From Branchiostoma floridae (Eukaryota > Chordata > Leptocardii > Amphioxiformes > Branchiostomatidae): DNA of 64,000 bases. This document shows positions 1-64,000 of the stretch, in pieces (position 1 is the stretch's first letter; every line of letters starts with the position of its first letter). The position numbers were made by a program, and so were the translations under genes. The notes under the pieces were generated by a model. That model had not been told where the DNA came from and did no database searches. It saw only the letters and a list, made by a program, of their open reading frames with translations. Location of the stretch: assembly GCF_000003815.2 (NCBI RefSeq), contig NC_049984.1, forward strand, positions 3,196,025 to 3,260,024, given 5' to 3'.

Positions 1-156
1 AAGTTTAACTTCTCCAGACTTGGGCAGTAGACCCCATGAAATTTAAAGGCTGCAGAATATGAGAATAAGAAGTAAACTTCCCTCCTTGGATGGAGGGACG
101 GGTCTTGGGGACAGTCCTACACATACAGACTCAAGAACAAAATAACAGTTACTCAC

Positions 157-3100
157 TGTTCCCTTCTCGATAACCCTGTTCAGCATGACGACTGCTTTTG
201 TGCGCTGCTCCCAAACCATCTCCCAGAAGTGACCTATAGTGGACGGAAGTGGTCCCTGTAGGCAAACATACATCATGGATTAAACACATGGAGAAGGTTA
301 TGTTTGTGTGTATGTATGTGCATCTGTGTGTGCTTGTGGTATGTATGTGTGCGTGTGTGTGTAAAGTGCTCGAAATACTTTCTTCAGCCTTGTTGCCCAA
401 GCGGCAACCTGAGTCAAAAGCCACTTTGCACCATCAACATTTCAGGTTGGCTACCCATTCCAAGTTATTACTTTCTTCAAATCATCTTTTAACTACAAGT
501 ACTTGAATCTGTATGTTAAAACAAAGCTTATGCACATACATGTAGGTGGGGGAAAACTGCAAAATTTTAGGTTGCGCACTGCGCTACCTGGGTTTAAAAT
601 AAGTTGCGCCAAGCAAAATGTGGTTGAGTTTGCAAGTGGCCAAATGTGTATTTTGAGCACTTAAATAATGGTAAACATGGTTGGCAACATTTGTGTGTAT
701 GTGTGTGTGTCTTCGTGTGCGTGCTTGTGGTGTGTGACACTGGCACTTTGAAAACTTTCCTAGTGGCGCCTTTCTTAATCTTGTTATTTGTTAATATTCA
801 AGAATGGGACCATGACAAATGCAAGACAATTTGAGCCATAAGTGGCAACATTTTGTCAGCTGATTAGGTGCAGATATACATCATAGTAATAAAAAAACCT
901 GCATGGATCCAATTTTACCTGCTTGTGCTCATAATGCCAACCACATGCAGAGCTCACTGCCCATTACATTGTATATCACATGTTGTAACACTTCCAGTAA
1001 ATTCTATTGTTACAAAGCAGCCAGGTTTTCCGCTGATCGACTGTCAGAGAAGCATCTTTGCCAACCACATCCGGTCTTTTGTCCAAACAATCGGAGCCTT
1101 CAGAACAGAGAATGTGGCATGCATCAAAACATCACATGGCAAGTGCAACGTAGCCTGGAAAAAACGACTACTTAACATTCTACAGGTGCCAAGAAGGGCT
1201 TTGTTGTATCAAACAGACAACCTTGTCTTTTGACTCTTATTTTCACTTCCTATTGGACTATATAAGATTTTTCTTCACCTTATTTGCATAATATGAAGTC
1301 ATTGTGTTTGGTAAGACAAAAAAAAACTGCTCTTTAACATGCAGATCTTGCTCTGTGTCACTGACGGAGGACAGACCCGATGCTGTCTGTATTGTCTGAC
1401 CAATTCTTGGCACCCATAGAATGTCACGACTTGTCAGTTTTTCCAGGAAAAATCGTGCCTTGGTTACGCCAGACTTGCCATGTGATGTGATGTCTTGATG
1501 CCACATTCTCTCTTCTTGACTTAAGAATTTCCTGAAGGCTGAGATTATTTGAACAAAAGGCATGATGTGAATGGAACAAATGTTGCTCAGACAGTCTGTT
1601 TTGTGTATGTCAAACATTCATCAACGAACCTAAGTTAAAGCCTCTAGTGTACACATTGCCTTTTACAAGAGGTAACCAGGGTGTTCAATTCAAATGGTGG
1701 CAAGCAAGAAGGTTGTCACCTTTAGCAAGCTTATTTGTCGTTTAAACCTACATTTGTAGTTTACAAATCCAGGTGGCACACTGAGAAACTTAAGGGTATA
1801 AACTTAAGGATTTACGTGTGCCCTAAAGATATATGTCTTAACTTTTAAAGGATTCAGGTGTGTCATGAAATGAGGTGTGTCTTAGCATTGTCTTAAGGAT
1901 TCAGGTTTAAGGATTTAGTTATGCCTTCAGGATGCAGGTGTACCTCATGAAATTAGGTATATCTTAAAGACTCAGGTGTGTCTTAAGGATTTAAGTGTGC
2001 CTTTAAGGCCATGCCAATTGATTTACGTACTTGGTTCTCAAATTTTTGAAAATAAAAATACAGCAAGCGGACATCATAAAAGCAACAGGAAGGGAGGAAA
2101 ACTCGAATATGACCATATTCCAGACTTTATACAACTTGAATATGACGGTATTCGCTCAATAAAACTCCATTAAACTCCATAAAACCTTGAGTGCACCAAG
2201 GCGTAAACTCAGCCCTCAGGCTTTGTTTTTACTATGTTTTTCCAGTTAAGCATATTTTTTTTCTTAAAATCTGAGAACCATCAAATCAAATTGGTGTCCT
2301 TCAGGACTGAATCCTTAAAGGTTCAGATGTGTCTTTAAGGATTCAGGCATGTCTTAAGCTAAGGCCACAACCCGTCGTATGTGCAAATACGTGCTGTCTA
2401 CATGCCAAAACGTTGGCAATCTTGCGGGATCTGTAAGTGGAAAGTACCACCTCTGTACAAACTCGTAGGGAATCCGATTTTGGAGCACGCAGACACGCCG
2501 TAGAACTTAACGTGCAGGTAAAGCTTTGTGTGCCATTGGGCTGCGGATTCGCCCCCCGGTACGTGCCAGTACGGGCGACGCGCCTGCCCTGTACAGCCTG
2601 AACGTAGAAATATGTGGCCTGCAAAAAAAAAACACGTGCAGACAAATTGCACGTATGACGGGTTGTGCCCTTAGCTTTAAGGATTCAAATGTGTCTTACC
2701 TGTGCGAGAATGTACTGTCTATTTGCCTCTGTTGCCTGTGAATTAGAAAAACAGACAAGGGTTAACTACCGTGGTCAAAACAGATCCAAATCTCCTGTAT
2801 GGTTTACCCTTTACCAAGCATGTAAGTTCAATCTGACAACTCGAGCCTGCTTAACTCATCACACCCATGCTAACTATGTGTGGCACATTCAACACATTCA
2901 ACAGAAATAGGGCACAAATTCATGTGACTGCATCTGCAATTGCCCTAATTTTTGCGTTAGCATGAGGCTTTGAGGTTTCCTATCAAAATATTTGGGGAAT
3001 AAAAGATCATGATACAACCATAATTCTAGTATGAGAGATTCAAACTTTTTCACTGTGCTTGGTATAAATCTTATGAATGTACATGTACATACACACACAG

Positions 3101-6100
3101 CTATGTTTGCAGTTAGCAAGACAAACATTCACAACAATTTTTGGCAAATATATTTCAGCCCTTGTTATAGAACCAAACTAAACTGTCCTAAAGTGCCAAA
3201 AAATGTGTGCTTATTTCAAATTTTGGTTGGGGAGGCAGGTATTGTTTCTTGGTAATTGTGCAATTACGTACCCGAAGGCTAATTGCAAATATGTGTTGTA
3301 TAGAATGATGATAATAAGTACAGTACAGTGAGATCAACAGGAGATACCTACATTGTAGATTAAGGTACCAATGAAGTGAAAAACTAAGCTCTAGAGCTAC
3401 TTCTGTATATATGGTTTGACTTCTTTGTTGGAGGCAGTGGACACGAACAGTAATACAAGTATGAAGTACATGTATGTGGGTTCCCTGATTTTGATAGTGG
3501 AGCTGTTCTTTCTTATACGGCTTTATTTTGGTTGGCTGCGCAAACTCATATTCATAATTCCCTCGCCTCCCATCAAAGTGTGCTAAGTAACGATTTGACA
3601 AACTACCATGAGAGCTAGCCTGAGGGCTATTCAAGAATGATAAGAGTTTGTCGCAAAATCATTGATCACTATTCTTGGAACTGTTCAGAAAAGAACACAC
3701 AGTTCTGGGAAATCTACCCCTGGGGAACTGGCATTGGGGTTGTCTCCAAGATCAGTCCCTCCGTCCAGTGATGGAATTTTGCTTCTTTGTATGGAAAAAA
3801 ACTACACCCATCCCATCTAAAACTAAAGATTCTTAAATTATTTTCCAAAATTTTCATAGTGAAATTTTTAACAACAGGCCATCAAACATTAGAGATTAAG
3901 TGAGTCTAAGAAAATTTAAGCCCTACATGTAGATATTTTGACAGAATTCTAAGCAAAATACAGTTCATAGCTTGGGACGCTTTCGGGACGTACTCTGTCT
4001 CTTTGTCAACCCGGTAGATCTCATCTTCTCATTTTCTTGCCACATGACGGCAAACATTATCAGACTTTGTCACAGCACCGCAAATGACCAACCACGATGC
4101 GAGCTGATCAGGACTCCAGGGCTCTAAAAGAATCAATAAAAGTTTTCCACGAAATCCTTGACCATTTTACCTGGAACTGTTGAGAACACGACACATGATT
4201 CTGGAAAATCTACTTATGGGGAATTGGAATTCCTAGAAGGGACATAAAATGGCCATTGGGGGTCCCATGTTCATGTTAAGGTATCTCGGTTGCGCAAACT
4301 GATATCTACTAACGATCTGTAGTTATTAAGAATTAATTTTTTTTAATTAGATGAAAACAAACATTTTATAATTACTACAGATCATTAGTAGATATCAATT
4401 TGCGCAACACTACGTTTGTAGCTTCCATCATTATGCAACGAAAAACGAAGTTTCATTACAGTGGTATGTACCAAAGTGCTGTATTTTGTCATAGAAAAAA
4501 ATAATATAAGAGGTAATAAAAATGATGACGTCATCAATTTGGCCCCCAAAAAGTCAGATTTAGAATTCTTTAATGCCCATCCATCAACATTCGTTATGGC
4601 TCCATTCTTTCTTAATTCATTAATAAGAAAACAGTGGAAGGTCAAAATACCAATTTAGCCAACCGAGATACCTTAAATGGGATGGGTTAGCAACCCCTGC
4701 CTGTAACAATACACCCTGCTACAGAAACAGTAAGAAAACTTGTTTTCTAATGTACCAGCGGGGACTACAAGGGTCTGAACAAATGAAAGAACAAATGGGG
4801 TTTGGCAGTACAGAAGGGGATTACGACTGTTTCTAGCCATTATGGGGGGATGAAATATTTCAAGGATTTCACACAACAAAGTTTGCTACTTGGGAGGCTT
4901 TCGAGATGCCCACAGTCTCTTTTCAACCAGGTAGATAATAATGTATCTTGGAGTTCTCTTGCAATGTGACAGAGGAAATTAATTATCACATGACAAGACA
5001 CAGTTTCTGTTTCTTGTTTTGACTCACCTCCACGAGACTTGCATTGATGTAATCGTTGTCCCCATCCTGGAGTTGTACCCTGCTGTGGTCGTCTGAAATC
5101 ACAGAAAACATCACAATTATATAATTCTTAAAACACCAGAATCATTCTGCAAATTTAAAAGCTTCTCAGCTTAGACCTAGTTGATGGCACTAAAACATAA
5201 CAGGTCCAGATTACATATATTCACTATTCAATAAACTTTTCGTCTGAAATCACAGAAAACATCACAATATAATTCTTAAAACACCAGAATCATTCTGCAG
5301 ATTTAAAAGCTTCTCAGCTTTGACCTAGTTAATGGCACTAAAACATAACAGGTCCAGATTACATATATTCACTTTTCAATAAACTTGCTTTATTTGCTTT
5401 TGAAAGGATTTATGCAAGCCGCAGTGCCAGATCTTAAAAAATGTTTACCAAGCTCACTGTGACTGTGTGACATCATAGACAGGATTTAATTTGATTACAT
5501 GCCTCATGTGACCTAGAAGGAAATGAACTAATTTCATTTGATAGGTGTAAGGAAGATGTATTCTGTAGTGTAAATTTTGTGCTACATGTACATATATTTC
5601 CACACACTATGTGCAAAATAGGTAAGACCATTCCAATTAAATTTTTTTGTCTCAGAATCTCTGCACCTTTTTTCATAATTTGAAATTTAAAAAAATGGCC
5701 AAGACTCCATTCTACAGTGCTGCCAAACTTTGGTTCAGTTTAAAAAAACACAATGTCTGGATCTGGTACTTGACTTCAAATTGCAAAACTAAAAATCATC
5801 TAAAACTATAAAGTGGTGAGACAATGACACTAAAATGCAATGGCTAGAACCCTGCAGAATAGAGAAACAAGGGTATTCTGTTCATGTATGGCTTCTGGAG
5901 TTATCCACCTGTTCAACCACGAAAACCACAGACATGACCACAAAAATGCACTTCTGAAAACATAAACATTCTTGACAAAGGTGATTATCAGGGCTCAAAG
6001 CACATGTGAGCACTCAAAATTGGAGCTATGCTGCTGAGTATGCACCTTATCTTTGCCTGTGGGTGCACGTACTAGTACATGTTTGTCTAGGGTTATGTAC

Positions 6101-9100
6101 ATAAAGATACTATTGTTCACTAGTACATCATGTACATTATCATTGGCAATGCCGAGTGTAAAAAAAAACAACTCTGTTCTATCATTTGTTTGAAATTTTA
6201 AAATTAGATGTAGAATTTCAGATTCAATTTCTGAAGAGTGACAGTGAGCTTTGTATTTAGGTTAGCTGGAATTCTAATTTCCATTACACATATTGAACAC
6301 AAAACAAAACACAAGCAACTATAGCTAACTTGAAAACTTTTCTGCGGATCTAATTTTTCAGAATATGTGCACCAGTGCATTTAATTCCAAAATGCATTTC
6401 GAACCCTGATAACAATACAGTGTACATTTTAATTGCTGACACAGGTGTACTTACACGGGCTGACGTCCCTGTACCTGTTCCTGAACTTGTTCTCCGGTTT
6501 CCGCGCACATTTCAACGTGTGGTTGTGTTCCGCCGCCTCTTGCCGTATACCCTGTACAAACAACAGCGCACACACTACAGGTCATGTAAGGTCACGGCCA
6601 CTGACAGGTTGCACTTGAATCCACGATGTAACTTTTAAAAAAAATTTCTGCCCACATAAAACAGTATAACCATATTTTCCGCAATACCCCAATTTTTAAC
6701 CATTTCCAAAAAAAATTTTAAAAATTTTGAAACACACTGTAAATCATACCAAGCAGCTGTAATTGACCATTTATACCGGATGCTGTAAATTTAAATTGCC
6801 AAAATGAATACTATTGTCATATAATGCCAAAGTAAATTACAACTTAAAAGATGATGTGAAAGAACAAAAATGAAAATATTGACTAAGCTTGATGGTACTT
6901 ACACGCGTATGCTGAGGGCCGTTCTTAATAAGTCATGGAAACAACATCCTACCAAAGAACAGTTGTATGGTAATATTCCCGCCATATCAACCATCATCAG
7001 GGAGCGTAGGACCAGATTTGCCGGTCATTGTTTTAGGAACAAAGCAGAGCTTGCTAGTGAACTCATTCTGTGGAAACCAACACACGGGTATGCACATGCT
7101 GGGCGACCTATACTAACATACTAGTACATAGACCAGCTTGCTCGTGATGTGGGGTTGCGGGTTGAGGACTTAGAGAATGCCATGGGGGACAGAGACGTTT
7201 GGAAAGAGAGAGTGGACCTGGTCCGGGCAAGCAGCCCGCGACGATGATGATGATGTTTGGTATACTTCACTAAGTTAGCGTGTATAGTCATTTGTTAACC
7301 TATTTGACTACTTAGATTTCATACTGAAATCAACTTTTTTTATTCTCACGCTCACATCAGTTTTGGGGTTCCCAGAGGATGTCGACCGTATAATCAAAGC
7401 AACATAGCCAGGGTTCTCCCCAGAATTTTTTAGTAGAGTGGAGGCCGGAGGGGCTGGCAAAAATAACCCGCACCAACGCGCTGCACTTTCATGAAAATGG
7501 GTTCATTTTGCAATGACAGAGGGTGTCAAATACTACAAGTATAATATACTGTTGTTATTCCTTTGTTGTGAAGTGGCAAAACTACTATTATTTTGATCAT
7601 TGCTCATTCACAAGTTTTTGCAGACAATGCTGACTGGAAAAGTGATGCCACTTGGTACAAAAATCTGTGAATTGTCATTAATCTTAGCAAAACTAACGAA
7701 GAAAATAGGGAAGAAACACACTAAATTTGAAAAATAGTATAGTGGAGCTGGCTGAGAGTATAGTGGAGGGCCTCCCTTAAGCCACTCTCTGGGGAGAACC
7801 CTGATAGCCTTAGGTAAAGTTCCAAACAGTTCCTGGAAAAGCTGTTTGCCCAGTTGTCTGGTACAAATTCCAAACAAACATTTGGCTTTTAGCATACAAG
7901 TTTTGCCAACACTACAGTTCCACACAGTACCAGTCTCTAGTCAGACTTACGACTAGTAACTACATATTCAGGGCTCGAAATACTGGGTGCATGTGCACCC
8001 AGGTGCACCCAAAATTAGAGCTGTGCACCCAATTATTTTCTGTGGGTGCACAGGGTGCACCCAAATATTTTCTTACACTTATGTCTGTAAAAATATCAAA
8101 GTATACCAGACTGAGTGTATATCATATTCTGGACATCTAAGTGTTGGAAAGATAATGAAAATGTCTGTCATGGCACTTGTTTAAGAAGAATTTGATAGCC
8201 TGTAACTAGGTTTTGCTGTTAGGTTATTACTTAAATTTAAGTGGTGCACCCAAAAAGTTTTTGCACCCAATTTTTTAAGCTGGGTGCAACAGTGCACCTA
8301 ATCCCAAAAATTAATTTCGAGCCCTGTGTATTTCTTGCTAACAAAATTTTTTCTCAAAAATTCAAGCAGACAATCAAAATACTTTTCAGGCACTGAAGCA
8401 TGTTGAATGTACAATGCACATCTTTAGACATCAAAATTCGAGCAGGAGTTGATACCTTAGTATTGACAGTCTGATCTAGAATTGAATGGCTGTATGTACA
8501 TGTACAGATTCATTGCTCTTTTTGCTCAATACACGTATTAACACAAATGCACCTAAACAGAAAGTATGAACGTAGGCTAACCATTGGAAGAAGAAGAAAA
8601 CCTTTGATAAGTTGAGAAACACCTGGCCATCGTACCACGTTTTGATGATCCCTTATATTAAGTTATAATTACTATAATTTTCCCACTGACACTAGCATTA
8701 AGAGTCCTGTATAGGGATGTGTACAATCAATTAGGTACAGGTACAAAATGGAACACTGATGTACTGGTACTGGACCTGTATCTAATTAGTGCAAGCCAGG
8801 CAGGATAACAGGTCAGGGGATGGCCACTTTGACAGATAAAATTACTGTGAAATTACCATAGCAGTCTCTGAGCCCCAGTGAGGGAAAAGCAACAATTCTG
8901 TAAGGGTCAAATTTTTGTTGCATCATGTGTCTACCATATAATAAACAGGTTTTTATTGGTTCAAACAGGCTTCTATCCTTTTTAATACATTGTTTTGCCA
9001 TTATAACATATTATAATATAATATCATGATATAATAGTCAATGCCATGCATTTATGTCAGGACTTATTAGGTCCGGACCTGTACCTAAACCTCTGGATTC

Positions 9101-10535
9101 GAATCCAGACCTGTACCTAAACGTGGGTTTAGGTACGCATCCCTAGTCCTGTATATATCTTCTGTCCATATAGACCAAACTTTCTTAGTCCACAAAGTGG
9201 TCTTCTTGAGAAGGTTTGACAGGGATTAGATTTGTAAACAAAAAAAAGATAAACAAAAAAACATAACAGGAGACAGAGAGAGTAAGCCCACCTGTGACCT
9301 CTGTGGTAAGGCCAAGGCCCAAGGGCATATGACATCATTCATACATGATTGACAGCAGGACAGTACCATGTCATTAACGGCTTTACCTAGTCTATATTTA
9401 TAAACCCTTCCACGGCAACATCTGCCACTCAAGGGGCAAATGTACATCATGGCTTCTTGAATAGAACTGCTAGTAGCTTGTTCCACACCTTTAGATCTTT
9501 TTCTTTAACCTTCTTGAAGCCGAGGGGTAGGGTTGGTCCAGACCTGAATACCTGTTCCTATACCTTAAAATAAACTAACTCACTAAGTGGATATGCCTTT
9601 TAAAGACTACAGATAAACAAATTGCATATCAATGAAGACAATTGTTGCAGTTAAATAAAAATTAAGAAAACTTTGTTTTGAGGTTCAATATGTAAATCTT
9701 CATCCAAAGATGGCAATCTATTACAATAAAAATTGGTTGGCTACATCTAAAATTGACACATACTTAATCAAACATGTTTAGGTACATGTTCAGGTCCGGA
9801 CCTGTACCTAAACCCGTGTACCTAAAATCTACTAGTATCTAAAGGTACAAAGCTCTACTGAAGGTTTATCCAGAGTTCTTAACTTGCCTTTGCTAGGCAA
9901 GGTACAGCAAGAAGTTTAAATTTTAAAATTTACTACCTTAAGGTACAAAGCTCTACTGAAGGTTTATCCACAGTTCTTAACTTGCCTTTGCTAGGCAAGG
10001 TACAGCAAGAAGTTTAAATTTTAAAATTTACTACCTTAAGGTACAAAGCTCTACTGAAGGTTTATCCAGAGTTCTTAACTTGCCTTTGCTAGGCAAGGTA
10101 CAGCAAGAAGTTTAAATTTTAAAATTTACTACCTTAACTGAATGTTTGAAAATAGTCTAGGATTCTAGAAACCAAGTCAGAAACCAAGTCTGATTCTAGA
10201 AACCAAGTCAGAAATGTAATATTTGACATGATTTCAAGATACACAGTAAACAATGTCAGGGTCATTTTTGAGAGATAACCATTCTGCCTTGGAGCACAGT
10301 TAGATTAATGGTGTCATCAATTATTCATCTGAATGTGTCTACATCAGTGGCTTTTGGCACAGCTAGATTGCATTTTCACTTTAACAAGGAATAAATCTGT
10401 TTACTAAATGAATGAATGTCGATACTACAAAGTACAAGTCCTTTCTTGGGCGTTCTTATGTCTTCGCCAAGGCGTTTTTATCAAGGGAGTTTATCCTGGT
10501 AGTTTTTGCTGCATGCATGTATGTACGCACACACA

Positions 10536-10604
<69 letters not shown>

Positions 10605-13600
10605 CAACTTACATACATGTCTGACTCTGAGGTATCTCAGATAGAGACCAACAAACTATTTGAAGCAGGGTTGTAGCCAGCGCCTGTCCTTTCGTCCTTT
10701 GACGGAATTTTGCAGCTGGGGATGGAAAAAAAATTTGCCCATCCTCGCCTTTGTGAGACCAAAATCAATATGTAAAGATATTATTTAACTGTCTCCTTGT
10801 GCAATTCTTCACCAAAATAGATGCCGTTGAACAGCTAAGTCTACCAGCAAAGTTTACACCTCAAAATGCAGGAAATAGCATTTCAGAGGGTCTAGATTTC
10901 AAAATTTTTCAGGGGAGCATGCCCCCGGACCCCAGTAGGAAGGCGCGATGTTTCGCGCCTTGGACACTCGACAAGATTCAAAATCAAGGGGACGTAAAAG
11001 GATTTCAGGCTGGCTACAAGCAACCCTGATTTGAAGCATAAATTTCTTCAATTCTTGTCACCAGTCAAGTACTAGTACAAAATGAACATTACAGGAGCAG
11101 CTTGTTCCTATGAAACGTTCACAATCAATTTTCTCTCAGTCTGATACAAGTAGTTTCAAAACGTTTAGGTACAATTATTAAAGGAGAATTAACATTATTC
11201 ATTAAGTTTCCTTTGGCACTTCCAAAAATCTATCTTCTGTCACTCATACTGCTAATAGGAACACAGGGCTGACAATACTGGGAGCATATGCACCTTTGCG
11301 CATCTATTAATGTATTGGTGTTTGGTGCACCTAAATGTTCAGGTTAGGTGTACCAGTGCACCTACAAGTGGTCGCTTGGGCCACGTTGCTTAATGCTTGT
11401 GTCTATTGGGAGGAAAATCGGGACCGGCCAAAAGCGGTCGTTATAGGCCGATGGTCGTCTTACGGACGTGGTCGCTTATACAAGTTTCACTGTACTCTCA
11501 AATACTTACTAATTTCAAGCATTGGCACTACAACATTTGTACTAGTATATGCATACTAGTAGTACACGTACACCTGGCATCACAGAACTGCATGTGCCAC
11601 TTAACGTCTATAATTAGGGTGTGTCCAATCTGCCAATTATCTCTATTTTCCCCATAATTGGTCTGATTTACGTCACCTTTCTAAAGCTGCACAACTGCAT
11701 TGTGTCCAAAGGGTAACCTACCAGCTCGGGCTATTGTAAGGGTTAGGTACTGATACATACTGCAGCAGTCCAGGGCTCGAAATACTTTTTTCTGCATACC
11801 TGCACTCAGGCTTTTAGCTAGGATTTTATAATAGGGAGTCCAAAGTTATTGGTGAGTCGCGGTAAGTGACTATTGTAGGGGGGTCTGTGGGCATCCACCT
11901 TCCATGGTACAGAGTTTTTGATGATTTTAAGTTTAAAAAGTGCATTCTTAGGTTTACCAAGAGGCAAAAATACTGTTCCAGAGGTCATAGTAGAAGACTG
12001 TGACCACAGATGACCTGGTAGCTTCCCTGGTCAATCAGAATTTCATGCTTGTAAGACGATTTTCTCTGTAGTGAAAGGGCGTCCAGGGGCATCAAATTTC
12101 TTGTTATTCTAAGAAAAGTGCATCCAGATGACCAGTTGACGCATGCCTGGCTAAAAGCCTGCCTGCACTTGTGCAGGTAACATTGAAAATTACCTGTACC
12201 AGACAAATTTTACCTGCACCACTCTGAATTTAGGAAGTATGGATCATGCTAAAATTGTTCAGGAACCATTGCTATAGGTGGTAAAACTAAAAGCCAATGC
12301 AGCTAAGAACAACCCACATACACCTACATCATAGGACATTTATGTGTAAAACCCAGTACATGGACCAGTGCAGGTAGACACCAGAAATACCTGCACAGCT
12401 CGAATTTTACCTGCACTAACCTGCATATGCAGGTGGTATTTCGAGCCCTGATACTGGGTTTGGGGAATTGTGGAACTCGGACGTACCCCTACTCTAATCA
12501 GAGAAAATAATACATGTGCTTAAGGTGTGGCCAGGTCAACGACTTAGCACCCCCTTTAATGGACTATCCCTCCAGTGGCGTGAAAACTGACACCCCCTAC
12601 AATTAAGGACTGCCTTTCTCATGGCATGAAAAATGCTGCTCCTACATATAAATGCCATACTAATGGCATGAAAATTCATGATTCAGGACACCATTCCGAC
12701 TGACCAACATACAAGCATCAACATTATTTCATAATCCAAAAACAGTACTGCCAACTACATCTACATCTACATATCTATACCCCCAGATAACCCCACGAGG
12801 GGCAAAGTAGGGAGGGGGGGGGGGGGTGAGCTGAGGCTCCCGGGTTAGAACTAGACCTAGACCTGACCACATCTTTCTGACTACATGAAACAACAAAAAA
12901 GATTCAGGTGTCGATGTTATAAAAAAAGAAATTCCACGTGATTACCTACACCCATTACAAAACTTTGCTGTAGATGAAAAAAAGATATTTGGGAGCTAGA
13001 AAAAAAGCCATTTCACGGAGATCAGATCGCATGTGCAGCGACAAGAATTCAAGGTAATATGTTAAAGGATAAGGCCCACAAGAAGAAAAGAAAACCCATC
13101 TGGACGTTGTTATGCAAATCGAAACAAATTATGGTCGAGACAAGTCACCAGGACTGTTTTCTTTTCGAGGCCTTTACCTTTGACATAGTACCTAGAATTC
13201 CTCACCTGTCACCACACATGCCTTCTGATCTCTGTGAAAGGACTTACTGTAAGTGCATTTAAGTTTGCGGGGACTTACTTTCACGTTAGCGGGAAAATGG
13301 AGTGTTCGTGGTGGTTTTAAGTTCCCGGTAGCGCCATAGACTGAAGTCACATACTGGTCCCTATTGAAAACCAGTGTACTAGCACTGAATAGGCTACCCA
13401 GGTGTATGAAAATAAACAACAACAAAAAACAAAACAAAACATACTAAAATGAGAAAATGTTTGTGGTGGTTTTAAGTTCGTGGTGAAGTGGCCACCACGA
13501 AAACCGCGAACATTTCTGCATTTACAGTATCAAAAAAAGGTTGACTGATCGATCATAAATAGACTCCCTGATAGATTTATTATCCAGGTGTCATGTGTTC

Positions 13601-14021
13601 CTGTGTGTTCCTGTGTATGAACACCTGACTGTTCCTACCGTCAACTCTGCAGGGTCTGAGTTCTGATGATTTCTCCAGCACAAACTGTACGTTTCCCTGT
13701 ACTGTAGATCCTCAAAATTTAAGCGTAAAGCTAAAAGGCGGTCAGTTTGAAGACTCCCACGCTCCGAAACAGACTTCAAATTGTTAGAAGTATAGTTTTG
13801 CTTTCATCTTTAACGTGCAGAGAACCTCAACACCAGTCGTGTAGCGTTGTTCTTCGCTGTCCACCAAAGAAAAGAAAAGGGAACCGAAAGGCCTGTCCAC
13901 CCACGGACTGACCAGGCCAGAGGGGTCGCCCCTCTTGACCAGAAGCCTTCTGAGGCGAGCTCACCTGATAAACCTGCCCCCACGCGCCGGATTTGTCGAT
14001 CTCCCGGAACTCCGCCTCCAT
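157..14021 (-). CDS. PTPN1/2: PTPN1/PTPN2-type protein tyrosine phosphatase, N-terminal part (3' end off the window)
   Basis: Non-receptor tyrosine phosphatase that in vertebrates dephosphorylates insulin-receptor, JAK and STAT proteins. Five coding exons read on the minus strand: 14021-13965, 6551-6455, 5092-5028, 2735-2700 and 255-157. Phases match at every junction (0, 1, 0, 0) and together they give 118 residues. Visible motifs in order: [14 protein letters not shown] (start), [37 protein letters not shown] (phosphotyrosine-loop region), YILAQ, and [17 protein letters not shown]. All match the first third of the PTP domain in PTPN1/PTPN2. The tiny 36-nt exon at 2700-2735 supplies the residues between NASLVE and GPLPS. 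The WPD loop and HCSAG catalytic site lie left of position 157. The start is the first in-frame Met and aligns with the human start. It shares a promoter with GGCT. Probably the single pre-duplication orthologue of PTPN1 and PTPN2 (inference). Confidence 0.93.
1038..1605. repeat. Foldback repeat: two ~170-bp arms in inverted orientation
   Basis: The segment at about 1038-1203 (with GAGAATGTGGCATGCATCAA, CATCACATGGCAAG and CCTGGAAAAA) reappears inverted and diverged at about 1424-1605 (GAGAATGTGGCATCAAGACA on the minus strand, CATCACATGGCAAG, TTCCTGGAAAAACTG). The spacer is about 220 bp. It lies in the phosphatase intron between exons 4 and 5. Open frames over both arms are by-products of the repeat and not genes. 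Likely an old foldback transposon. Confidence 0.6.
1790..2010. repeat. Degenerate tandem repeat of a ~25-bp ATTCAGGTGTGTCTTAAGG-like unit
   Basis: Variants of CTTAAGGATTCAGGTGTG recur about eight times from 1790 to 2010, and again at 2310-2350 and 2672-2695, on both sides of the MITE at 2359-2674. This suggests the MITE inserted into a longer array of this satellite. Intronic. Confidence 0.6.
2359..2674. mobile_element. MITE with ~20-bp terminal inverted repeats (CTAAGG.CACAACCCGTC)
   Basis: The left end CTAAGGCCACAACCCGTCG and the right end (inverted) CTAAGGGCACAACCCGTCAT face each other 316 bp apart. There is no transposase frame, so it is non-autonomous. It ends 26 bp from the 36-nt phosphatase exon at 2700-2735, on the downstream side of that exon in the transcript, close to its donor site. 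Confidence 0.65.
4276..4676. mobile_element. piggyBac-like MITE flanked by TTAA
   Basis: Perfect inverted ends TTAAGGTATCTCGGTTG at 4276 and CAACCGAGATACCTTAA ending at 4676 include TTAA on both sides, the target site of piggyBac transposases. A second inner inverted pair (TTGCGCAAACTGATATCTAC near 4290 and GTAGATATCAATTTGCGCAA near 4390-4408) lies inside. No transposase frame. Located in the phosphatase intron between exons 3 and 4. Confidence 0.75.
5090..5392. repeat. Tandem duplication (151-bp unit, two copies) that copies the acceptor of phosphatase exon 3
   Basis: CGTCTGAAATCACAGAAAAC occurs at 5090 and again at 5241. The following ~150 bp are nearly identical between copies, including CACCAGAATCATTCTGCA and ACAGGTCCAGATTACATATA. 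On the minus strand the first copy contains the working acceptor of exon 3 (GATTTCAG at 5100-5093). The second copy therefore places the same polypyrimidine-AG signal upstream, without exon behind it. Confidence 0.8.
5989..6408. mobile_element. Old MITE of the CAGGGCTC...GGTGCAC family
   Basis: Starts CAGGGCTCAAAGCACATG and ends AATGCATTTCGAACCCTG, with internal GTGGGTGCACG. It is a diverged relative of the copies at 7969-8326 and 32086-32440. It ends 46 bp from phosphatase exon 2 (6455-6551). Confidence 0.5.
6870..7250 (+). mobile_element. Non-LTR retrotransposon fragment (C-terminus of reverse transcriptase ORF)
   Basis: An open frame with [49 protein letters not shown] and a tail ending near 7247 matches the conserved C-terminal tail of invertebrate LINE reverse transcriptases and the copy at 56787-57362. 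A stop at about 7122 breaks the frame. The 3' end runs into GATGATGATG, typical of LINE tails. Truncated at its 5' side and dead; inserted antisense in phosphatase intron 1. Confidence 0.7.
7969..8326. mobile_element. MITE with ends CAGGGCTCGAAAT / ATTTCGAGCCCTG, rich in GGTGCACCC
   Basis: Perfect 13-bp inverted ends enclose 358 bp containing many copies of GTGCACCCA in both orientations. An inverted relative is at 32086-32440. No clear target-site duplication remains, so the insertion is old or the ends belong to a family without one. Confidence 0.7.
8712..9145. mobile_element. hAT-type MITE with 8-bp target duplication GTCCTGTA
   Basis: Inverted ends TAGGGATGTGTAC and GTACGCATCCCTA bound 434 bp. 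GTCCTGTA occurs immediately before (8704-8711) and immediately after (9146-9153), a perfect 8-bp target duplication. Internal GGTCCGGACCTGTACCTAAA motifs link it to fragments at 9520-9840. Confidence 0.85.
9843..10136. repeat. 98-bp tandem triplicate containing hairpins
   Basis: Three near-identical units begin AGGTACAAAGCTCTACTGAA at 9843, 9941 and 10039. Each unit contains the inverted pair CTTGCC / GGCAAG around a 7-nt loop and the palindrome AAATTTTAAAATTT. Only isolated base changes separate the copies, so the amplification is recent. Confidence 0.9.
10526..10601. repeat. Compound microsatellite (CACG)n then (CA)n
   Basis: About eleven GCAC/CACG units followed by roughly fourteen CA units. 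The long frames over it are simple-sequence artefacts. Confidence 0.95.
10666..11028. mobile_element. hAT-type MITE with 8-bp target duplication ATTTGAAG
   Basis: Inverted ends CAGGGTTGTAGCCAGC and GCTGGCTACAAGCAACCCTG. ATTTGAAG directly precedes (10658-10665) and follows (11029-11036) the element. It contains TTCGTCCTTTGACGGAATTT and a short frame that recurs in the relatives at 16419 and 48504, hence element sequence and not a gene. Confidence 0.88.
11771..12450. mobile_element. MITE with ends CAGGGCTCGAAATAC / GTATTTCGAGCCCTG (CCTGCA-rich family), interrupted
   Basis: Same inverted ends as the 7969 element but with a body of ACCTGCAC/GTGCAGGT motifs. The copies at 36237, 38621 and 49127 lack the block at 11807-12161, which is a nested insertion. 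Confidence 0.85.
11807..12161. mobile_element. Nested hAT-type MITE with 8-bp target duplication CCTGCACT
   Basis: Ends CAGGCTTTTAGCTAGG and CCTGGCTAAAAGCCTG are inverted repeats with one mismatch. CCTGCACT lies immediately before (11799-11806) and after (12162-12169). It sits inside the 11771-12450 MITE, which gives the relative age of the two. Confidence 0.9.
13245..13529. mobile_element. MITE with ends TACTGTAA.TGCA / TGCATTTACAGTA
   Basis: Terminal TACTGTAAGTGCATTTAAGT and inverted TGCAGAAATGTTCGCGG..., with internal GTGGTGGTTTTAAGTTC blocks. Same family as the copies at 14680-14846 and 16020-16231, and degenerate pieces near 46950-47046 and 61410-61505. Confidence 0.8.
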
Positions 14022-14341
14022 GTCTGCGCGGCAGACCGCTGCCTTACCCCCACCTGGAGCCCAGCAACCGCCCGTCGGACGCTTTTCTCGCGCTCTTTCG
14101 CCGAATTTTCTTGATAAAGTGACGGAAAGTGAAAGTCGGCCTTTTCTCGGAGATACCGGTAGCCTGACCGGAAATGGCGGCACGCGAACAGCGCATGCGC
14201 AGATTCTCGTTCCCAGAAGTTAAAAAGTTCATAGGTCATATCCTCTCGTTCCCATGACACCGCTCTCGTTCCCAGAATTTCAAAGACATGACAGGTGGAG
14301 CACGAAAAAAATAACATATGCGAAATTTTGTAAGATTTATG
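14022..14341. promoter_or_regulatory. Shared divergent promoter of the PTPN1/2-type gene and GGCT
   Basis: Only 320 bp separate the two start codons. The stretch holds a perfect NRF-1 palindrome GCGCATGCGC (14191-14200), a YY1-type GAAATGGCGGC (14171-14181) next to an ETS core CCGGAA, and three copies of CTCGTTCCCA (14206, 14245, 14265), two continuing as CCAGAA as in ZNF143/SBF sites. There is no TATA box. This fits a housekeeping bidirectional promoter. Start sites cannot be placed from sequence. Confidence 0.75.
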
Positions 14342-15981
14342 ATGGCTGGGAAAGATACGTTTCTGTATTTTGGGTATGGCAGTAACTTGCTGAAGGAAAG
14401 GATACAGATAAACTCTCCAACTGCCCAGTTTAAGGCTATTGGAAATGTGCAGGTGAGTCATAATGTTTTATGAATACAGTACACTGTGAATATGGGTTAC
14501 CCTCTGAAAACAGTCGCTTTGTTTCTTTGCCTTGTCTTGATTTATGTTCAAATTGTTCCCTGGTCCAAGTTTGTTCTTGACAGAATTGTAAGTGGAGACG
14601 GCGCTTTTGGCCTATTTGTTTCTGGTGCTGGGTTTACACGTACATTGTATAACGTATTTTATTACACATTGATGCAGGATACTGTAAATGCAGAAACTTT
14701 CGCGGTGGTTTAATGTTCGCGGTTTTCCATGGCAGTAAGAGACTACAGTGCATGATGCTATCGCGAACTTAAAACCACAGCGAAATGTCCCTTTTTCCGC
14801 TCTTCCACAAAATTAAATCCCTGCAAACTTAAATGCATTTACAGTAACAGTTTCTCATGTTAACGTTACTAGTACACACCTCATCGGTAAATCTACAGAC
14901 TCTTGCCTCTCCTCCAGGACTACAGGCTGGGCTTCTATGGTTCCTGGAGCCGGTGGGGAGGGGGCGTGGCCACCATCGACCCCACCCCTGGACACACCCT
15001 GTGGGGCGTGGTCTGGCAGATCGGCATGGAGAACCTGGACGCTCTCAACAAGTGAAAAACTTTCTTCTTTTGTACGGTTGTTGTGGCACAATAATTTTAC
15101 AATTTGATAACAGTCTTTCAGGCAAGGGGTTTTGTGCAGGTACTGTAGGTTAATGTACAGGTACCTGTACCTGCATCTAGCCTCCATAGCAGGCTCTCTG
15201 GGGCCATTTCTTTTTATACTGGCAAAGGCCGGCAATCAGCAACCCAGTACAAAACGAAATGGCCAATAAAAGTGTATTATAAGCCAAAAAAAGGCCCCAG
15301 AAAGCCTGCTATGGAGGCTAACCTGTATACGTACCCGCTTGGCTGTAAGCATGATTGAGCTGTAAGGTAAGCTGCATTATTTGCACTACAGACATAATTA
15401 TCTAAACACTAAAGATCAATAAATAAATAAATAAATAAATTCTACATTCATTGAACAAGCATCATGCTTTATCTCAAAGACAACGACCGTGCCCTGATTT
15501 TTTTAATGAAAAATCTAAGAAACAAACATTTTGGGCTTGTTGCTTTTTCACATTTTTTCTGTCAGCAACATTAGACAATTGTTGTATATAGTAAAGTGGA
15601 CTCATTCCTTGAAGCTAACTATGAGGCCCCAGATGTCTTACTGAGGGATGACTGCGGTGTGAACATTTGACGATAATAATTCATTTCTTTTCTTATTCCA
15701 GACAAGAGGGGGTAAAAGACAATGATCAAGGTGTGTACAGACCTGTGGAGCTCTCGGTGAAAACCTCCACAGGTGAAACCCTCACCTGCAGATCCTACCG
15801 AATCATCGACACCAGTCAGCCCAATCTCCCCTCCCCGCAGTACATGGAGGTCCTGCTAGGGGGCGCCAGACAGCAGGGGCTTCCTGAGGAGTATATACGA
15901 GAGCTGGCCGAGATTCAGACCAACGACTACAAAGGCCCTGTTCAAATCATGGAAGATTTGAAAAAGAACAGCAAGAGTTGA
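14342..15981 (+). CDS. GGCT: Gamma-glutamylcyclotransferase
   Basis: Cytosolic enzyme of the glutathione cycle that releases 5-oxoproline and a free amino acid from gamma-glutamyl amino acids. Three exons: 14342-14452, 14918-15051 and 15702-15981, coding for 174 residues (human protein 188). Motifs: FLYFGYGSNLLKERI, the YGSNL substrate-binding loop, at residues 6-20; TLWGVVWQ; QEGVKDND, carrying the glutamate that acts as general base in the human enzyme; then CRSYRI, PSPQYMEVLLGGAR, LPEEY and NDYKG. Junction phases 0 and 2 match. The ATG at 14342 was chosen for its A at -3 and G at +4; in-frame ATGs at 14318 and 14339 would add 8 or 1 residues. No good polyadenylation signal was seen before the MITE at 16020. 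Confidence 0.95.
14680..14846. mobile_element. Short MITE, TACTGTAAATGCA family, in GGCT intron 1
   Basis: TACTGTAAATGCAGAAACTT at the left end and inverted AAATGCATTTACAGTA at the right, 167 bp apart, with GCGGTGGTTTAATGTTCGCG inside. Confidence 0.85.
15178..15320. mobile_element. 143-bp MITE, ends TAGCCTCCATAGCAGGCT / AGCCTGCTATGGAGGCTA
   Basis: Long inverted ends (18 bp exact, continuing with GGGGCC / GGCCCC) around a short centre, in GGCT intron 2. Flanks ACCTGCATC and ACCTGTAT resemble a decayed target duplication. Confidence 0.85.
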
Positions 15982-16019
15982 TTTCTGTGGGACTTAGGAA
16001 ATCATTTTACAATCTGTAA

Positions 16020-16231
16020 TACTGTAAATGCAGAAATGTTCGCGGTGGATTAATGTTCGCGGTTTTTGCGGCGGTCGCTTCACCGCGAATTCAAAACCAC
16101 CGCGAACATTTTTCTATAACAGTAAGAGACTGCAGTGCATGGTGCTACCGCGAAATTAAAACCACCGCGAAAAGTCCATTATCCCGCTACCGCGAAATTA
16201 AATCCCCGCGAACTTATATGCATTTACAGTA
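16020..16231. mobile_element. MITE, TACTGTAAATGCA family, just after GGCT
   Basis: Ends TACTGTAAATGCAGAAATG and inverted GCATTTACAGTA; interior of alternating TTCGCGG and CCGCGAA blocks able to form a long hairpin. It starts 39 bp after the GGCT stop, so the GGCT 3' UTR may run through it. Confidence 0.88.
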
Positions 16232-16418
16232 GTTTTAGATTGTCAAGGCTCAAAATAATTTTTTACCCTTTTACCGATTTGTACAGTAGCAATTTTTTTC
16301 CTGAAAAAAAAAAAGGATTCTACTTATACTTCCTCAGTAGGTAATCAACAACGACTTGCCAATGAATCTGTCTTTTTGTACCCATGTACCGGGTCATATG
16401 ACACTGTAACCTTCTCAC

Positions 16419-16770
16419 CAGGGCTCTAGCCAGCGTCCGTTTTTCCGTCAATTGACGGAAATTTGCTGCGTGTGACGGAAAAATTATAAAACCAATCCAT
16501 CAACATTGACGGACAAAAATCTTTGGTGGAAGCTACAGGCGGCTTGGGGACGCCGTCCACGGCCGTAAAAGCCACACGCTGTTTGTTTTGCTATTGTTAT
16601 GATTGTTTGATAATGTGTGTCGGTGCCCTTTCGCATACGATAATCTCATTAAAAACCTGTTTTTCAAGATCTCAGTTCAGTCTCTCTAACTCCTGGAATA
16701 GTGTTTTGGCGGATTTCGCGACAATGGGAATTGGCTGACGGAAATAAAATTCGAGCTGGCTAGAGCCCTG
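16419..16770. mobile_element. hAT-type MITE with 8-bp target duplication CTTCTCAC
   Basis: Inverted ends CAGGGCTCTAGCCAGC and GCTGGCTAGAGCCCTG bound 352 bp. CTTCTCAC is found at 16411-16418 and again at 16771-16778. Internal TTTTCCGTCAATTGACGGAA palindrome. Same family as 10666 and 48504. Confidence 0.92.
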
Positions 16771-16778
16771 CTTCTCAC

Positions 16779-18323
16779 CCAGAATGAGATGAATGGACTG
16801 TAGCACACAGTCTGACTTTATGCTGCTAAATAAGAGAATTATCATTCATAACATAGCACCTGAATTTTTGTAAAATATAAAATGCAAGTTGCTTTTACTT
16901 TTTTTCCTGAAAATGAATTAAGAATATGTTTAATTAAATTCACTCAGAATAAGTATTGGTATTAAAATTGGGCTTAAAAGTGACATGTTGAAATGTGACT
17001 CTTCCTTGTTTTGAGTTTCTCAACTCTGCAAGTTGAATGAAGATATAGTTCCAGAAATAGTGGTGCAATTCCACTGAGTAAAGTCCATTTGGAAAGGCCA
17101 AGGCATAGACAACAAGTTGATTAAACTGTAAAATTTTCATTTGCCGCTAGAGGTCGCTTTTGCACTGTGATCGTTTCAAAAACACAACCATCAAAGAATC
17201 ATCAAATACCAATGGAAACGTTGAAGAAATGCAAGGTTTATTGAAGTAAAACGTCGCAAATGTTCAGAGTTCAGGTTCAACATCTGGTTAACTTCATGTC
17301 ACGGTCAGCTTCGCGTTTCATAGTGGTCGCTGGGGTGAAGGTCAACTTGGGGTCAAGGTCAGTGACACGTGTTTATTCTCCTGCCAGTTTTTGGGGATGT
17401 TTCTTCAGAAATCTGATAAAACTTGTTACGTCTGATAAAACCTATCGTATCATCACCCTATTGTGTGTCTAGCCAGCTATTTTCGTCTATCATTAAAACT
17501 TTTTAAAAAACTTCAGAAATGTGCAGATACCAAGGAAAGGTGCTCATTTTGCGTAAAAATAGTATAGCTAGAAATTGTATCTTTCTGTGTTTAGTTGCAT
17601 CAGGCTCGTTGCCCATAAAAAACAAACACAGTACATTTCATTTCATTTCATTTCATTAGGTCTAACGTTACGTAATTAAAGACATGTCTTTCAATTTCAG
17701 CGCATGTAACGTCACACGTAGTTTCCCATACGAATTGTCAACCAGCTAACGTTAGATAAAGGGCACCCAAAGTGCGTACTATTGCGTAATCTGAACTTGG
17801 CGTCTCTGCAACTCTAACATATGGAATCACTCTTCAAGTTGTGAAAACACCCACTCCAAGTTCAACTGTAACACAGTACATGACGTTTAAAAGCGGTCTC
17901 ACACTCTTAAAAAAAAGAAAGCCCACACCGTTCATCGACTTATTTCTTAATCCTATTAAGAAACCAAACAGGTCGTAGATTTTGTTAAACGTAGCTCTGT
18001 TTTATATAGCCAGAAATTACTCTGTTTTGGCATGAAATACAGTTGACCCACAAACCCCTTAGAGAGCCCCGTCTCCCCCACCTCAGTGCAGACGACGCGA
18101 GACTACGTGTGACCTTGGTAACTCCTTCGGGGCTTTCCTTCAAACAAACGTTGTTTGGCAGGCGGTTTAAACACACCAGTGCAAAGATGCCAGTCTCCTT
18201 TCTCCCGAAAGATTCTTTCCAGGCACACAAAGATTCAATCGTCAGTGGAAGGATCCGAAACCTAGCTTGAAGACTTCTTCTGAACCTTTTTGGTTCCCTG
18301 GAGATCCTTGGAAAGCTAACCAC
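16779..18323. other. Spacer between GGCT and the TIR-NB-ARC gene
   Basis: No exon recognised. It includes a short (ATTTC)n run at 17637-17658. The last ~250 bp before 18324 would contain the promoter and 5' UTR of the TIR gene, but no TATA box or other clear element was seen there. Confidence 0.5.
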
Positions 18324-21300
18324 ATGGCAGCTGAGTGTCCCACAGGTAGGTACCGAGTTGTGTCGTCTGATTTACTCTCCAAGCAGAGGTTAGGCGTCTG
18401 CTTGTTTATGGACGTCTTTTTAGCGTTTTTATCCGGCTTTCCACTTCGTCAAGGTTTCTTTTTACCTCCAGTCAAACGAGGGCCCAATATTGTCTACTTT
18501 AAACTAGAAAGGTGACATTTTCAAGCAGATATATTTGTTTGCATGTTGTAGTGTAACAGTAATCCTGACTACTGTTATGTTTATCCTTACTCCATCACAA
18601 ATTTTATATTTAGTGACCTGAGCCCCTCCAGCTCTGTGCTAAGACATTTGCTACATCAAGTAACCGAACACCACAGGGTGCCTGCTACTTTACCGGTAAC
18701 CATGGTGACAGCTTCTGGTCCAGGTCGTTGACCTTATTTGTTTGGAGAAGAAGAGGAGGAAGAAGAAGAAACAGAGCAAAAGCAATATGTTAAAAAGCCG
18801 TCCACAACATGCCTGAGCCTAACCTCTGCTTGGAGGGTAGTCCGGTGTACCTTTCACTGCGTTCGCGCCATATGTTTTACCTTTTACGCGGGAATGTCAC
18901 AGAGTGATTGATGGGGTCTTTGAGATTACTCAGCGGTGTCAGTGGTCTCATGTCAGAGGATTTTCCTGAACTAGAATTTTTGTTTCTTTCAATCGTGTGT
19001 GTAGGACTGAGGTTGTAGAATAAACATGAAAGTGTCCCCCGTGACATTGGGGGAGGTCGTTACGGGGCAACGTTTAAAGACCATTAAATAGTTGCCAATA
19101 AGCCAGTCTTTCAGGTCACTTATTACCTAACTTTCATGCTTGTATAAACTGGCCGATAAACGTCTTGAAGTGGTCTCCAACTGCAAGATATTGGGTTCTG
19201 TTTCATTGAGGACGAAGTGAGAAGTTATTTTTGTTCCGTGCAGCAGAACATATTCTCCATTGTTGTAGATACCGTCCAAGTTCGTTGACCCCACACCAAG
19301 AAACTCATGAGGAATGAGGGCTCAAGGCTTCTCATGCCAAGTCCGACTGAGCTATCGCCTTACCTAATCTGTTACCAATTAAAGAACACCCACCCCTTTC
19401 TTTATTCCTTACATCCGTGTGCACTGCGGAGAAAACAAGATTTGCTATGTACTCTCCAAGCAGAGGTCAGACTCCAGATTTTGTTTTAAGTCTTTGAAGG
19501 CTTTTTATCGGGCTTTCTATTTTGTGAGGGTTTCTTGTTGTCAAGTACGGCTGTCGGCCAATAGGAAAGAAGGCCTGACAATAGATCACAATAGAATTCC
19601 GGACAGAAATGTCTAACTAAAAAAACAAAACAAAAAAATAACAACAGCAGGAACCTAATCTCTGGAGAGTAGATTTGTTGATTTTGGGCGTCATGTTTGC
19701 GCTTGGTAAAAACGCGTGAAAAGAGTAACGTTTGTTTCAGCTGTGTTGTTTGTTGTTAGAGGGCACACAGCTTACAGGATGATGGTCCACAGGATGATGC
19801 CTGCAGTGCTTGTCTTTCTCGGCTAGGGGGCGTCACCTTGGCATGGCGCATACCATAGGGTCATGATGTCAGTCGCACACGTGGAGGCAAACTTGGATGC
19901 AAGCATTCAATCCGTCGGGTGCGAGGGTGTTGAGGGGGATTAGAAGTAACGGAAGGGAGGATGTTTTTCTTTTCTCCTTCGCTGACAAACACTATGGCGT
20001 AGATAGACGGCACGCAGTGTCCTCAATGAAGACAGTGCGTTGCTAAGACGAATGCGGCTAAGAGTAAGAGGAAAATTATTTTGTATCGTATGTCATCCTA
20101 TCCCTTGGTATCAAAAGTCTCACAACAAAATAAACTGTTGTTAATCGTAACCGTGTTCTTCTTGATGAATTGACAAAGCATCGAGGAATAGCGCCAAACG
20201 CTACGCCAAGTCTGCGAATTTGCGCTAATTCCCCCTCATTTGCGTCACTCCGTTTGACGCAGTTCGACGCAAACAGTCGTTGTACTTAAACGATACCCGC
20301 TGAAATGTCATTTGTACTTTTGTTTATATCTTACCCTCTTTGGAAATATTGATCTATTTTCTTTTTCATTTCAGCATCAGGTGCCGATGTCCCAGAGACC
20401 ACCTGTTTCGCCCTGGTGTCCTACAGCGACAGCGACAAGGACTGGGTACTCAAGCATCTCGTTCCCAACGTAGAGAGAGACGACAAGATCGTCCAACTTT
20501 TCCTCAAAGACAGGGATTTCGAGCCGGACGTGTCAAAACTCGACGCGTATTCCGAGATAGCCAGAAACTGTGACAAGATCGTCGTACTGTTTATTTATTT
20601 ATTTATTTATTGATCTTTAGGGTAGTCCCTTCAGTTAACGTGGTAACTGATTTCCAAGGGAGCCCTATTTGTTGTCCCGGAGTTACGTCAGGAATGGCGC
20701 GTGTGTGTGGGAACTTGACCAAGCCTTGTCGTCCGGTCACAGACTCGTTCCCATCGTCCTTAGCGACTGTGACGTACCACAGACTCTCAGGCCCTTCGGC
20801 CCCTTGGTGTACCGCGCAGGCGCAGGAGATGGGGACTTCTGGGAAAGACTTCGAGACACGATCACTGGAAAGACGAAAGGTTGTGGTCAATCGCATATAT
20901 GGTTTATTTCAGAGTATCACATTAAACCTCTGTGTTGTAATTAGATATGCCAGTTATGTTTATAAAACAATATAACCCGATTCAAATGATTAGATGATTT
21001 TGACGCCAATGATTTATTAGAACGGCTTTTCATTGCTACTACAGTCAAATTAAAACTGCCCAAGAAGACCACTGAGGTAAATTTTGACTATGTGGACAAG
21101 TGGTCACTAAATATATAGGAGGATTCATGATGCTTGTATCAACTGAAAAAGGTATATGTAACGGACCACCAAAAAGTGGTCATATTGGCCAGGCGGTCCT
21201 TTTGTAGAGGTTTGTACAAGTTTGACAGTATCACGACAGTGTGTATGGATATTTTTATTGAACCTATGTGGCGCTAAGGTCTATCTTAAGTGACTCCAAA

Positions 21301-24300
21301 GTTATCATTTGTTGTCTGTCCAAATCAATGAAAAATTGAAATACGTCTATTCCCATTTCTTTCCCAGATCCGTCTTTTGCAAGAGGCCGGACCAAAACGT
21401 TCCCAAAACTCCCGACTGTTCTGACACCCAGGACGGCTGATGTCAGCGCTGTTTGCGGGATGGTGCGGGAAGCCCGAGTGTCTCTCTCGCCAATGACGTC
21501 AGCTGGGGACCGAACACACGCTCTCCCGCCAATGACGTCAGCTGGGTACCGAACACACGCTCTCCCGCCAATGACGTCAGCTGGTGGCGGAGCACAACAC
21601 GTTGTCGGGATCTGGGGGATGGGCGGTAGCGGGAAGACCGTGCTGGCTGTCTTGGTGGCTCAGGCATTGGCTCAGGAGGACAGGAGAGAGGTGAGAATTG
21701 AGCATAAAGACCACACACTTACTTTAAAACATTTTTAAGTATATAGATCACACACATACTTTTTGGTGTCTTCCATTGGGTTACATCAAGTGCGTATTAT
21801 GAGTTTTATTGGGAGTTGATTCTCAAGCTCAAGAGTTGTTACTAGGAATAAAGAAATTTAAGATGTTTCAGTCAGAAATCGACCGCATCATGTCTTGCAT
21901 AAACGCTGTACCTTTTAATCATTGTAGGAAGAAAGAGGTTTTCCGTTCAGAAATGCTGTTTTCTTTCCGCAGGTGTTTTGGATGACGTCAGGAAGACGTA
22001 ACAGCGTGCTGGAGAACTTGGTGGATCTGTTCGCCGACATGACCTGCAGTTACCTCCCCTTTACAGAACTCAGCGACATCATCAGCGCCATACGTCATCA
22101 CACACATGACAAGGACTACGTCATCGTCTTGGATGACGTTAGGAATGTCGAACATGCGGAAGACATCATCGACGCGATGGCAGGCAGGTGCCAGGTGCTA
22201 GTGACGTCACGTGACGTGCAGGTGTTTCGCGCCTTGCAGGTGTCTCAGGTGCACAACCTCAAGACGTTTGAGAAGCGTGAGTCCGAGACGCTGCTTCTCA
22301 AGAAAATCGGACTGAGCTACGCCTTGGATCCGTTCGACGAAAGGAGGGTGATGGTTGACGTCATCCTGCAGGCGTGCGGTGGGCTCCCCCTGGCGATTTC
22401 TGTTGGTGCTGCCACCATTCAAAACTCGGAGGATGTCAATGTGTGGAGAAGCACAGCAAGAGCTCTGAAAAGCCACGGTCCCTCGACAAAGGAAGGCACG
22501 GGAAACAGACACGTTAGCAATGTACTAAAATCTTTTGCCGTTAGCCTAAACGCTTTGACACCAGCATTGCAGCGACGTTTTGTTCTTTGTGGGGTCTTCC
22601 CCGACAATGTTGATATCCCCATGGACACATTGGCTATGTTATGGCGCACAGAGTGTACGAATCTTTCAGAAGTTGAATCTCAGAGAAGTGCTGAAAGTCT
22701 TATCCAACGGTCGTTGTTGTTGGAAGGCAGGAAACCTTCTACCTATCGTCTGCACGACATAGCGCAAGACATTGCCAGACCTAAGCTCGGCGACGAAGAG
22801 CCTTCGGTGCACAGACGTCTGATCGCATCGTACAGAGCAAAGTTGGGGAGGAGTTTGGAAGACTGCTGGGACGATGGTTACTTCTTCCAGCACATCTCGT
22901 ATCACTTCAAGCAAGCCGGAATGACGGACAAATTGATGAAGATGTTTGTGAGCTACTCATGGTTGAAAGTCAAGCTGGAGCGCACGGATTTCTTTGCTCT
23001 TCTTTCTGAATTCAAGAACGTTGAGCTTGACCTACCCGAATCTGTTGTCCAGGTGTATGAAGCTCTAACCTTGTCGGGGCGCGTCTTGTGTGCGGACAAG
23101 ACTCAACTCGGTGCACAACTTCTTGGCAGGTTGACGAAATCCACCAACAAAGACATCATTCAGCTTCTTCAAGAAGTGGAAGACAGATCCCAGGTTGCGT
23201 TACATCCTTGTAGACAGTGCTTAACGGCCCCCGGTGGACCCACCATTGGTACCTACAACAGACTTCAAGAGGCAGTGCTTTGCATTGCTGTCACTAACGC
23301 GCTAGGGCCTAAGAGGGTCTTCATGGGGTCTGCCGACCGCACGATAAGAGTGTGGGACTTGGAGTCTTGCAGGGATGTCAGCGTTCTACTAGGTCACCAT
23401 GGTGACGTGACCGCTTTGGCGATCAGGAAGGACGACGCGATCCTCGCGTCAGGATCCCGGGATTCCGCCGTGAGGATCTGGGACGCGGATCGCCTGACCT
23501 TGCTCTGCACGCTCGAAGGTCACAGGGGCAGCGTCAACGGAGTTGCTTTCCTGGAAGATGGCGCCACTCTGGTTTCCGTGTCCAGCGATCAAACCGTGAA
23601 GGTCTGGAAGCTGGACGCCTTACCGGAACCTCAGGCGTCAAATGTGATGCTTTCGGGGAGTCATTTGACACCAATAACGTCCATAATCTGGCCAACAACC
23701 AAAGACTTTGAGATCGAAACCGTGCCAAGAACCCAGCTTTTGTCGACGTCACCGACAGAGAGTGATGACGCCAGAGACCTGCCAGGCCCGAACACGTGGC
23801 TGTGTGTGTCGACTCTAGTCGGACACACTGGAGAGATAAACGGCGTGTGCGCCTTTCATCATAAGAATATGGTGACCACGTGTTCGAACGACAACACCGT
23901 CCGACTGTGGGATTTAGACAGCCTGCAGTCACACTGTCTTGAAGGGCACGAGAAGGCGGTGTTGGACGTCGCCATAACAACGGACGACAGTTTCCTGGTT
24001 TCTGCGTCAGGCGACAGACAGGTGGGCGTGTGGGACGTGGACACGCGAGACCTGCTCCACAAGCTGGTGGGACACACGGACATGGTCGCCGCCATTGCGA
24101 TCACGCCGGATGACGCCAACCTGGTGTCAGGCGGTGGGATGGACGATACCACTATCAGGATATGGAAGCTCAGGGAGGGGAATCAGGTTGGTACGTTCAG
24201 GGGCCACGGAGAGGGAATAAAGGCACTTATAGCCGTGGACACTGAGAAGGGTCGAATGCTCTTGTCCGGGTCTGTAGAAGCTACTTGTAGGATATGGAAG

Positions 24301-26316
24301 CTTGAAGACGCTCCGCAAGACGTTGCACCTCTTCTAGGACACGATAGCCCGGTCTACGCTGTTGCCATATCAAGAAAGGGAAGGTTGGCGGTGTCGGGGT
24401 CACGTTCTGGGGAACTCAAGCTGTGGAACCTCCACTCTGGAGAGACAGAGGCCGTTGTGAGAAGCGCTCATTCGAGGTCTATCCGCGCCTTGGCTGTGTC
24501 AGAGGACGAGAGCATGGTCGTGTCGGGATCTAAGGACAGAAAGGTCAAGATCTGGGACGTGAGTCAAGACACGGAGACCTCTAGCGACATATTTAGATCG
24601 GTGCAGCCGTCTTACTTGTTCGAGAGGTCGGTGCTTCGTGGTCACGTCGGGGCGGTCCAATGCGTCGCCATCTCCCAAGATTCTAAATTGGTTGTGTCTG
24701 GAGGTTGGGACAACCTCGTTTTCTTGTGGAACGTCCAGAAGGGTAGGTGCGCTCGAAAGTTCGTCCACGTCAGCTACGGCATCATGTCTGTAGTGTTCTG
24801 TAAACAGTCTGTCGTGGCGTGTGCCAGAGATAACGTGGTCTGCAGGTGGGATGGTCTAACAGCAGAGGATAAGACCAAGCGGACTGTAGTGCGCGGTCCG
24901 AGCGCTAGATGGCTCTCTTACCCGGCGATGATGCTCCCAGACGAGGCAAAGATTGTGAGCGGCTGTCCTGAAGACGAGCGGTACTGCCAGTGGGACAGAA
25001 TCGGGAGACAGTCATTGGGGAGCTGTGGCCACCCGATCGGCTCTGTCCTCACAGCCCTGGCTGTGAGCTGCGATGGAAGAACGCTGGTTTCAGCCTCTAC
25101 AGCCGGGACTATAACATCGATCAATCTCTCAACCAGTAGGAACGATGTTACACATTTTGTGACCCAAAAAGAAGTGGTAGCGCGTTCCGAACTCAAGAAG
25201 CAGACCAGTGCGATCACGATCTTAGAAACGGGAACGGAAGGACACACGGTTTTCTTGACGGGCGACGTGCAAGGCGCTGTCAAGATGTGGCGCACCGACA
25301 GGGGAGCAGACGTCGTCCGCTATGTGAAGGACAGATTCGAGGTTCTGGGCGCGGCTCTGGGGCAGATCACGTCCTTCTGCAACCTGTCCAGGCACCTGGC
25401 CGTGTCCGGAAGCGGCGGCGGCACGCTGGCGGTCTGGGACGCCCGCGAGCGGAGACGCCGCGACTGCTGGGAGGCGCACGACGCTGTCGTCACCGACGTC
25501 GTGACGACAGACGGAGGCGGGCGGCAGACGATCCTCAGCGTCCCGAACACGCGGCTCGTTCTCAGCGCGTCGCTAGATAGGACCATAAAGCTGTGGTTTG
25601 TTTCGGCGTCGTCGTACCAGCCTCTCCATCTCATGTTCCTACCACGCGACTGCCCGCCCGCTCTCAGGCTGGCCACCGCTCCGGACGGCTGCCACTTCGT
25701 CACAGGCTCCGTGGATAACAAGCTTCGGGCTTATGACGCCAACACGTTCGAGCTTGTCAAGGAGTACCCGTCTGACTACTACGGCGTCAACTGTGTTGGC
25801 TTCACAGCGGACGGACGGGAAATGATGTGCAGCTACAGCGGTGGATTTCTGGGTGTTTGGGATTTCAACACGGGCGAGTGCGTGAACGCAAAGCGCGACA
25901 ACACGACAAGACGCCCCGACACGTGGTGCCATTTTTCCGCAGTCGTCCCAGACACATGTCAAGTAGGGCCTATAGTTGTCACAGGAGACTCGCAGAACAA
26001 GGTAACGGTTTGGGATTACGTCACCGGTGACGTGAAGCATTGCTTACAAGTTCCCAACCGGAAATTACGTCGATGTTCACAGGAAGTGACGTGTGTGACG
26101 GTGACGTCAGACGGTAGTAGAATCGTGTCAGGGTCTGCAGACATGACGTTACGGGTATGGGCTATCGCTCCTTCAGGAGAGACCAACTTGCTCTGTCAGT
26201 TCACGTTTGAGCACGCGCCAAGAGCGGCGGTCATCACTGACACCGGGAAGATCTGTGTGGGACTGAGTAACGGTCAAGTCTGCTTCCTTCAGCTCAAGGA
26301 ACCGGTGATAGTTTAG
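18324..26316 (+). CDS. TIR - NB-ARC - WD40 STAND receptor (Apaf-1/NLR-like)
   Basis: Predicted intracellular sensor or scaffold of 1707 residues. Exons: 18324-18345, 20375-20588, 20659-20879, 21368-21690 and 21973-26316; all phases join. The TIR domain (about residues 12-150) has FALVSYSDSDKDWV (box 1), a TLR-like BB loop RDFEPD and box-3 FW in DFWERL. A repeat linker leads to NB-ARC: P-loop GMGGSGKT (236-243), Walker B YVIVLDDV (309-316), VLVTSRD, GGLPLAI (396-402) and MHD-like RLHDIAQDIA (about 520). About 20 WD40 blades follow from about residue 696 to the end (for example RTIRVWDLE, NTVRLWDLD, MTLRVWAIA), enough for two or three propellers. WD40 after NB-ARC is Apaf-1 architecture, with TIR replacing CARD. 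The position of the usual catalytic Glu appears to be Ala (EIARNCDKIVVL), favouring a signalling over an NADase TIR. Intron 2 (70 bp) is the least certain junction. Confidence 0.88.
18375..18838. mobile_element. MITE with ends CTCCAAGCAGAGGTTAGGC / GCCTAACCTCTGCTTGGAG
   Basis: Inverted ends 464 bp apart, in intron 1 of the TIR gene. Relatives at 19451-19672 and 29511-30076 share the ends; the 19451 copy also shares an interior stretch around TTTTTATC.GGCTTTC. Confidence 0.8.
19451..19672. mobile_element. Shorter copy of the CTCCAAGCAGAGGT MITE
   Basis: Left end ACTCTCCAAGCAGAGGTCAG, right end (inverted, decayed) CCTAATCTCTGGAGAGTAG. Same intron as the 18375 copy. Confidence 0.65.
20589..20658 (+). 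other. 70-bp intron inside the TIR domain, starting at a (TTTA)n repeat
   Basis: The TIR reading frame enters GTTTATTTATTTATTTATTT and hits a stop. The next TIR segment (YLLSRSYVRNGACVWELD) is in another frame from 20659. Splicing CT|GT...AG|G restores ...KIVVLEPYLLSRS. A donor at 20584 (GTACTG) with an acceptor at 20662 is an alternative. The short repeat may have grown after the intron formed. Confidence 0.6.
21060..21215. repeat. GTGGTCAC-type dispersed repeat
   Basis: Contains GACCACTGAGG, GACAAGTGGTCACT, AAAGTGGTCATATTGGCCAG and CGGTCCTTTTGTAGAGG. The same phrases recur at 42060-42440 and, diverged, at 11370-11500. In intron 3 of the TIR gene. Confidence 0.55.
21490..21584 (+). repeat. 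In-frame coding minisatellite (39 bp x 2.4) with three CRE palindromes
   Basis: Units begin CCAATGACGTCAGCTGGG at 21490, 21529 and 21568. Thirteen codons each, so the frame is kept; the protein repeats PMTSAG-RTHAL between TIR and NB-ARC. Each unit carries the palindrome TGACGTCA (21494, 21533, 21572), a consensus CREB/ATF site. Confidence 0.92.
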
Positions 26317-26413
26317 ATTTCATCCAGTATGATAAGTTCCTTCAGTTTGTGTAAAGCAAACTCCGCTGTCCAGGGCTGTAGTTGGTCAATTCTAGGGGTA
26401 GGCAATTTGGGCC

Positions 26414-26439
26414 AAGGAGGTTATATAGATAACCTCCTT
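26414..26439 (+). other. Perfect 11-bp-stem hairpin downstream of the TIR gene stop
   Basis: AAGGAGGTTAT - 4-nt loop - ATAACCTCCTT, beginning 98 bp after the stop codon, probably in the 3' UTR. It could be an RNA structure or the centre of a decayed foldback repeat (GGAGGTTATCTCC recurs near 26611). Confidence 0.55.
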
Positions 26440-29400
26440 AGTTGGGCGGCCCGCCACTGAAGCGCTTTAATCAGACTAAAAGTTATCTTTGTTGTTGAAT
26501 TACAATATGGAAAAAGTTAAACCGTCGATATATCCGCTCATACATTTTCGTCTGATTGTGCTAGTATTCTGGATACCGACAAACAGCAACTACTTTGTGT
26601 GAGGAGTACAGGAGGTTATCTCCATCAGGGCGCACCAACCTTATGTCAACCGGGACGAGGGGCGATATTGACTTCCAACAACCTTTGACCCATTGCTTGC
26701 GTCACACGCGCGACAAGTCACGTGTCGAGAGCGATTGCGTCAGAGAGCTGAAGAAGACTGCGTCATTCAGTCCCACCCAAATTCCAATGGTCCAATTTTT
26801 TATAAAGTCGAACAGTTTAACCATTTCCTGAATATGCAGTAGTTGTTAAATTTCCCACCAAGGAAAGCAATATCATCTCTGGTATGTCAAACGTTAGATA
26901 CAATGGACATCAAGGTATTGGTGCAGTCCATAAGAGGACGTGTGTTCAGAACATTCACGAATATTCAGTTGTCTATTTTCGTACCCTATTAGTTCAGATG
27001 CACGCAATACATAAGAGTTATTTCCACATGTATCATGGTGTATGTCTTTTAACTTTATATGTCAAAAGCAAAATGTTTACGGTGGAAAGCCCTGTGTGAA
27101 ACGATTTAGTGGTCGTCGTTTTGGTGTTGTTTTTGATGATCTAGATGAGTAAGCATTTGAGTGCTACTTCATAACTTCTGCAGGTCGAAGGACACGAAAG
27201 ACTGCTGAGCATAATGATAAATATATAACGTTAACATACGGTTGAAATGACACAGTATAGCCTATCCTATCATGTATGTTCCTTCCATATCACCTTTGAA
27301 TTAAAGTGTCATTTATTTACGTCCGAAAGGAAGTGTGTTCTATTGACGTTGTATATTAGAGAGCAATCTCCTCATGTATTCATTGGATTGGATTCACCTT
27401 GACTCCGTTCCAAAACCACCTCCACCACCCCTATTGGACTTTTCCGATAGTATCGCCCGAAAGTTCATCGTACATTGAGTCATTGACCCACCATTAACCG
27501 ATAATGGCTGACCTTCAACTCCCCGACTATGACCGACCTTTTCTGTATTTACATTAACTCTGTTGCATCAGCACTTTTAAGATACAAAGGTTATAGATCA
27601 AAATCTACCTGAAGTAGGCTGTTTTTGTTTCACTGGGGGTGAGCAGAGGGTCGTTCGTTGTTAGGATAAACAATGCGTCAGTCGATGTTAAACTAAGATG
27701 GAATTCCGCACGCTGATATATGCCATCTAGACAGGGTAGGGTTTATCCTGACAAGCGCAGGAAAGACGTTAGAAAAATAATTTCTTTCTCCGGTCCCCCT
27801 GCCCCCAAATGTAGTTGTGCTCCATTAGAACCTTTCAGATATCATCGTGGACATTTGGATGTTCATAGAAAATGACAAAAGTAAAGCCGGGTTCAAACGT
27901 ACTTACTAGTATATAACGTTACTAGTATTCAAGTCCGTATGAGGTCCATGTGGAATTGTGCAATGTTTGTTAGAAAAATCGGACAAAGATAACGTGCCAG
28001 AGGAGTTAGCTGTCCGAGGAGAATGGTTTGAGACCAGCTAACTTTCGCTGGTATGTTATCTGGCTATATTTGATCAATTTCTATTATTTTTCCAGCGACG
28101 TGTGTAGAGGCTGGTAGAGGCTAATACTTCCAGACGGATCTCATGCGGATTTAGGTATATATATATGCACGTGTGAACCCACCTATCTCTGGATCCGCTA
28201 CACACCCCAAGCTTTTCGGCAGAGCAGTTCAGTTATGCGTTATGAGAGTGCGCAGTTGAAGCAAAGACTATAGGGGACTTGGTCAAGTGAAGGGTTCTGG
28301 AAGCTGACATATCTAAAATTTCAATGTCTACAGCTCGCGTCGTGTAAGATATCACAGAGAATTGGAAATGGGTTGTCCTGACAAGGGGACAACGACAATG
28401 ATTTAATGAACTATGTAAAGATCACAATTGGAAATATTTATGTTGTAATGTTGGAAACAAATGTCTAAAACGGATACTAATATTTCATTCTGAAAAATCA
28501 CAGACCTTTGATTTTTTTATCCGGTAGGGTAGTTGTGAACCATGTATTCTATATCAATGCCACCAGTGGCACCAGCGTTTCTTTTGGTTAGTCACAAAGA
28601 GCATGCTCTTGATAGCTCTGAACAAAGAAACCGTCTCGCAAAATGCCGTCATCAATGTTTAATAAGCGTCTAGACCGATGGTAGGGCCCAGGAAAAACTG
28701 CCGTGTTTCCCGTTACAGAGCAAAAACCAGCCGATTCTAGTATTTTTTTAGGGGGTCGATCGCTGTCAAGGGACATCAACTTTTCTATATACCATCTAAG
28801 TGATGAAAATGTTGTACATGTAGAATCGTTTTTCTCTCAAAATGTTCCCCCCATTTCTGTTGCAACGGGAAATTGAAAATATTTCAATGTATATCGCCAA
28901 ATAGGGAATAAAGGTCCTGTCGGACTCCTAAAAATTGTCCCCACCTCCTAAAACAAGATCTCTTCAATGTCACTGACGGAAGCTATGTGACTGTTTCCAA
29001 AATCACACCTTGAGTAAGTGATATTTACCTGGCGTATCTTATTACCTGGATGTCTTACCTTCGTCGACGTACAACGTGTAACATTAATTGATATACAAAT
29101 ATCTCCTATGCAGAAATACAAATCTGTGCAACTTCAAATTTTGATGTTGAAATACCGTTGTCCTTATAAATTTCAGTTAGGTATTGTTTGTCAGATCACT
29201 TCATCCGAAGAAAAGAGAGAATCTCTGCCTTTCAATCCTAATGCTTTTGCGACTGTAACGAAACGCACATCACTGATTTTCCCAGGCCCAGTGGGCCAAG
29301 GACGTGGGATACGTGCAAGGTGTTGATCACGAGCGTGACTTGACTGGCTTCATCAGTAAGCCCTCCGACTTGTCACGCCCAATAGCGTCCTCGGAGGAAT

Positions 29401-29510
29401 AATTATCTACTTGTAAAACGCAATAGATTATTCACGTCTGGAGGGGTCAACGCCCTGAAGCACGCATCGTACGTGTGCGTTGTGGAATACCCATACCTGG
29501 TATCAAATGT

Positions 29511-30076
29511 CTCCAAGCAGAGGTTAGGCTGTATTTTAAGGCGTTCGTGTATTTGTATATGCGTCGATGAAGGTTAGGCGTCCAGGTATTAAGATACGCC
29601 AAAAAGCGTACTCAGATTAATTGATATTGTTTTGGAAACGGTCAGACGTTTTAGATGGCATCCGCTATCTTTTGTCAGTGACAAGTTTCCAAAATCATAT
29701 CCAGTTGCTTCAGTATTAAACTGCTCAGTTTGGCGGAGGGTACATTTGTATTTGCATCGTTTGTCGGTATTTCTTACGTTGTCAGGTTTTCTGTTTGGCT
29801 AATATCTACATCTACATCTATCCTACACTGGTGGGCACAAAGAAAATCTGAGCAAACAGAAAGCGAGAAAAAAAAACGACTAAGTAAAAGACGTAAAAAA
29901 ACAACAACAACCTTTTGCTGAAGAAGAGTGATGGATGTCAGTCGAAACGTCCGGAAGTAAACATCCGTTTTTAGTCCAGTTGTAGAGATTGAATTGTATT
30001 TAAATATTGTTTACCTGGATGTCTAACCTTCATAAAGGTAACAACAACAACCGTCTCCTAACATCTGCTTGGAGAG
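29511..30076. mobile_element. CTCCAAGCAGAGGTTAGG MITE with an inner inverted pair
   Basis: Outer ends CTCCAAGCAGAGGTTAGG (29511) and CCTAACATCTGCTTGGAG (to about 30073). Inside, GAAGGTTAGGCGTCCAGGTA (about 29569) faces TACCTGGATGTCTAACCTTC (about 30012-30031), and AAACGGTCAGACGTTTTAGA resembles 47794-47815. It ends about 75 bp before the CCAAT box of the distal PEPCK promoter. Confidence 0.7.
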
Positions 30077-30148
30077 GATTGCCTGCGTGCTCCGGAGCGC
30101 GTATCGTCTCAATCTGATTATGACGCAGACAGCCACCGCCTACTCTAC

Positions 30149-30524
30149 AACCAATCAGCGAGCAGTACACGTCTCACACCCCCTCTGAACCCTCTCACAT
30201 AATCTTGCTATATCACTACGCAACTCCAATTAACTATAAATTGTTATGTATCCCCAAAAAACAACACTAACAATTCACAATAATTAAAAAGACAGAAGCA
30301 ATTGTATATAATTTATAAAGTTTTCGTCGTTTAGCGTGTTTTTGGGTGACATGTGCTGACAGAAAATAGTGCGATTTTTGTTCCGCGGAGGGTTATTGTG
30401 AACCGCCGGAGTCCGGTTTCCGATTCTCCAGTTGGCAGCTGAACGTCACAAGACCGGTTTATACTGTTCCTGTTGCAGTTTTAAGACTTCTTCCGACGCC
30501 TGAAGACCTTAAAAAGACGCCACC
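30149..30524 (+). promoter_or_regulatory. Putative distal promoter and 5' UTR upstream of the 30525 exon
   Basis: ACCAATCAGCG (about 30150) is a consensus NF-Y/CCAAT box on the plus strand. The following 350 bp become CpG-containing around CCGCGGAGGG and CCGCCGGAGTCCGG (about 30384-30414). The segment ends in the optimal start context GCCACCATG. No TATA box was placed. Confidence 0.5.
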
Positions 30525-30553
30525 ATGTCGACCATATGTGGAATATTATTTCG
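30525..30553 (+). CDS. Candidate alternative first coding exon of PEPCK (mitochondrial form)
   Basis: Twenty-nine coding bases from an optimal ATG (GCCACCATG) to a strong donor CG|GTAAGTC, encoding MSTICGILF plus two bases. The exon ends in phase 2, exactly what PEPCK exon 2 (43695) accepts. Joined, it would add a 25-residue extension before MPPVP: RRC, KQ, HRSVHR and no acidic residue, the usual look of a mitochondrial presequence. No other gene in 30.6-43.6 kb offers a partner exon. The 13-kb splice is inferred, not shown. Confidence 0.5.
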
Positions 30554-32085
30554 GTAAGTCTTTTTCTAAATTTCTTGCCCTCTGCCGGTCCGAAAATAGC
30601 TTCATGCTGAGTAGAACATCCGAACAAACGTGCAGCCCGCGCATTTTTCTCTGGGCTTGCCCCCCTCCCCGGTTAGTTCTATCCGATTTTTAGTTAGAAA
30701 ACCACAGTAAAATTCCAATTATCAAAGCTTCATACACGGAAGAGATAGATGTTGTACTAAACAGAGCGGCTGGCTGGATAATTGATCGCGAATGACGCAG
30801 AACGGCACAAGTTTGCTCGCCGCGCGTTGGAACATTTTCAGAGCCGAACGGAAATTTCCATGGCGCGATTTGTGCGCTGCGCGGCGCGCGGGGTTGAATT
30901 TACCTCGCTTTTCTGGGGAGAAATTAGGCGTGTCTTCTTAGATACAGCCTTGAATACGTTGTCAATCCACTCCTTTTCTTTTGTGGTAGTTTGTGTTAAT
31001 ATTTCGTGGTTTTAGAGCGCGTAAGTTGACTAGCTGACAACAAACTTATGAACTACGTACAACCATGCCAGGACAACTTAGACCAAACGTCCTTGCGAAA
31101 AAAACATGACATTCCGTCATTCGCCACATTGTGGCACGACCTAGAAATGTGGTCAAACATCAAGGATAGTAAAGCCTTCTTTTAAAACTATGGAGCACTT
31201 CTCAGAAGGCGTCAGAAACTACCCAAAATTTATCTACCCACCACAGACCATGTGTGCCCTCCTGCTGTTAGTGTTGAATATTAAAATCGCTACAGCAAAT
31301 ATCATGTTTGACACATTTGATGATGCAACAGTTGTCCAATGGCGTTGCTGTATTATAACTTGCTATCTACAATATCTATAAACTAAACTTTAGTCCAGTC
31401 TTGTGAAACATCTGATATTTACTGTCGTTTTGATAAAACGTTGGTGGATACTTGATAGATATATCCTAAAATGTCAAACTCAAGCAATAACTTGATTAAT
31501 CAGTTAGTTAGCTATTAATATTACAATAACTATGAGATTTTCAGTATCACAAAAATCCTCTTGGAGCCTCTGAATTACATAAATTCAAGACAAAGCAGCC
31601 AGGAAGTTCTGCAAGGTGACAGTATGCAGGTATGCAGGTAAAAGATTCGAGAACAATTTGACATTTGAAAAATAACAAAAACAGTAAAGGGATGAGGACT
31701 CAAATTTGAAAAAAATATTCATGTCTGCCTCTTGCCACAATTTTGGAAAACAATTACCCAGCATAGCTGTCCATACACTTGTAAGTTGTATAGATTTAAG
31801 ATAACTGTAATAGATTTGTATGTTCTTATTCTTTATTAACACAAGTTGATCTTGTCAGCATTTCAATCAATTTGACATGCACACTTAATTTTCGAAGAAA
31901 GCAGAAATTACTTTTACCCATGTCTGACTGGTACATGGGACGATAAGTCGGACAGGTAGGTGTGAAAAACATAAGCCCCCTCCCCAGTCAAGATGGCAGC
32001 CGGCTATCAAGTTACTATTGTATTGGTAACCGCACCCGCTGCCATAAATAGCAGTACAAACAATACAATATGCACAACAGTATTC

Positions 32086-32440
32086 GGGGCTCAAAATTCA
32101 TTTTTGGGATTAGGTGCACTGGTGCACCCAGGTTAAAAAATTGGGTGCACCAAAAAAAATTTGCGTGCACCACTTAGATTTAAGTACAACCTAATGGCAA
32201 AACTTAGCTACAAGCTATCGAATTCTTAAACAAGTACCGTGACAGAAATTTTTATTATCTGTCTAACACTTAGATGTCAAGAATATGATGTATACTAGTA
32301 TACTTTGATATCTTTACATACATAACCCTACGAAAATATTTGGGTGCACCCACAGAAAATATTTGGATGCACCCACAGAAAATATTTGGGTGCACCCACG
32401 GTGCACCTGGGTGCACATGCACCCAGTATTTCAAGCCGTG
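32086..32440. mobile_element. GGTGCACCC MITE, inverted relative of 7969-8326
   Basis: Contains TTTTTGGGATTAGGTGCACTGGTGCACC and four GGGTGCACCCA-type motifs, ending GCACCCAGTATTTCAAGCC. Outer ends GGGGCTCAAAAT and ATTTCAAGCCGTG are decayed versions of the family ends. Confidence 0.7.
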
Positions 32441-33602
32441 ATAATACAATGGCTTCAATGGGAAATCATGTTATTAAGCAAAAAGTTGTATAGCTTTATT
32501 ATGTACATCCACATCTTATATTACCAATGATTACACCTTTGGTTCCTATGTGTAATTACTAATTTGATTGGCCGTACTATAATTTATGAAAAATGTAAGG
32601 TATATAGTATTCAAGTAATTCAAAATGTTGAAGTTATACCGCATAATATAGACCAGTTTTGTTACATGTTTTCTGTTTGACATTACAGTCATTAGCATTT
32701 AAAATGGCCAGAAATTTTTTTCATTGTTTTAAATAAAATCCTAAGTTAGTGCCTGCTGAGCATTAAGTTTAACACTTTGACAGTTGACCTATGTCTAGCC
32801 CAATGTTCCTTTATCCGTCTTATTTCCCTAGCAACAGCTTATTTGCCAACATTTACTCAGTCTAAGCACCTGAAATGCAAATTGTACCTGTCATTTGAAA
32901 GCCGGCACAAAACGGCAAGTCAATGTTTAATGTTTGCCCGAGTGGTACCATGGTGGGTGTGTCAGCTATTGACCAATCAGGTGTGACGCCTGTAGGTGCC
33001 AAGGTTTACTGATATGATGCAATACCTGCCATGACTGTTTGAAGTGTGGAGTATGCAGTAGGTACACATCCTGGTATGTGTATAAAGACTTGTGGGTGCT
33101 CAAGAAATTGTTTGCAGAATTTCTTGACTGAAATATGTGTATAATGCTCTTTTATGATATAATCTATATACTTGACAAAGAAGTTTAACTACCACAACTA
33201 GGGCTGTCTAGAGCTTAATTTTTTGCCCATCCTACTCATTGTATGAGAGCCCATGTTGTAAATTTTGTTATTGTTACTTCCATGAAATTCAAGCTCGCAA
33301 AAATCAGTTTCATCAATTTCATCGATTTTATGTTGTAAGGTTTATATCTTTTGAAACTTTCTCCTCCCAACAAGCAAATTTTCGTCCTGGCACAGAAGAA
33401 CAGGTGCTTGGTACAGCACTGGTTCCTCAATTGTAGAGAAAAGTATTGTTTAAAACAAAGACAGGGCCAAGGGCTTTCCTCATTTTAAGTAATAAGTGTT
33501 TTGCAGCTAAAATTTGACCAGTCAACTGGTGAAGTAACTATAGGTCCTTGGGGGGTGAATTGGAAAACACATGAAAAATTCATGTGTAGGTTTGACCCAT
33601 AT

Positions 33603-34688
33603 TTACCTCCATGAAATGTCATGGAGGTTATATTTTACCCTGCGTTTGTCTGTCTGTCTGTCTGTCTGTGTGTTTGTGTGTGTGTGTGTAAACAAGATAA
33701 CTCAAGAACGGCTGGGTGGGTTGCTTTCATACTTGGTGTGTTGGTAGTGTGTGATGAAAGCTGGAAATGATTAGATTTTGGGCCCTCTAGCGGCTCCCCT
33801 TGGTACTGCAGCGCAACTTCCGGTTTTGCTATCTCGGTGTTCTGAACATGCTATGGTCACGATTTTTGAGTGTTAGATAGCTCTTGTGCTCAGGAAGAAA
33901 TGACATAAGTTTTGGCCCCCTAGCGTCTAGTTTTGGGATAGCAGGGGCGTTTTTGTCAAAAACTTCTGAAGAGGATAACTCAAGAAGGGAACAACGGATT
34001 TTCATGATTTTTGGTATGTAGGTACCTTAGACAATGTTGTACACGATAAAATACTAATTATGCAAAATAGGAGTACATTTGCATAATCAATGAGAATATT
34101 CTATAATAGCAGTTTTTTCAATGTATCTCTTGTTTCAGACATGCTATGGTCTTGACATTTACGTGGTAGATAGCTTTTAGTGCCATGACATATTGGGGCA
34201 AGTTTCAGCCCCCTAACATTTAATTGTGGAACTGCAGGGGCATTTTTGTCAAGACACTTCAAAGAGGATAACTGCAGAAAGGGACGACGGATTGGCATCA
34301 TTTTAGGCATGCAGGTAGCTTGGGCAAAGATGTTCATAATGATATGCATGTTATGCAAATGAGGACTTAATTTGCATAATTAATGAGGAAATTGTATAGC
34401 TCCATTGTTTTCAATAACTGGACCTCAATACATGTAACACATGTTAATTATGATAGGTGGAATATAAGCAGATACCAAATATGGTAATGAGGAACTTATT
34501 TGCATAATTTATGCAAAAATTGCAAAACCAATTTATGATTAATAATGGGAATTTTACAATTGTGACATGTGTATGTTAGTCAATGATGAACAACACCATA
34601 CATAAATTATATTAATGTGTTAGTCAATTGCATGAAATTTACGAAAGCTCTAAATTTTCATGGAGGTATGAGGTCGCCGAACTCTAGT
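33603..34688. repeat. ~1.1-kb CATGGAGGT repeat element with internal duplication
   Basis: Starts ACCTCCATGAAATGTCATGG, followed by a (GTCT)n/(GT)n stretch, and ends TTTTCATGGAGGTATGAGGTCGCC. Two internal diverged copies of about 300 bp each carry GAGGATAACT..AGAA.GGGA, CGGATT and TTATGCAAAT.AGGA with TTTGCATAAT. No coding capacity. Unknown class. Confidence 0.55.
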
Positions 34689-36236
34689 TCAAGATATATA
34701 TTCAAGTCAATCAATTTGAAAGTGGTGCACCATCTATGGTTTTAGTGAAAGGGGAGACCCTGGTATTAATAATATTACATAGGTGTCAGAACGTAAATGA
34801 TTTAAAAAGCTTTGAACATGCATTCATCAATATACTCTCTTTCAACATTTCTGTCCCATGGTACAAATACAAATACAATTTCAAGTTGAAAACTCCTTAT
34901 AATAATAAGTTATATAGTATAAGTTTTTGGTCATGTTTAACTTGTATTGAATTTCTGGAGTTGTACTTTGGCCTAGGCGCCTGTTAGATTTATGTTTTCA
35001 TCGCTTCCTGCAAAGTTTCTCTGTGTTTGTCATCACGTGCTGCTGCAAAGGTGGTACCGCAAATGCTTTGGAGTGGAGGAGAGTGAGGGGGAGAAGTAAG
35101 ACCTGTTCTGTTTGTTACAGTGTCATCATGTGTAGGTAGGTTAGTAGTAGGAGTAGGAGACTGTCTCGTGATGTGGTGTCCCGTGCAGTGGTGTACTATA
35201 CATATTATAGTGATGAGTAACTCCATTTCAGGACCACAGGTTCGTGGGTTTGGATCCCAGTAACTGTTGTCGGTTTTATGAACTATATTTGCTGTGCATC
35301 TGGTACCAGCCTGTCTTTGCTTTTGAACATGAAGCAACACCTTGTACCCACTTTACACTAGGTTTTTCTGAGACGTCTTGGCCAAGACTGTCTCAGCCAA
35401 GATCTCAAGTCTCCTTACATGACTAGTAGTAGTACTGTAGTATTAGTTGTAAACACGCTGCCATAAAAAGATATCTGAAATCTGAACACAAACCCTAATG
35501 TTCTTTACAGGCCATTGGCATATAGGAACAGTGAATTATCACTGTATTACTATTAGAAGGTGGAGCCCATCCCTCTCCTTTTGCTTCCCAGCTGAAGTCA
35601 TTTATCCATTTACAATTACACCGTGGACAAAGTCATGAGTGTCTTCACTCAGGCAGTGTATTCAATAAGCAAGCCCCTGACTTCTCAATCTTGCATCTGG
35701 TATCCTAACTGTTAGGCCATTGATGCGTGCAAGAACATCATGACAAGCCACCTTGAACAACTTCATGTACATAGTCCGTAACAAAATCTCTTTGAGTGAC
35801 AACGCTACTTGCAATGTTGTGTGTTCCAACATGTGTCAAGTCTTGATATCACGCCCATTAATCTACACTATTGGACACTGATAGGACATATCCTTCTTAT
35901 CCCTCCTATATTTGTCCTGATGCCAACTTTAGTCCCCTCAGTGAACTTGATACCTCAGGAGTGTGGCGTAGGCATTGGGTCATGTTTCCATTTCATATGT
36001 CATCTGTGTGACAGTTTCTGAACTGCCCAAGCAGTAGGGGATATGTGACTTTCCTGGATAAATAGATAAACTGAACTGAACTGAAGCAGACACGGTGAGG
36101 TACCTTTATGAATAGACTTATATTTTGAGCTTTCATCATTATCACTGAATCAGGTTCTTCCTGAATGTCAAGACTCAAGGGAAAAAGTAAGGTACCAAGT
36201 TTTGAAATGGTACAAAATAAAAACTACACGGGTAAC

Positions 36237-36590
36237 CAGGGCTCAATACTTTTTTCTGCATACCTGCACCGGTGCAGGTAACATTGAAAATTACCTGCAC
36301 CAGACAAATTTTACCTGCACCACTCTGAATTTAGGAAGTATGGGTCATAGTAAATTAATACTAAAATTGCTCAGGAACCATTGCTATTTTTTCTTTTATA
36401 CTAACTTTATAGGTGGTAACAGTCAATGCAGCTAATAACAATCCATTTACACCTACATCATATGGCATTTTTGTATAAAACCCAGTACATGGTCCAGTGC
36501 AGGTTAGGTGCAGGCAGACACCAGAAATACCTGCACAGCTCCAATTTTACCTGCACTAACCTGAATATGCAGGTGGTATTTCGAGCCCTG
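36237..36590. mobile_element. CCTGCA-rich MITE (CAGGGCTC ends), uninterrupted copy
   Basis: CAGGGCTCAATAC at the left and GGTATTTCGAGCCCTG at the right, 354 bp; interior aligns with the outer parts of 11771-12450 (ACCTGCACCAGACAAATTTT, CAATGCAGCTAA.AACAA). Confidence 0.85.
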
Positions 36591-37530
36591 ACATGCCAAA
36601 CCCAGGCCGCTTAGCTGATATTGGGCATACATTAAATGGTAAGAATGGAACATTCAGATATCAATTACTCTTTCAAGGTTCGTTTGGCAAGGAAAGGAAA
36701 AATGTCAAGTTCGAGTTTTAGCGAACATTTGCACAAGTGGCCTTCATGGCCAGAAATACTTTCAGGATGAAATAATGGAATTTTGACCCTCAATTTGGAA
36801 ATGGCAAATGTCAAAAGAGCCGTGAATTCTGTGCCAGAGTCCAACAACAAGTTTTATTAGATGTACGTGCGTACTGTAACCTTGTGAAGGGCCACACAGT
36901 CAGTCAGTTAGCTAGAACTGGCTGTCACCAGTTTGAATTATTTCAGTTCTGCGGTTTGCGGTCAGCTCTGTCCGGAGGGTATGATCTCGGACATTGACAT
37001 TTGATGTTGATGGAATTCAAATTGGTTTGAACTTTTATTAACCTTCATTATGTTGTCCTGTTGGCGTCACTATTGGGAGTCACCTTGCTGTGTTGTTGTC
37101 ATGTGATTAATCTTTTGAAAGCTGCAACTATTTTATGAATAACTCGAGAGAAGCATTCCTTTTTTTTTCTACAATAGAATTTTCATTGCTTGTAAAGCTT
37201 ACAGGTGTCAACCCTAGCTTAAGTAAACTGTAGAAGTCTCAACACAAAATTAGTGTTTTATACAATGATTGTACATTTTAAAACTATTTTGTGTTCTGAG
37301 TGAGAATGTCAAAATGCCAATTATAGTTGCTTTCCTAAATCTAGTTTTTGTCTTTCTGTGTCATAGTGCACACTTACAGCATGGTTAGTGTTTCACTCAA
37401 TAACAGAGTCCACTAGAAATGCACAAACATGTTATTGTCCTCTAAACTCATGACATGGGTGGACCCTTCATTTGTTGTTGCAAGTTACAGTAAAAGATTA
37501 ATCTATCTGATCACAACCAATCTGTAGTTT

Positions 37531-38360
37531 GACCTCGGGACAACACCCCCAACAAGCCCCCGGGCTTAACCAATGACGAGGGAACTTAGACAATGACGAA
37601 GAAATCGTCAAATGACAGGATACAACTTGTTTTGACATCCTGTTTTGTTGTTGTTTTCATCAGAGATTGCACTTTTTTGGCAAACATCCATGACGACATA
37701 ATATTCAATCAGTCATAAGGTTCTATCTGACCTTTGGACAACGCCCCTGGCAAGCCCCCAGCGCTCGACCAATCACAAAATTAGAATTAAATGTGACAGG
37801 GCAACCTTTGGATGGAACTTGAAGTGATTTAAAGTGTTGTTGGAATTTCATACATCAGAAACAGCTATCTTTCATTTGATTTTGACTAGAGTAATCAATT
37901 GGATCTGTGTGACTGGTCAATCTGCATAACCACATGGTAACAGAGTAAACAGACATAGCTTTGAAGGTTTAAAATGAAATGAATGATGGGTGTGTCTACT
38001 ATTTGTCTGCAAGAAAACTAAGAAAACTCCCCCATCAAGCCCCAGGTTAAACCAATGGCAAACCAGATCTCTCCGGTTACAAGGAAACTTGTTTACAACA
38101 AGTATTTACAACTTTACATGTTAAAAATGGTTGAAGTTGAGCAGAAGGTTGAGGCAATGGAAAAGACAACAATCTTTCCTACCAGCAGTGTCTTGGAAAT
38201 CACTTTAGATTTGTATCTGCTTGCTCTATTGATTGATTGGAAATGGTAATTACTGTAATTTTCTGTTGCTGCATCATTGGACTGATTGGAATCAGCTGAC
38301 TCCTTTTGACGTCAAGACGACTCCCCTGACAAGCCCCCAGGCTCGACCAATCACAGGCCA
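37531..38360 (+). repeat. Four dispersed copies of a CCAAT-bearing ~45-bp motif
   Basis: Copies at 37531-37580, 37730-37780, 38028-38065 and 38307-38360 share CAACnCCCCnnnCAAGCCCC followed by CCAGG/CGGGCT and ACCAATSACA. All keep an intact ACCAAT. Spacing is about 200, 295 and 280 bp. This lies roughly 2-2.7 kb upstream of the proximal PEPCK promoter. Confidence 0.6.
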
Positions 38361-38620
38361 GCATGTGTGATGTCATTGTATGTTCCAGGGTATTGATTTC
38401 ATGTGGAATCATTGCTTGAGTTCTTGAGGCAAAGAAAACTCGATTGAAAAAAAGATTCTAGCTTCTCAAAGTAGAAACCCAGGCTGAATTTTCTTCTTGA
38501 TATGAAGTCAGCAATACGGAATACTACTGAGAAAAAATAACTTTAAATCTGGGAATATTCTGAAATCATTGAATACGTGTGCTAAGTTTCTGTAACGCAA
38601 TTAGAAATGGTTGGAATTTT

Positions 38621-38945
38621 AGGGCTCGAAATACCACCTGCATATGCACGTTTAATAGTGCAGGTAAAATTGGAGCTGTGCAGGTATTTCTGGTGGCTAC
38701 CTGCACTGGTCCATGTACTGGATTTTTACATAAAAGTCCTATGAATGTATGATGTAGGCGTATATGTATTGTTATTAGCTGCATTAACTGTTACCACTTA
38801 TTAAGTATAAGGGGAAAAAATAGCATAGCATGGTTCCTCAACAATTTTAATGCGGTCCATACTAACTAAATTCAGAGTGGTGCAGGAAAAATTTTTCTTG
38901 TGCAGGTAATTTCTTTGTTACCTGCACAACTGCATAGCTGGTATA
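38621..38945. mobile_element. CCTGCA-rich MITE, opposite orientation
   Basis: Left end AGGGCTCGAAATACCACCTG, with TGTGCAGGTATTTCTGG and CACTGGTCCATGTACTGG inside; the far end is degraded (CTGCACAACTGCATAGCTGG). Confidence 0.75.
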
Positions 38946-40034
38946 ACCTCCCTTCGGCATAACACTAGCTCGGGACCCATCTGTGCACAGTGACATGATT
39001 TGTCAGTGGTTAGAGATCTGCATAAAGCGTCACGTCTGTTTTGAAATGATTTTTTTTAACGATGTCTGACTGTTATATAAATGGATCAATAATGCATGGA
39101 GTTTGGGTGGTGTACGTGCGGTGCAGGGGCCATGATGCAATACCTGCAGAAGGAAAAATACAGAGAACAAACTGTCATGTCAATCTGGATAATTTGTTCA
39201 TCCAGGGTGATGCAACTTGTGGCAAGGAGGCATTCCTACATTCTTTGAGCTGTAGTGAACTAATGTAAGATCACCAATCTTTGTCACAATTGTGACTCCA
39301 TGTAACAGCTTGTGTTTCCTTTGTAGGCATAATTTTAGAATTGAGAAAAAAATGGACAGTAACACATGGCACAGCAATCAATATTTCCATATTTGCTGCA
39401 GTGTTCGGGCAAGAATTGTCACCAAAAAATTTTATAGCACAAACCTACAGAAGACTAGTTTTAGCCTAGGTGTATAGAAGAGATTGTTTTGAAATTTGAT
39501 AGCAGTCTTGTGTATGTTTTCACAGCACTAATGTTGTCTGATGTTAGTTTAAGGATTTGCATGGTATGTTGTTTCCTGAAGCCAGATCGGACTAGTTGAA
39601 CTACATTTTTTGAGAAGGGCATTTTAGATATTTAGAGATAATGCATGTCATTTGCAAGTACAAGTCATGGTCAAAAAGCATAGGGCGTAGACATTACCAA
39701 GAATGGGCATGTTATCAACAATGAACGCATGAATTCTTTATATTTCCTATCCTTTTCCTGTAAGTCCTGGCACAATGTTTCACTACTCCATAGCACAGCA
39801 TTAGTCACTGTATCACCTTATTGACTCAGCAATTTTAGAAAAAAAGTTGTGTTCCAAAGCACAGTATAAAACTCAAGATACAAGATTTTGGCCATTCAGC
39901 CCTGAACTTGGGTGCTTGAACTATAGTTACCCCAAGTTAAGTCAATATGAACGGAAAATTCCAGAATATTTCACTGGTCGTAAGCAGGTTGTGGAAAATT
40001 CCACCCTGTGCCGGTTGCCGGCAGCCTGTATTGG

Positions 40035-40303
40035 ATTGCATCATGCAAGGTGACCTCATGATGACGCCCCCTCCCAGCCCACCTTTCTGACCAATCAGAG
40101 AGCAGCAGGCTGCACCCTGACCAATCAGGAGGCAGTATTGTCAGCCCACCCCAGTCCCATTCACCACGTCCCCAGTGCGTCAGTGGTGACTAACTGTCCT
40201 GGTTTAAAAGCATGGCTAGGGCTGTCTCTTCTCACATTTTACAAGAACTGTTCACCCTGGAGGTGCTAAGACAGTCAGCCTTTCTTCTTACGGCTCAAAA
40301 GAG
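40035..40303 (+). promoter_or_regulatory. Proximal PEPCK promoter and first, probably non-coding exon
   Basis: TTTAAAAG (40203-40210) lies 31 bp before the A of TCACATT (40234), an initiator match. Two ACCAATCAG boxes start near 40090 and 40120 (about -145 and -115). ATTGCATCA (40035-40043, about -199) equals the C/EBP-ATF amino-acid response element type. TGCGTCAG is at 40176. An ATG at 40212 lies between TATA and initiator, so transcripts starting at 40234 would lack it. The exon ends at 40303 (AAAAGAG|GTAGGA, phase 2 if read from 40212). All sites are sequence matches without functional evidence. Confidence 0.6.
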
Positions 40304-41339
40304 GTAGGATTTCTATCAAGTATTCATTTTAGACTTCTGTTCTATGTCTAAGCAATTTTCTTGTTGTTTTCCAGTCATATTAGCAGTTATATTGAGTTAT
40401 TGGGCCTTTTTGCTTAGAGTTGTCCCAGCTAGTATGACTATGAGTTTGAAGAATTTTTTTCATTCAAATTTTTACTTGTAAGGTTTCTTTGCTTTGTTCA
40501 AATTTTTATTTTGAATATTCAATTTCTGCTGGATAATTTAAGGGATATAAAGAGATGGGTGCTTGGTTTTGGTCTTGGTAGTGTTTGGGAAAAATTGTCT
40601 TCTTGGAAGTTCTGACTTCCTGTGACTGAAAAGATGATGTAATGTGTGATTGGGTGTGTGGTGTGGGGAGATATTTGGACTAACATTTTGTCTCATGGAT
40701 GTCCGACTGAAATGCAACGATTTTATCTGAAAGGCTTGTTGAAGGCAGCTTTTAAAGCGGCTGCCGTGATCTTTCATGAAAACTGAATAGCCAGCTCTGA
40801 AAGCCTCTTTGACCTCCTTAAAAGCAGTATAGCTTTGTGACTAGTTTTAGTGATACCGATCCAAGGTTTCCAGCCACATTTTACGGTAGGTGGACATTTT
40901 GTGCTTTTGGCTGTCATGAGTCTTTGTCAAGATGAGAAAAAAAGATTTGCTGCTGATAAAGCTTAGCAAAGGAATCTAGGAACTGAAACCTTAGTGATTT
41001 TTATCAGCACTAGAATTACACCAGGTGCAAGAAGACATTTTTTTCTGACTGAAGCACAGTGGCTCTGATATATTCCAGAGATAGCTTTGTAGCTCCTATT
41101 TCCCTTCAGGAGTCCATACATATACCATGGTATTTGTACTACATCAATTTTAACTTCCAAAGTACCTACAGGCCCCTGAAGGAATAGTGATGCATCACTC
41201 CTGTTGTTTGGGGACATGTTCAGCTTTGCTTCTGAATCCAAATTATTGATTTTTGAAGTCCAGCTGCAGGAAGACTGTTTCCTCCCCTGCTGACTAGCGT
41301 CATAGCCAATACAGCTTTCTATTCTAGTCAGTCTGAATT

Positions 41340-41600
41340 TTTTTTTAATTTTGACATCCTGTCGATCGCAGAAGGTGCGACGATCCTAGTGGGGTCCGGG
41401 AGAATGTTCCCCCTGGAAAATTTTTAATTAAATCTATCAAATTTTGCTTTTAGACTCTGCTTGGTTCAATCAATGGCATATGTTTTGATATCTTTACATT
41501 CCGATTTTTGTGCATCATAGAGGACGGAATGGGCAAAATTTATATCCGTCCCCAGCAGCAAAATTCTATCAAAGGACGGAAGGACAGACACTACGCCAAT
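41340..41600. repeat. Truncated fragment of the hAT-MITE family (10666/16419/48504)
   Basis: Shares CCGTCCCCAGCAGCAAAATT, ATCAAAGGACGGAAGGAC and TTTTAGACTCTG with the intact copies, but lacks a matched pair of ends and target duplication. Confidence 0.5.
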
Positions 41601-42059
41601 ACACATGTGTTTCAATACAACTACAACAACATGTAGAAAGTAAAATTAGACTAAGAGGCTTTGTTTTAATCTCAGGCTGTAAAGGAATGACAGCGCTGGG
41701 GTGTGTCAGAGGTGCGTGCCGGTATGTTAAACTGGCGATAGCTGATTCCGTGGTCCTGTTGACATTTGTTTACAAAGGAAGTCGTTACTGATCATGAAGG
41801 ACGTCAGAACCCACGTCACCTGCGGTAACCTTTTCCAATCAAGTGATTAGTCACATGATAGGCAGGGTCGGATTTATGTTCCGCCCGTTCCTATTGTTAC
41901 CTTTTGAATGCAGGTGTGTCAATGGAGCTGCCACTGTTTGTATTTAAGTCCTAAAGGCACGTATGTTGTCTGCCTCTCCGTATGAGGTGGATGTACAACA
42001 TTTTTGTAATTGTCATACCATGGCATGGAAAAAAAAAAAAAAACCACTTGTGAAAGAAG

Positions 42060-42440
42060 ACCACTTGTGGCAGGTAGCATCTGGTCTATGTGGACAAGTG
42101 ACCACTACCGTATAGACTGGATTCTTAACTTTTTGGTGGTCACTTACTAGATGACTTTCCCCTTTGACACAAGCAAATTGTCATATTGTCATATTTTCAT
42201 ATTGTACAGATTTTGACTGCATATCAATGGCCAGGTGGTACTTTTATAGAGGTGGTCACTAGTACAGGCTTGACTGTATGTCATTGGCCAGGTGGTCCTT
42301 TTGTAGAGGTGGTCACTTGTACTAGTAAGTTGTACAGGCTTCACTGTATGTCATTGGCAGGTGGTCTTTATATAGAGGGGTCACTTGTACAGGCTGCACT
42401 GTATGTCAGGTGGTCCTTATGTAGAGGTGGTCACTCCTAT
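42060..42440. repeat. Diverged tandem array of a GGTGGTCACTTGTACAGG unit
   Basis: TCATTGGCCAGGTGGTCCTT, GTAGAGGTGGTCACTTGTAC and CAGGCTTGACTGTATG recur about five times with 55-80-bp spacing. Related to 21060-21215. Confidence 0.75.
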
Positions 42441-43740
42441 GCTTGGGTACATACTTTATAGTGTTGTATTCTATGGGCAAAACAGGAGATTGAATATCAG
42501 TCCAAGGGTGATGCATAAATAGGCTATTGCATTATGTGCTAGTAAAAGGAACAAATTTGATCAGAGAGAAGATAGGCAATCACTTAAGTGTACAGTTCCC
42601 CTGTACATTTACCTAATGCACTATGCAAATGTAGCACCCATAAAAATTGGGTCGTCCATTTGGCAAAAACAAGTGGTTTAGCTGTTGGTCTGTTGAAATT
42701 TGAAACATTAATTTAAAGATTATCGCTAGCTTTTTATCAATTTTTCTTCTTTGCTGTTTTGATCCCAAGTTTTATTTGGCCGGGCTGTAAATCCACCGAC
42801 ACTTTTTCCTGACAACGAAAACAACATTTGAGTCCACCCAGAAATGGTGTCAAGGATTTCTGGTATGGTGCTGGGGCTTGTTGGTGTCCTGAAAGTGTGT
42901 TAGTAGGACATGGATAGACATATGATAGATGGGGCAAATGCTTTCTTTGGGTAGCAACAGCAACACATGGATTTTATCATTCAAATAACAATATTAACTG
43001 CCATGGGGCATTTGCCTTGTAGTTGTGAAGTTTAGCCATATCTTGGTAATATGAATTATGATGACTATCTCAACTGACATTTGGTACTTTTGCCTTTTGG
43101 CCAGCTGCTCTGGTTGAAATATGTGCAGTGGTGCTGTATCACAGTTTATCTAATGTTTATAGTCTCTTGCGCAGATCTTGATAGGAAATGGACATAAGTT
43201 TGTCTGCACATGATTGCTATACATGTTGTACTCTGAGGCTGACCTCCCAAAGTCATGATATAGCCAGCATTTGGCTTATGTCCAGTATTTAACTTTGAAA
43301 ATGGTAAATACAAAGTGCGCGGTCAGATTCCATGTTTGGTGCATGGCTTAATCATTAGATTTGACTTTTTTTTTCATTTTTCTAACTGTCCAGTTTCATT
43401 GTATTTTAGAACTTGCATGTGCAAATCTTTCATGGCTTAATAACAAGTTTTCTTTGCTTCAAATAAAGTGTTGTATATGTTCTATAGTATATACCTGGTA
43501 TAACCGCCCTTGGGGGTAACACACCAGCTTTGAAATGTTTGAAATTTGTATATGACAAGTTTGACAAGTTTTATTACAGTGGCTAAATAGCTAATATATG
43601 TTCCGATGCACAGAGAAGTACATGTATGTGGGGTATGTTTCAACACAACACAGCGTACTGATGCAGTGTTTTTGTCCTGTGTGTTCCCCTGCAGTCGGTG
43701 TACGGTGATTATAAAGCAGGCCCACAGAAGCGTCCACAGA

Positions 43741-46700
43741 ATGCCGCCCGTTCCCGCCCAGACCCAGACCAGCGTCCGCACGCTACATGGCGACCTGGAC
43801 AAGCTGCAGCCCCGCGTCAGAACTTGGGTGAGTCTTACAGTCCTCACATCATTCAACTTCAAGTTCAGTAGAACTAGAAGTATTATCCAGTATGGTATAC
43901 GTATTTGGTTTTGAGTATACCTGACATGGGGTCCTGGACAAGCTGCAACCCCGCGTCAGAACTTGGGTGAGTTGTCATCATTCAACTTAAAGTTCAGTAG
44001 AAGTATTTGATTATACTGGTGCGGGGGTCCCTGACAAAGGTGGGCAGCAGTCGACTAGTCTTCGCACAGTGTTTTCTCTGACCAGTAGGGCCAAACTGGT
44101 GAGGCCACATATTTTGATGTCCTGAATTGTTAAATCACTGAATTGAAACTGTGCAATTTGGATTGACTTGTCATTGACAAGGCTATCAGTGACTTGCAAT
44201 CTATGAGAACATTCACTGCAATGTTTGCCAAGAGCTTGTTGTAAAGTTACCGTGGGAAGGAGAAGTGTTGTATTTCTTAATGAATAAACTATTTTCTTCG
44301 CTTTTAGGTTGAGCAGCAGGCGAGAATTTGTCAGCCAGACAACATCCACATCTGTGATGGTACCACGGAGGAGAACACCATCATCCTGAACATGCTGGAG
44401 GCACAGAAGGTCATCAAGAAACTGCCCAAGTACGACAACTGGTGAGTCGGCCATTCTCTACACATCGGAATCAATTGTTTGTTTTGTGTAAGTGGCTTTT
44501 AGGTGCAAGGGACCAGTTTTGTACAGTAAGTACAAGCTGCTTGAAACCAGACTGCAAGGTTTGATCCACTCATGCTAAGGTGGACCCCTACTCTTTTTAA
44601 GAAGTGTGATGTTTTTTTAAATATTTGTTTTAAGTGTTCAAGACGTAAACTGCCTTTTACAAGTGCTCATGCCACCTTGAAGGTGTTCACTTTTTTTGGA
44701 GATTGCATATTGTCAATTTTATCTCATTCATGTTCTCTTACGAGAATTTGGACTTACTTGCCATTCGTATATGTCTTTGCCACAGCTGGTTGGCCAATAC
44801 GGACCCAAAAGACGTCGCCCGCGTAGAAAGCAAGACGGTGATCTGCACGGAGAACGAGAGAGACACCATCCCCAAGCCCGCGGAGGGCGTGAAGGGACAG
44901 CTCGGACACTGGATCTCCCCTAAGGACATGGAGATCGCCTTCGAAGAACGGTTTCCTGGCTGCATGAGGGGTCAGTTGGTTATTTTGTTTGTTTGTTTGA
45001 ACCTTTATTTATTCATGAAAGCTCAAATCGACCTGCAGGCCACTTTTCATTAAAGTCAGGAGGGAAGAGGCAAGGGTCAGACAAGGTATATAACAGAGAT
45101 ACAGTTTACATAGTTTAGAGTCCTTTTGAGTCCTCTAACTTAAAAAAATATAAGTCTATATACACAATTTACATACATACAAAATACATGATAGAAACTG
45201 CTGCATGATTCAAGTCCGTTCATTTTGGCCGTTGCCATTACTTTATTATCAAGTTACCTCCAAAAATAATTTCATCAGGTTGGTAGGTCATAGGATAGTA
45301 GAGTTTTCATTTAAACTTAAAGTTTGTTTTGTTTGTTTGTGCCTGCTGACATTTCAATACCTATCAGACATCTTCCTCAGAGCTTCAGTTCGATATAAGT
45401 TAGCTAACCAAAATCCTTATCCACTGGCCAAAGAGTGTCATTTGTCAAAAGGGTGATTGAGTTAATCAGTAGAAAATGGAAAATGGCTCGAAGGTGATAG
45501 ATATTTCCTGGTGGAAAAATACAATGGCAGTGATTGAAAACCCGGGGAATTTCCATTGGATATTGGACCTCAATCTGTTTTTAACTCGTTGGAAAATTCC
45601 ACCACTATTTCCATTGGTTGTTTAGGCCATGTTCATTAGATGGTGTGTGTGTGTGTGCAAATGACAAAATGAATGATGGGAAAAAATGTTGAAATCTATG
45701 TGGCAGGAAGGCTAAACTAAACACACAGATTCTTCATCTGTGCTATTTCATGATCTTCTTTGTTTCTTCTTTCATTTTGGAAGAGACTTAATATCAGTTC
45801 TGCAGAATCTGTTTTGCAAGCTGCGCATATCTTTCCTCATTTTTGCAGCAGCTTTGTATGATTTACAATGAACAGTGAGTGTGATTGAAAACTTTTTTTT
45901 TTTTTGGAAACCGACTAAACTTGATGCACACGCAGACGTCATCCATATAATAAGATCAACATGTCCCAACCTCAATTTCTGGGAATTCTTGTCCCATTTG
46001 GTCTTCTTTGTCAGTGCGTCACTACAGCGTCCTAATCATAGATGAGCTGGAAATTCCCGTGCATTTGGCTCCCTTGATTACAGAATTGGGTTTTACATTA
46101 GCACGACCTTGGGTAAGGTCGGGGAGTGTGCGCCCACCCACTCAAATCACAGACTGGCCGAATCCAGTTATCATCATATCGGGTCACTTAACTGTAGGAA
46201 ATTTACAGGCCAAAATTAATACCGTGGTTATAAACCCTAATTGGATGCGGTCTCACGTATCGGATATTTCCACCTACTGGCGTCATAGCGCTACGTAATA
46301 AGACTTAACATCAATGTTGCTCTGATTGGCTGATTATAGTTCCCAGTCAGTAAGGGGGATGATCCTATGGGCACTAATAAATTCCACTCAGAGACTGTTG
46401 TATCCATGTAGATCCCATGCCATTTGGATGCAGTTTTCTCTATGGTAATCTAAGCTTTTAATCTACAAATGAACCCCTTAGTTTATCTGAAACTTTTTTG
46501 ATTATTAATCTCCATATACAATTAGTAGTCATTAATTTAGATAGGATAATAAGTAATATGTATCCAGAATACAACAAAACCTCAGATGTCAAGATGAAAT
46601 TATTGCATTGTCACAAGCTTACAAGCCTTGCACCTGTGTCTTCTTACCTTGTGTGCCATTTATTCTGTACAGTCTTTTGGTGTCTTAAAAATCCTCATGG

Positions 46701-49700
46701 TCTGGTTGCATCAAGCACAAGGCATTTATGATTTAGAGATAGCTTCATTCATTATCTACAAAAGTAGTTTGCATTCAAAGGAAAGGAAAGGGAAGATATG
46801 ATTAGATCAGTGACAGTGCCAGCACTGTCAAATCAAAAGTGGACTGTTCTGTCCGTTTTCAGCACCCTTGCCTAGTAACCAGGAAGTGGTTTCTGACTGA
46901 CCGTTCGTTGATGCGTCAGGTTTTCCATCACAGTATGTTACTACAGTACAGTCCTGTAAATACATTTCAGTTAGCGAGATGGTGCTAATGCAAACACTAC
47001 TGCAAATTTTCCCGCCAGCATGAAATTAAATCCCTGTGAACTTAAACACAAGAAATGCTAACAATTTCTCCTTATCTCTCTGTTGTCCAGGTCGCACAAT
47101 GTACGTGATCCCTTACAGCAAGAGACTTAAGCACGAGACATTTATGACTTAGTGAAAGCTTAATTCGTTATCTATTGATAGTATTATACCAGTACCAAAA
47201 GGAACACTAACTATTTCTCCCTGTCTGTCTGTAACGGTACAGGTCTCACCATGTACGTCATACCCTACAGCAGGGGACCTAAGCATGAGACATTTATGAT
47301 CTATTATACCAGTACCACAAGAAATGCTAACCATTCTTCCCGCCTCTCTGTTGTCCAGGTCGCACAATGTACGTCATCCCTTACATCAAGGAACTATGAT
47401 TTAGAGAAAGCTTTATTTATTGTATATTCTGCAGGTACCACTGGAAATACTAACCATTTTTCCCCGTCTCTCTGTTGTACAGGTCGCACCATGTACGTCA
47501 TCCCTTACAGCATGGGACCGGTGGGCTCTCCGCTGGCCAAGTACGGCGTCCAGGTGACGGACTCCGCGTACGTTGTGGCGAGCATGCGCATCATGACTAG
47601 GATGGGTGCAAACGTGCTGGACGCCATCGGCGAGGACGAGTTTGTCAAGTGCCTCCACTCGGTCGGAGCGCCCATCCCCGATTCAGGTACTAGCTGTTCT
47701 TGGTTAATTCACGTTTGTGTAATTTAAACGTTAGGCCACACCAATTAACCTGTTGCGCCAAAAATAGTTACTCAAGCAACTGGATATGGTTTTGAAACGG
47801 TCAGACGTTTCGGATAGAATCCACTATCCTTCGTCAGTGACACTGAAGAGATCTGGAAGAAACAGGTCTTTTATACTATAACTATGAATGAAGACAATTT
47901 CAGATGTCCAATAGGAAAGGTTGTAAGACAATTCAGACTGAAGACAAATAACCTGTTGGTTCACGGATTTCTAAAAATGATAATAAGATATGCTTAACTG
48001 GAAAAAGCACAATGAAAACAAAGCCAGAGGACCAGATTTATGCCTTGGTGTACTCAGTTTTTTGGAGTGAATACAGTAACATTCAAGTTTTCCTCCCTAC
48101 CCTATGCTTTTTTGATGTCCACTTGCTACATTTTTATTTTAAAAATCCGAGAACCATGGAAATCAATTGGTGTGGCCATATGTCGTTTGTCAAAATTTTC
48201 ATAGGCATGGGTTTTACCAAGGTTGGTTTGAGCTGTTTTTTTTTTGTTTGTAACTAGTTCACTTGCAATTTCAGCTTTGAAAAGTTGTATTCTCTATATT
48301 ATGATCCTATGGCAGCAAAGCTTAGAAATGTTCTGTTCCTCAGTTGCATTTTACTGTCACAGTGCTGAAAGTCTTTTTCAAGACCATGGTTTCTCCCCCC
48401 CAAAACCGTGAGCTTTTCGTGAGAATTGATTTGTTATTTTCTGATTTCAAGGTGGTCTTTCAGGTTCTGGTGTTTGTGCATTTGTCTGCATGTGACTGTT
48501 ATGCAGGGTTGTAGCCAACCTGAAATAATTTCCATCTCCTTAATTTTTAATCTTAGCAAGTGCCCAATTATAAGATTTAGACCCTCTGAAATGCTATTTC
48601 CTGCATTTTTAGGTCTGAATTTTGCTGGTAGACTGAGCAGTTCAATGGCATCTGTTGTGGTGGAAAAATTATGCAAGGAGGACGGAAAGGGCAAATTTTT
48701 TTCCTTCCCCTGTAGCAATTGCAAAATTCAGTCAAAGGATTGAAGTACGGGTGCTGGCTACAACCCCGCTGTTATGTAATAAAGTTCTTGATTGTCGGTT
48801 TGTTTGAATGGTTTCCTGGTTTTGCAGAAGTCATGTAAATTTTCACGAGTATTTCGTCCTTCAAAGGTGGGCAAAATGCACTCCAGGAAAGTTTAAGAAT
48901 AAACTGACATTCTTTGGACAAACACAGATTTTATGGATGACATCCTTTAAAGAGACTTCTTAAATTATGCAAGAGGTCTTTTTGATTACAGGAAAACTCT
49001 TTTTGTAATAATATTTTTATAACAATTACAACACAATCTTTACCTCTTAAGTTTAGGCTCTTGCAAAAACCCAGCTTTGCAGATGAATGTCATCCACAAA
49101 ATCCAGGTTGTTTATGCTAACAACATCAGGGCTCGAAATACCACCTGCATATACAGGTTAGTGCAGGTAAAAAAAATGGAGCTGTGCAGGTATTTCTGGT
49201 GTCTACCTGCACCTAACCTGCACTGGTCCATGTACTGGGTTTTATACATAAATGCCCTATGATGAATGTGCATGTGGATTGTTACTAGTACAATTCTAGT
49301 ACATGTATGATCCATACCTCCTAAATTCAATTCAGAGTGGTGCAGGTAATGTTTCTCTGGTGCAGGTGATTTTCAATGTTACCTGCACCAGTGCAGGTAT
49401 GCAGAAAAAGGTATTTCGAGCCCTGAATATAGTGTACACCAGTCTAACCTGGAGGGCCTGGCCTGGGGTGAGTGCCATCAGGAGTTTCATCCAACACAAA
49501 GCCGTCACTGAAGGCTAACAGCGCTTATTTCTCAATCTGCATGGAGAATGAACAATACAATTTGCATGTTTTCTCTTCCACAGCATGCCTAACTTCTGTT
49601 CTGCAAACCTTTTGCATTTTAAGCCCTGCGCTGCATTCCTCCTGCATTTTTTTTTATGTGGAAAATTTGATTCAGAAACATTTCTTTTCAAACTTCGATG

Positions 49701-52700
49701 AAGGTTCGACATCCAGGAAACGAGATACTGAATGCCAAAGTTACTCAAGCATCTGTGAATTGACCATTTACTAATTCTAAACTTTTCCAGTTGCTTGAGT
49801 AAATTTTGCATTGAGTATTTCTTTCCAAAGTTAAAAGCCGGTCTTTGTACTTTCTCTGCTTACTTGGATGCTTCAGAAAAGTCTCATAGTTTACAAAGAG
49901 CATGTTCATCATTATCTCCACTGTTGTGGCTAAAAATTACACGTGATGTGATCGTGCATTTCGAAAACCACTACCTCTATTGCTTTGATAATGAAACATG
50001 GCTTGCATGCACAACATGGCAGTAAAGTTATAACAAAGCCTATAGACTGTGCAAAGGACATTGGTGATGACAAATTTTGGATGAAACTCCTGTTTCGGTG
50101 GAGGGCTACGAGTAAGTATCGTCACAGGCGCTGCTGGGGGTCGTCTTGCGGACTGAAGGGCTGTAAACGGCACCGCCCCGACTGGCCAGGTTCTCCCCAT
50201 TCCACTAGCGTAGATGAACGCGGTTGAGGTTACTATCTAACGGTCCTTCTCGGATTTCTTTCCTCCCACAGCCCCCATCACCTCAGGTTGACAGGCTTCG
50301 GGGATTAAAAGGTTCGACTGATCGGCGGTGTCGTCGCGTTGGTGGCCACGGCGTGTCCGCGTGATCTCCGCCCAACTCTCGACAGGTGGCTACCCCATCC
50401 GACGTCTCGACTTGGCCCAACCGAAACACATTCCTCCTCCTCTCCTTCTTTTTCTTTCCTTTTCTCCTGCCCTTATGATTCCATTTATTTCAGTACTCCT
50501 AAGATTTATGCCATTTGCCACGAGCTAGCGGCGACCGTTTGTGTAAGCCTTGCAGCAGTACAGGTGCGCCCTGGTGGGAATCGAACCCGGGTCCTCTCGC
50601 GGCTCCGAGAGGCGGCGGTCAGACCCACCTCAGCCACTTAAAAGCTGCCGAGGTGCTTAGGAAGGGGTGGGGGCTCTCTCCCACGCACGCTTTGTAAATA
50701 CTGTGTGGAAATTGCATTGCTATGGTTCTGCCCTCCAGAGAACGGCACGAAAAAGTGGCCCTGCAACCCTAAAAAGGTGATGATCGCCCACATCCCCGAC
50801 AAGAGGGAGATCATCTCGTTTGGGAGCGGCTACGGAGGCAACTCCCTGCTGGGGAAGAAGTGCTTCGCCCTGAGAATAGCCTCGAGAATCGGCCGGGACG
50901 AAGGCTGGCTGGCAGAGCACATGCTGGTGAGTAGGCAAACAAGTAGTCAAATGAAAAAGCTGCATTGTCAGTGTGTTAAATGACATTCCTATAGTTCTTG
51001 GGCTGTCTTCAGTTTTAGATTTTTTCTGACTAATTGTTCTGAAGTCCATGTTGTAGTGTTTTTTTTGATTTTGGATTTTTTTTTGGGTGGGTGAATCTTT
51101 TTCTCAGGACGGAAGGATTGGTCCTGGAGACAGTTCAAATGCCTGTTCTTTAACAGTTTTATGGTATTTTCCCCCTAATCTCTTATTTTGTGGTCGTTTT
51201 GTGGAGGAAAACTTACACCTCTTGATCTCCCAAAAGGAGCAAGGTTGAAACATTAAGAAGAACAGCAAACGGAAGGATGCAGAAAACTGATTGTTCAACG
51301 GTCAAATAGTTAGCCAAAGAGATAGATGAATTGAGGACATATAGGTGCAAATCAATGTGAATGCTTAGCTGAACGTGCCTTGCTTGTTACACATCCTGGG
51401 CATCATATAAAGAACAGGTACTAGGTGAAACATTAAGAACAGAAGACTGAGAAGGATGGAGAAACCTGATAGCCAGATTTTCTGTGGTGCCCCAACAAAC
51501 AAAGAGTTGGAAATCAATGTGAATACTTAGTTTAAAGGGATGTATTGTAAAATTTTGGCGCAAAAAGGACAAATATACTGAATTTTAAAATCTCCTGCTA
51601 GATTGGCATTTGTTACTTTCAAGCGTGTTCCTTTGTTCATCGGCAGTGGGAAATGTGCATATTTCAAGACGTCCTCACGGCACAACAAAGTTGTAGTCAT
51701 ACACTGTGAATATTGCTGTGCAGTGTAATAAGGTAGACTCATTACATGATGTAGTAAAAATGACCAACAACAGTAACTTTATTTTTGTACAATGCATCTA
51801 ATTAACGCACCTGGCTTGTTTCAGATCCTGGGCATCACCAACCCCCAGGGAGAGAAGAAGTACATCGCTGCAGCCTTCCCCAGCGCCTGCGGCAAGACCA
51901 ACCTCGCCATGATGCAGCCCACCCTCCCCGGCTGGAAGGTCGAGTGCGTCGGCGATGACATCGCCTGGATGCGCTTCGACGACGAGGGCAGGCTTCGCGC
52001 CATCAACCCGGAGAACGGGTTCTTCGGCGTCGCGCCCGGAACGTCGATGGACACGAATCCCAACGCCATGAGGACGATCCACAGTAATACGGTGTTCACC
52101 AACGTAGCAGAGACCAGTGATGGTGGTGTTTGGTGGGAAGGCATGGAGAAGCCACAGGAGGTACGGAAACGTCAGCTTTTATTTTTTATCAAATTTCATC
52201 ATTTTTGGGAATTGGTGCACTCGTTCACGTAACCTGAAAATTTAGGTGCCAAGGAAAATGTCTGAGGGCTTAACATGGAGTGAATGAGCCCAAATACTAT
52301 GGCTAAGCTGTAAAACTGTATTTTATTTACACTGCACATATATCTCTGTGCATTGGCATTTTGAGCATGTTATCTTGTGCAAGCCTTTGATAGAAGATTG
52401 CACCAAAACAGCTCCATGATGCTAACATCACAACTGTTTGTCTGTCCACAGGGAGTTGAGATCACCACCTGGCTAGGGAAGAAGTACGACCCCACTGACA
52501 AGAACATGAAGGCCGCCCACCCCAACTCTCGCTTCTGCGCCCCCGCCGCCCAGTGCCCCATCATGGACCCGGCCTGGGAGAGCCCTGAGGGCGTGCCCAT
52601 CGACGCGATCGTGTTCGGCGGCAGAAGACCCAAGGGCGTGCCTCTGGTGTACGAGGCATTCAACTGGACCCATGGTGTGTTCATCGGCGCTGCCATGAGA

Positions 52701-53753
52701 TCGGAGGCGACCGCAGCTGCTGAGCACAAAGGTGAGGACAGACAATTTGGTGCTGTTTTGTGTCAGCAAAAGTAACCAAGAAACCCTGGTTTAATCCTGG
52801 AAGGACATCTTGGTTGGGCTGTCTTTTGGAAAATGCTAACAACCCCTCCCTGTAAGAAATACACCCTGCTGCTTAAACAACGAGGAAACTTTGCTGCCCT
52901 GTGTGCACTATGATGCTTCAGTTTTTTTTTATTTTTTTTTATTGGGTTTTCAAATAAACAAAGACGAGTTGGGGGACCATCCAACAAAATGACAGCAAAA
53001 ATAACAAAAGTGATCTCAATATAGTCATAACAATAATGAACTTAGATTCAAAAAATAATATGAGAACTTAAAACTGTAATAGTAATGAACTTAGATTCAA
53101 CAGTGATATAACAGATCACTGATGCTTCAGTTTTACTGTGCTAGTACTACACTATATGCCTGTGGTTCTAGAACCCTTTTAATAGCAGATAAGCAAGCAA
53201 AAAATGGGCCGCTTTACTGTGAACTATTTGCATTACTGTCCAACGACTACAGTGCTACCACAAATGTTACCGCAAATTTATACTCCATTTTTTTCATTCA
53301 CAATTAACTATTTGTTTATTTTCGTTTCCAGGCAAGTCCATCATGCACGATCCCTTCGCCATGAGACCGTTCTTCGGCTACAACTTCGGGCAGTACCTCA
53401 CCCACTGGCTCAGCATGCAGAACCACCCGGGCGCCAAGCTGCCCAAGGTGTTCCACGTCAACTGGTTCCGTAAGGCGGAGAAGGGCGGGTTCCTCTGGCC
53501 AGGCTTCGGCGAGAACTCCCGCGTGCTGGACTGGATCTGTCGCAGGGTCGACAACGAGGACTGCGCCCGGGAGTCCCCCATCGGCCACATCCCCTCGGAA
53601 GGGTCCCTGAACTTGGAGGGGTTGAAGGAGGAGGTGGATATGCAGGAACTGTTCTCCCTGCCCAGAGACTTCTGGACCCAGGAGGTCAAGGAGATCGAGA
53701 AGTACTTCCGGCAACAGGTCAGCGGAAGACCTGCCCAACGAGATCGCGAATGA
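43741..53753 (+). CDS. PCK: Phosphoenolpyruvate carboxykinase (GTP)
   Basis: Gluconeogenic enzyme: oxaloacetate + GTP to phosphoenolpyruvate + CO2 + GDP. Coding exons: 43741-43827 (exon from 43695), 44308-44441, 44786-44970, 47483-47686, 50739-50926, 51825-52160, 52452-52731 and 53332-53753; all phases join. Motifs: [74 protein letters not shown] (kinase-1a loop), [10 protein letters not shown] (metal site), [23 protein letters not shown] and FHVNWFRK. Start MPPVPAQTQ aligns with vertebrate cytosolic PCK1. From 43741 the frame gives 611 residues; PCK1 has 622. The shortfall is at the end, where the frame is shifted near 53724. Upstream frame is open through the exon, so longer N-termini from 30525 or 40212 are possible. 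Closest to PCK1/PCK2; likely pre-duplication. Confidence 0.96.
43795..44006 (+). repeat. Tandem duplication copying the end of PEPCK exon 2 and its donor site
   Basis: CTGGACAAGCTGCAGCCCCG...ACTTGG|GTGAG at 43795-43832 is repeated at 43934-43971 with one or two changes (CTGCAACCCC). The following intron bases TCATTCAACTT.AAGTTCAG are also repeated. Offset 139 bp. The second copy is an intact-looking extra 5' splice site. Confidence 0.88.
47091..47482 (+). repeat. Three decoy copies of the PEPCK exon 5 acceptor and first ~30 exon bases
   Basis: CAG|GTCGCACAATGTACGT... at 47091, CAG|GTCTCACCATGTACGTCA at 47243 and CAG|GTCGCACAATGTACGTCA at 47359 precede the real exon start at 47483 (GTCGCACCATGTACGTCATC). 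Each is preceded by the same pyrimidine tract (TCTCTCTGTTGTCCAG or similar) and followed by similar intron bases (GACATTTATGA, ATTATACCAGTACCA). Spacings 152, 116 and 124 bp. A further intron-only piece lies near 46720. Confidence 0.9.
47731..48177. mobile_element. MITE with ends TTAGGCCACACCAATT / AATTGGTGTGGCC
   Basis: Inverted ends 447 bp apart in PEPCK, with AAACGGTCAGACGTTTCGGA inside (compare 29640-29655). Near the right end AATCCGAGAACCATGGAAAT matches a fragment at 2265-2300. Related ends occur at 56037-56390. Confidence 0.65.
48504..48768. mobile_element. hAT-type MITE with 8-bp target duplication CTGTTATG
   Basis: Ends CAGGGTTGTAGCCAAC and GTGCTGGCTACAACCCCG; CTGTTATG occurs at 48496-48503 and 48769-48776. 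The interior matches 10666-11028 on the opposite strand. Confidence 0.9.
49127..49425. mobile_element. CCTGCA-rich MITE (CAGGGCTCGAAATAC ends)
   Basis: Perfect ends CAGGGCTCGAAATACC and GTATTTCGAGCCCTG, 299 bp, in the PEPCK intron before exon 6. Interior CACTGGTCCATGTACTGGGT matches the copies at 36237 and 38621. Confidence 0.88.
50555..50645 (-). repeat. tRNA-derived SINE head
   Basis: Read on the minus strand, AAGTGGCTGAGGTGGGTCTG resembles a Pol III A box and GGGTTCGATTCCCACC is a consensus B box, about 40 bp apart with a possible variable arm (CTCTCGGAGCCGCGAGAG). The bases before the A box do not pair with the 3' acceptor sequence CAGGGCG, so this is a SINE or tRNA pseudogene rather than a working tRNA. 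Confidence 0.6.
51246..51540 (+). repeat. Tandem repeat with a decayed decoy of the PEPCK exon 7 acceptor
   Basis: GAAACATTAAGAA...AATCAATGTGAAT.CTTAG occurs twice (from 51246 and from 51427). At 51376-51401 GTGCCTTGCTTGTTACAC then ATCCTGGGCATCA matches the real exon 7 border at 51825 (CACCTGGCTTGTTTCAG|ATCCTGGGCATCACC), but the AG has become AC. Confidence 0.75.
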
Positions 53754-53791
53754 GCTACAGAAGCTGGGAGAGCCGTGTGCAGAAGTTGTAA
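53724..53791 (+). other. Frame-shifted end of PEPCK
   Basis: The conserved C-terminus is present but split over three frames. One extra G at 53724-53725 (AGCGGAAG) moves [14 protein letters not shown] out of frame. A second extra G at 53766-53768 (CTGGGAG) moves ESRVQKL and its TAA (53789-53791) again. The frame as written stops at 53751-53753 after an unrelated tail. Length and similarity to the PCK1/PCK2 end argue that the true protein ends at 53791. Confidence 0.8.
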
Positions 53792-55123
53792 GAAGGGACG
53801 GGGGGAGAATAAGAAAGAAAGGGGGGGCTGGGTGCGAAATTTTATTAAAATGAAGACTGGAATTGCTGGAAGAAGCATGTTTTATGATGAGGAACAGCGA
53901 CTTTATTTTAGAGGTGGTTGTGCTTGGTGTTTTTGTCGTTTGGCATCAGGATTACAAACAAACGGAAGAGAGAGTATTTTATTCTTAGGTCACCAAGCAG
54001 GCACCGTGGGAGGTCCTAGCCTCTTACCGATGAACCAGTACACGTTTTCAGACTCCTTGGCGTGACCGTCATAAATAATCACCGATAATTATACAGAAAT
54101 TACCGCCATCCTCTGCAGTATGGATGTATTGTCCGTGCATTGGGGTTTTGGTAACAGATTCTCAATATACTTATACGACACGTAGCTTTTCGAAAGACAC
54201 CTAGCTTTTCAGCTGGCTTGAACTACATGTAGATTGTTATTTGCACAACCAGACATGCTACTTCTTACGCCAACGTTACCTCGTGGCCTAGATGGATCAA
54301 CAAAGTTGCACTCTTTGTCATCAATGAGGTGTTTTACTTCAACATATTTTTCACTCATACTCTAGTTTGTAGTTGTGGTGTTTGTTATAGACAGATCATC
54401 ACAATGCATTCCTCAAATGTACAGAACAATTTTTTTTGCTGCATTGATTGCGGCTTTTTCTTTTCCTTTTTTTTTTAATAGAAAATATTTGTGTATGTCC
54501 AGTCAGTTTGGTCAACTTTTGTGGAATACCAAATCCTTTTGCAGCACTAAAGCTGTGGTAAGAGTATAACTACAAACTTTGATGTGTAATGCTGCGTCTT
54601 GTATGCCTAGAGTCTTCAAGGTATGGGGTCTCCTCTTTGTATGGTGACGCCAGTTTTATATTCTTACCTCAGCGAGTCTGTACTTTTTACCTTAGATGTG
54701 ATACCTATTTATGTAGTATCTAGAAAATGTCTATATTTGTGATTTTTCAGAACGAGAAAAGTATGGGATGCATTGATTCTGGGTGGGGTGGAGCATTAGC
54801 AAGGAAACTTTTAATGGCAATGACTTGAATGAAGCTGCTACATGATGTGAAGTACTACATGTTTTTAAATGTAGCCTTGACCGTTATTTAAATGTTGCTG
54901 TTTGTCTAATACTAATGTGTATTGTGTACATATATAAATATATAAACACTTAAGGGAATACACTACTGATGGCCAAACTGGCCTTTTTCTTCTGATCCTG
55001 AGTTTTGATCTGGGCGTTCAAGTCCCACTTTGTGACCTTAATTTATCATTTGTACAGATGTGTAGGTCACTTTTAGTCACATGTACCTCGCACATTTTTT
55101 GTCTTATCCCTTCACCCATTAAA
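53792..55123 (+). other. Probable PEPCK 3' UTR
   Basis: About 1.3 kb without frames or recognised repeats. The first plausible polyadenylation signal seen is ATTAAA at 55118-55123; no AATAAA was found before it. The exact end is not determined. Confidence 0.4.
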
Positions 55124-55489
55124 TGTCAATTTCCACTATGATCTAATTCAGTCTCGGTTGTCATCAATGTTTGTCGAGCATAAGTAGGCTATCCCAGGAT
55201 ACACATATAGGAGAATTCTGTTTACATGTATATTACAAGTAAAGAGTACATGTACTAGTTTCGATGTCTCATAGACACCTTCCTCATTGCTTCTGACTGG
55301 AGTTCTGCTTCTCGCTGCTATATGTAGCTGATGTAGCTGGTGCTTTTGCGCCGAGAACACAATCGCTACATAGCTAACTTAGTATACAACCTCCGATGCA
55401 AGGACATGAACATCACCCCTTCTTTATTAGACTTAAGACATTTAAGAAACATCAAGGCTTTTCTAATCAAATTGAAATGAAGGTAGCAA

Positions 55490-55612
55490 CAAACTCCCAT
55501 GCATTGGGTCAAAATGAGGGTTGGGCAGTAAAGCAATGTTCTCAACTCATAACATTTACATATAAAAATGCACAACTGCCTGACCCTCATTTCCGCCCAA
55601 TGCATGTAATGA
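55490..55612. repeat. Foldback repeat, arms of about 35 bp
   Basis: CATGCATTGGGTCAAAATGA.GGTTGGGCAGT faces AACTGCCTGACCCTCATTTC.GCCCAATGCATG across a ~45-bp centre, between the convergent PEPCK and PSMG2 genes. It would fold into a strong hairpin. Confidence 0.8.
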
Positions 55613-56036
55613 AAAGCAACTTGTAAAGGGAACTTGTGTTTTCTGTTGCCCATATATAGCATGCATCCAAATGGATCCTGGTCCTGAAAGGTGTTCTAGT
55701 GATGGCCAATAAATGGAGAGAAATTTAACCAAAGCATCACGCATGCAATGAAAACAAACAGTATTATACATATTTATTGTTGGATTTCCACAACCATGGG
55801 CATAATAAAAGCAAAGCCTTTCCTAATTACACATTTGATCAGTTAATGGTGAGCAGGCTTTCCTCTAAATGCCAATGTGTACATGGGCCTTAAACATATG
55901 ATGTACATACAAAAAACATTCAAGGATGAAAAGAGAATACACAACATACAAATCGGTACAGCATAATACATGTATGTAGGGGGCTTCTTTATCAATTTTA
56001 GGGGAGGGGACCCCCCTCCCTGCAGAGCTTCACAAG

Positions 56037-56390
56037 CTTAGGTCACACCAATTTTATTTGTTGCTTACCGGATACACTTGTCCATTTTTTTTACATGAAA
56101 AAAAATTTCAGAGAGAAAAAAAATGAAGGTTTTGCTAGCACAATACTGTAAATATTGCCATTCAAAGACACAAACATAATTTCAGTTTGAAAACGATGCC
56201 TTTTATTCAGAACATAAGTAACAAATCAAAGGAAGGGATTCAAAGTATAAAATTTGCTATTCAACTCCTCAGGCTGTTTTTTTTTTTTTTTTGGTGTTAT
56301 TTAAGCCTGATATATTCACCCCAGACCTTTTGAAAATGTTTTTGGGAAAAAATTTGAGAAGTAGCAAATAAATTTGGTGTGGCCTTAAAG
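56037..56390. mobile_element. MITE at the 3' end of PSMG2, ends CTTAGGTCACACCAATTTTA
   Basis: The left end CTTAGGTCACACCAATTTTA and the right end (inverted) CTTTAAGGCCACACCAAATT continue matching for about 30 bp. It begins 41 bp after the PSMG2 stop codon and contains that gene's only visible AATAAA. Related to 47731-48177. Confidence 0.7.
56202..56207 (-). terminator. AATAAA polyadenylation signal candidate for PSMG2
   Basis: AATAAA on the minus strand, about 225 bp after the PSMG2 stop and inside the MITE at 56037-56390. An AATAAA-like AAATAA nearer the stop is not canonical. Confidence 0.5.
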
Positions 56391-56430
56391 AGTAATTGAA
56401 GGAAGAGATGCCCAGTTGGGAACAGCTGCA

Positions 56431-59400
56431 TCAGTACAGGTCTGGGGGATAGGCGCTGCCAAACAGGAGAGTCCAGGAACTTGGGATCTTCCACTCGGCC
56501 TGGGGGGTGGCTCCTTTACCTCCAGACTTCTGTAGATGGAACACAGGAAAATACTAAATCAGTAATGCATTCAAAGATTATTCCATGTCTAGTCATTTTG
56601 AACAGCTTAATAGGGCATGTCAATTTGCATGCAGGCTCACAGTACCGGTATCTGCAGCATGTATTTCATAAAAAAAACTAAACACATCTGTATAGCTAGT
56701 TTAACAGCTCTTTGGTAAGACACACCAGCTTTACATGCATGCTGTGCGGCAGCAGCTGGTTATATGTGACCTGTTGCACCTAACATTTGTACAACCTAAG
56801 GGTTGATAACTTCAAATACCTTGGCTCCTACATCATGTGTCCTAAAAAGGACTTTGAAATTAGGAAAGCCCTAGCATGGGAGGCAAGCAACAAATTGGAC
56901 AAAATCTGGAAGTCTAATATCCCTAACAAATTGAAAGTCCAAGTATTCACTACTCGAGTGGAACCTATTTTGCTTTATGGTGCGGAAACCTGGACACTTA
57001 CTTGTCAACTACAGAACAGATTAGACGGGACTTACACAAAGTTACTTCGCAGAGCACAGAACATACCATGGACTCAACATGCTACACTCAAAACCATATA
57101 TGGAAATCTCCCACAGCTAACCCAGAAACTGACTCACCGAAGGGTAAAGTTTGCGGGACACTGTTGCCGAGCAAAACAGGAATTAGTGTCTTCTGTTCTT
57201 CGATGGAAACCAAGTGGCCGGGTACATTGCAGAAGTTTGACTTTTATGGACACTTTGACCAGAGACTCTGGTATTGATTTTGAGAATTTAGAGCAAGCTA
57301 TGTCAGATAGGGGCCTAAGGAGTGAAATCTGTACTTGCCTGGTTCCGACCGCTGGTCGATGATGTATGTATGTAACCTTTATACATCTAGCTGCAAGTGT
57401 TGTTTAAAGCTGTCTAGTATGGATGCCCCTACTGTATTTGGTACCAACAAGTTCCACTTAACGATAGTTCTAACTATCTAACAGAATACAAACTTTTGAA
57501 CACATAAATCCTGGGTTCATACCTCTGGTACTTCAAGTTATGACAAAGGGTAAAAAAAAAATCCAAGAAGAGTGCCCCCTTACAGTATGGTCCAAAATTA
57601 CAACCATACGTGTTCAGCAGGGAAATGCTGTGCGGTAGACCCTCACTCGGGATGTCCCTGTAGACCTGCAGCAGCCTCACAGTTGAGCTCTTGGTTTCAA
57701 TTACATGTTCTTCTTTCGTTTTGAGGCTACCAACTTCAATATGCTGAAGACTTTTGTAGCCTATATACTCATTTTTCACGTGAGTGAAGTGAGGAAAGTC
57801 GTGTAAAGTACCTTTCCCAAGGGCACAAGATTGGTGACACCGCGGGGCTCGAACTCAGGACCTTCTGGACCTGAGTCAAACGTGCTGCCAATTGCTCCAC
57901 GCCGTCCCATGTTGGTGGTTGGGAGACCCCATTTAAATCCCAGAGCATCTTGGCTGGGGTAGCACCCGTCTTTCAGAGGGGATGTAAAATGTGGGGTTGC
58001 GTATTCAGAGATGCCTCGAGCACCTTAAAAAGGGAAGGGCTAGCAACCCCGCCCTTAACTTATGATCCACTGCTCACCAAGTCACATGTCCTGTCTACAT
58101 AACATGACGTCACAGTGGATTGTTCATTCTTTGACAAGAACTAGCGCTCATAAGTCAAAAATTTCCAGTTTTTCTTGTGTTGGAAATTACAGTTTAACTT
58201 TTTCAATAAGACTTCAATGAACACAGATCATCAGATGAACAGATCATCAGATCATCAGATGAACACAGATGAACTTTCAAGTTAAAACCCTCACCTTGCA
58301 TGGCACCAACTGTAGCCACTGGTTGAGATAATTTGCTAACGAGAAGGCGTCGGGAATGTTGTCTCCTTCCGCGCAGAATGTCAGCAGCACGGCAAGGGGA
58401 AAACCTGCCTCGCAGCTGGGGGGAGGGGGAGGGGAGAGATTTCATATCAACGATCATAAATAAATGTTTGATAATGTTTACAGCAGTACAAGAAGATATA
58501 TTGCTTTGTTATCGCCTTATCGGAGAAGATACTGAAATCCAAAATCAGCCCTGACTGTAAGATTGTCCTCCAGTTAGCAAATATTGCTAATTATTAAGTA
58601 GGATTTCAAGATTTATTTTGCTGTTACTGACTGTATGAAAGTCCCCATACTTTTTGATGGTTCCGTATCTTCAGGTCACTTGTGGCCTGTGAACACTACA
58701 TTGCAAGAAAATATACAACTTCATACAATGGATGGATTGATGGATTTGTGAATGCATGGATGGATGGATGCATGGATGGATGGATGGATGGATGGGTAGA
58801 TAGATGGGTGAATGGATGGATGGATGGATGGAAGAATGGAAGGATGGGTAGATGGATGGATGGAAGGATGCATGGATGGATGGATGCATGGATGGATGGG
58901 TGATGGATGGGGGAATGGATGGATGGGGGAATGGATGGATGGGTGGGTGGGTGAATGGATGGATGGATGGATGGATGAAGGGATGGGTAGATGGATGGAT
59001 GGATGGAGGTATGGATGGATGGATGGATGGATGGATGCATGGATGGATGGGTGATGGATGGATGGATGGAGGTATGGATGGATGGAAGGATGGATGGGTA
59101 GATGGATGGAAGGATGGTTAGATGGATGGGTGAATGGATGGATGGATGGATGGATGGATGGGTAGATGGATGGATGGATGGAGGTATGGATGGATGGGTA
59201 GAAGGATGGATGGATGGATGGACAGATGGATGAAGGGATGGATGGATGGATGGAAGAATGAGTCAATGAACAAACGAACAAACACATCAATGGATGAATG
59301 ACACAACCAATCTAACTTCGGGACGTACCATTCCTGGTAAAATTTCCTGGCGATGCCTCCCCCGGGGATGAACACTCCTGTCTGCTCCTCCCCGTCCCTC

Positions 59401-61909
59401 TGCTCCACCCCTGGGTACAGCCTCCTCCTCTCCAGCTCTGTCCACTTCAGTTCACCAACAGCCTTCCCCACGGACTGCTGCAACTCTGGACTAAGCAGGT
59501 ATCTCAGCTGGGTCCTGAGAACAGTAGAGAGAAATATCTTTGGTCATGTCTTGATCTTCTTTGATCCTTGTCCTAAGAAAACAGTAACTCTGGGCTCAGC
59601 AGCTATCTCAGCTGTGTCCTGTAAACAGGGGAAATACTTCAGGTTTGTATCACACTGTAGCCTGTATCTGTATTATATAGCCGGTATAATGGTACAGCCT
59701 CCTTCACTCCAGCATCCTTACATTCTTTTATCGTTGGAGATTTGAAGTTTTGCAAAAAAACTCTGCAATAATAGTACTACTGACTACTGAGGTACTACAC
59801 TGTTAAACACTGTCATTACTTTGCCCTGTATCTTCAACAATCTCTTTGTCTGGGAAGAAAAACTAGCATTGGTGTTACATATATTGACATTTATTTCACG
59901 GAAGCAACAGTCATGAATTCCAAGAAAAATTTGTGCTTTTTGGTTTTAAATATTGCTGAATAGATATACTTGTGGGTTGTAATAATTATTGTGACAGATG
60001 TACAATTTAAATTGTTGCAAACAGGTCATTGTTCAGATAGATTAGACTTGTTGAAATAGCCGAAAGGTGTCATGTTATTTTCTGCACCCACCCTGTCATC
60101 TGTGTGTCTATCCTCTCATACGCATGACTGCTGGTTAGCAGTACCACCCTGCTGAAGCCACACTGTTTGGCCCACTCCAGGAGCCTCCTCCTGAACTCGC
60201 ACTGCTTGCCTCTCACCAGGGGTGCTCGCTGCTGCACTGCAACAATGTTCTTCTCCACTGATCTGTACACCTCTGTGCCTGGAAAACAGAAAGAGAGCTT
60301 AGACAACAAGATTTTTTACTTTTTTCCCTAGCTGGTATCCAGCCGTATTATAGTCCCAAATAGTATTTGTGGAGAGGACAGAAGATACTCAGGAGCCATG
60401 ATACGGCTGGATACTAGGCTAAGGGAAAGACACGTCACCCAACTTTCCTCCCTTCACTCGGGTGTAATTGAGTTTCTAGCTTCGGTTAGGGATATCCCTC
60501 GGATAATAGTGTGACGTTAAATTGTGGTCCAGTGTTTCAGGAGAGCTACATATCACATTTTCAGTTACAATAAAGAACCCACCACACGTGAAATGGGTAG
60601 GGGTCCCATGAGTAGATCAAACCTTACAATCTAATGTGTATGTATAATTAAATCTCCCAAGGTACTTCACTCCAAATGAGGGTTACATTGTTGCCTAGTC
60701 ATCATCATCACCATCAGTCCCATGCAGGGATAAACAAGTCCACTAGCCCTATTGTCCAGGGCAAGTGAAAGTGCTGTTCGGACAAGTGCATGTCCTACCC
60801 CACTTGTCCGATCGGGCAAGTAAGATTTTTCCATTGATTTTAGTGCAATTTTGATATACTTGTTACCTTTTACAGTCATGACATCAAGCAATTGTCTACA
60901 GAGAATTCCATTGCTGGAAGTGAAAATGCATATACTAGTAACAGTGACATTTGAATTTTGGGCAAGTGAAAAATTGGTTCGGGCAAGTACATTTTTTATG
61001 TGCTTGCACGAGAGGGCAGGTGGATTTTAGAAAACTTGTTCAACCCTGCCATAGCCTTTTAATCAGCCGTAGAGGCAGCACAACAACAACTATTATGCTG
61101 ACTCAACAAGCTTTTAGTCCCCTGGCGGCGCCTATCTCCTCTCTGCGAGGGTGTTGCCTAGTACATGTATCTAAACAAGAGGAAAGGCGATGTCTCCTCA
61201 CCCGTTGCCAGCTGCGAAGCGTCCTCCTGTGATGTAGAGAAGGGGTTGTTGCCGACCATGGGCAGGAGGCAGTCTGTGTGGAGGTAGCCGATCCTCTCCA
61301 TACCCAGGGTGTGGACAATCAGGTCTACAGCTAGCTGGCCTACGTTCCCTACGGACACTGCAGGCTGGAAAGCAATTTGTTGTTTAATTAATGATGTAAT
61401 GCAAATACATTTTAAGTTCACGAGGATTTAATTTCATAATAGGGATTAAATGGAGTGTTTGCGGTAGTTTTGCGTTAGGGATAGCACTATTTGTGGATAC
61501 AGGTCTTATTGTCTCATAGTCCATTAGTCCATTTCTTACATTGGTTGAAAGGAGTAGAACTCTACTCTACTCCATTCTGACTGCCTGGATTCGAACCTGC
61601 ACCGAATCCAGGGTGCTAGATCACAAACCAAGACGCCAGACCACTACGCTAAACGAATGACAGCCGTTTGGCATGCTTAGTTTAGCAGTCCTTCCCCAAA
61701 GTTACATTATAAAACGGTTCAAGCACATGTTTACAACCAACATGTGCACCATCATGCTGCAACGCCCCCCTCCCCACCCTGGAGATGCTTTTTTTCGCAT
61801 TACAAAAACGTTTATCCAAGGAAATTCATGAACAACAGAAGGGATCGCTTACCAAGAGCAGTGTGTATCCCTTCGGGATGTTTGGTTCTTTCTCACAGGA
61901 CACAAACAT
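56431..61909 (-). CDS. PSMG2: Proteasome assembly chaperone 2
   Basis: Partner of PSMG1 in the PAC1-PAC2 chaperone that guides 20S proteasome alpha-ring assembly. Six exons on the minus strand: 61909-61853, 61364-61202, 60278-60092, 59514-59329, 58415-58295 and 56529-56431. Phases 0,1,2,2,0 all match and give 270 residues (human 264). Motifs in order: [115 protein letters not shown], and a [13 protein letters not shown]...PPDLY ending typical of PSMG2. The start matches the human MFVPCGES start. The gene is divergent from ERN1. A LINE fragment, SINE and GGAT satellite sit in its introns. Confidence 0.97.
56787..57365 (+). mobile_element. Non-LTR retrotransposon fragment with intact 191-codon C-terminal frame
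   Basis: Open frame 56787-57362 with [26 protein letters not shown] (a typical post-catalytic LINE reverse transcriptase segment), [34 protein letters not shown] and MSDRGLRSE. The catalytic YxDD region is missing, so it is 5'-truncated. It ends in a GATG/TATG run. Same family as 6870-7250 but less damaged; inserted antisense in PSMG2 intron 5. Confidence 0.8.
57781..57925 (-). repeat. tRNA-derived SINE
   Basis: On the minus strand, GGCGTGGAGCAATTGGCAGC (A-box region) precedes GAGTTCGAGCCCCGC (B box) by about 35 bp, followed by GTGTCACCAATCTTGTGCCC and ACTTTCCTCACTTCACTCAC, the usual tRNA-head and body layout of deuterostome SINEs. The 3' limit is unclear. Confidence 0.65.
58724..59272. repeat. 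~550-bp (GGAT)n satellite
   Basis: Nearly uninterrupted GGATGGAT with variants GGGTAGAT, GGTGAATGGAT and GGATGCAT in PSMG2 intron 4. Long frames on both strands (GWMDGWMD and HPSIHPSI) are artefacts of the repeat. Confidence 0.97.
60327..60423. mobile_element. 97-bp MITE, ends CCTAGCTGGTATCCAGCCGTAT
   Basis: CTGGTATCCAGCCGTATTAT faces ATGATACGGCTGGATACTAG within 97 bp; foldback element in PSMG2 intron 2. Confidence 0.8.
60724..61049. mobile_element. MITE, ends GCAGGGATAAACAAG / CTTGTTCAACCCTGC
   Basis: Imperfect inverted ends 326 bp apart with several GGGCAAGT/ACTTGTCC motifs inside, PSMG2 intron 2. Confidence 0.65.
61589..61670 (-). repeat. tRNA-like sequence (SINE head or tRNA pseudogene)
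   Basis: On the minus strand TTTAGCGTAGTGGTCTGGCG (A box) and GCAGGTTCGAATCCAGG (B box) stand about 35 bp apart. Acceptor and T-stem pairing are imperfect (GCAGG against CCAGG), so a working tRNA is unlikely. Confidence 0.5.
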
Positions 61910-62495
61910 GGTGAAAATCGCTGAAAACTCAAATAATCACAGCTGGGAGAAAAATGTGCAAATCTGACAACTTTAACCTCTGACCCTAAATACGCTCGTT
62001 CCCGGGATGTCATACCAAGACCGCATACTCGTCTTCCTTATCTGCTTATTCCTTATCAGTTAATGTTTTTACATTTTTAAATCACATACTCTTTACAGAA
62101 TAATCACACGAAATAATTTCAATATATCATTTGTACCATTAGATTGTCTCTTTTTTTCAGTGTTTGTCTGAAAAAAGTATCTTAATTGAAGTAATTTAGT
62201 ATCATCAGGCATTTTATTTTGTTGACGTGTGGTGTCCTCCGCAAATTGGTGAACTCCACGTCAGCTTTAGGAAATGGAAGTTGTGTTTTGGTCTGACGTG
62301 TTACCCAGAAAGTTGCCGCCTTTCTCGCCAAATCCTTTTCTTCTGGAATTCCTCGGTGCCTCTCTTCAGTCAGAAATGGTCGAAGACACTGTTGGAAAGA
62401 TCAAGGGCCCTTAAAAATCGCGCGAAGCTACGAGAAACCGTTTGGATTTGGATGTCGTCGCACCGGAAGCACAACAACGACGACACGACGACACC
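61910..62495. promoter_or_regulatory. Divergent promoter region between PSMG2 and ERN1
   Basis: 586 bp between start codons. CTCGTTCCCGGGA at 61995-62007 shares CTCGTTCCC with the triple motif of the GGCT/phosphatase promoter. The end of the region (about 62400-62495) is CGACGACACGACGACACC-rich and probably ERN1 5' UTR. No TATA box was placed. Confidence 0.55.
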
Positions 62496-64000
62496 ATGTT
62501 TTTGTGGCTTCAGTTTTTCTTGTCTCTCGTTCTATCATCGCTGGAGGTTTCCTCCGAGCGAGCCACGCCGACAACATTATCTGTACCGGAGTCCCTGCTC
62601 TTCGTGTCCACTCTAGACGGCACTCTGTACGCCATCAGCCACAGAACCGGCACTGTGCGATGGTTGCTGAAGGAAGACCCGGTCATACAAGTGCCTTCGG
62701 ACATCACCACAGGTCCTACCTTCCTCCCCGACCCGAAAGACGGATCCCTGTACGTTTTCGGCGGCGCGGGGACCTCAGAAGGACTCGCGAAGCTCCCCTT
62801 TACGATCCCGGAACTGGTGAACGCCTCCCCGTGTAAGAGTTCGGACGGGATTCTGTACACGGGACGGAAAGACGGACACCTGGTACGCCATAGACCCGGT
62901 GACGGGGATTAAACAGCAGAAAATAACGATGGAGGGCACGGACCGGGTCTGTCCCAGCTCGGACGCCTCTACACTGTTCCTCGGTACGAGCTAGATATGT
63001 CTTTAAGATTTTATACAACGATATAGAAGTTTTCTTGGACGCACGTTCCACTTTCTGGTTGGTTGTCAAGCCAATGCAATGGACACAAAATTGTCTTTTA
63101 AGTTTTCTAGACTACTTTCAAGTTTGCAATTTGTTTTCATCTTTAAGATTCTAAAGTTATAATGTTATACAAGATTACAGACGATTTTCTTAAGGACAAA
63201 GGTTTCCTTCGACATACACTCTACTCTCTGGTCAAGGCGATTTAGTGGACAAAATAGTCTTGACAACAATGACACAACAGTGCACTTTTTTTCGGATATG
63301 ATATTCGTGTGTTTGGATATGATATTCCCTTGTAAAAATCAACTGCTGTGATTGTTTGTAATGTCAGCATGTCAAGTACTGTACACATGGTTTGCAAAAA
63401 GGACAAAGGAAAAAGGGGAGGGTCTTTAAAGTTTGTTGCACCATGTGATAGATTTTTAGGATGATGCAATCCTGTCATCTTGTATTGTGCAATCATCATC
63501 GACTTTTCCTTCTTACTGGTAATCTCCAAGCAAATCCTACGGTAGCATAAATTAGTATCAAAAGCTGGCAGATGAGTGAAGCCGGCTTAGGAGTGTGTTT
63601 CCCTACATGGCAAACATACACCTCTTGGCAGACTACACTCCTTGTGAGTCCTTGGCTAGTTTGATACTATCTTTTATGTCATACCTGTGACGCGAAAACG
63701 TTCGATTACGTTGTTCCGGACCAGATGGTAACTTTCCGTACGGCCCGGGTTTATCACACGGGCTCCATTCGAATAAATCGAACTGTTTCGAGTGGGCCGA
63801 GTACGGCGCCATCGAAAGTTCGAATACCTGATTCGGACGTTGGAACATTACTGTTGCAACGCTGTTTTTTCGAGGGCAACAAATTTGTTCAACTTCTGGC
63901 GCATTTCGCATCAAAACAGTGGTTTTATCAGGTGGGTATGACATAAATAAAATACAACACGGTGTATTCCGCATCAACCTCGGTCTCAGCCCGAGCGAGG
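62496..64000 (+). CDS. ERN1: IRE1 (ERN1) endoplasmic-reticulum stress sensor, first coding exon
   Basis: Type I membrane kinase/RNase that senses unfolded proteins and splices XBP1 mRNA. Only the first coding exon, 62496-62983, is in the window (donor CTCG|GTACGAG). The start gives a signal peptide ([20 protein letters not shown]). An in-frame upstream ATG at 62442 would add 18 polar residues before it and is less likely. Luminal-domain motifs: [59 protein letters not shown] and [12 protein letters not shown], then, after a one-base frame change at 62874-62875, [13 protein letters not shown] and [13 protein letters not shown]. As written the frame stops at 62910. Continues beyond the right edge. 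Confidence 0.93.
63673..63947. mobile_element. MITE with ends TTTATGTCATACC / GGTATGACATAAA
   Basis: Perfect 13-bp inverted ends in ERN1 intron 1, 275 bp apart, interior rich in TTCGAA and CG. The overlapping 114- and 73-codon frames belong to it. A separate 10-bp inverted pair TAGTATCAAA / TTTGATACTA (63553, 63660) lies just upstream. Confidence 0.75.

Follow-up and report, generated by a model that had tools for sequence, protein, structure and literature searches.

An amphioxus TIR-NB-ARC-WD40 gene built like Apaf-1, with a TIR probably broken by a mobile-element insertion

The gene at positions 18324..26316 of the analysed stretch of Branchiostoma floridae DNA (64,000 nucleotides; referred to below as the window) is, in our judgement, likely to be one of three paralogous genes of the order TIR, NB-ARC, APAF1_C and WD40, which code for STAND ATPase switches built like Apaf-1, and it is the copy in which the TIR is probably broken. 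The sequence of this genome assembly is consistent with a recent mobile-element insertion, which appears to have cut the TIR of the window copy, and this domain is thus probably broken here. The two paralogues, C4 and C5, look intact and are without the insertion. The features of the window gene are as follows.

18324..18345, plus strand: exon 1, with the predicted start codon, 7 codons and 1 base; donor cag/GTAGGT, 10.3 bits, phase 1
20375..20589, plus strand: first half of the TIR exon, with box 1 and the region of the BB loop, ending at the repeat; Pfam TIR_2, acceptor 10.6 bits
20590..20668, minus strand: interspersed repeat copy in the TIR exon, with a retroposon-like truncated end and a (TTTA)n tail; identified from genome copies
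20669..20879, plus strand: second half of the TIR exon (FW box); TIR profile, donor 0.2 bits, phase 1
21368..21690, plus strand: linker and P-loop exon; end phases 1 and 0 as in both paralogues, NB-ARC match
21482..21584, plus strand: tandem repeat in the coding sequence of the linker between TIR and NB-ARC, 2.6 copies of a 39-bp unit; from the sequence
21616..21639, plus strand: P-loop GMGGSGKT; from the sequence, with conserved G..G.GK columns in the alignment
21973..26316, plus strand: long exon with the remaining NB-ARC, winged helix, APAF1_C, WD40 array and stop; open reading frame, Pfam
22120..22140, plus strand: Walker B region VIVLDDV; LDDV invariant across the 4-row alignment
22381..22395, plus strand: GLPLA motif; aligned with human Apaf-1 GSPLV
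22750..22758, plus strand: LHD motif of the winged-helix domain; aligned with human Apaf-1 and prokaryotic LHD
22804..23043, plus strand: APAF-1 helical domain PF17908; 45.1 bits, cut-off 22.8
23245..26313, plus strand: WD40 array, model residues 685-1707; Pfam and repeat profile

The five-exon model comprises 5124 bases, a multiple of three, and reads as 1707 residues with a single terminal stop; its long exon lies in an open frame of 1462 codons beginning at 21928. Pfam searches with this spliced model give the order TIR, NB-ARC, Apaf-1 helical domain and long WD40 array, and the TIR-NB-ARC-WD40 order of the original prediction is hence borne out by HMM search (TIR_2, 35.3 bits against a cut-off of 28, residues 22-131; TIR, 32.0 against 21.3; NB-ARC, 81.0 against 23.5, with both P-loop and Walker B present; APAF1_C, PF17908, 44.5-45.1 against 22.8; WD40, many matches, 299 bits). 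The Pfam APAF-1 winged-helix domain stayed below threshold in the window gene (15.0-15.7 bits, cut-off 27; 83.7 in the control C7, the CARD-type Apaf-1 of this genome), and Pfam found no N-terminal CARD in it, the N-terminus being a TIR, while a CARD was detected in C7. The gene ends in a WD40 array and lacks the C-terminal LRR of plant TIR-NLRs. A profile built in this analysis detects 17 WD40 repeats at any score (13 of the 17 at 15 bits or more), and their spacing suggests about 21 blades, which makes the earlier figure of about 20 plausible; an AlphaFold model of the array from a single sequence (mean pLDDT 33.1) was discarded as unusable.

Genome searches with NB-ARC-HD2 and with APAF1_C, in which 6 candidates were scored each, gave four matches each at the same four loci, viz. 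one CARD-type Apaf-1 (C7) and three TIR-type genes inclusive of the window copy, for which the protein search shows a single locus. The best solved relative of the window NB-ARC-HD2 is Apaf-1 (E 6.4e-14), and this region is closer to Apaf-1 than to plant TIR-NLRs. Apaf-1 (human, and the orthologue C7) shares with the window gene the order of NB-ARC, helical domain and WD40 array as well as the LHD motif, but it has a CARD, also carried by C7, where the window gene has a TIR. In comparison with Apaf-1, the winged helix of the window gene falls under the Pfam APAF-1 cut-off and its WD40 array is longer, and whereas C7 is one long open frame, the coding frame of the window gene is split into exons. 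The motif RLHDIAQDIA had been described as MHD-like and reminiscent of plant NLRs. However, its LHD aligns with that of human Apaf-1 and of prokaryotic NB-ARC-WD40 proteins, and due to this it should not be interpreted as specifically plant-like or as a mark of plant kinship.

The order of domains in the window gene is also found in prokaryotic STAND proteins. Of 42 prokaryotic loci found, the N-terminal Pfam content was examined in 13, and four of these 13 NB-ARC-WD40 proteins (archaeal L032; bacterial L039, L048 and L063) have a TIR_2 in the N-terminal region; L039 also carries APAF1_C, like the window gene. The window NB-ARC-HD2 scores 176 bits with L032, in a match covering query residues 76-533 of 540, versus 82 bits with C7, to which the identity is 25%. 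It is conceivable, though doubtful, that the trio is no offshoot of Apaf-1 and instead represents another line of NB-ARC-WD40 switches of prokaryotic type in animals, which was acquired or kept separately and gained its TLR-class TIR later. Besides these bit scores, the equal placement of the TIR in the four prokaryotic proteins agrees with such a history, as does a tree in which the trio (100/100) is separate from the Apaf-1 pair of C7 and human (100/100). However, the AU test does not reject a tree that unites all the animal sequences (p = 0.068 for 22 rows and 0.188 for 18), and Apaf-1 is no further than the trio from the nearest prokaryotic rows (tree path to L033, 2.55 vs 2.83). Further, the stems in these trees are long, and animals are represented by the trio and by Apaf-1 from C7 and human, of which one row is a fragment; the first tree included 17 of the 42 prokaryotic loci (those with a match reaching query residue 425 at >50 bits) and the second 13.

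Three of the four splice junctions originally proposed are retained: on a textbook splice matrix, 18345/20375 and 21690/21973 score well at both ends (9.5-14.5 bits), and 20879/21368 has a strong acceptor (11.0 bits) with a weak donor (0.2 bits). The fourth, 20588/20659, is not borne out. The 70-bp "intron" which it defines falls in a copy (20590-20668) of a high-copy interspersed repeat within the TIR exon; the 39 other copies scored in the genome show 97-100% identity (18 of the 39 are 100% identical over query 1-64), the copies are scattered over the genome, and their flanks differ among the nine inspected. The repeat introduces an in-frame stop TGA at 20611-20613, the host reading frame is identical on either side of it, and straight read-through ends the window protein after 86 residues. 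When the TIR exons are compared, the repeat is absent from both C4 and C5. At -3.8 bits, the donor of this junction ranks at the 18th percentile when every GT of the window is scored, and the acceptor, at -0.1 bits, ranks at the 66th percentile for every AG. In the paralogues, 4 donors score 4.6-9.4 bits and 6 acceptors 4.7-8.9 bits; the same matrix gives just 0.2 to the accepted donor 20879. Since the "intron" consists of mobile-element sequence and its splice signals are poor, there is no support for a TIR restored by splicing in this gene; as assembled, the gene most probably yields no complete TIR, and translation from a start further downstream may give a product that lacks this domain.

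It is rather unlikely that splicing instead removes the repeat as a newly arisen intron (20589-20658), so that this copy encodes a full-length TIR-NB-ARC-WD40 receptor, as originally predicted, whose TIR is longer by four residues. The GT-AG pair 20588/20659 does restore the frame exactly, a possible branch-point-like TAAC lies upstream of the acceptor, and the TIR has been under long-term constraint. However, in addition to the low rank of both sites relative to those of the paralogues, the acceptor sits inside a repeat whose copies are dispersed genome-wide, and eleven alternative frame-restoring splice pairs outscore this one, each of them removing TIR residues. With the insertion reading preferred, the locus is an example of how easily a mobile-element copy can be mistaken for a short intron when a gene is read by eye.

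The TIR profile of the trio, when compared with solved structures, matches TRR-2 (8e-13), and also TLR6, 15/2, 2, 1 and 10 (9e-12 to 1e-9) and MyD88 (1.7e-9 to 3.9e-9); SARM1 and bacterial TIRs are absent among the 43 structure matches up to E 1, and the TIR of plant RPS4 is matched at E 0.46 only. The TIR of the trio is of the TLR/MyD88 class, for the window copy as predicted on a spliced model with a doubtful junction, and the earlier claim of a TLR-like TIR is supported by the Pfam TIR match along with TLRs and MyD88 as the nearest solved relatives. In plant TIR-NLRs (RPS4, ROQ1) the TIR is likewise followed by NB-ARC, but these proteins end in LRR and their TIR differs in class. The prokaryotic STAND TIRs are of the TIR_2 class, in contrast to those of the trio; the TIR of L032, the closest prokaryotic protein, finds structures of AbTIR type (5e-5 to 1e-4) and the NADase SARM1 (0.0024), and TLR1 follows at little distance (0.0068); that of L039 has no solved-structure match at 0.01. 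These L032 matches would suit a reading in which the trio TIR is an NAD+-cleaving enzyme activated by the ring, in the manner of plant TIR-NLRs and of prokaryotic STAND proteins with a TIR, and so would a Glu column, which we take to be the catalytic position, that is invariant in the three TIRs and the four prokaryotic ones. TLRs retain the same Glu as NADase TIRs, in which a Trp four residues before it is usual. We regard this reading as improbable, as the trio profile finds TLR/MyD88 TIRs and no NADases, and the Trp is replaced by Ala, Leu or Pro in the trio.

The three TIR-type genes lie on three contigs and share order, strand and intron phases (1, 1 and 0), situated at the start of the TIR, at the boundary of the TIR and P-loop exons, and ahead of the long exon. 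Because these phases are common to three paralogues, the TIR and NB-ARC-WD40 parts are assigned to one gene, and the shared exon plan upholds the proposal of an Apaf-1-like layout in which, apparently within a single gene, a TLR-class TIR replaces the CARD. Although donor 20879 of the predicted gene is weak, two separate genes for the TIR exons and the NB-ARC-WD40 exon are very improbable, since the exon plan is common to the three loci and TIR-[NB-ARC]-WD40 also figures among published amphioxus gene models.

The TIR-[NB-ARC]-WD40 architecture in amphioxus is already known, in print since 2007-2008, and the window gene is therefore not supported as a new find. Working from gene models, Zmasek et al. 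2007 (PMC2246300) and Zhang et al. 2008 (PMC2575513) described amphioxus Apaf-1 homologues in which a TIR stands where the CARD would be, and genes with the architecture of the window gene; both suggest that innate immunity is thereby linked directly to apoptosis. The verified-transcripts section of the published amphioxus work names no cDNA of the combination. The insertion of the repeat and the exon plan common to the three loci come from the present analysis. A literature search found no functional study of these amphioxus proteins.

From homology with Apaf-1, a wheel-like oligomer is a reasonable expectation. In the intact paralogues, the WD40 array would keep the protein closed, and its opening would take a ligand along with ATP/dATP; opened proteins would then join through their NB-ARC modules into a ring that gathers the TIRs and may seed a MyD88-like TIR assembly and an NF-kB-type signal, the output passing through TIR assembly and not CARD-mediated caspase docking. 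This raises the testable question of whether an Apaf-1-like ring can drive TLR-type TIR signalling in a chordate, for which the intact-looking C4 and C5, and not the window copy, are the relevant genes. The prokaryotic proteins of like order link animal apoptosome-like switches to microbial conflict systems. There is only a slim chance that the trio forms a second apoptosome-like family that descends, separately from Apaf-1, from prokaryote-type TIR-NB-ARC-WD40 defence switches; in this family a scaffold TIR of the TLR/MyD88 class would have replaced an enzymatic one, and the window gene, having only just lost its TIR to a mobile element, would be left as an effector-less NB-ARC-WD40 with a possible dominant regulatory effect on the other two genes.

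Some motifs have drifted in the paralogues (IHR in C4 and FHT in C5 at the LHD position, IPAAT in C5 at the GLPLA position), and some copies may therefore not function as switches. The 39-bp tandem repeat of the linker is absent from the aligned C4 and C5. The TIR profile matches the window at 20651-20941 with 99.7 bits, the window TIR itself being one of its three rows; it missed one Pfam-detected TIR_2 (that of L026) and may therefore overlook a TIR of a different class beside another NB-ARC locus. Constraint is seen over three domains (pN 0.33-0.47 vs pS 0.65-0.80). Pairwise TIR identities in the trio are 36.8, 35.1 and 32.0%, and the idea that the window TIR was already decaying faster when the element inserted was rejected, as the lowest value is that of C4 vs C5 and the window TIR has changed no faster than the others.

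The gene at 18324..26316 on the forward strand is a genuine member of an already published architecture, in which a TIR domain is followed by an NB-ARC and by WD40 repeats. The spliced model for it, which takes 20588/20659 as an intron junction, consists of the following exons.

18324-18345, forward strand, first exon
20375-20588, forward strand, second exon
20659-20879, forward strand, third exon
21368-21690, forward strand, fourth exon
21973-26316, forward strand, fifth exon

When joined, these exons give 5124 bases in frame (1707 residues), and the product scores over cut-off with the Pfam models for TIR_2, TIR, NB-ARC and the APAF-1 helical domain and, along a long array, for WD40. The APAF-1 winged-helix model scored 15.0-15.7 bits against this protein, under its cut-off of 27. 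Among solved structures, the closest relative of the region from the NB-ARC through the helical domain (NB-ARC-HD2) is Apaf-1 (E 6.4e-14), and the plant NRC proteins rank behind it (from 4.3e-11). The motif earlier described as a plant-like MHD should not be interpreted in this way, as the same columns hold LHD in human Apaf-1 and in prokaryotic relatives. The coding linker between the TIR and the P-loop contains a 39-bp tandem repeat (21482-21584, 2.6 copies, 96% matches), whose copy number may differ between animals.

The window corresponds to C6:3196025-3260024 of a 513-Mb assembly. Searches of this assembly with the NB-ARC-HD2 protein of the window gene gave matches at at least four loci (viz. 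the window 100%, C4 41%, C5 37% and C7 25%), and the APAF-1 helical domain was found at the same four, again at least four; in each search six candidates passed the first look and 6/6 were scored, and these counts are lower bounds. The C7 locus (L013 and L014; G000:C7:13037000-13052900) is a canonical Apaf-1 encoded by a single 1280-codon open frame, with Pfam matches to CARD (64.9 bits), NB-ARC (144), winged helix (83.7) and helical domain (52), the last being followed by WD40 repeats. The C4 and C5 loci show the exon order of the window gene: the TIR exon (TIR_2, 50.1 and 45.7 bits, respectively) comes first, the P-loop exon second and the long NB-ARC-WD40 exon last. The intron phases (read by eye from printed sequence for C4 and C5) are also common to all three genes: 1 before the TIR, 1 between the TIR and P-loop exons, and 0 before V-F-W. 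This common order and these phases are strong evidence that the three loci (the trio) are single genes sharing one origin, and the proposal that the TIR and NB-ARC-WD40 exons form one gene probably holds on the same grounds. There were at least 20 NB-ARC matches in the genome (44 candidates scored); when up to 10 kb upstream of 20/20 of them was inspected, the TIR profile detected a TIR at the trio loci only. At a further locus, L026 (G000:C8:16337300-16347200), a TIR_2 on the reverse strand (L026:1405-1935, near C8:16337312; 37.0 bits), caught by Pfam and missed by this profile, is of another kind than the trio TIRs and precedes an NB-ARC that likewise differs in kind. Its SYWPKLEYE stretch is closer in look to enzymatic TIRs, and L026 is a candidate for another pairing of TIR with NB-ARC in this genome.

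The TIR exon is unbroken in both C4 and C5, whereas the window TIR is interrupted at 20588/20659. With a textbook splice scoring matrix, the donor ACT|GTTTAT at 20588 reaches -3.8 bits (18th percentile among the GT sites of the window), the acceptor at 20659 -0.1 bits (66th percentile among its AG sites), compared with 4.6-9.4 for four donors and 4.7-8.9 for six acceptors of the paralogues, and 0.2-14.5 for the remaining window junctions, of which the donor at 20879 is lowest. A genome search with 20605-20680, in which 40 of 403 candidates were scored, recovered the window copy and at least 39 others at 97-100% identity, and across query positions 1-64 a subset of 18 among the 39 shows 100% identity. 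Nine copies examined have T-rich tails of varying length and differing flanks, and six of them run on into common sequence past the end of the window copy. The repeat ends in a (TTTA)n tail, and 15409-15439 has the same 31-base tail end and nothing more of the repeat. Judged by its copy number, tails and differing flanks, 20590-20668 is a truncated copy of a retroposon-like interspersed repeat. The near identity of the copies suggests that the insertion is recent, and the repeat was probably active in the recent past. Based on the poor splice scores, the repeat copy at this place and the unbroken paralogue exons, 20588/20659 is probably not a real intron junction. The read-through protein stops after 86 residues (TGA, 20611-20613), the host reading frame is equal on either side of the repeat, and the TIR of the window gene is probably broken in this assembly.

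Before the insertion this TIR was, by comparison with its paralogues, under long-term constraint, as its identity to the two (36.8 and 35.1%) is not under the C4-C5 value (32.0%) and pN (0.33-0.47) is below pS (0.65-0.80, mostly saturated) in all domains. Between the window gene and C4 the WD40 region is the best conserved part (50.8%, versus 40.8% for NB-ARC and 36.8% for TIR); the C5 WD40 is without such an excess (35.4%). Against solved structures, the trio TIR profile matches TRR-2 best (8e-13), then TLR6, TLR15/2, TLR2, TLR1 and TLR10, with MyD88 at 1.7e-9 to 3.9e-9, a metazoan TIR-STING fusion at 1.2e-5 and plant RPS4 at only 0.46; neither SARM1 nor a bacterial TIR is present among its 43 matches up to E 1. 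For the single spliced window TIR, 15 of 16 matches are Toll or Toll-like receptors, the other being a chance CorA match (0.26). The trio retains the Glu in the NADase column, but not the Trp before it. We lean towards a scaffold TIR.

A scan of prokaryote genomes with a four-row alignment gave 42 loci. The best, from Candidatus Argoarchaeum (L032), matched residues 76-533 at 32% identity, and in phmmer the window protein scores 176 bits against it versus 82 bits against the genome's own Apaf-1. The N-terminal domains were examined in 13/42 loci.

N-terminal domains in 13 prokaryotic loci
TIR_2: L032, L039, L048, L063
CHAT: L033, L042
Trypsin: L037
EAD10: L036, L038
GT4-conflict: L041
NACHT N-terminal helical domain: L046
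No N-terminal Pfam domain found: L034, L040

Loci L032-L042 carry one NB-ARC core with interchangeable N-termini (TIR, CHAT protease, trypsin, EAD10, glycosyltransferase). As WD40 repeats are present in all four prokaryotic TIR proteins, in the same domain order as in the amphioxus trio, the TIR-NB-ARC-WD40 order, going by these predicted proteins, is also found outside animals. The L032 TIR matches AbTIR-type structures best (5e-5), followed by SARM1 (0.0024) and TLR1 (0.0068), and the L039 TIR matched no solved structure at 0.01; the prokaryotic TIR class thus seems different from that of amphioxus, L032 being the one informative case. In a 22-row tree with 5 animal and 17 prokaryotic entries, one clade (100/100) holds the trio and another (100/100) holds C7 with a human Apaf-1 fragment; the two do not join. 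Constraining the five animal rows to a single clade lowers the log-likelihood by 6.85 units (AU p 0.068), and by 3.69 units (AU p 0.188) in a second tree of 18 rows; neither tree rejects that grouping. Apaf-1 is no further from the prokaryotic rows, its path to L033 being 2.55, against 2.83 for the trio.

The original prediction of an under-described system is superseded by work in print since 2007 and 2008. The gene content seen here agrees with the amphioxus repertoires in print. Zmasek et al. 2007 (PMC2246300) describe replacement of CARD by TIR in amphioxus CED-4/Apaf-1 homologues and point out that one protein with TIR and NB-ARC resembles plant R genes. The amphioxus row of their table begins with 16, apparently Apaf-1 homologues, which is more than the four loci defined here by the helical domain; the legend leaves aside six amphioxus sequences, apparently redundant or misassembled. 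Zhang et al. 2008 (PMC2575513) list TIR-[NB-ARC]-WD40s and propose a link between innate immunity and apoptosis; their section on verified transcripts names other hybrids and cites a supplement. In the main text of Huang et al. 2014 (PMC4284660) the term NLR occurs a single time; Apaf, NB-ARC and TIR are absent from it. In the excerpts seen of placozoan, coral, sponge, Hydra and domain-survey literature no description of TIR-NB-ARC-WD40 was found; NACHT/NB-ARC with TIR is described for Hydra viridissima. Among the matches listed, in which subscription journals are thinly covered, none reports functional work on the amphioxus protein.

For the intact paralogues, the WD40 array would keep the protein closed, ligand and nucleotide would open it, the NB-ARC modules would assemble as a ring, and the clustered TIRs would recruit further TIRs. 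A ring is the best reading for C4 and C5 due to Apaf-1 homology, and the TIR class supports the recruitment step. Since WD40 is the best kept part between the window gene and C4 (C5 differs), a conserved ligand, perhaps internal, would fit, and not a fast-evolving pathogen target. An Apaf-like protein of B. belcheri (2 CARD-NB-ARC) binds dsDNA and activates NF-kB, according to PMC11747288, which would make nucleic acid a reasonable ligand candidate for the amphioxus TIR-NB-ARC-WD40.

Elsewhere in the window, an AIG2-like exon (15652-15978, 60.4 bits) apparently belongs to a gamma-glutamylcyclotransferase-like neighbour, and 51777-52229 matches PEPCK_GTP (209.7 bits), with the next phosphoenolpyruvate carboxykinase exons recognised by eye. 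The open frame at 56784-57359, with no Pfam match at 0.01, looks by eye like the terminal part of a LINE reverse transcriptase, and an exon at 62415-62909, with weak PQQ/beta-propeller matches under cut-offs, is by eye like the IRE1 luminal domain.
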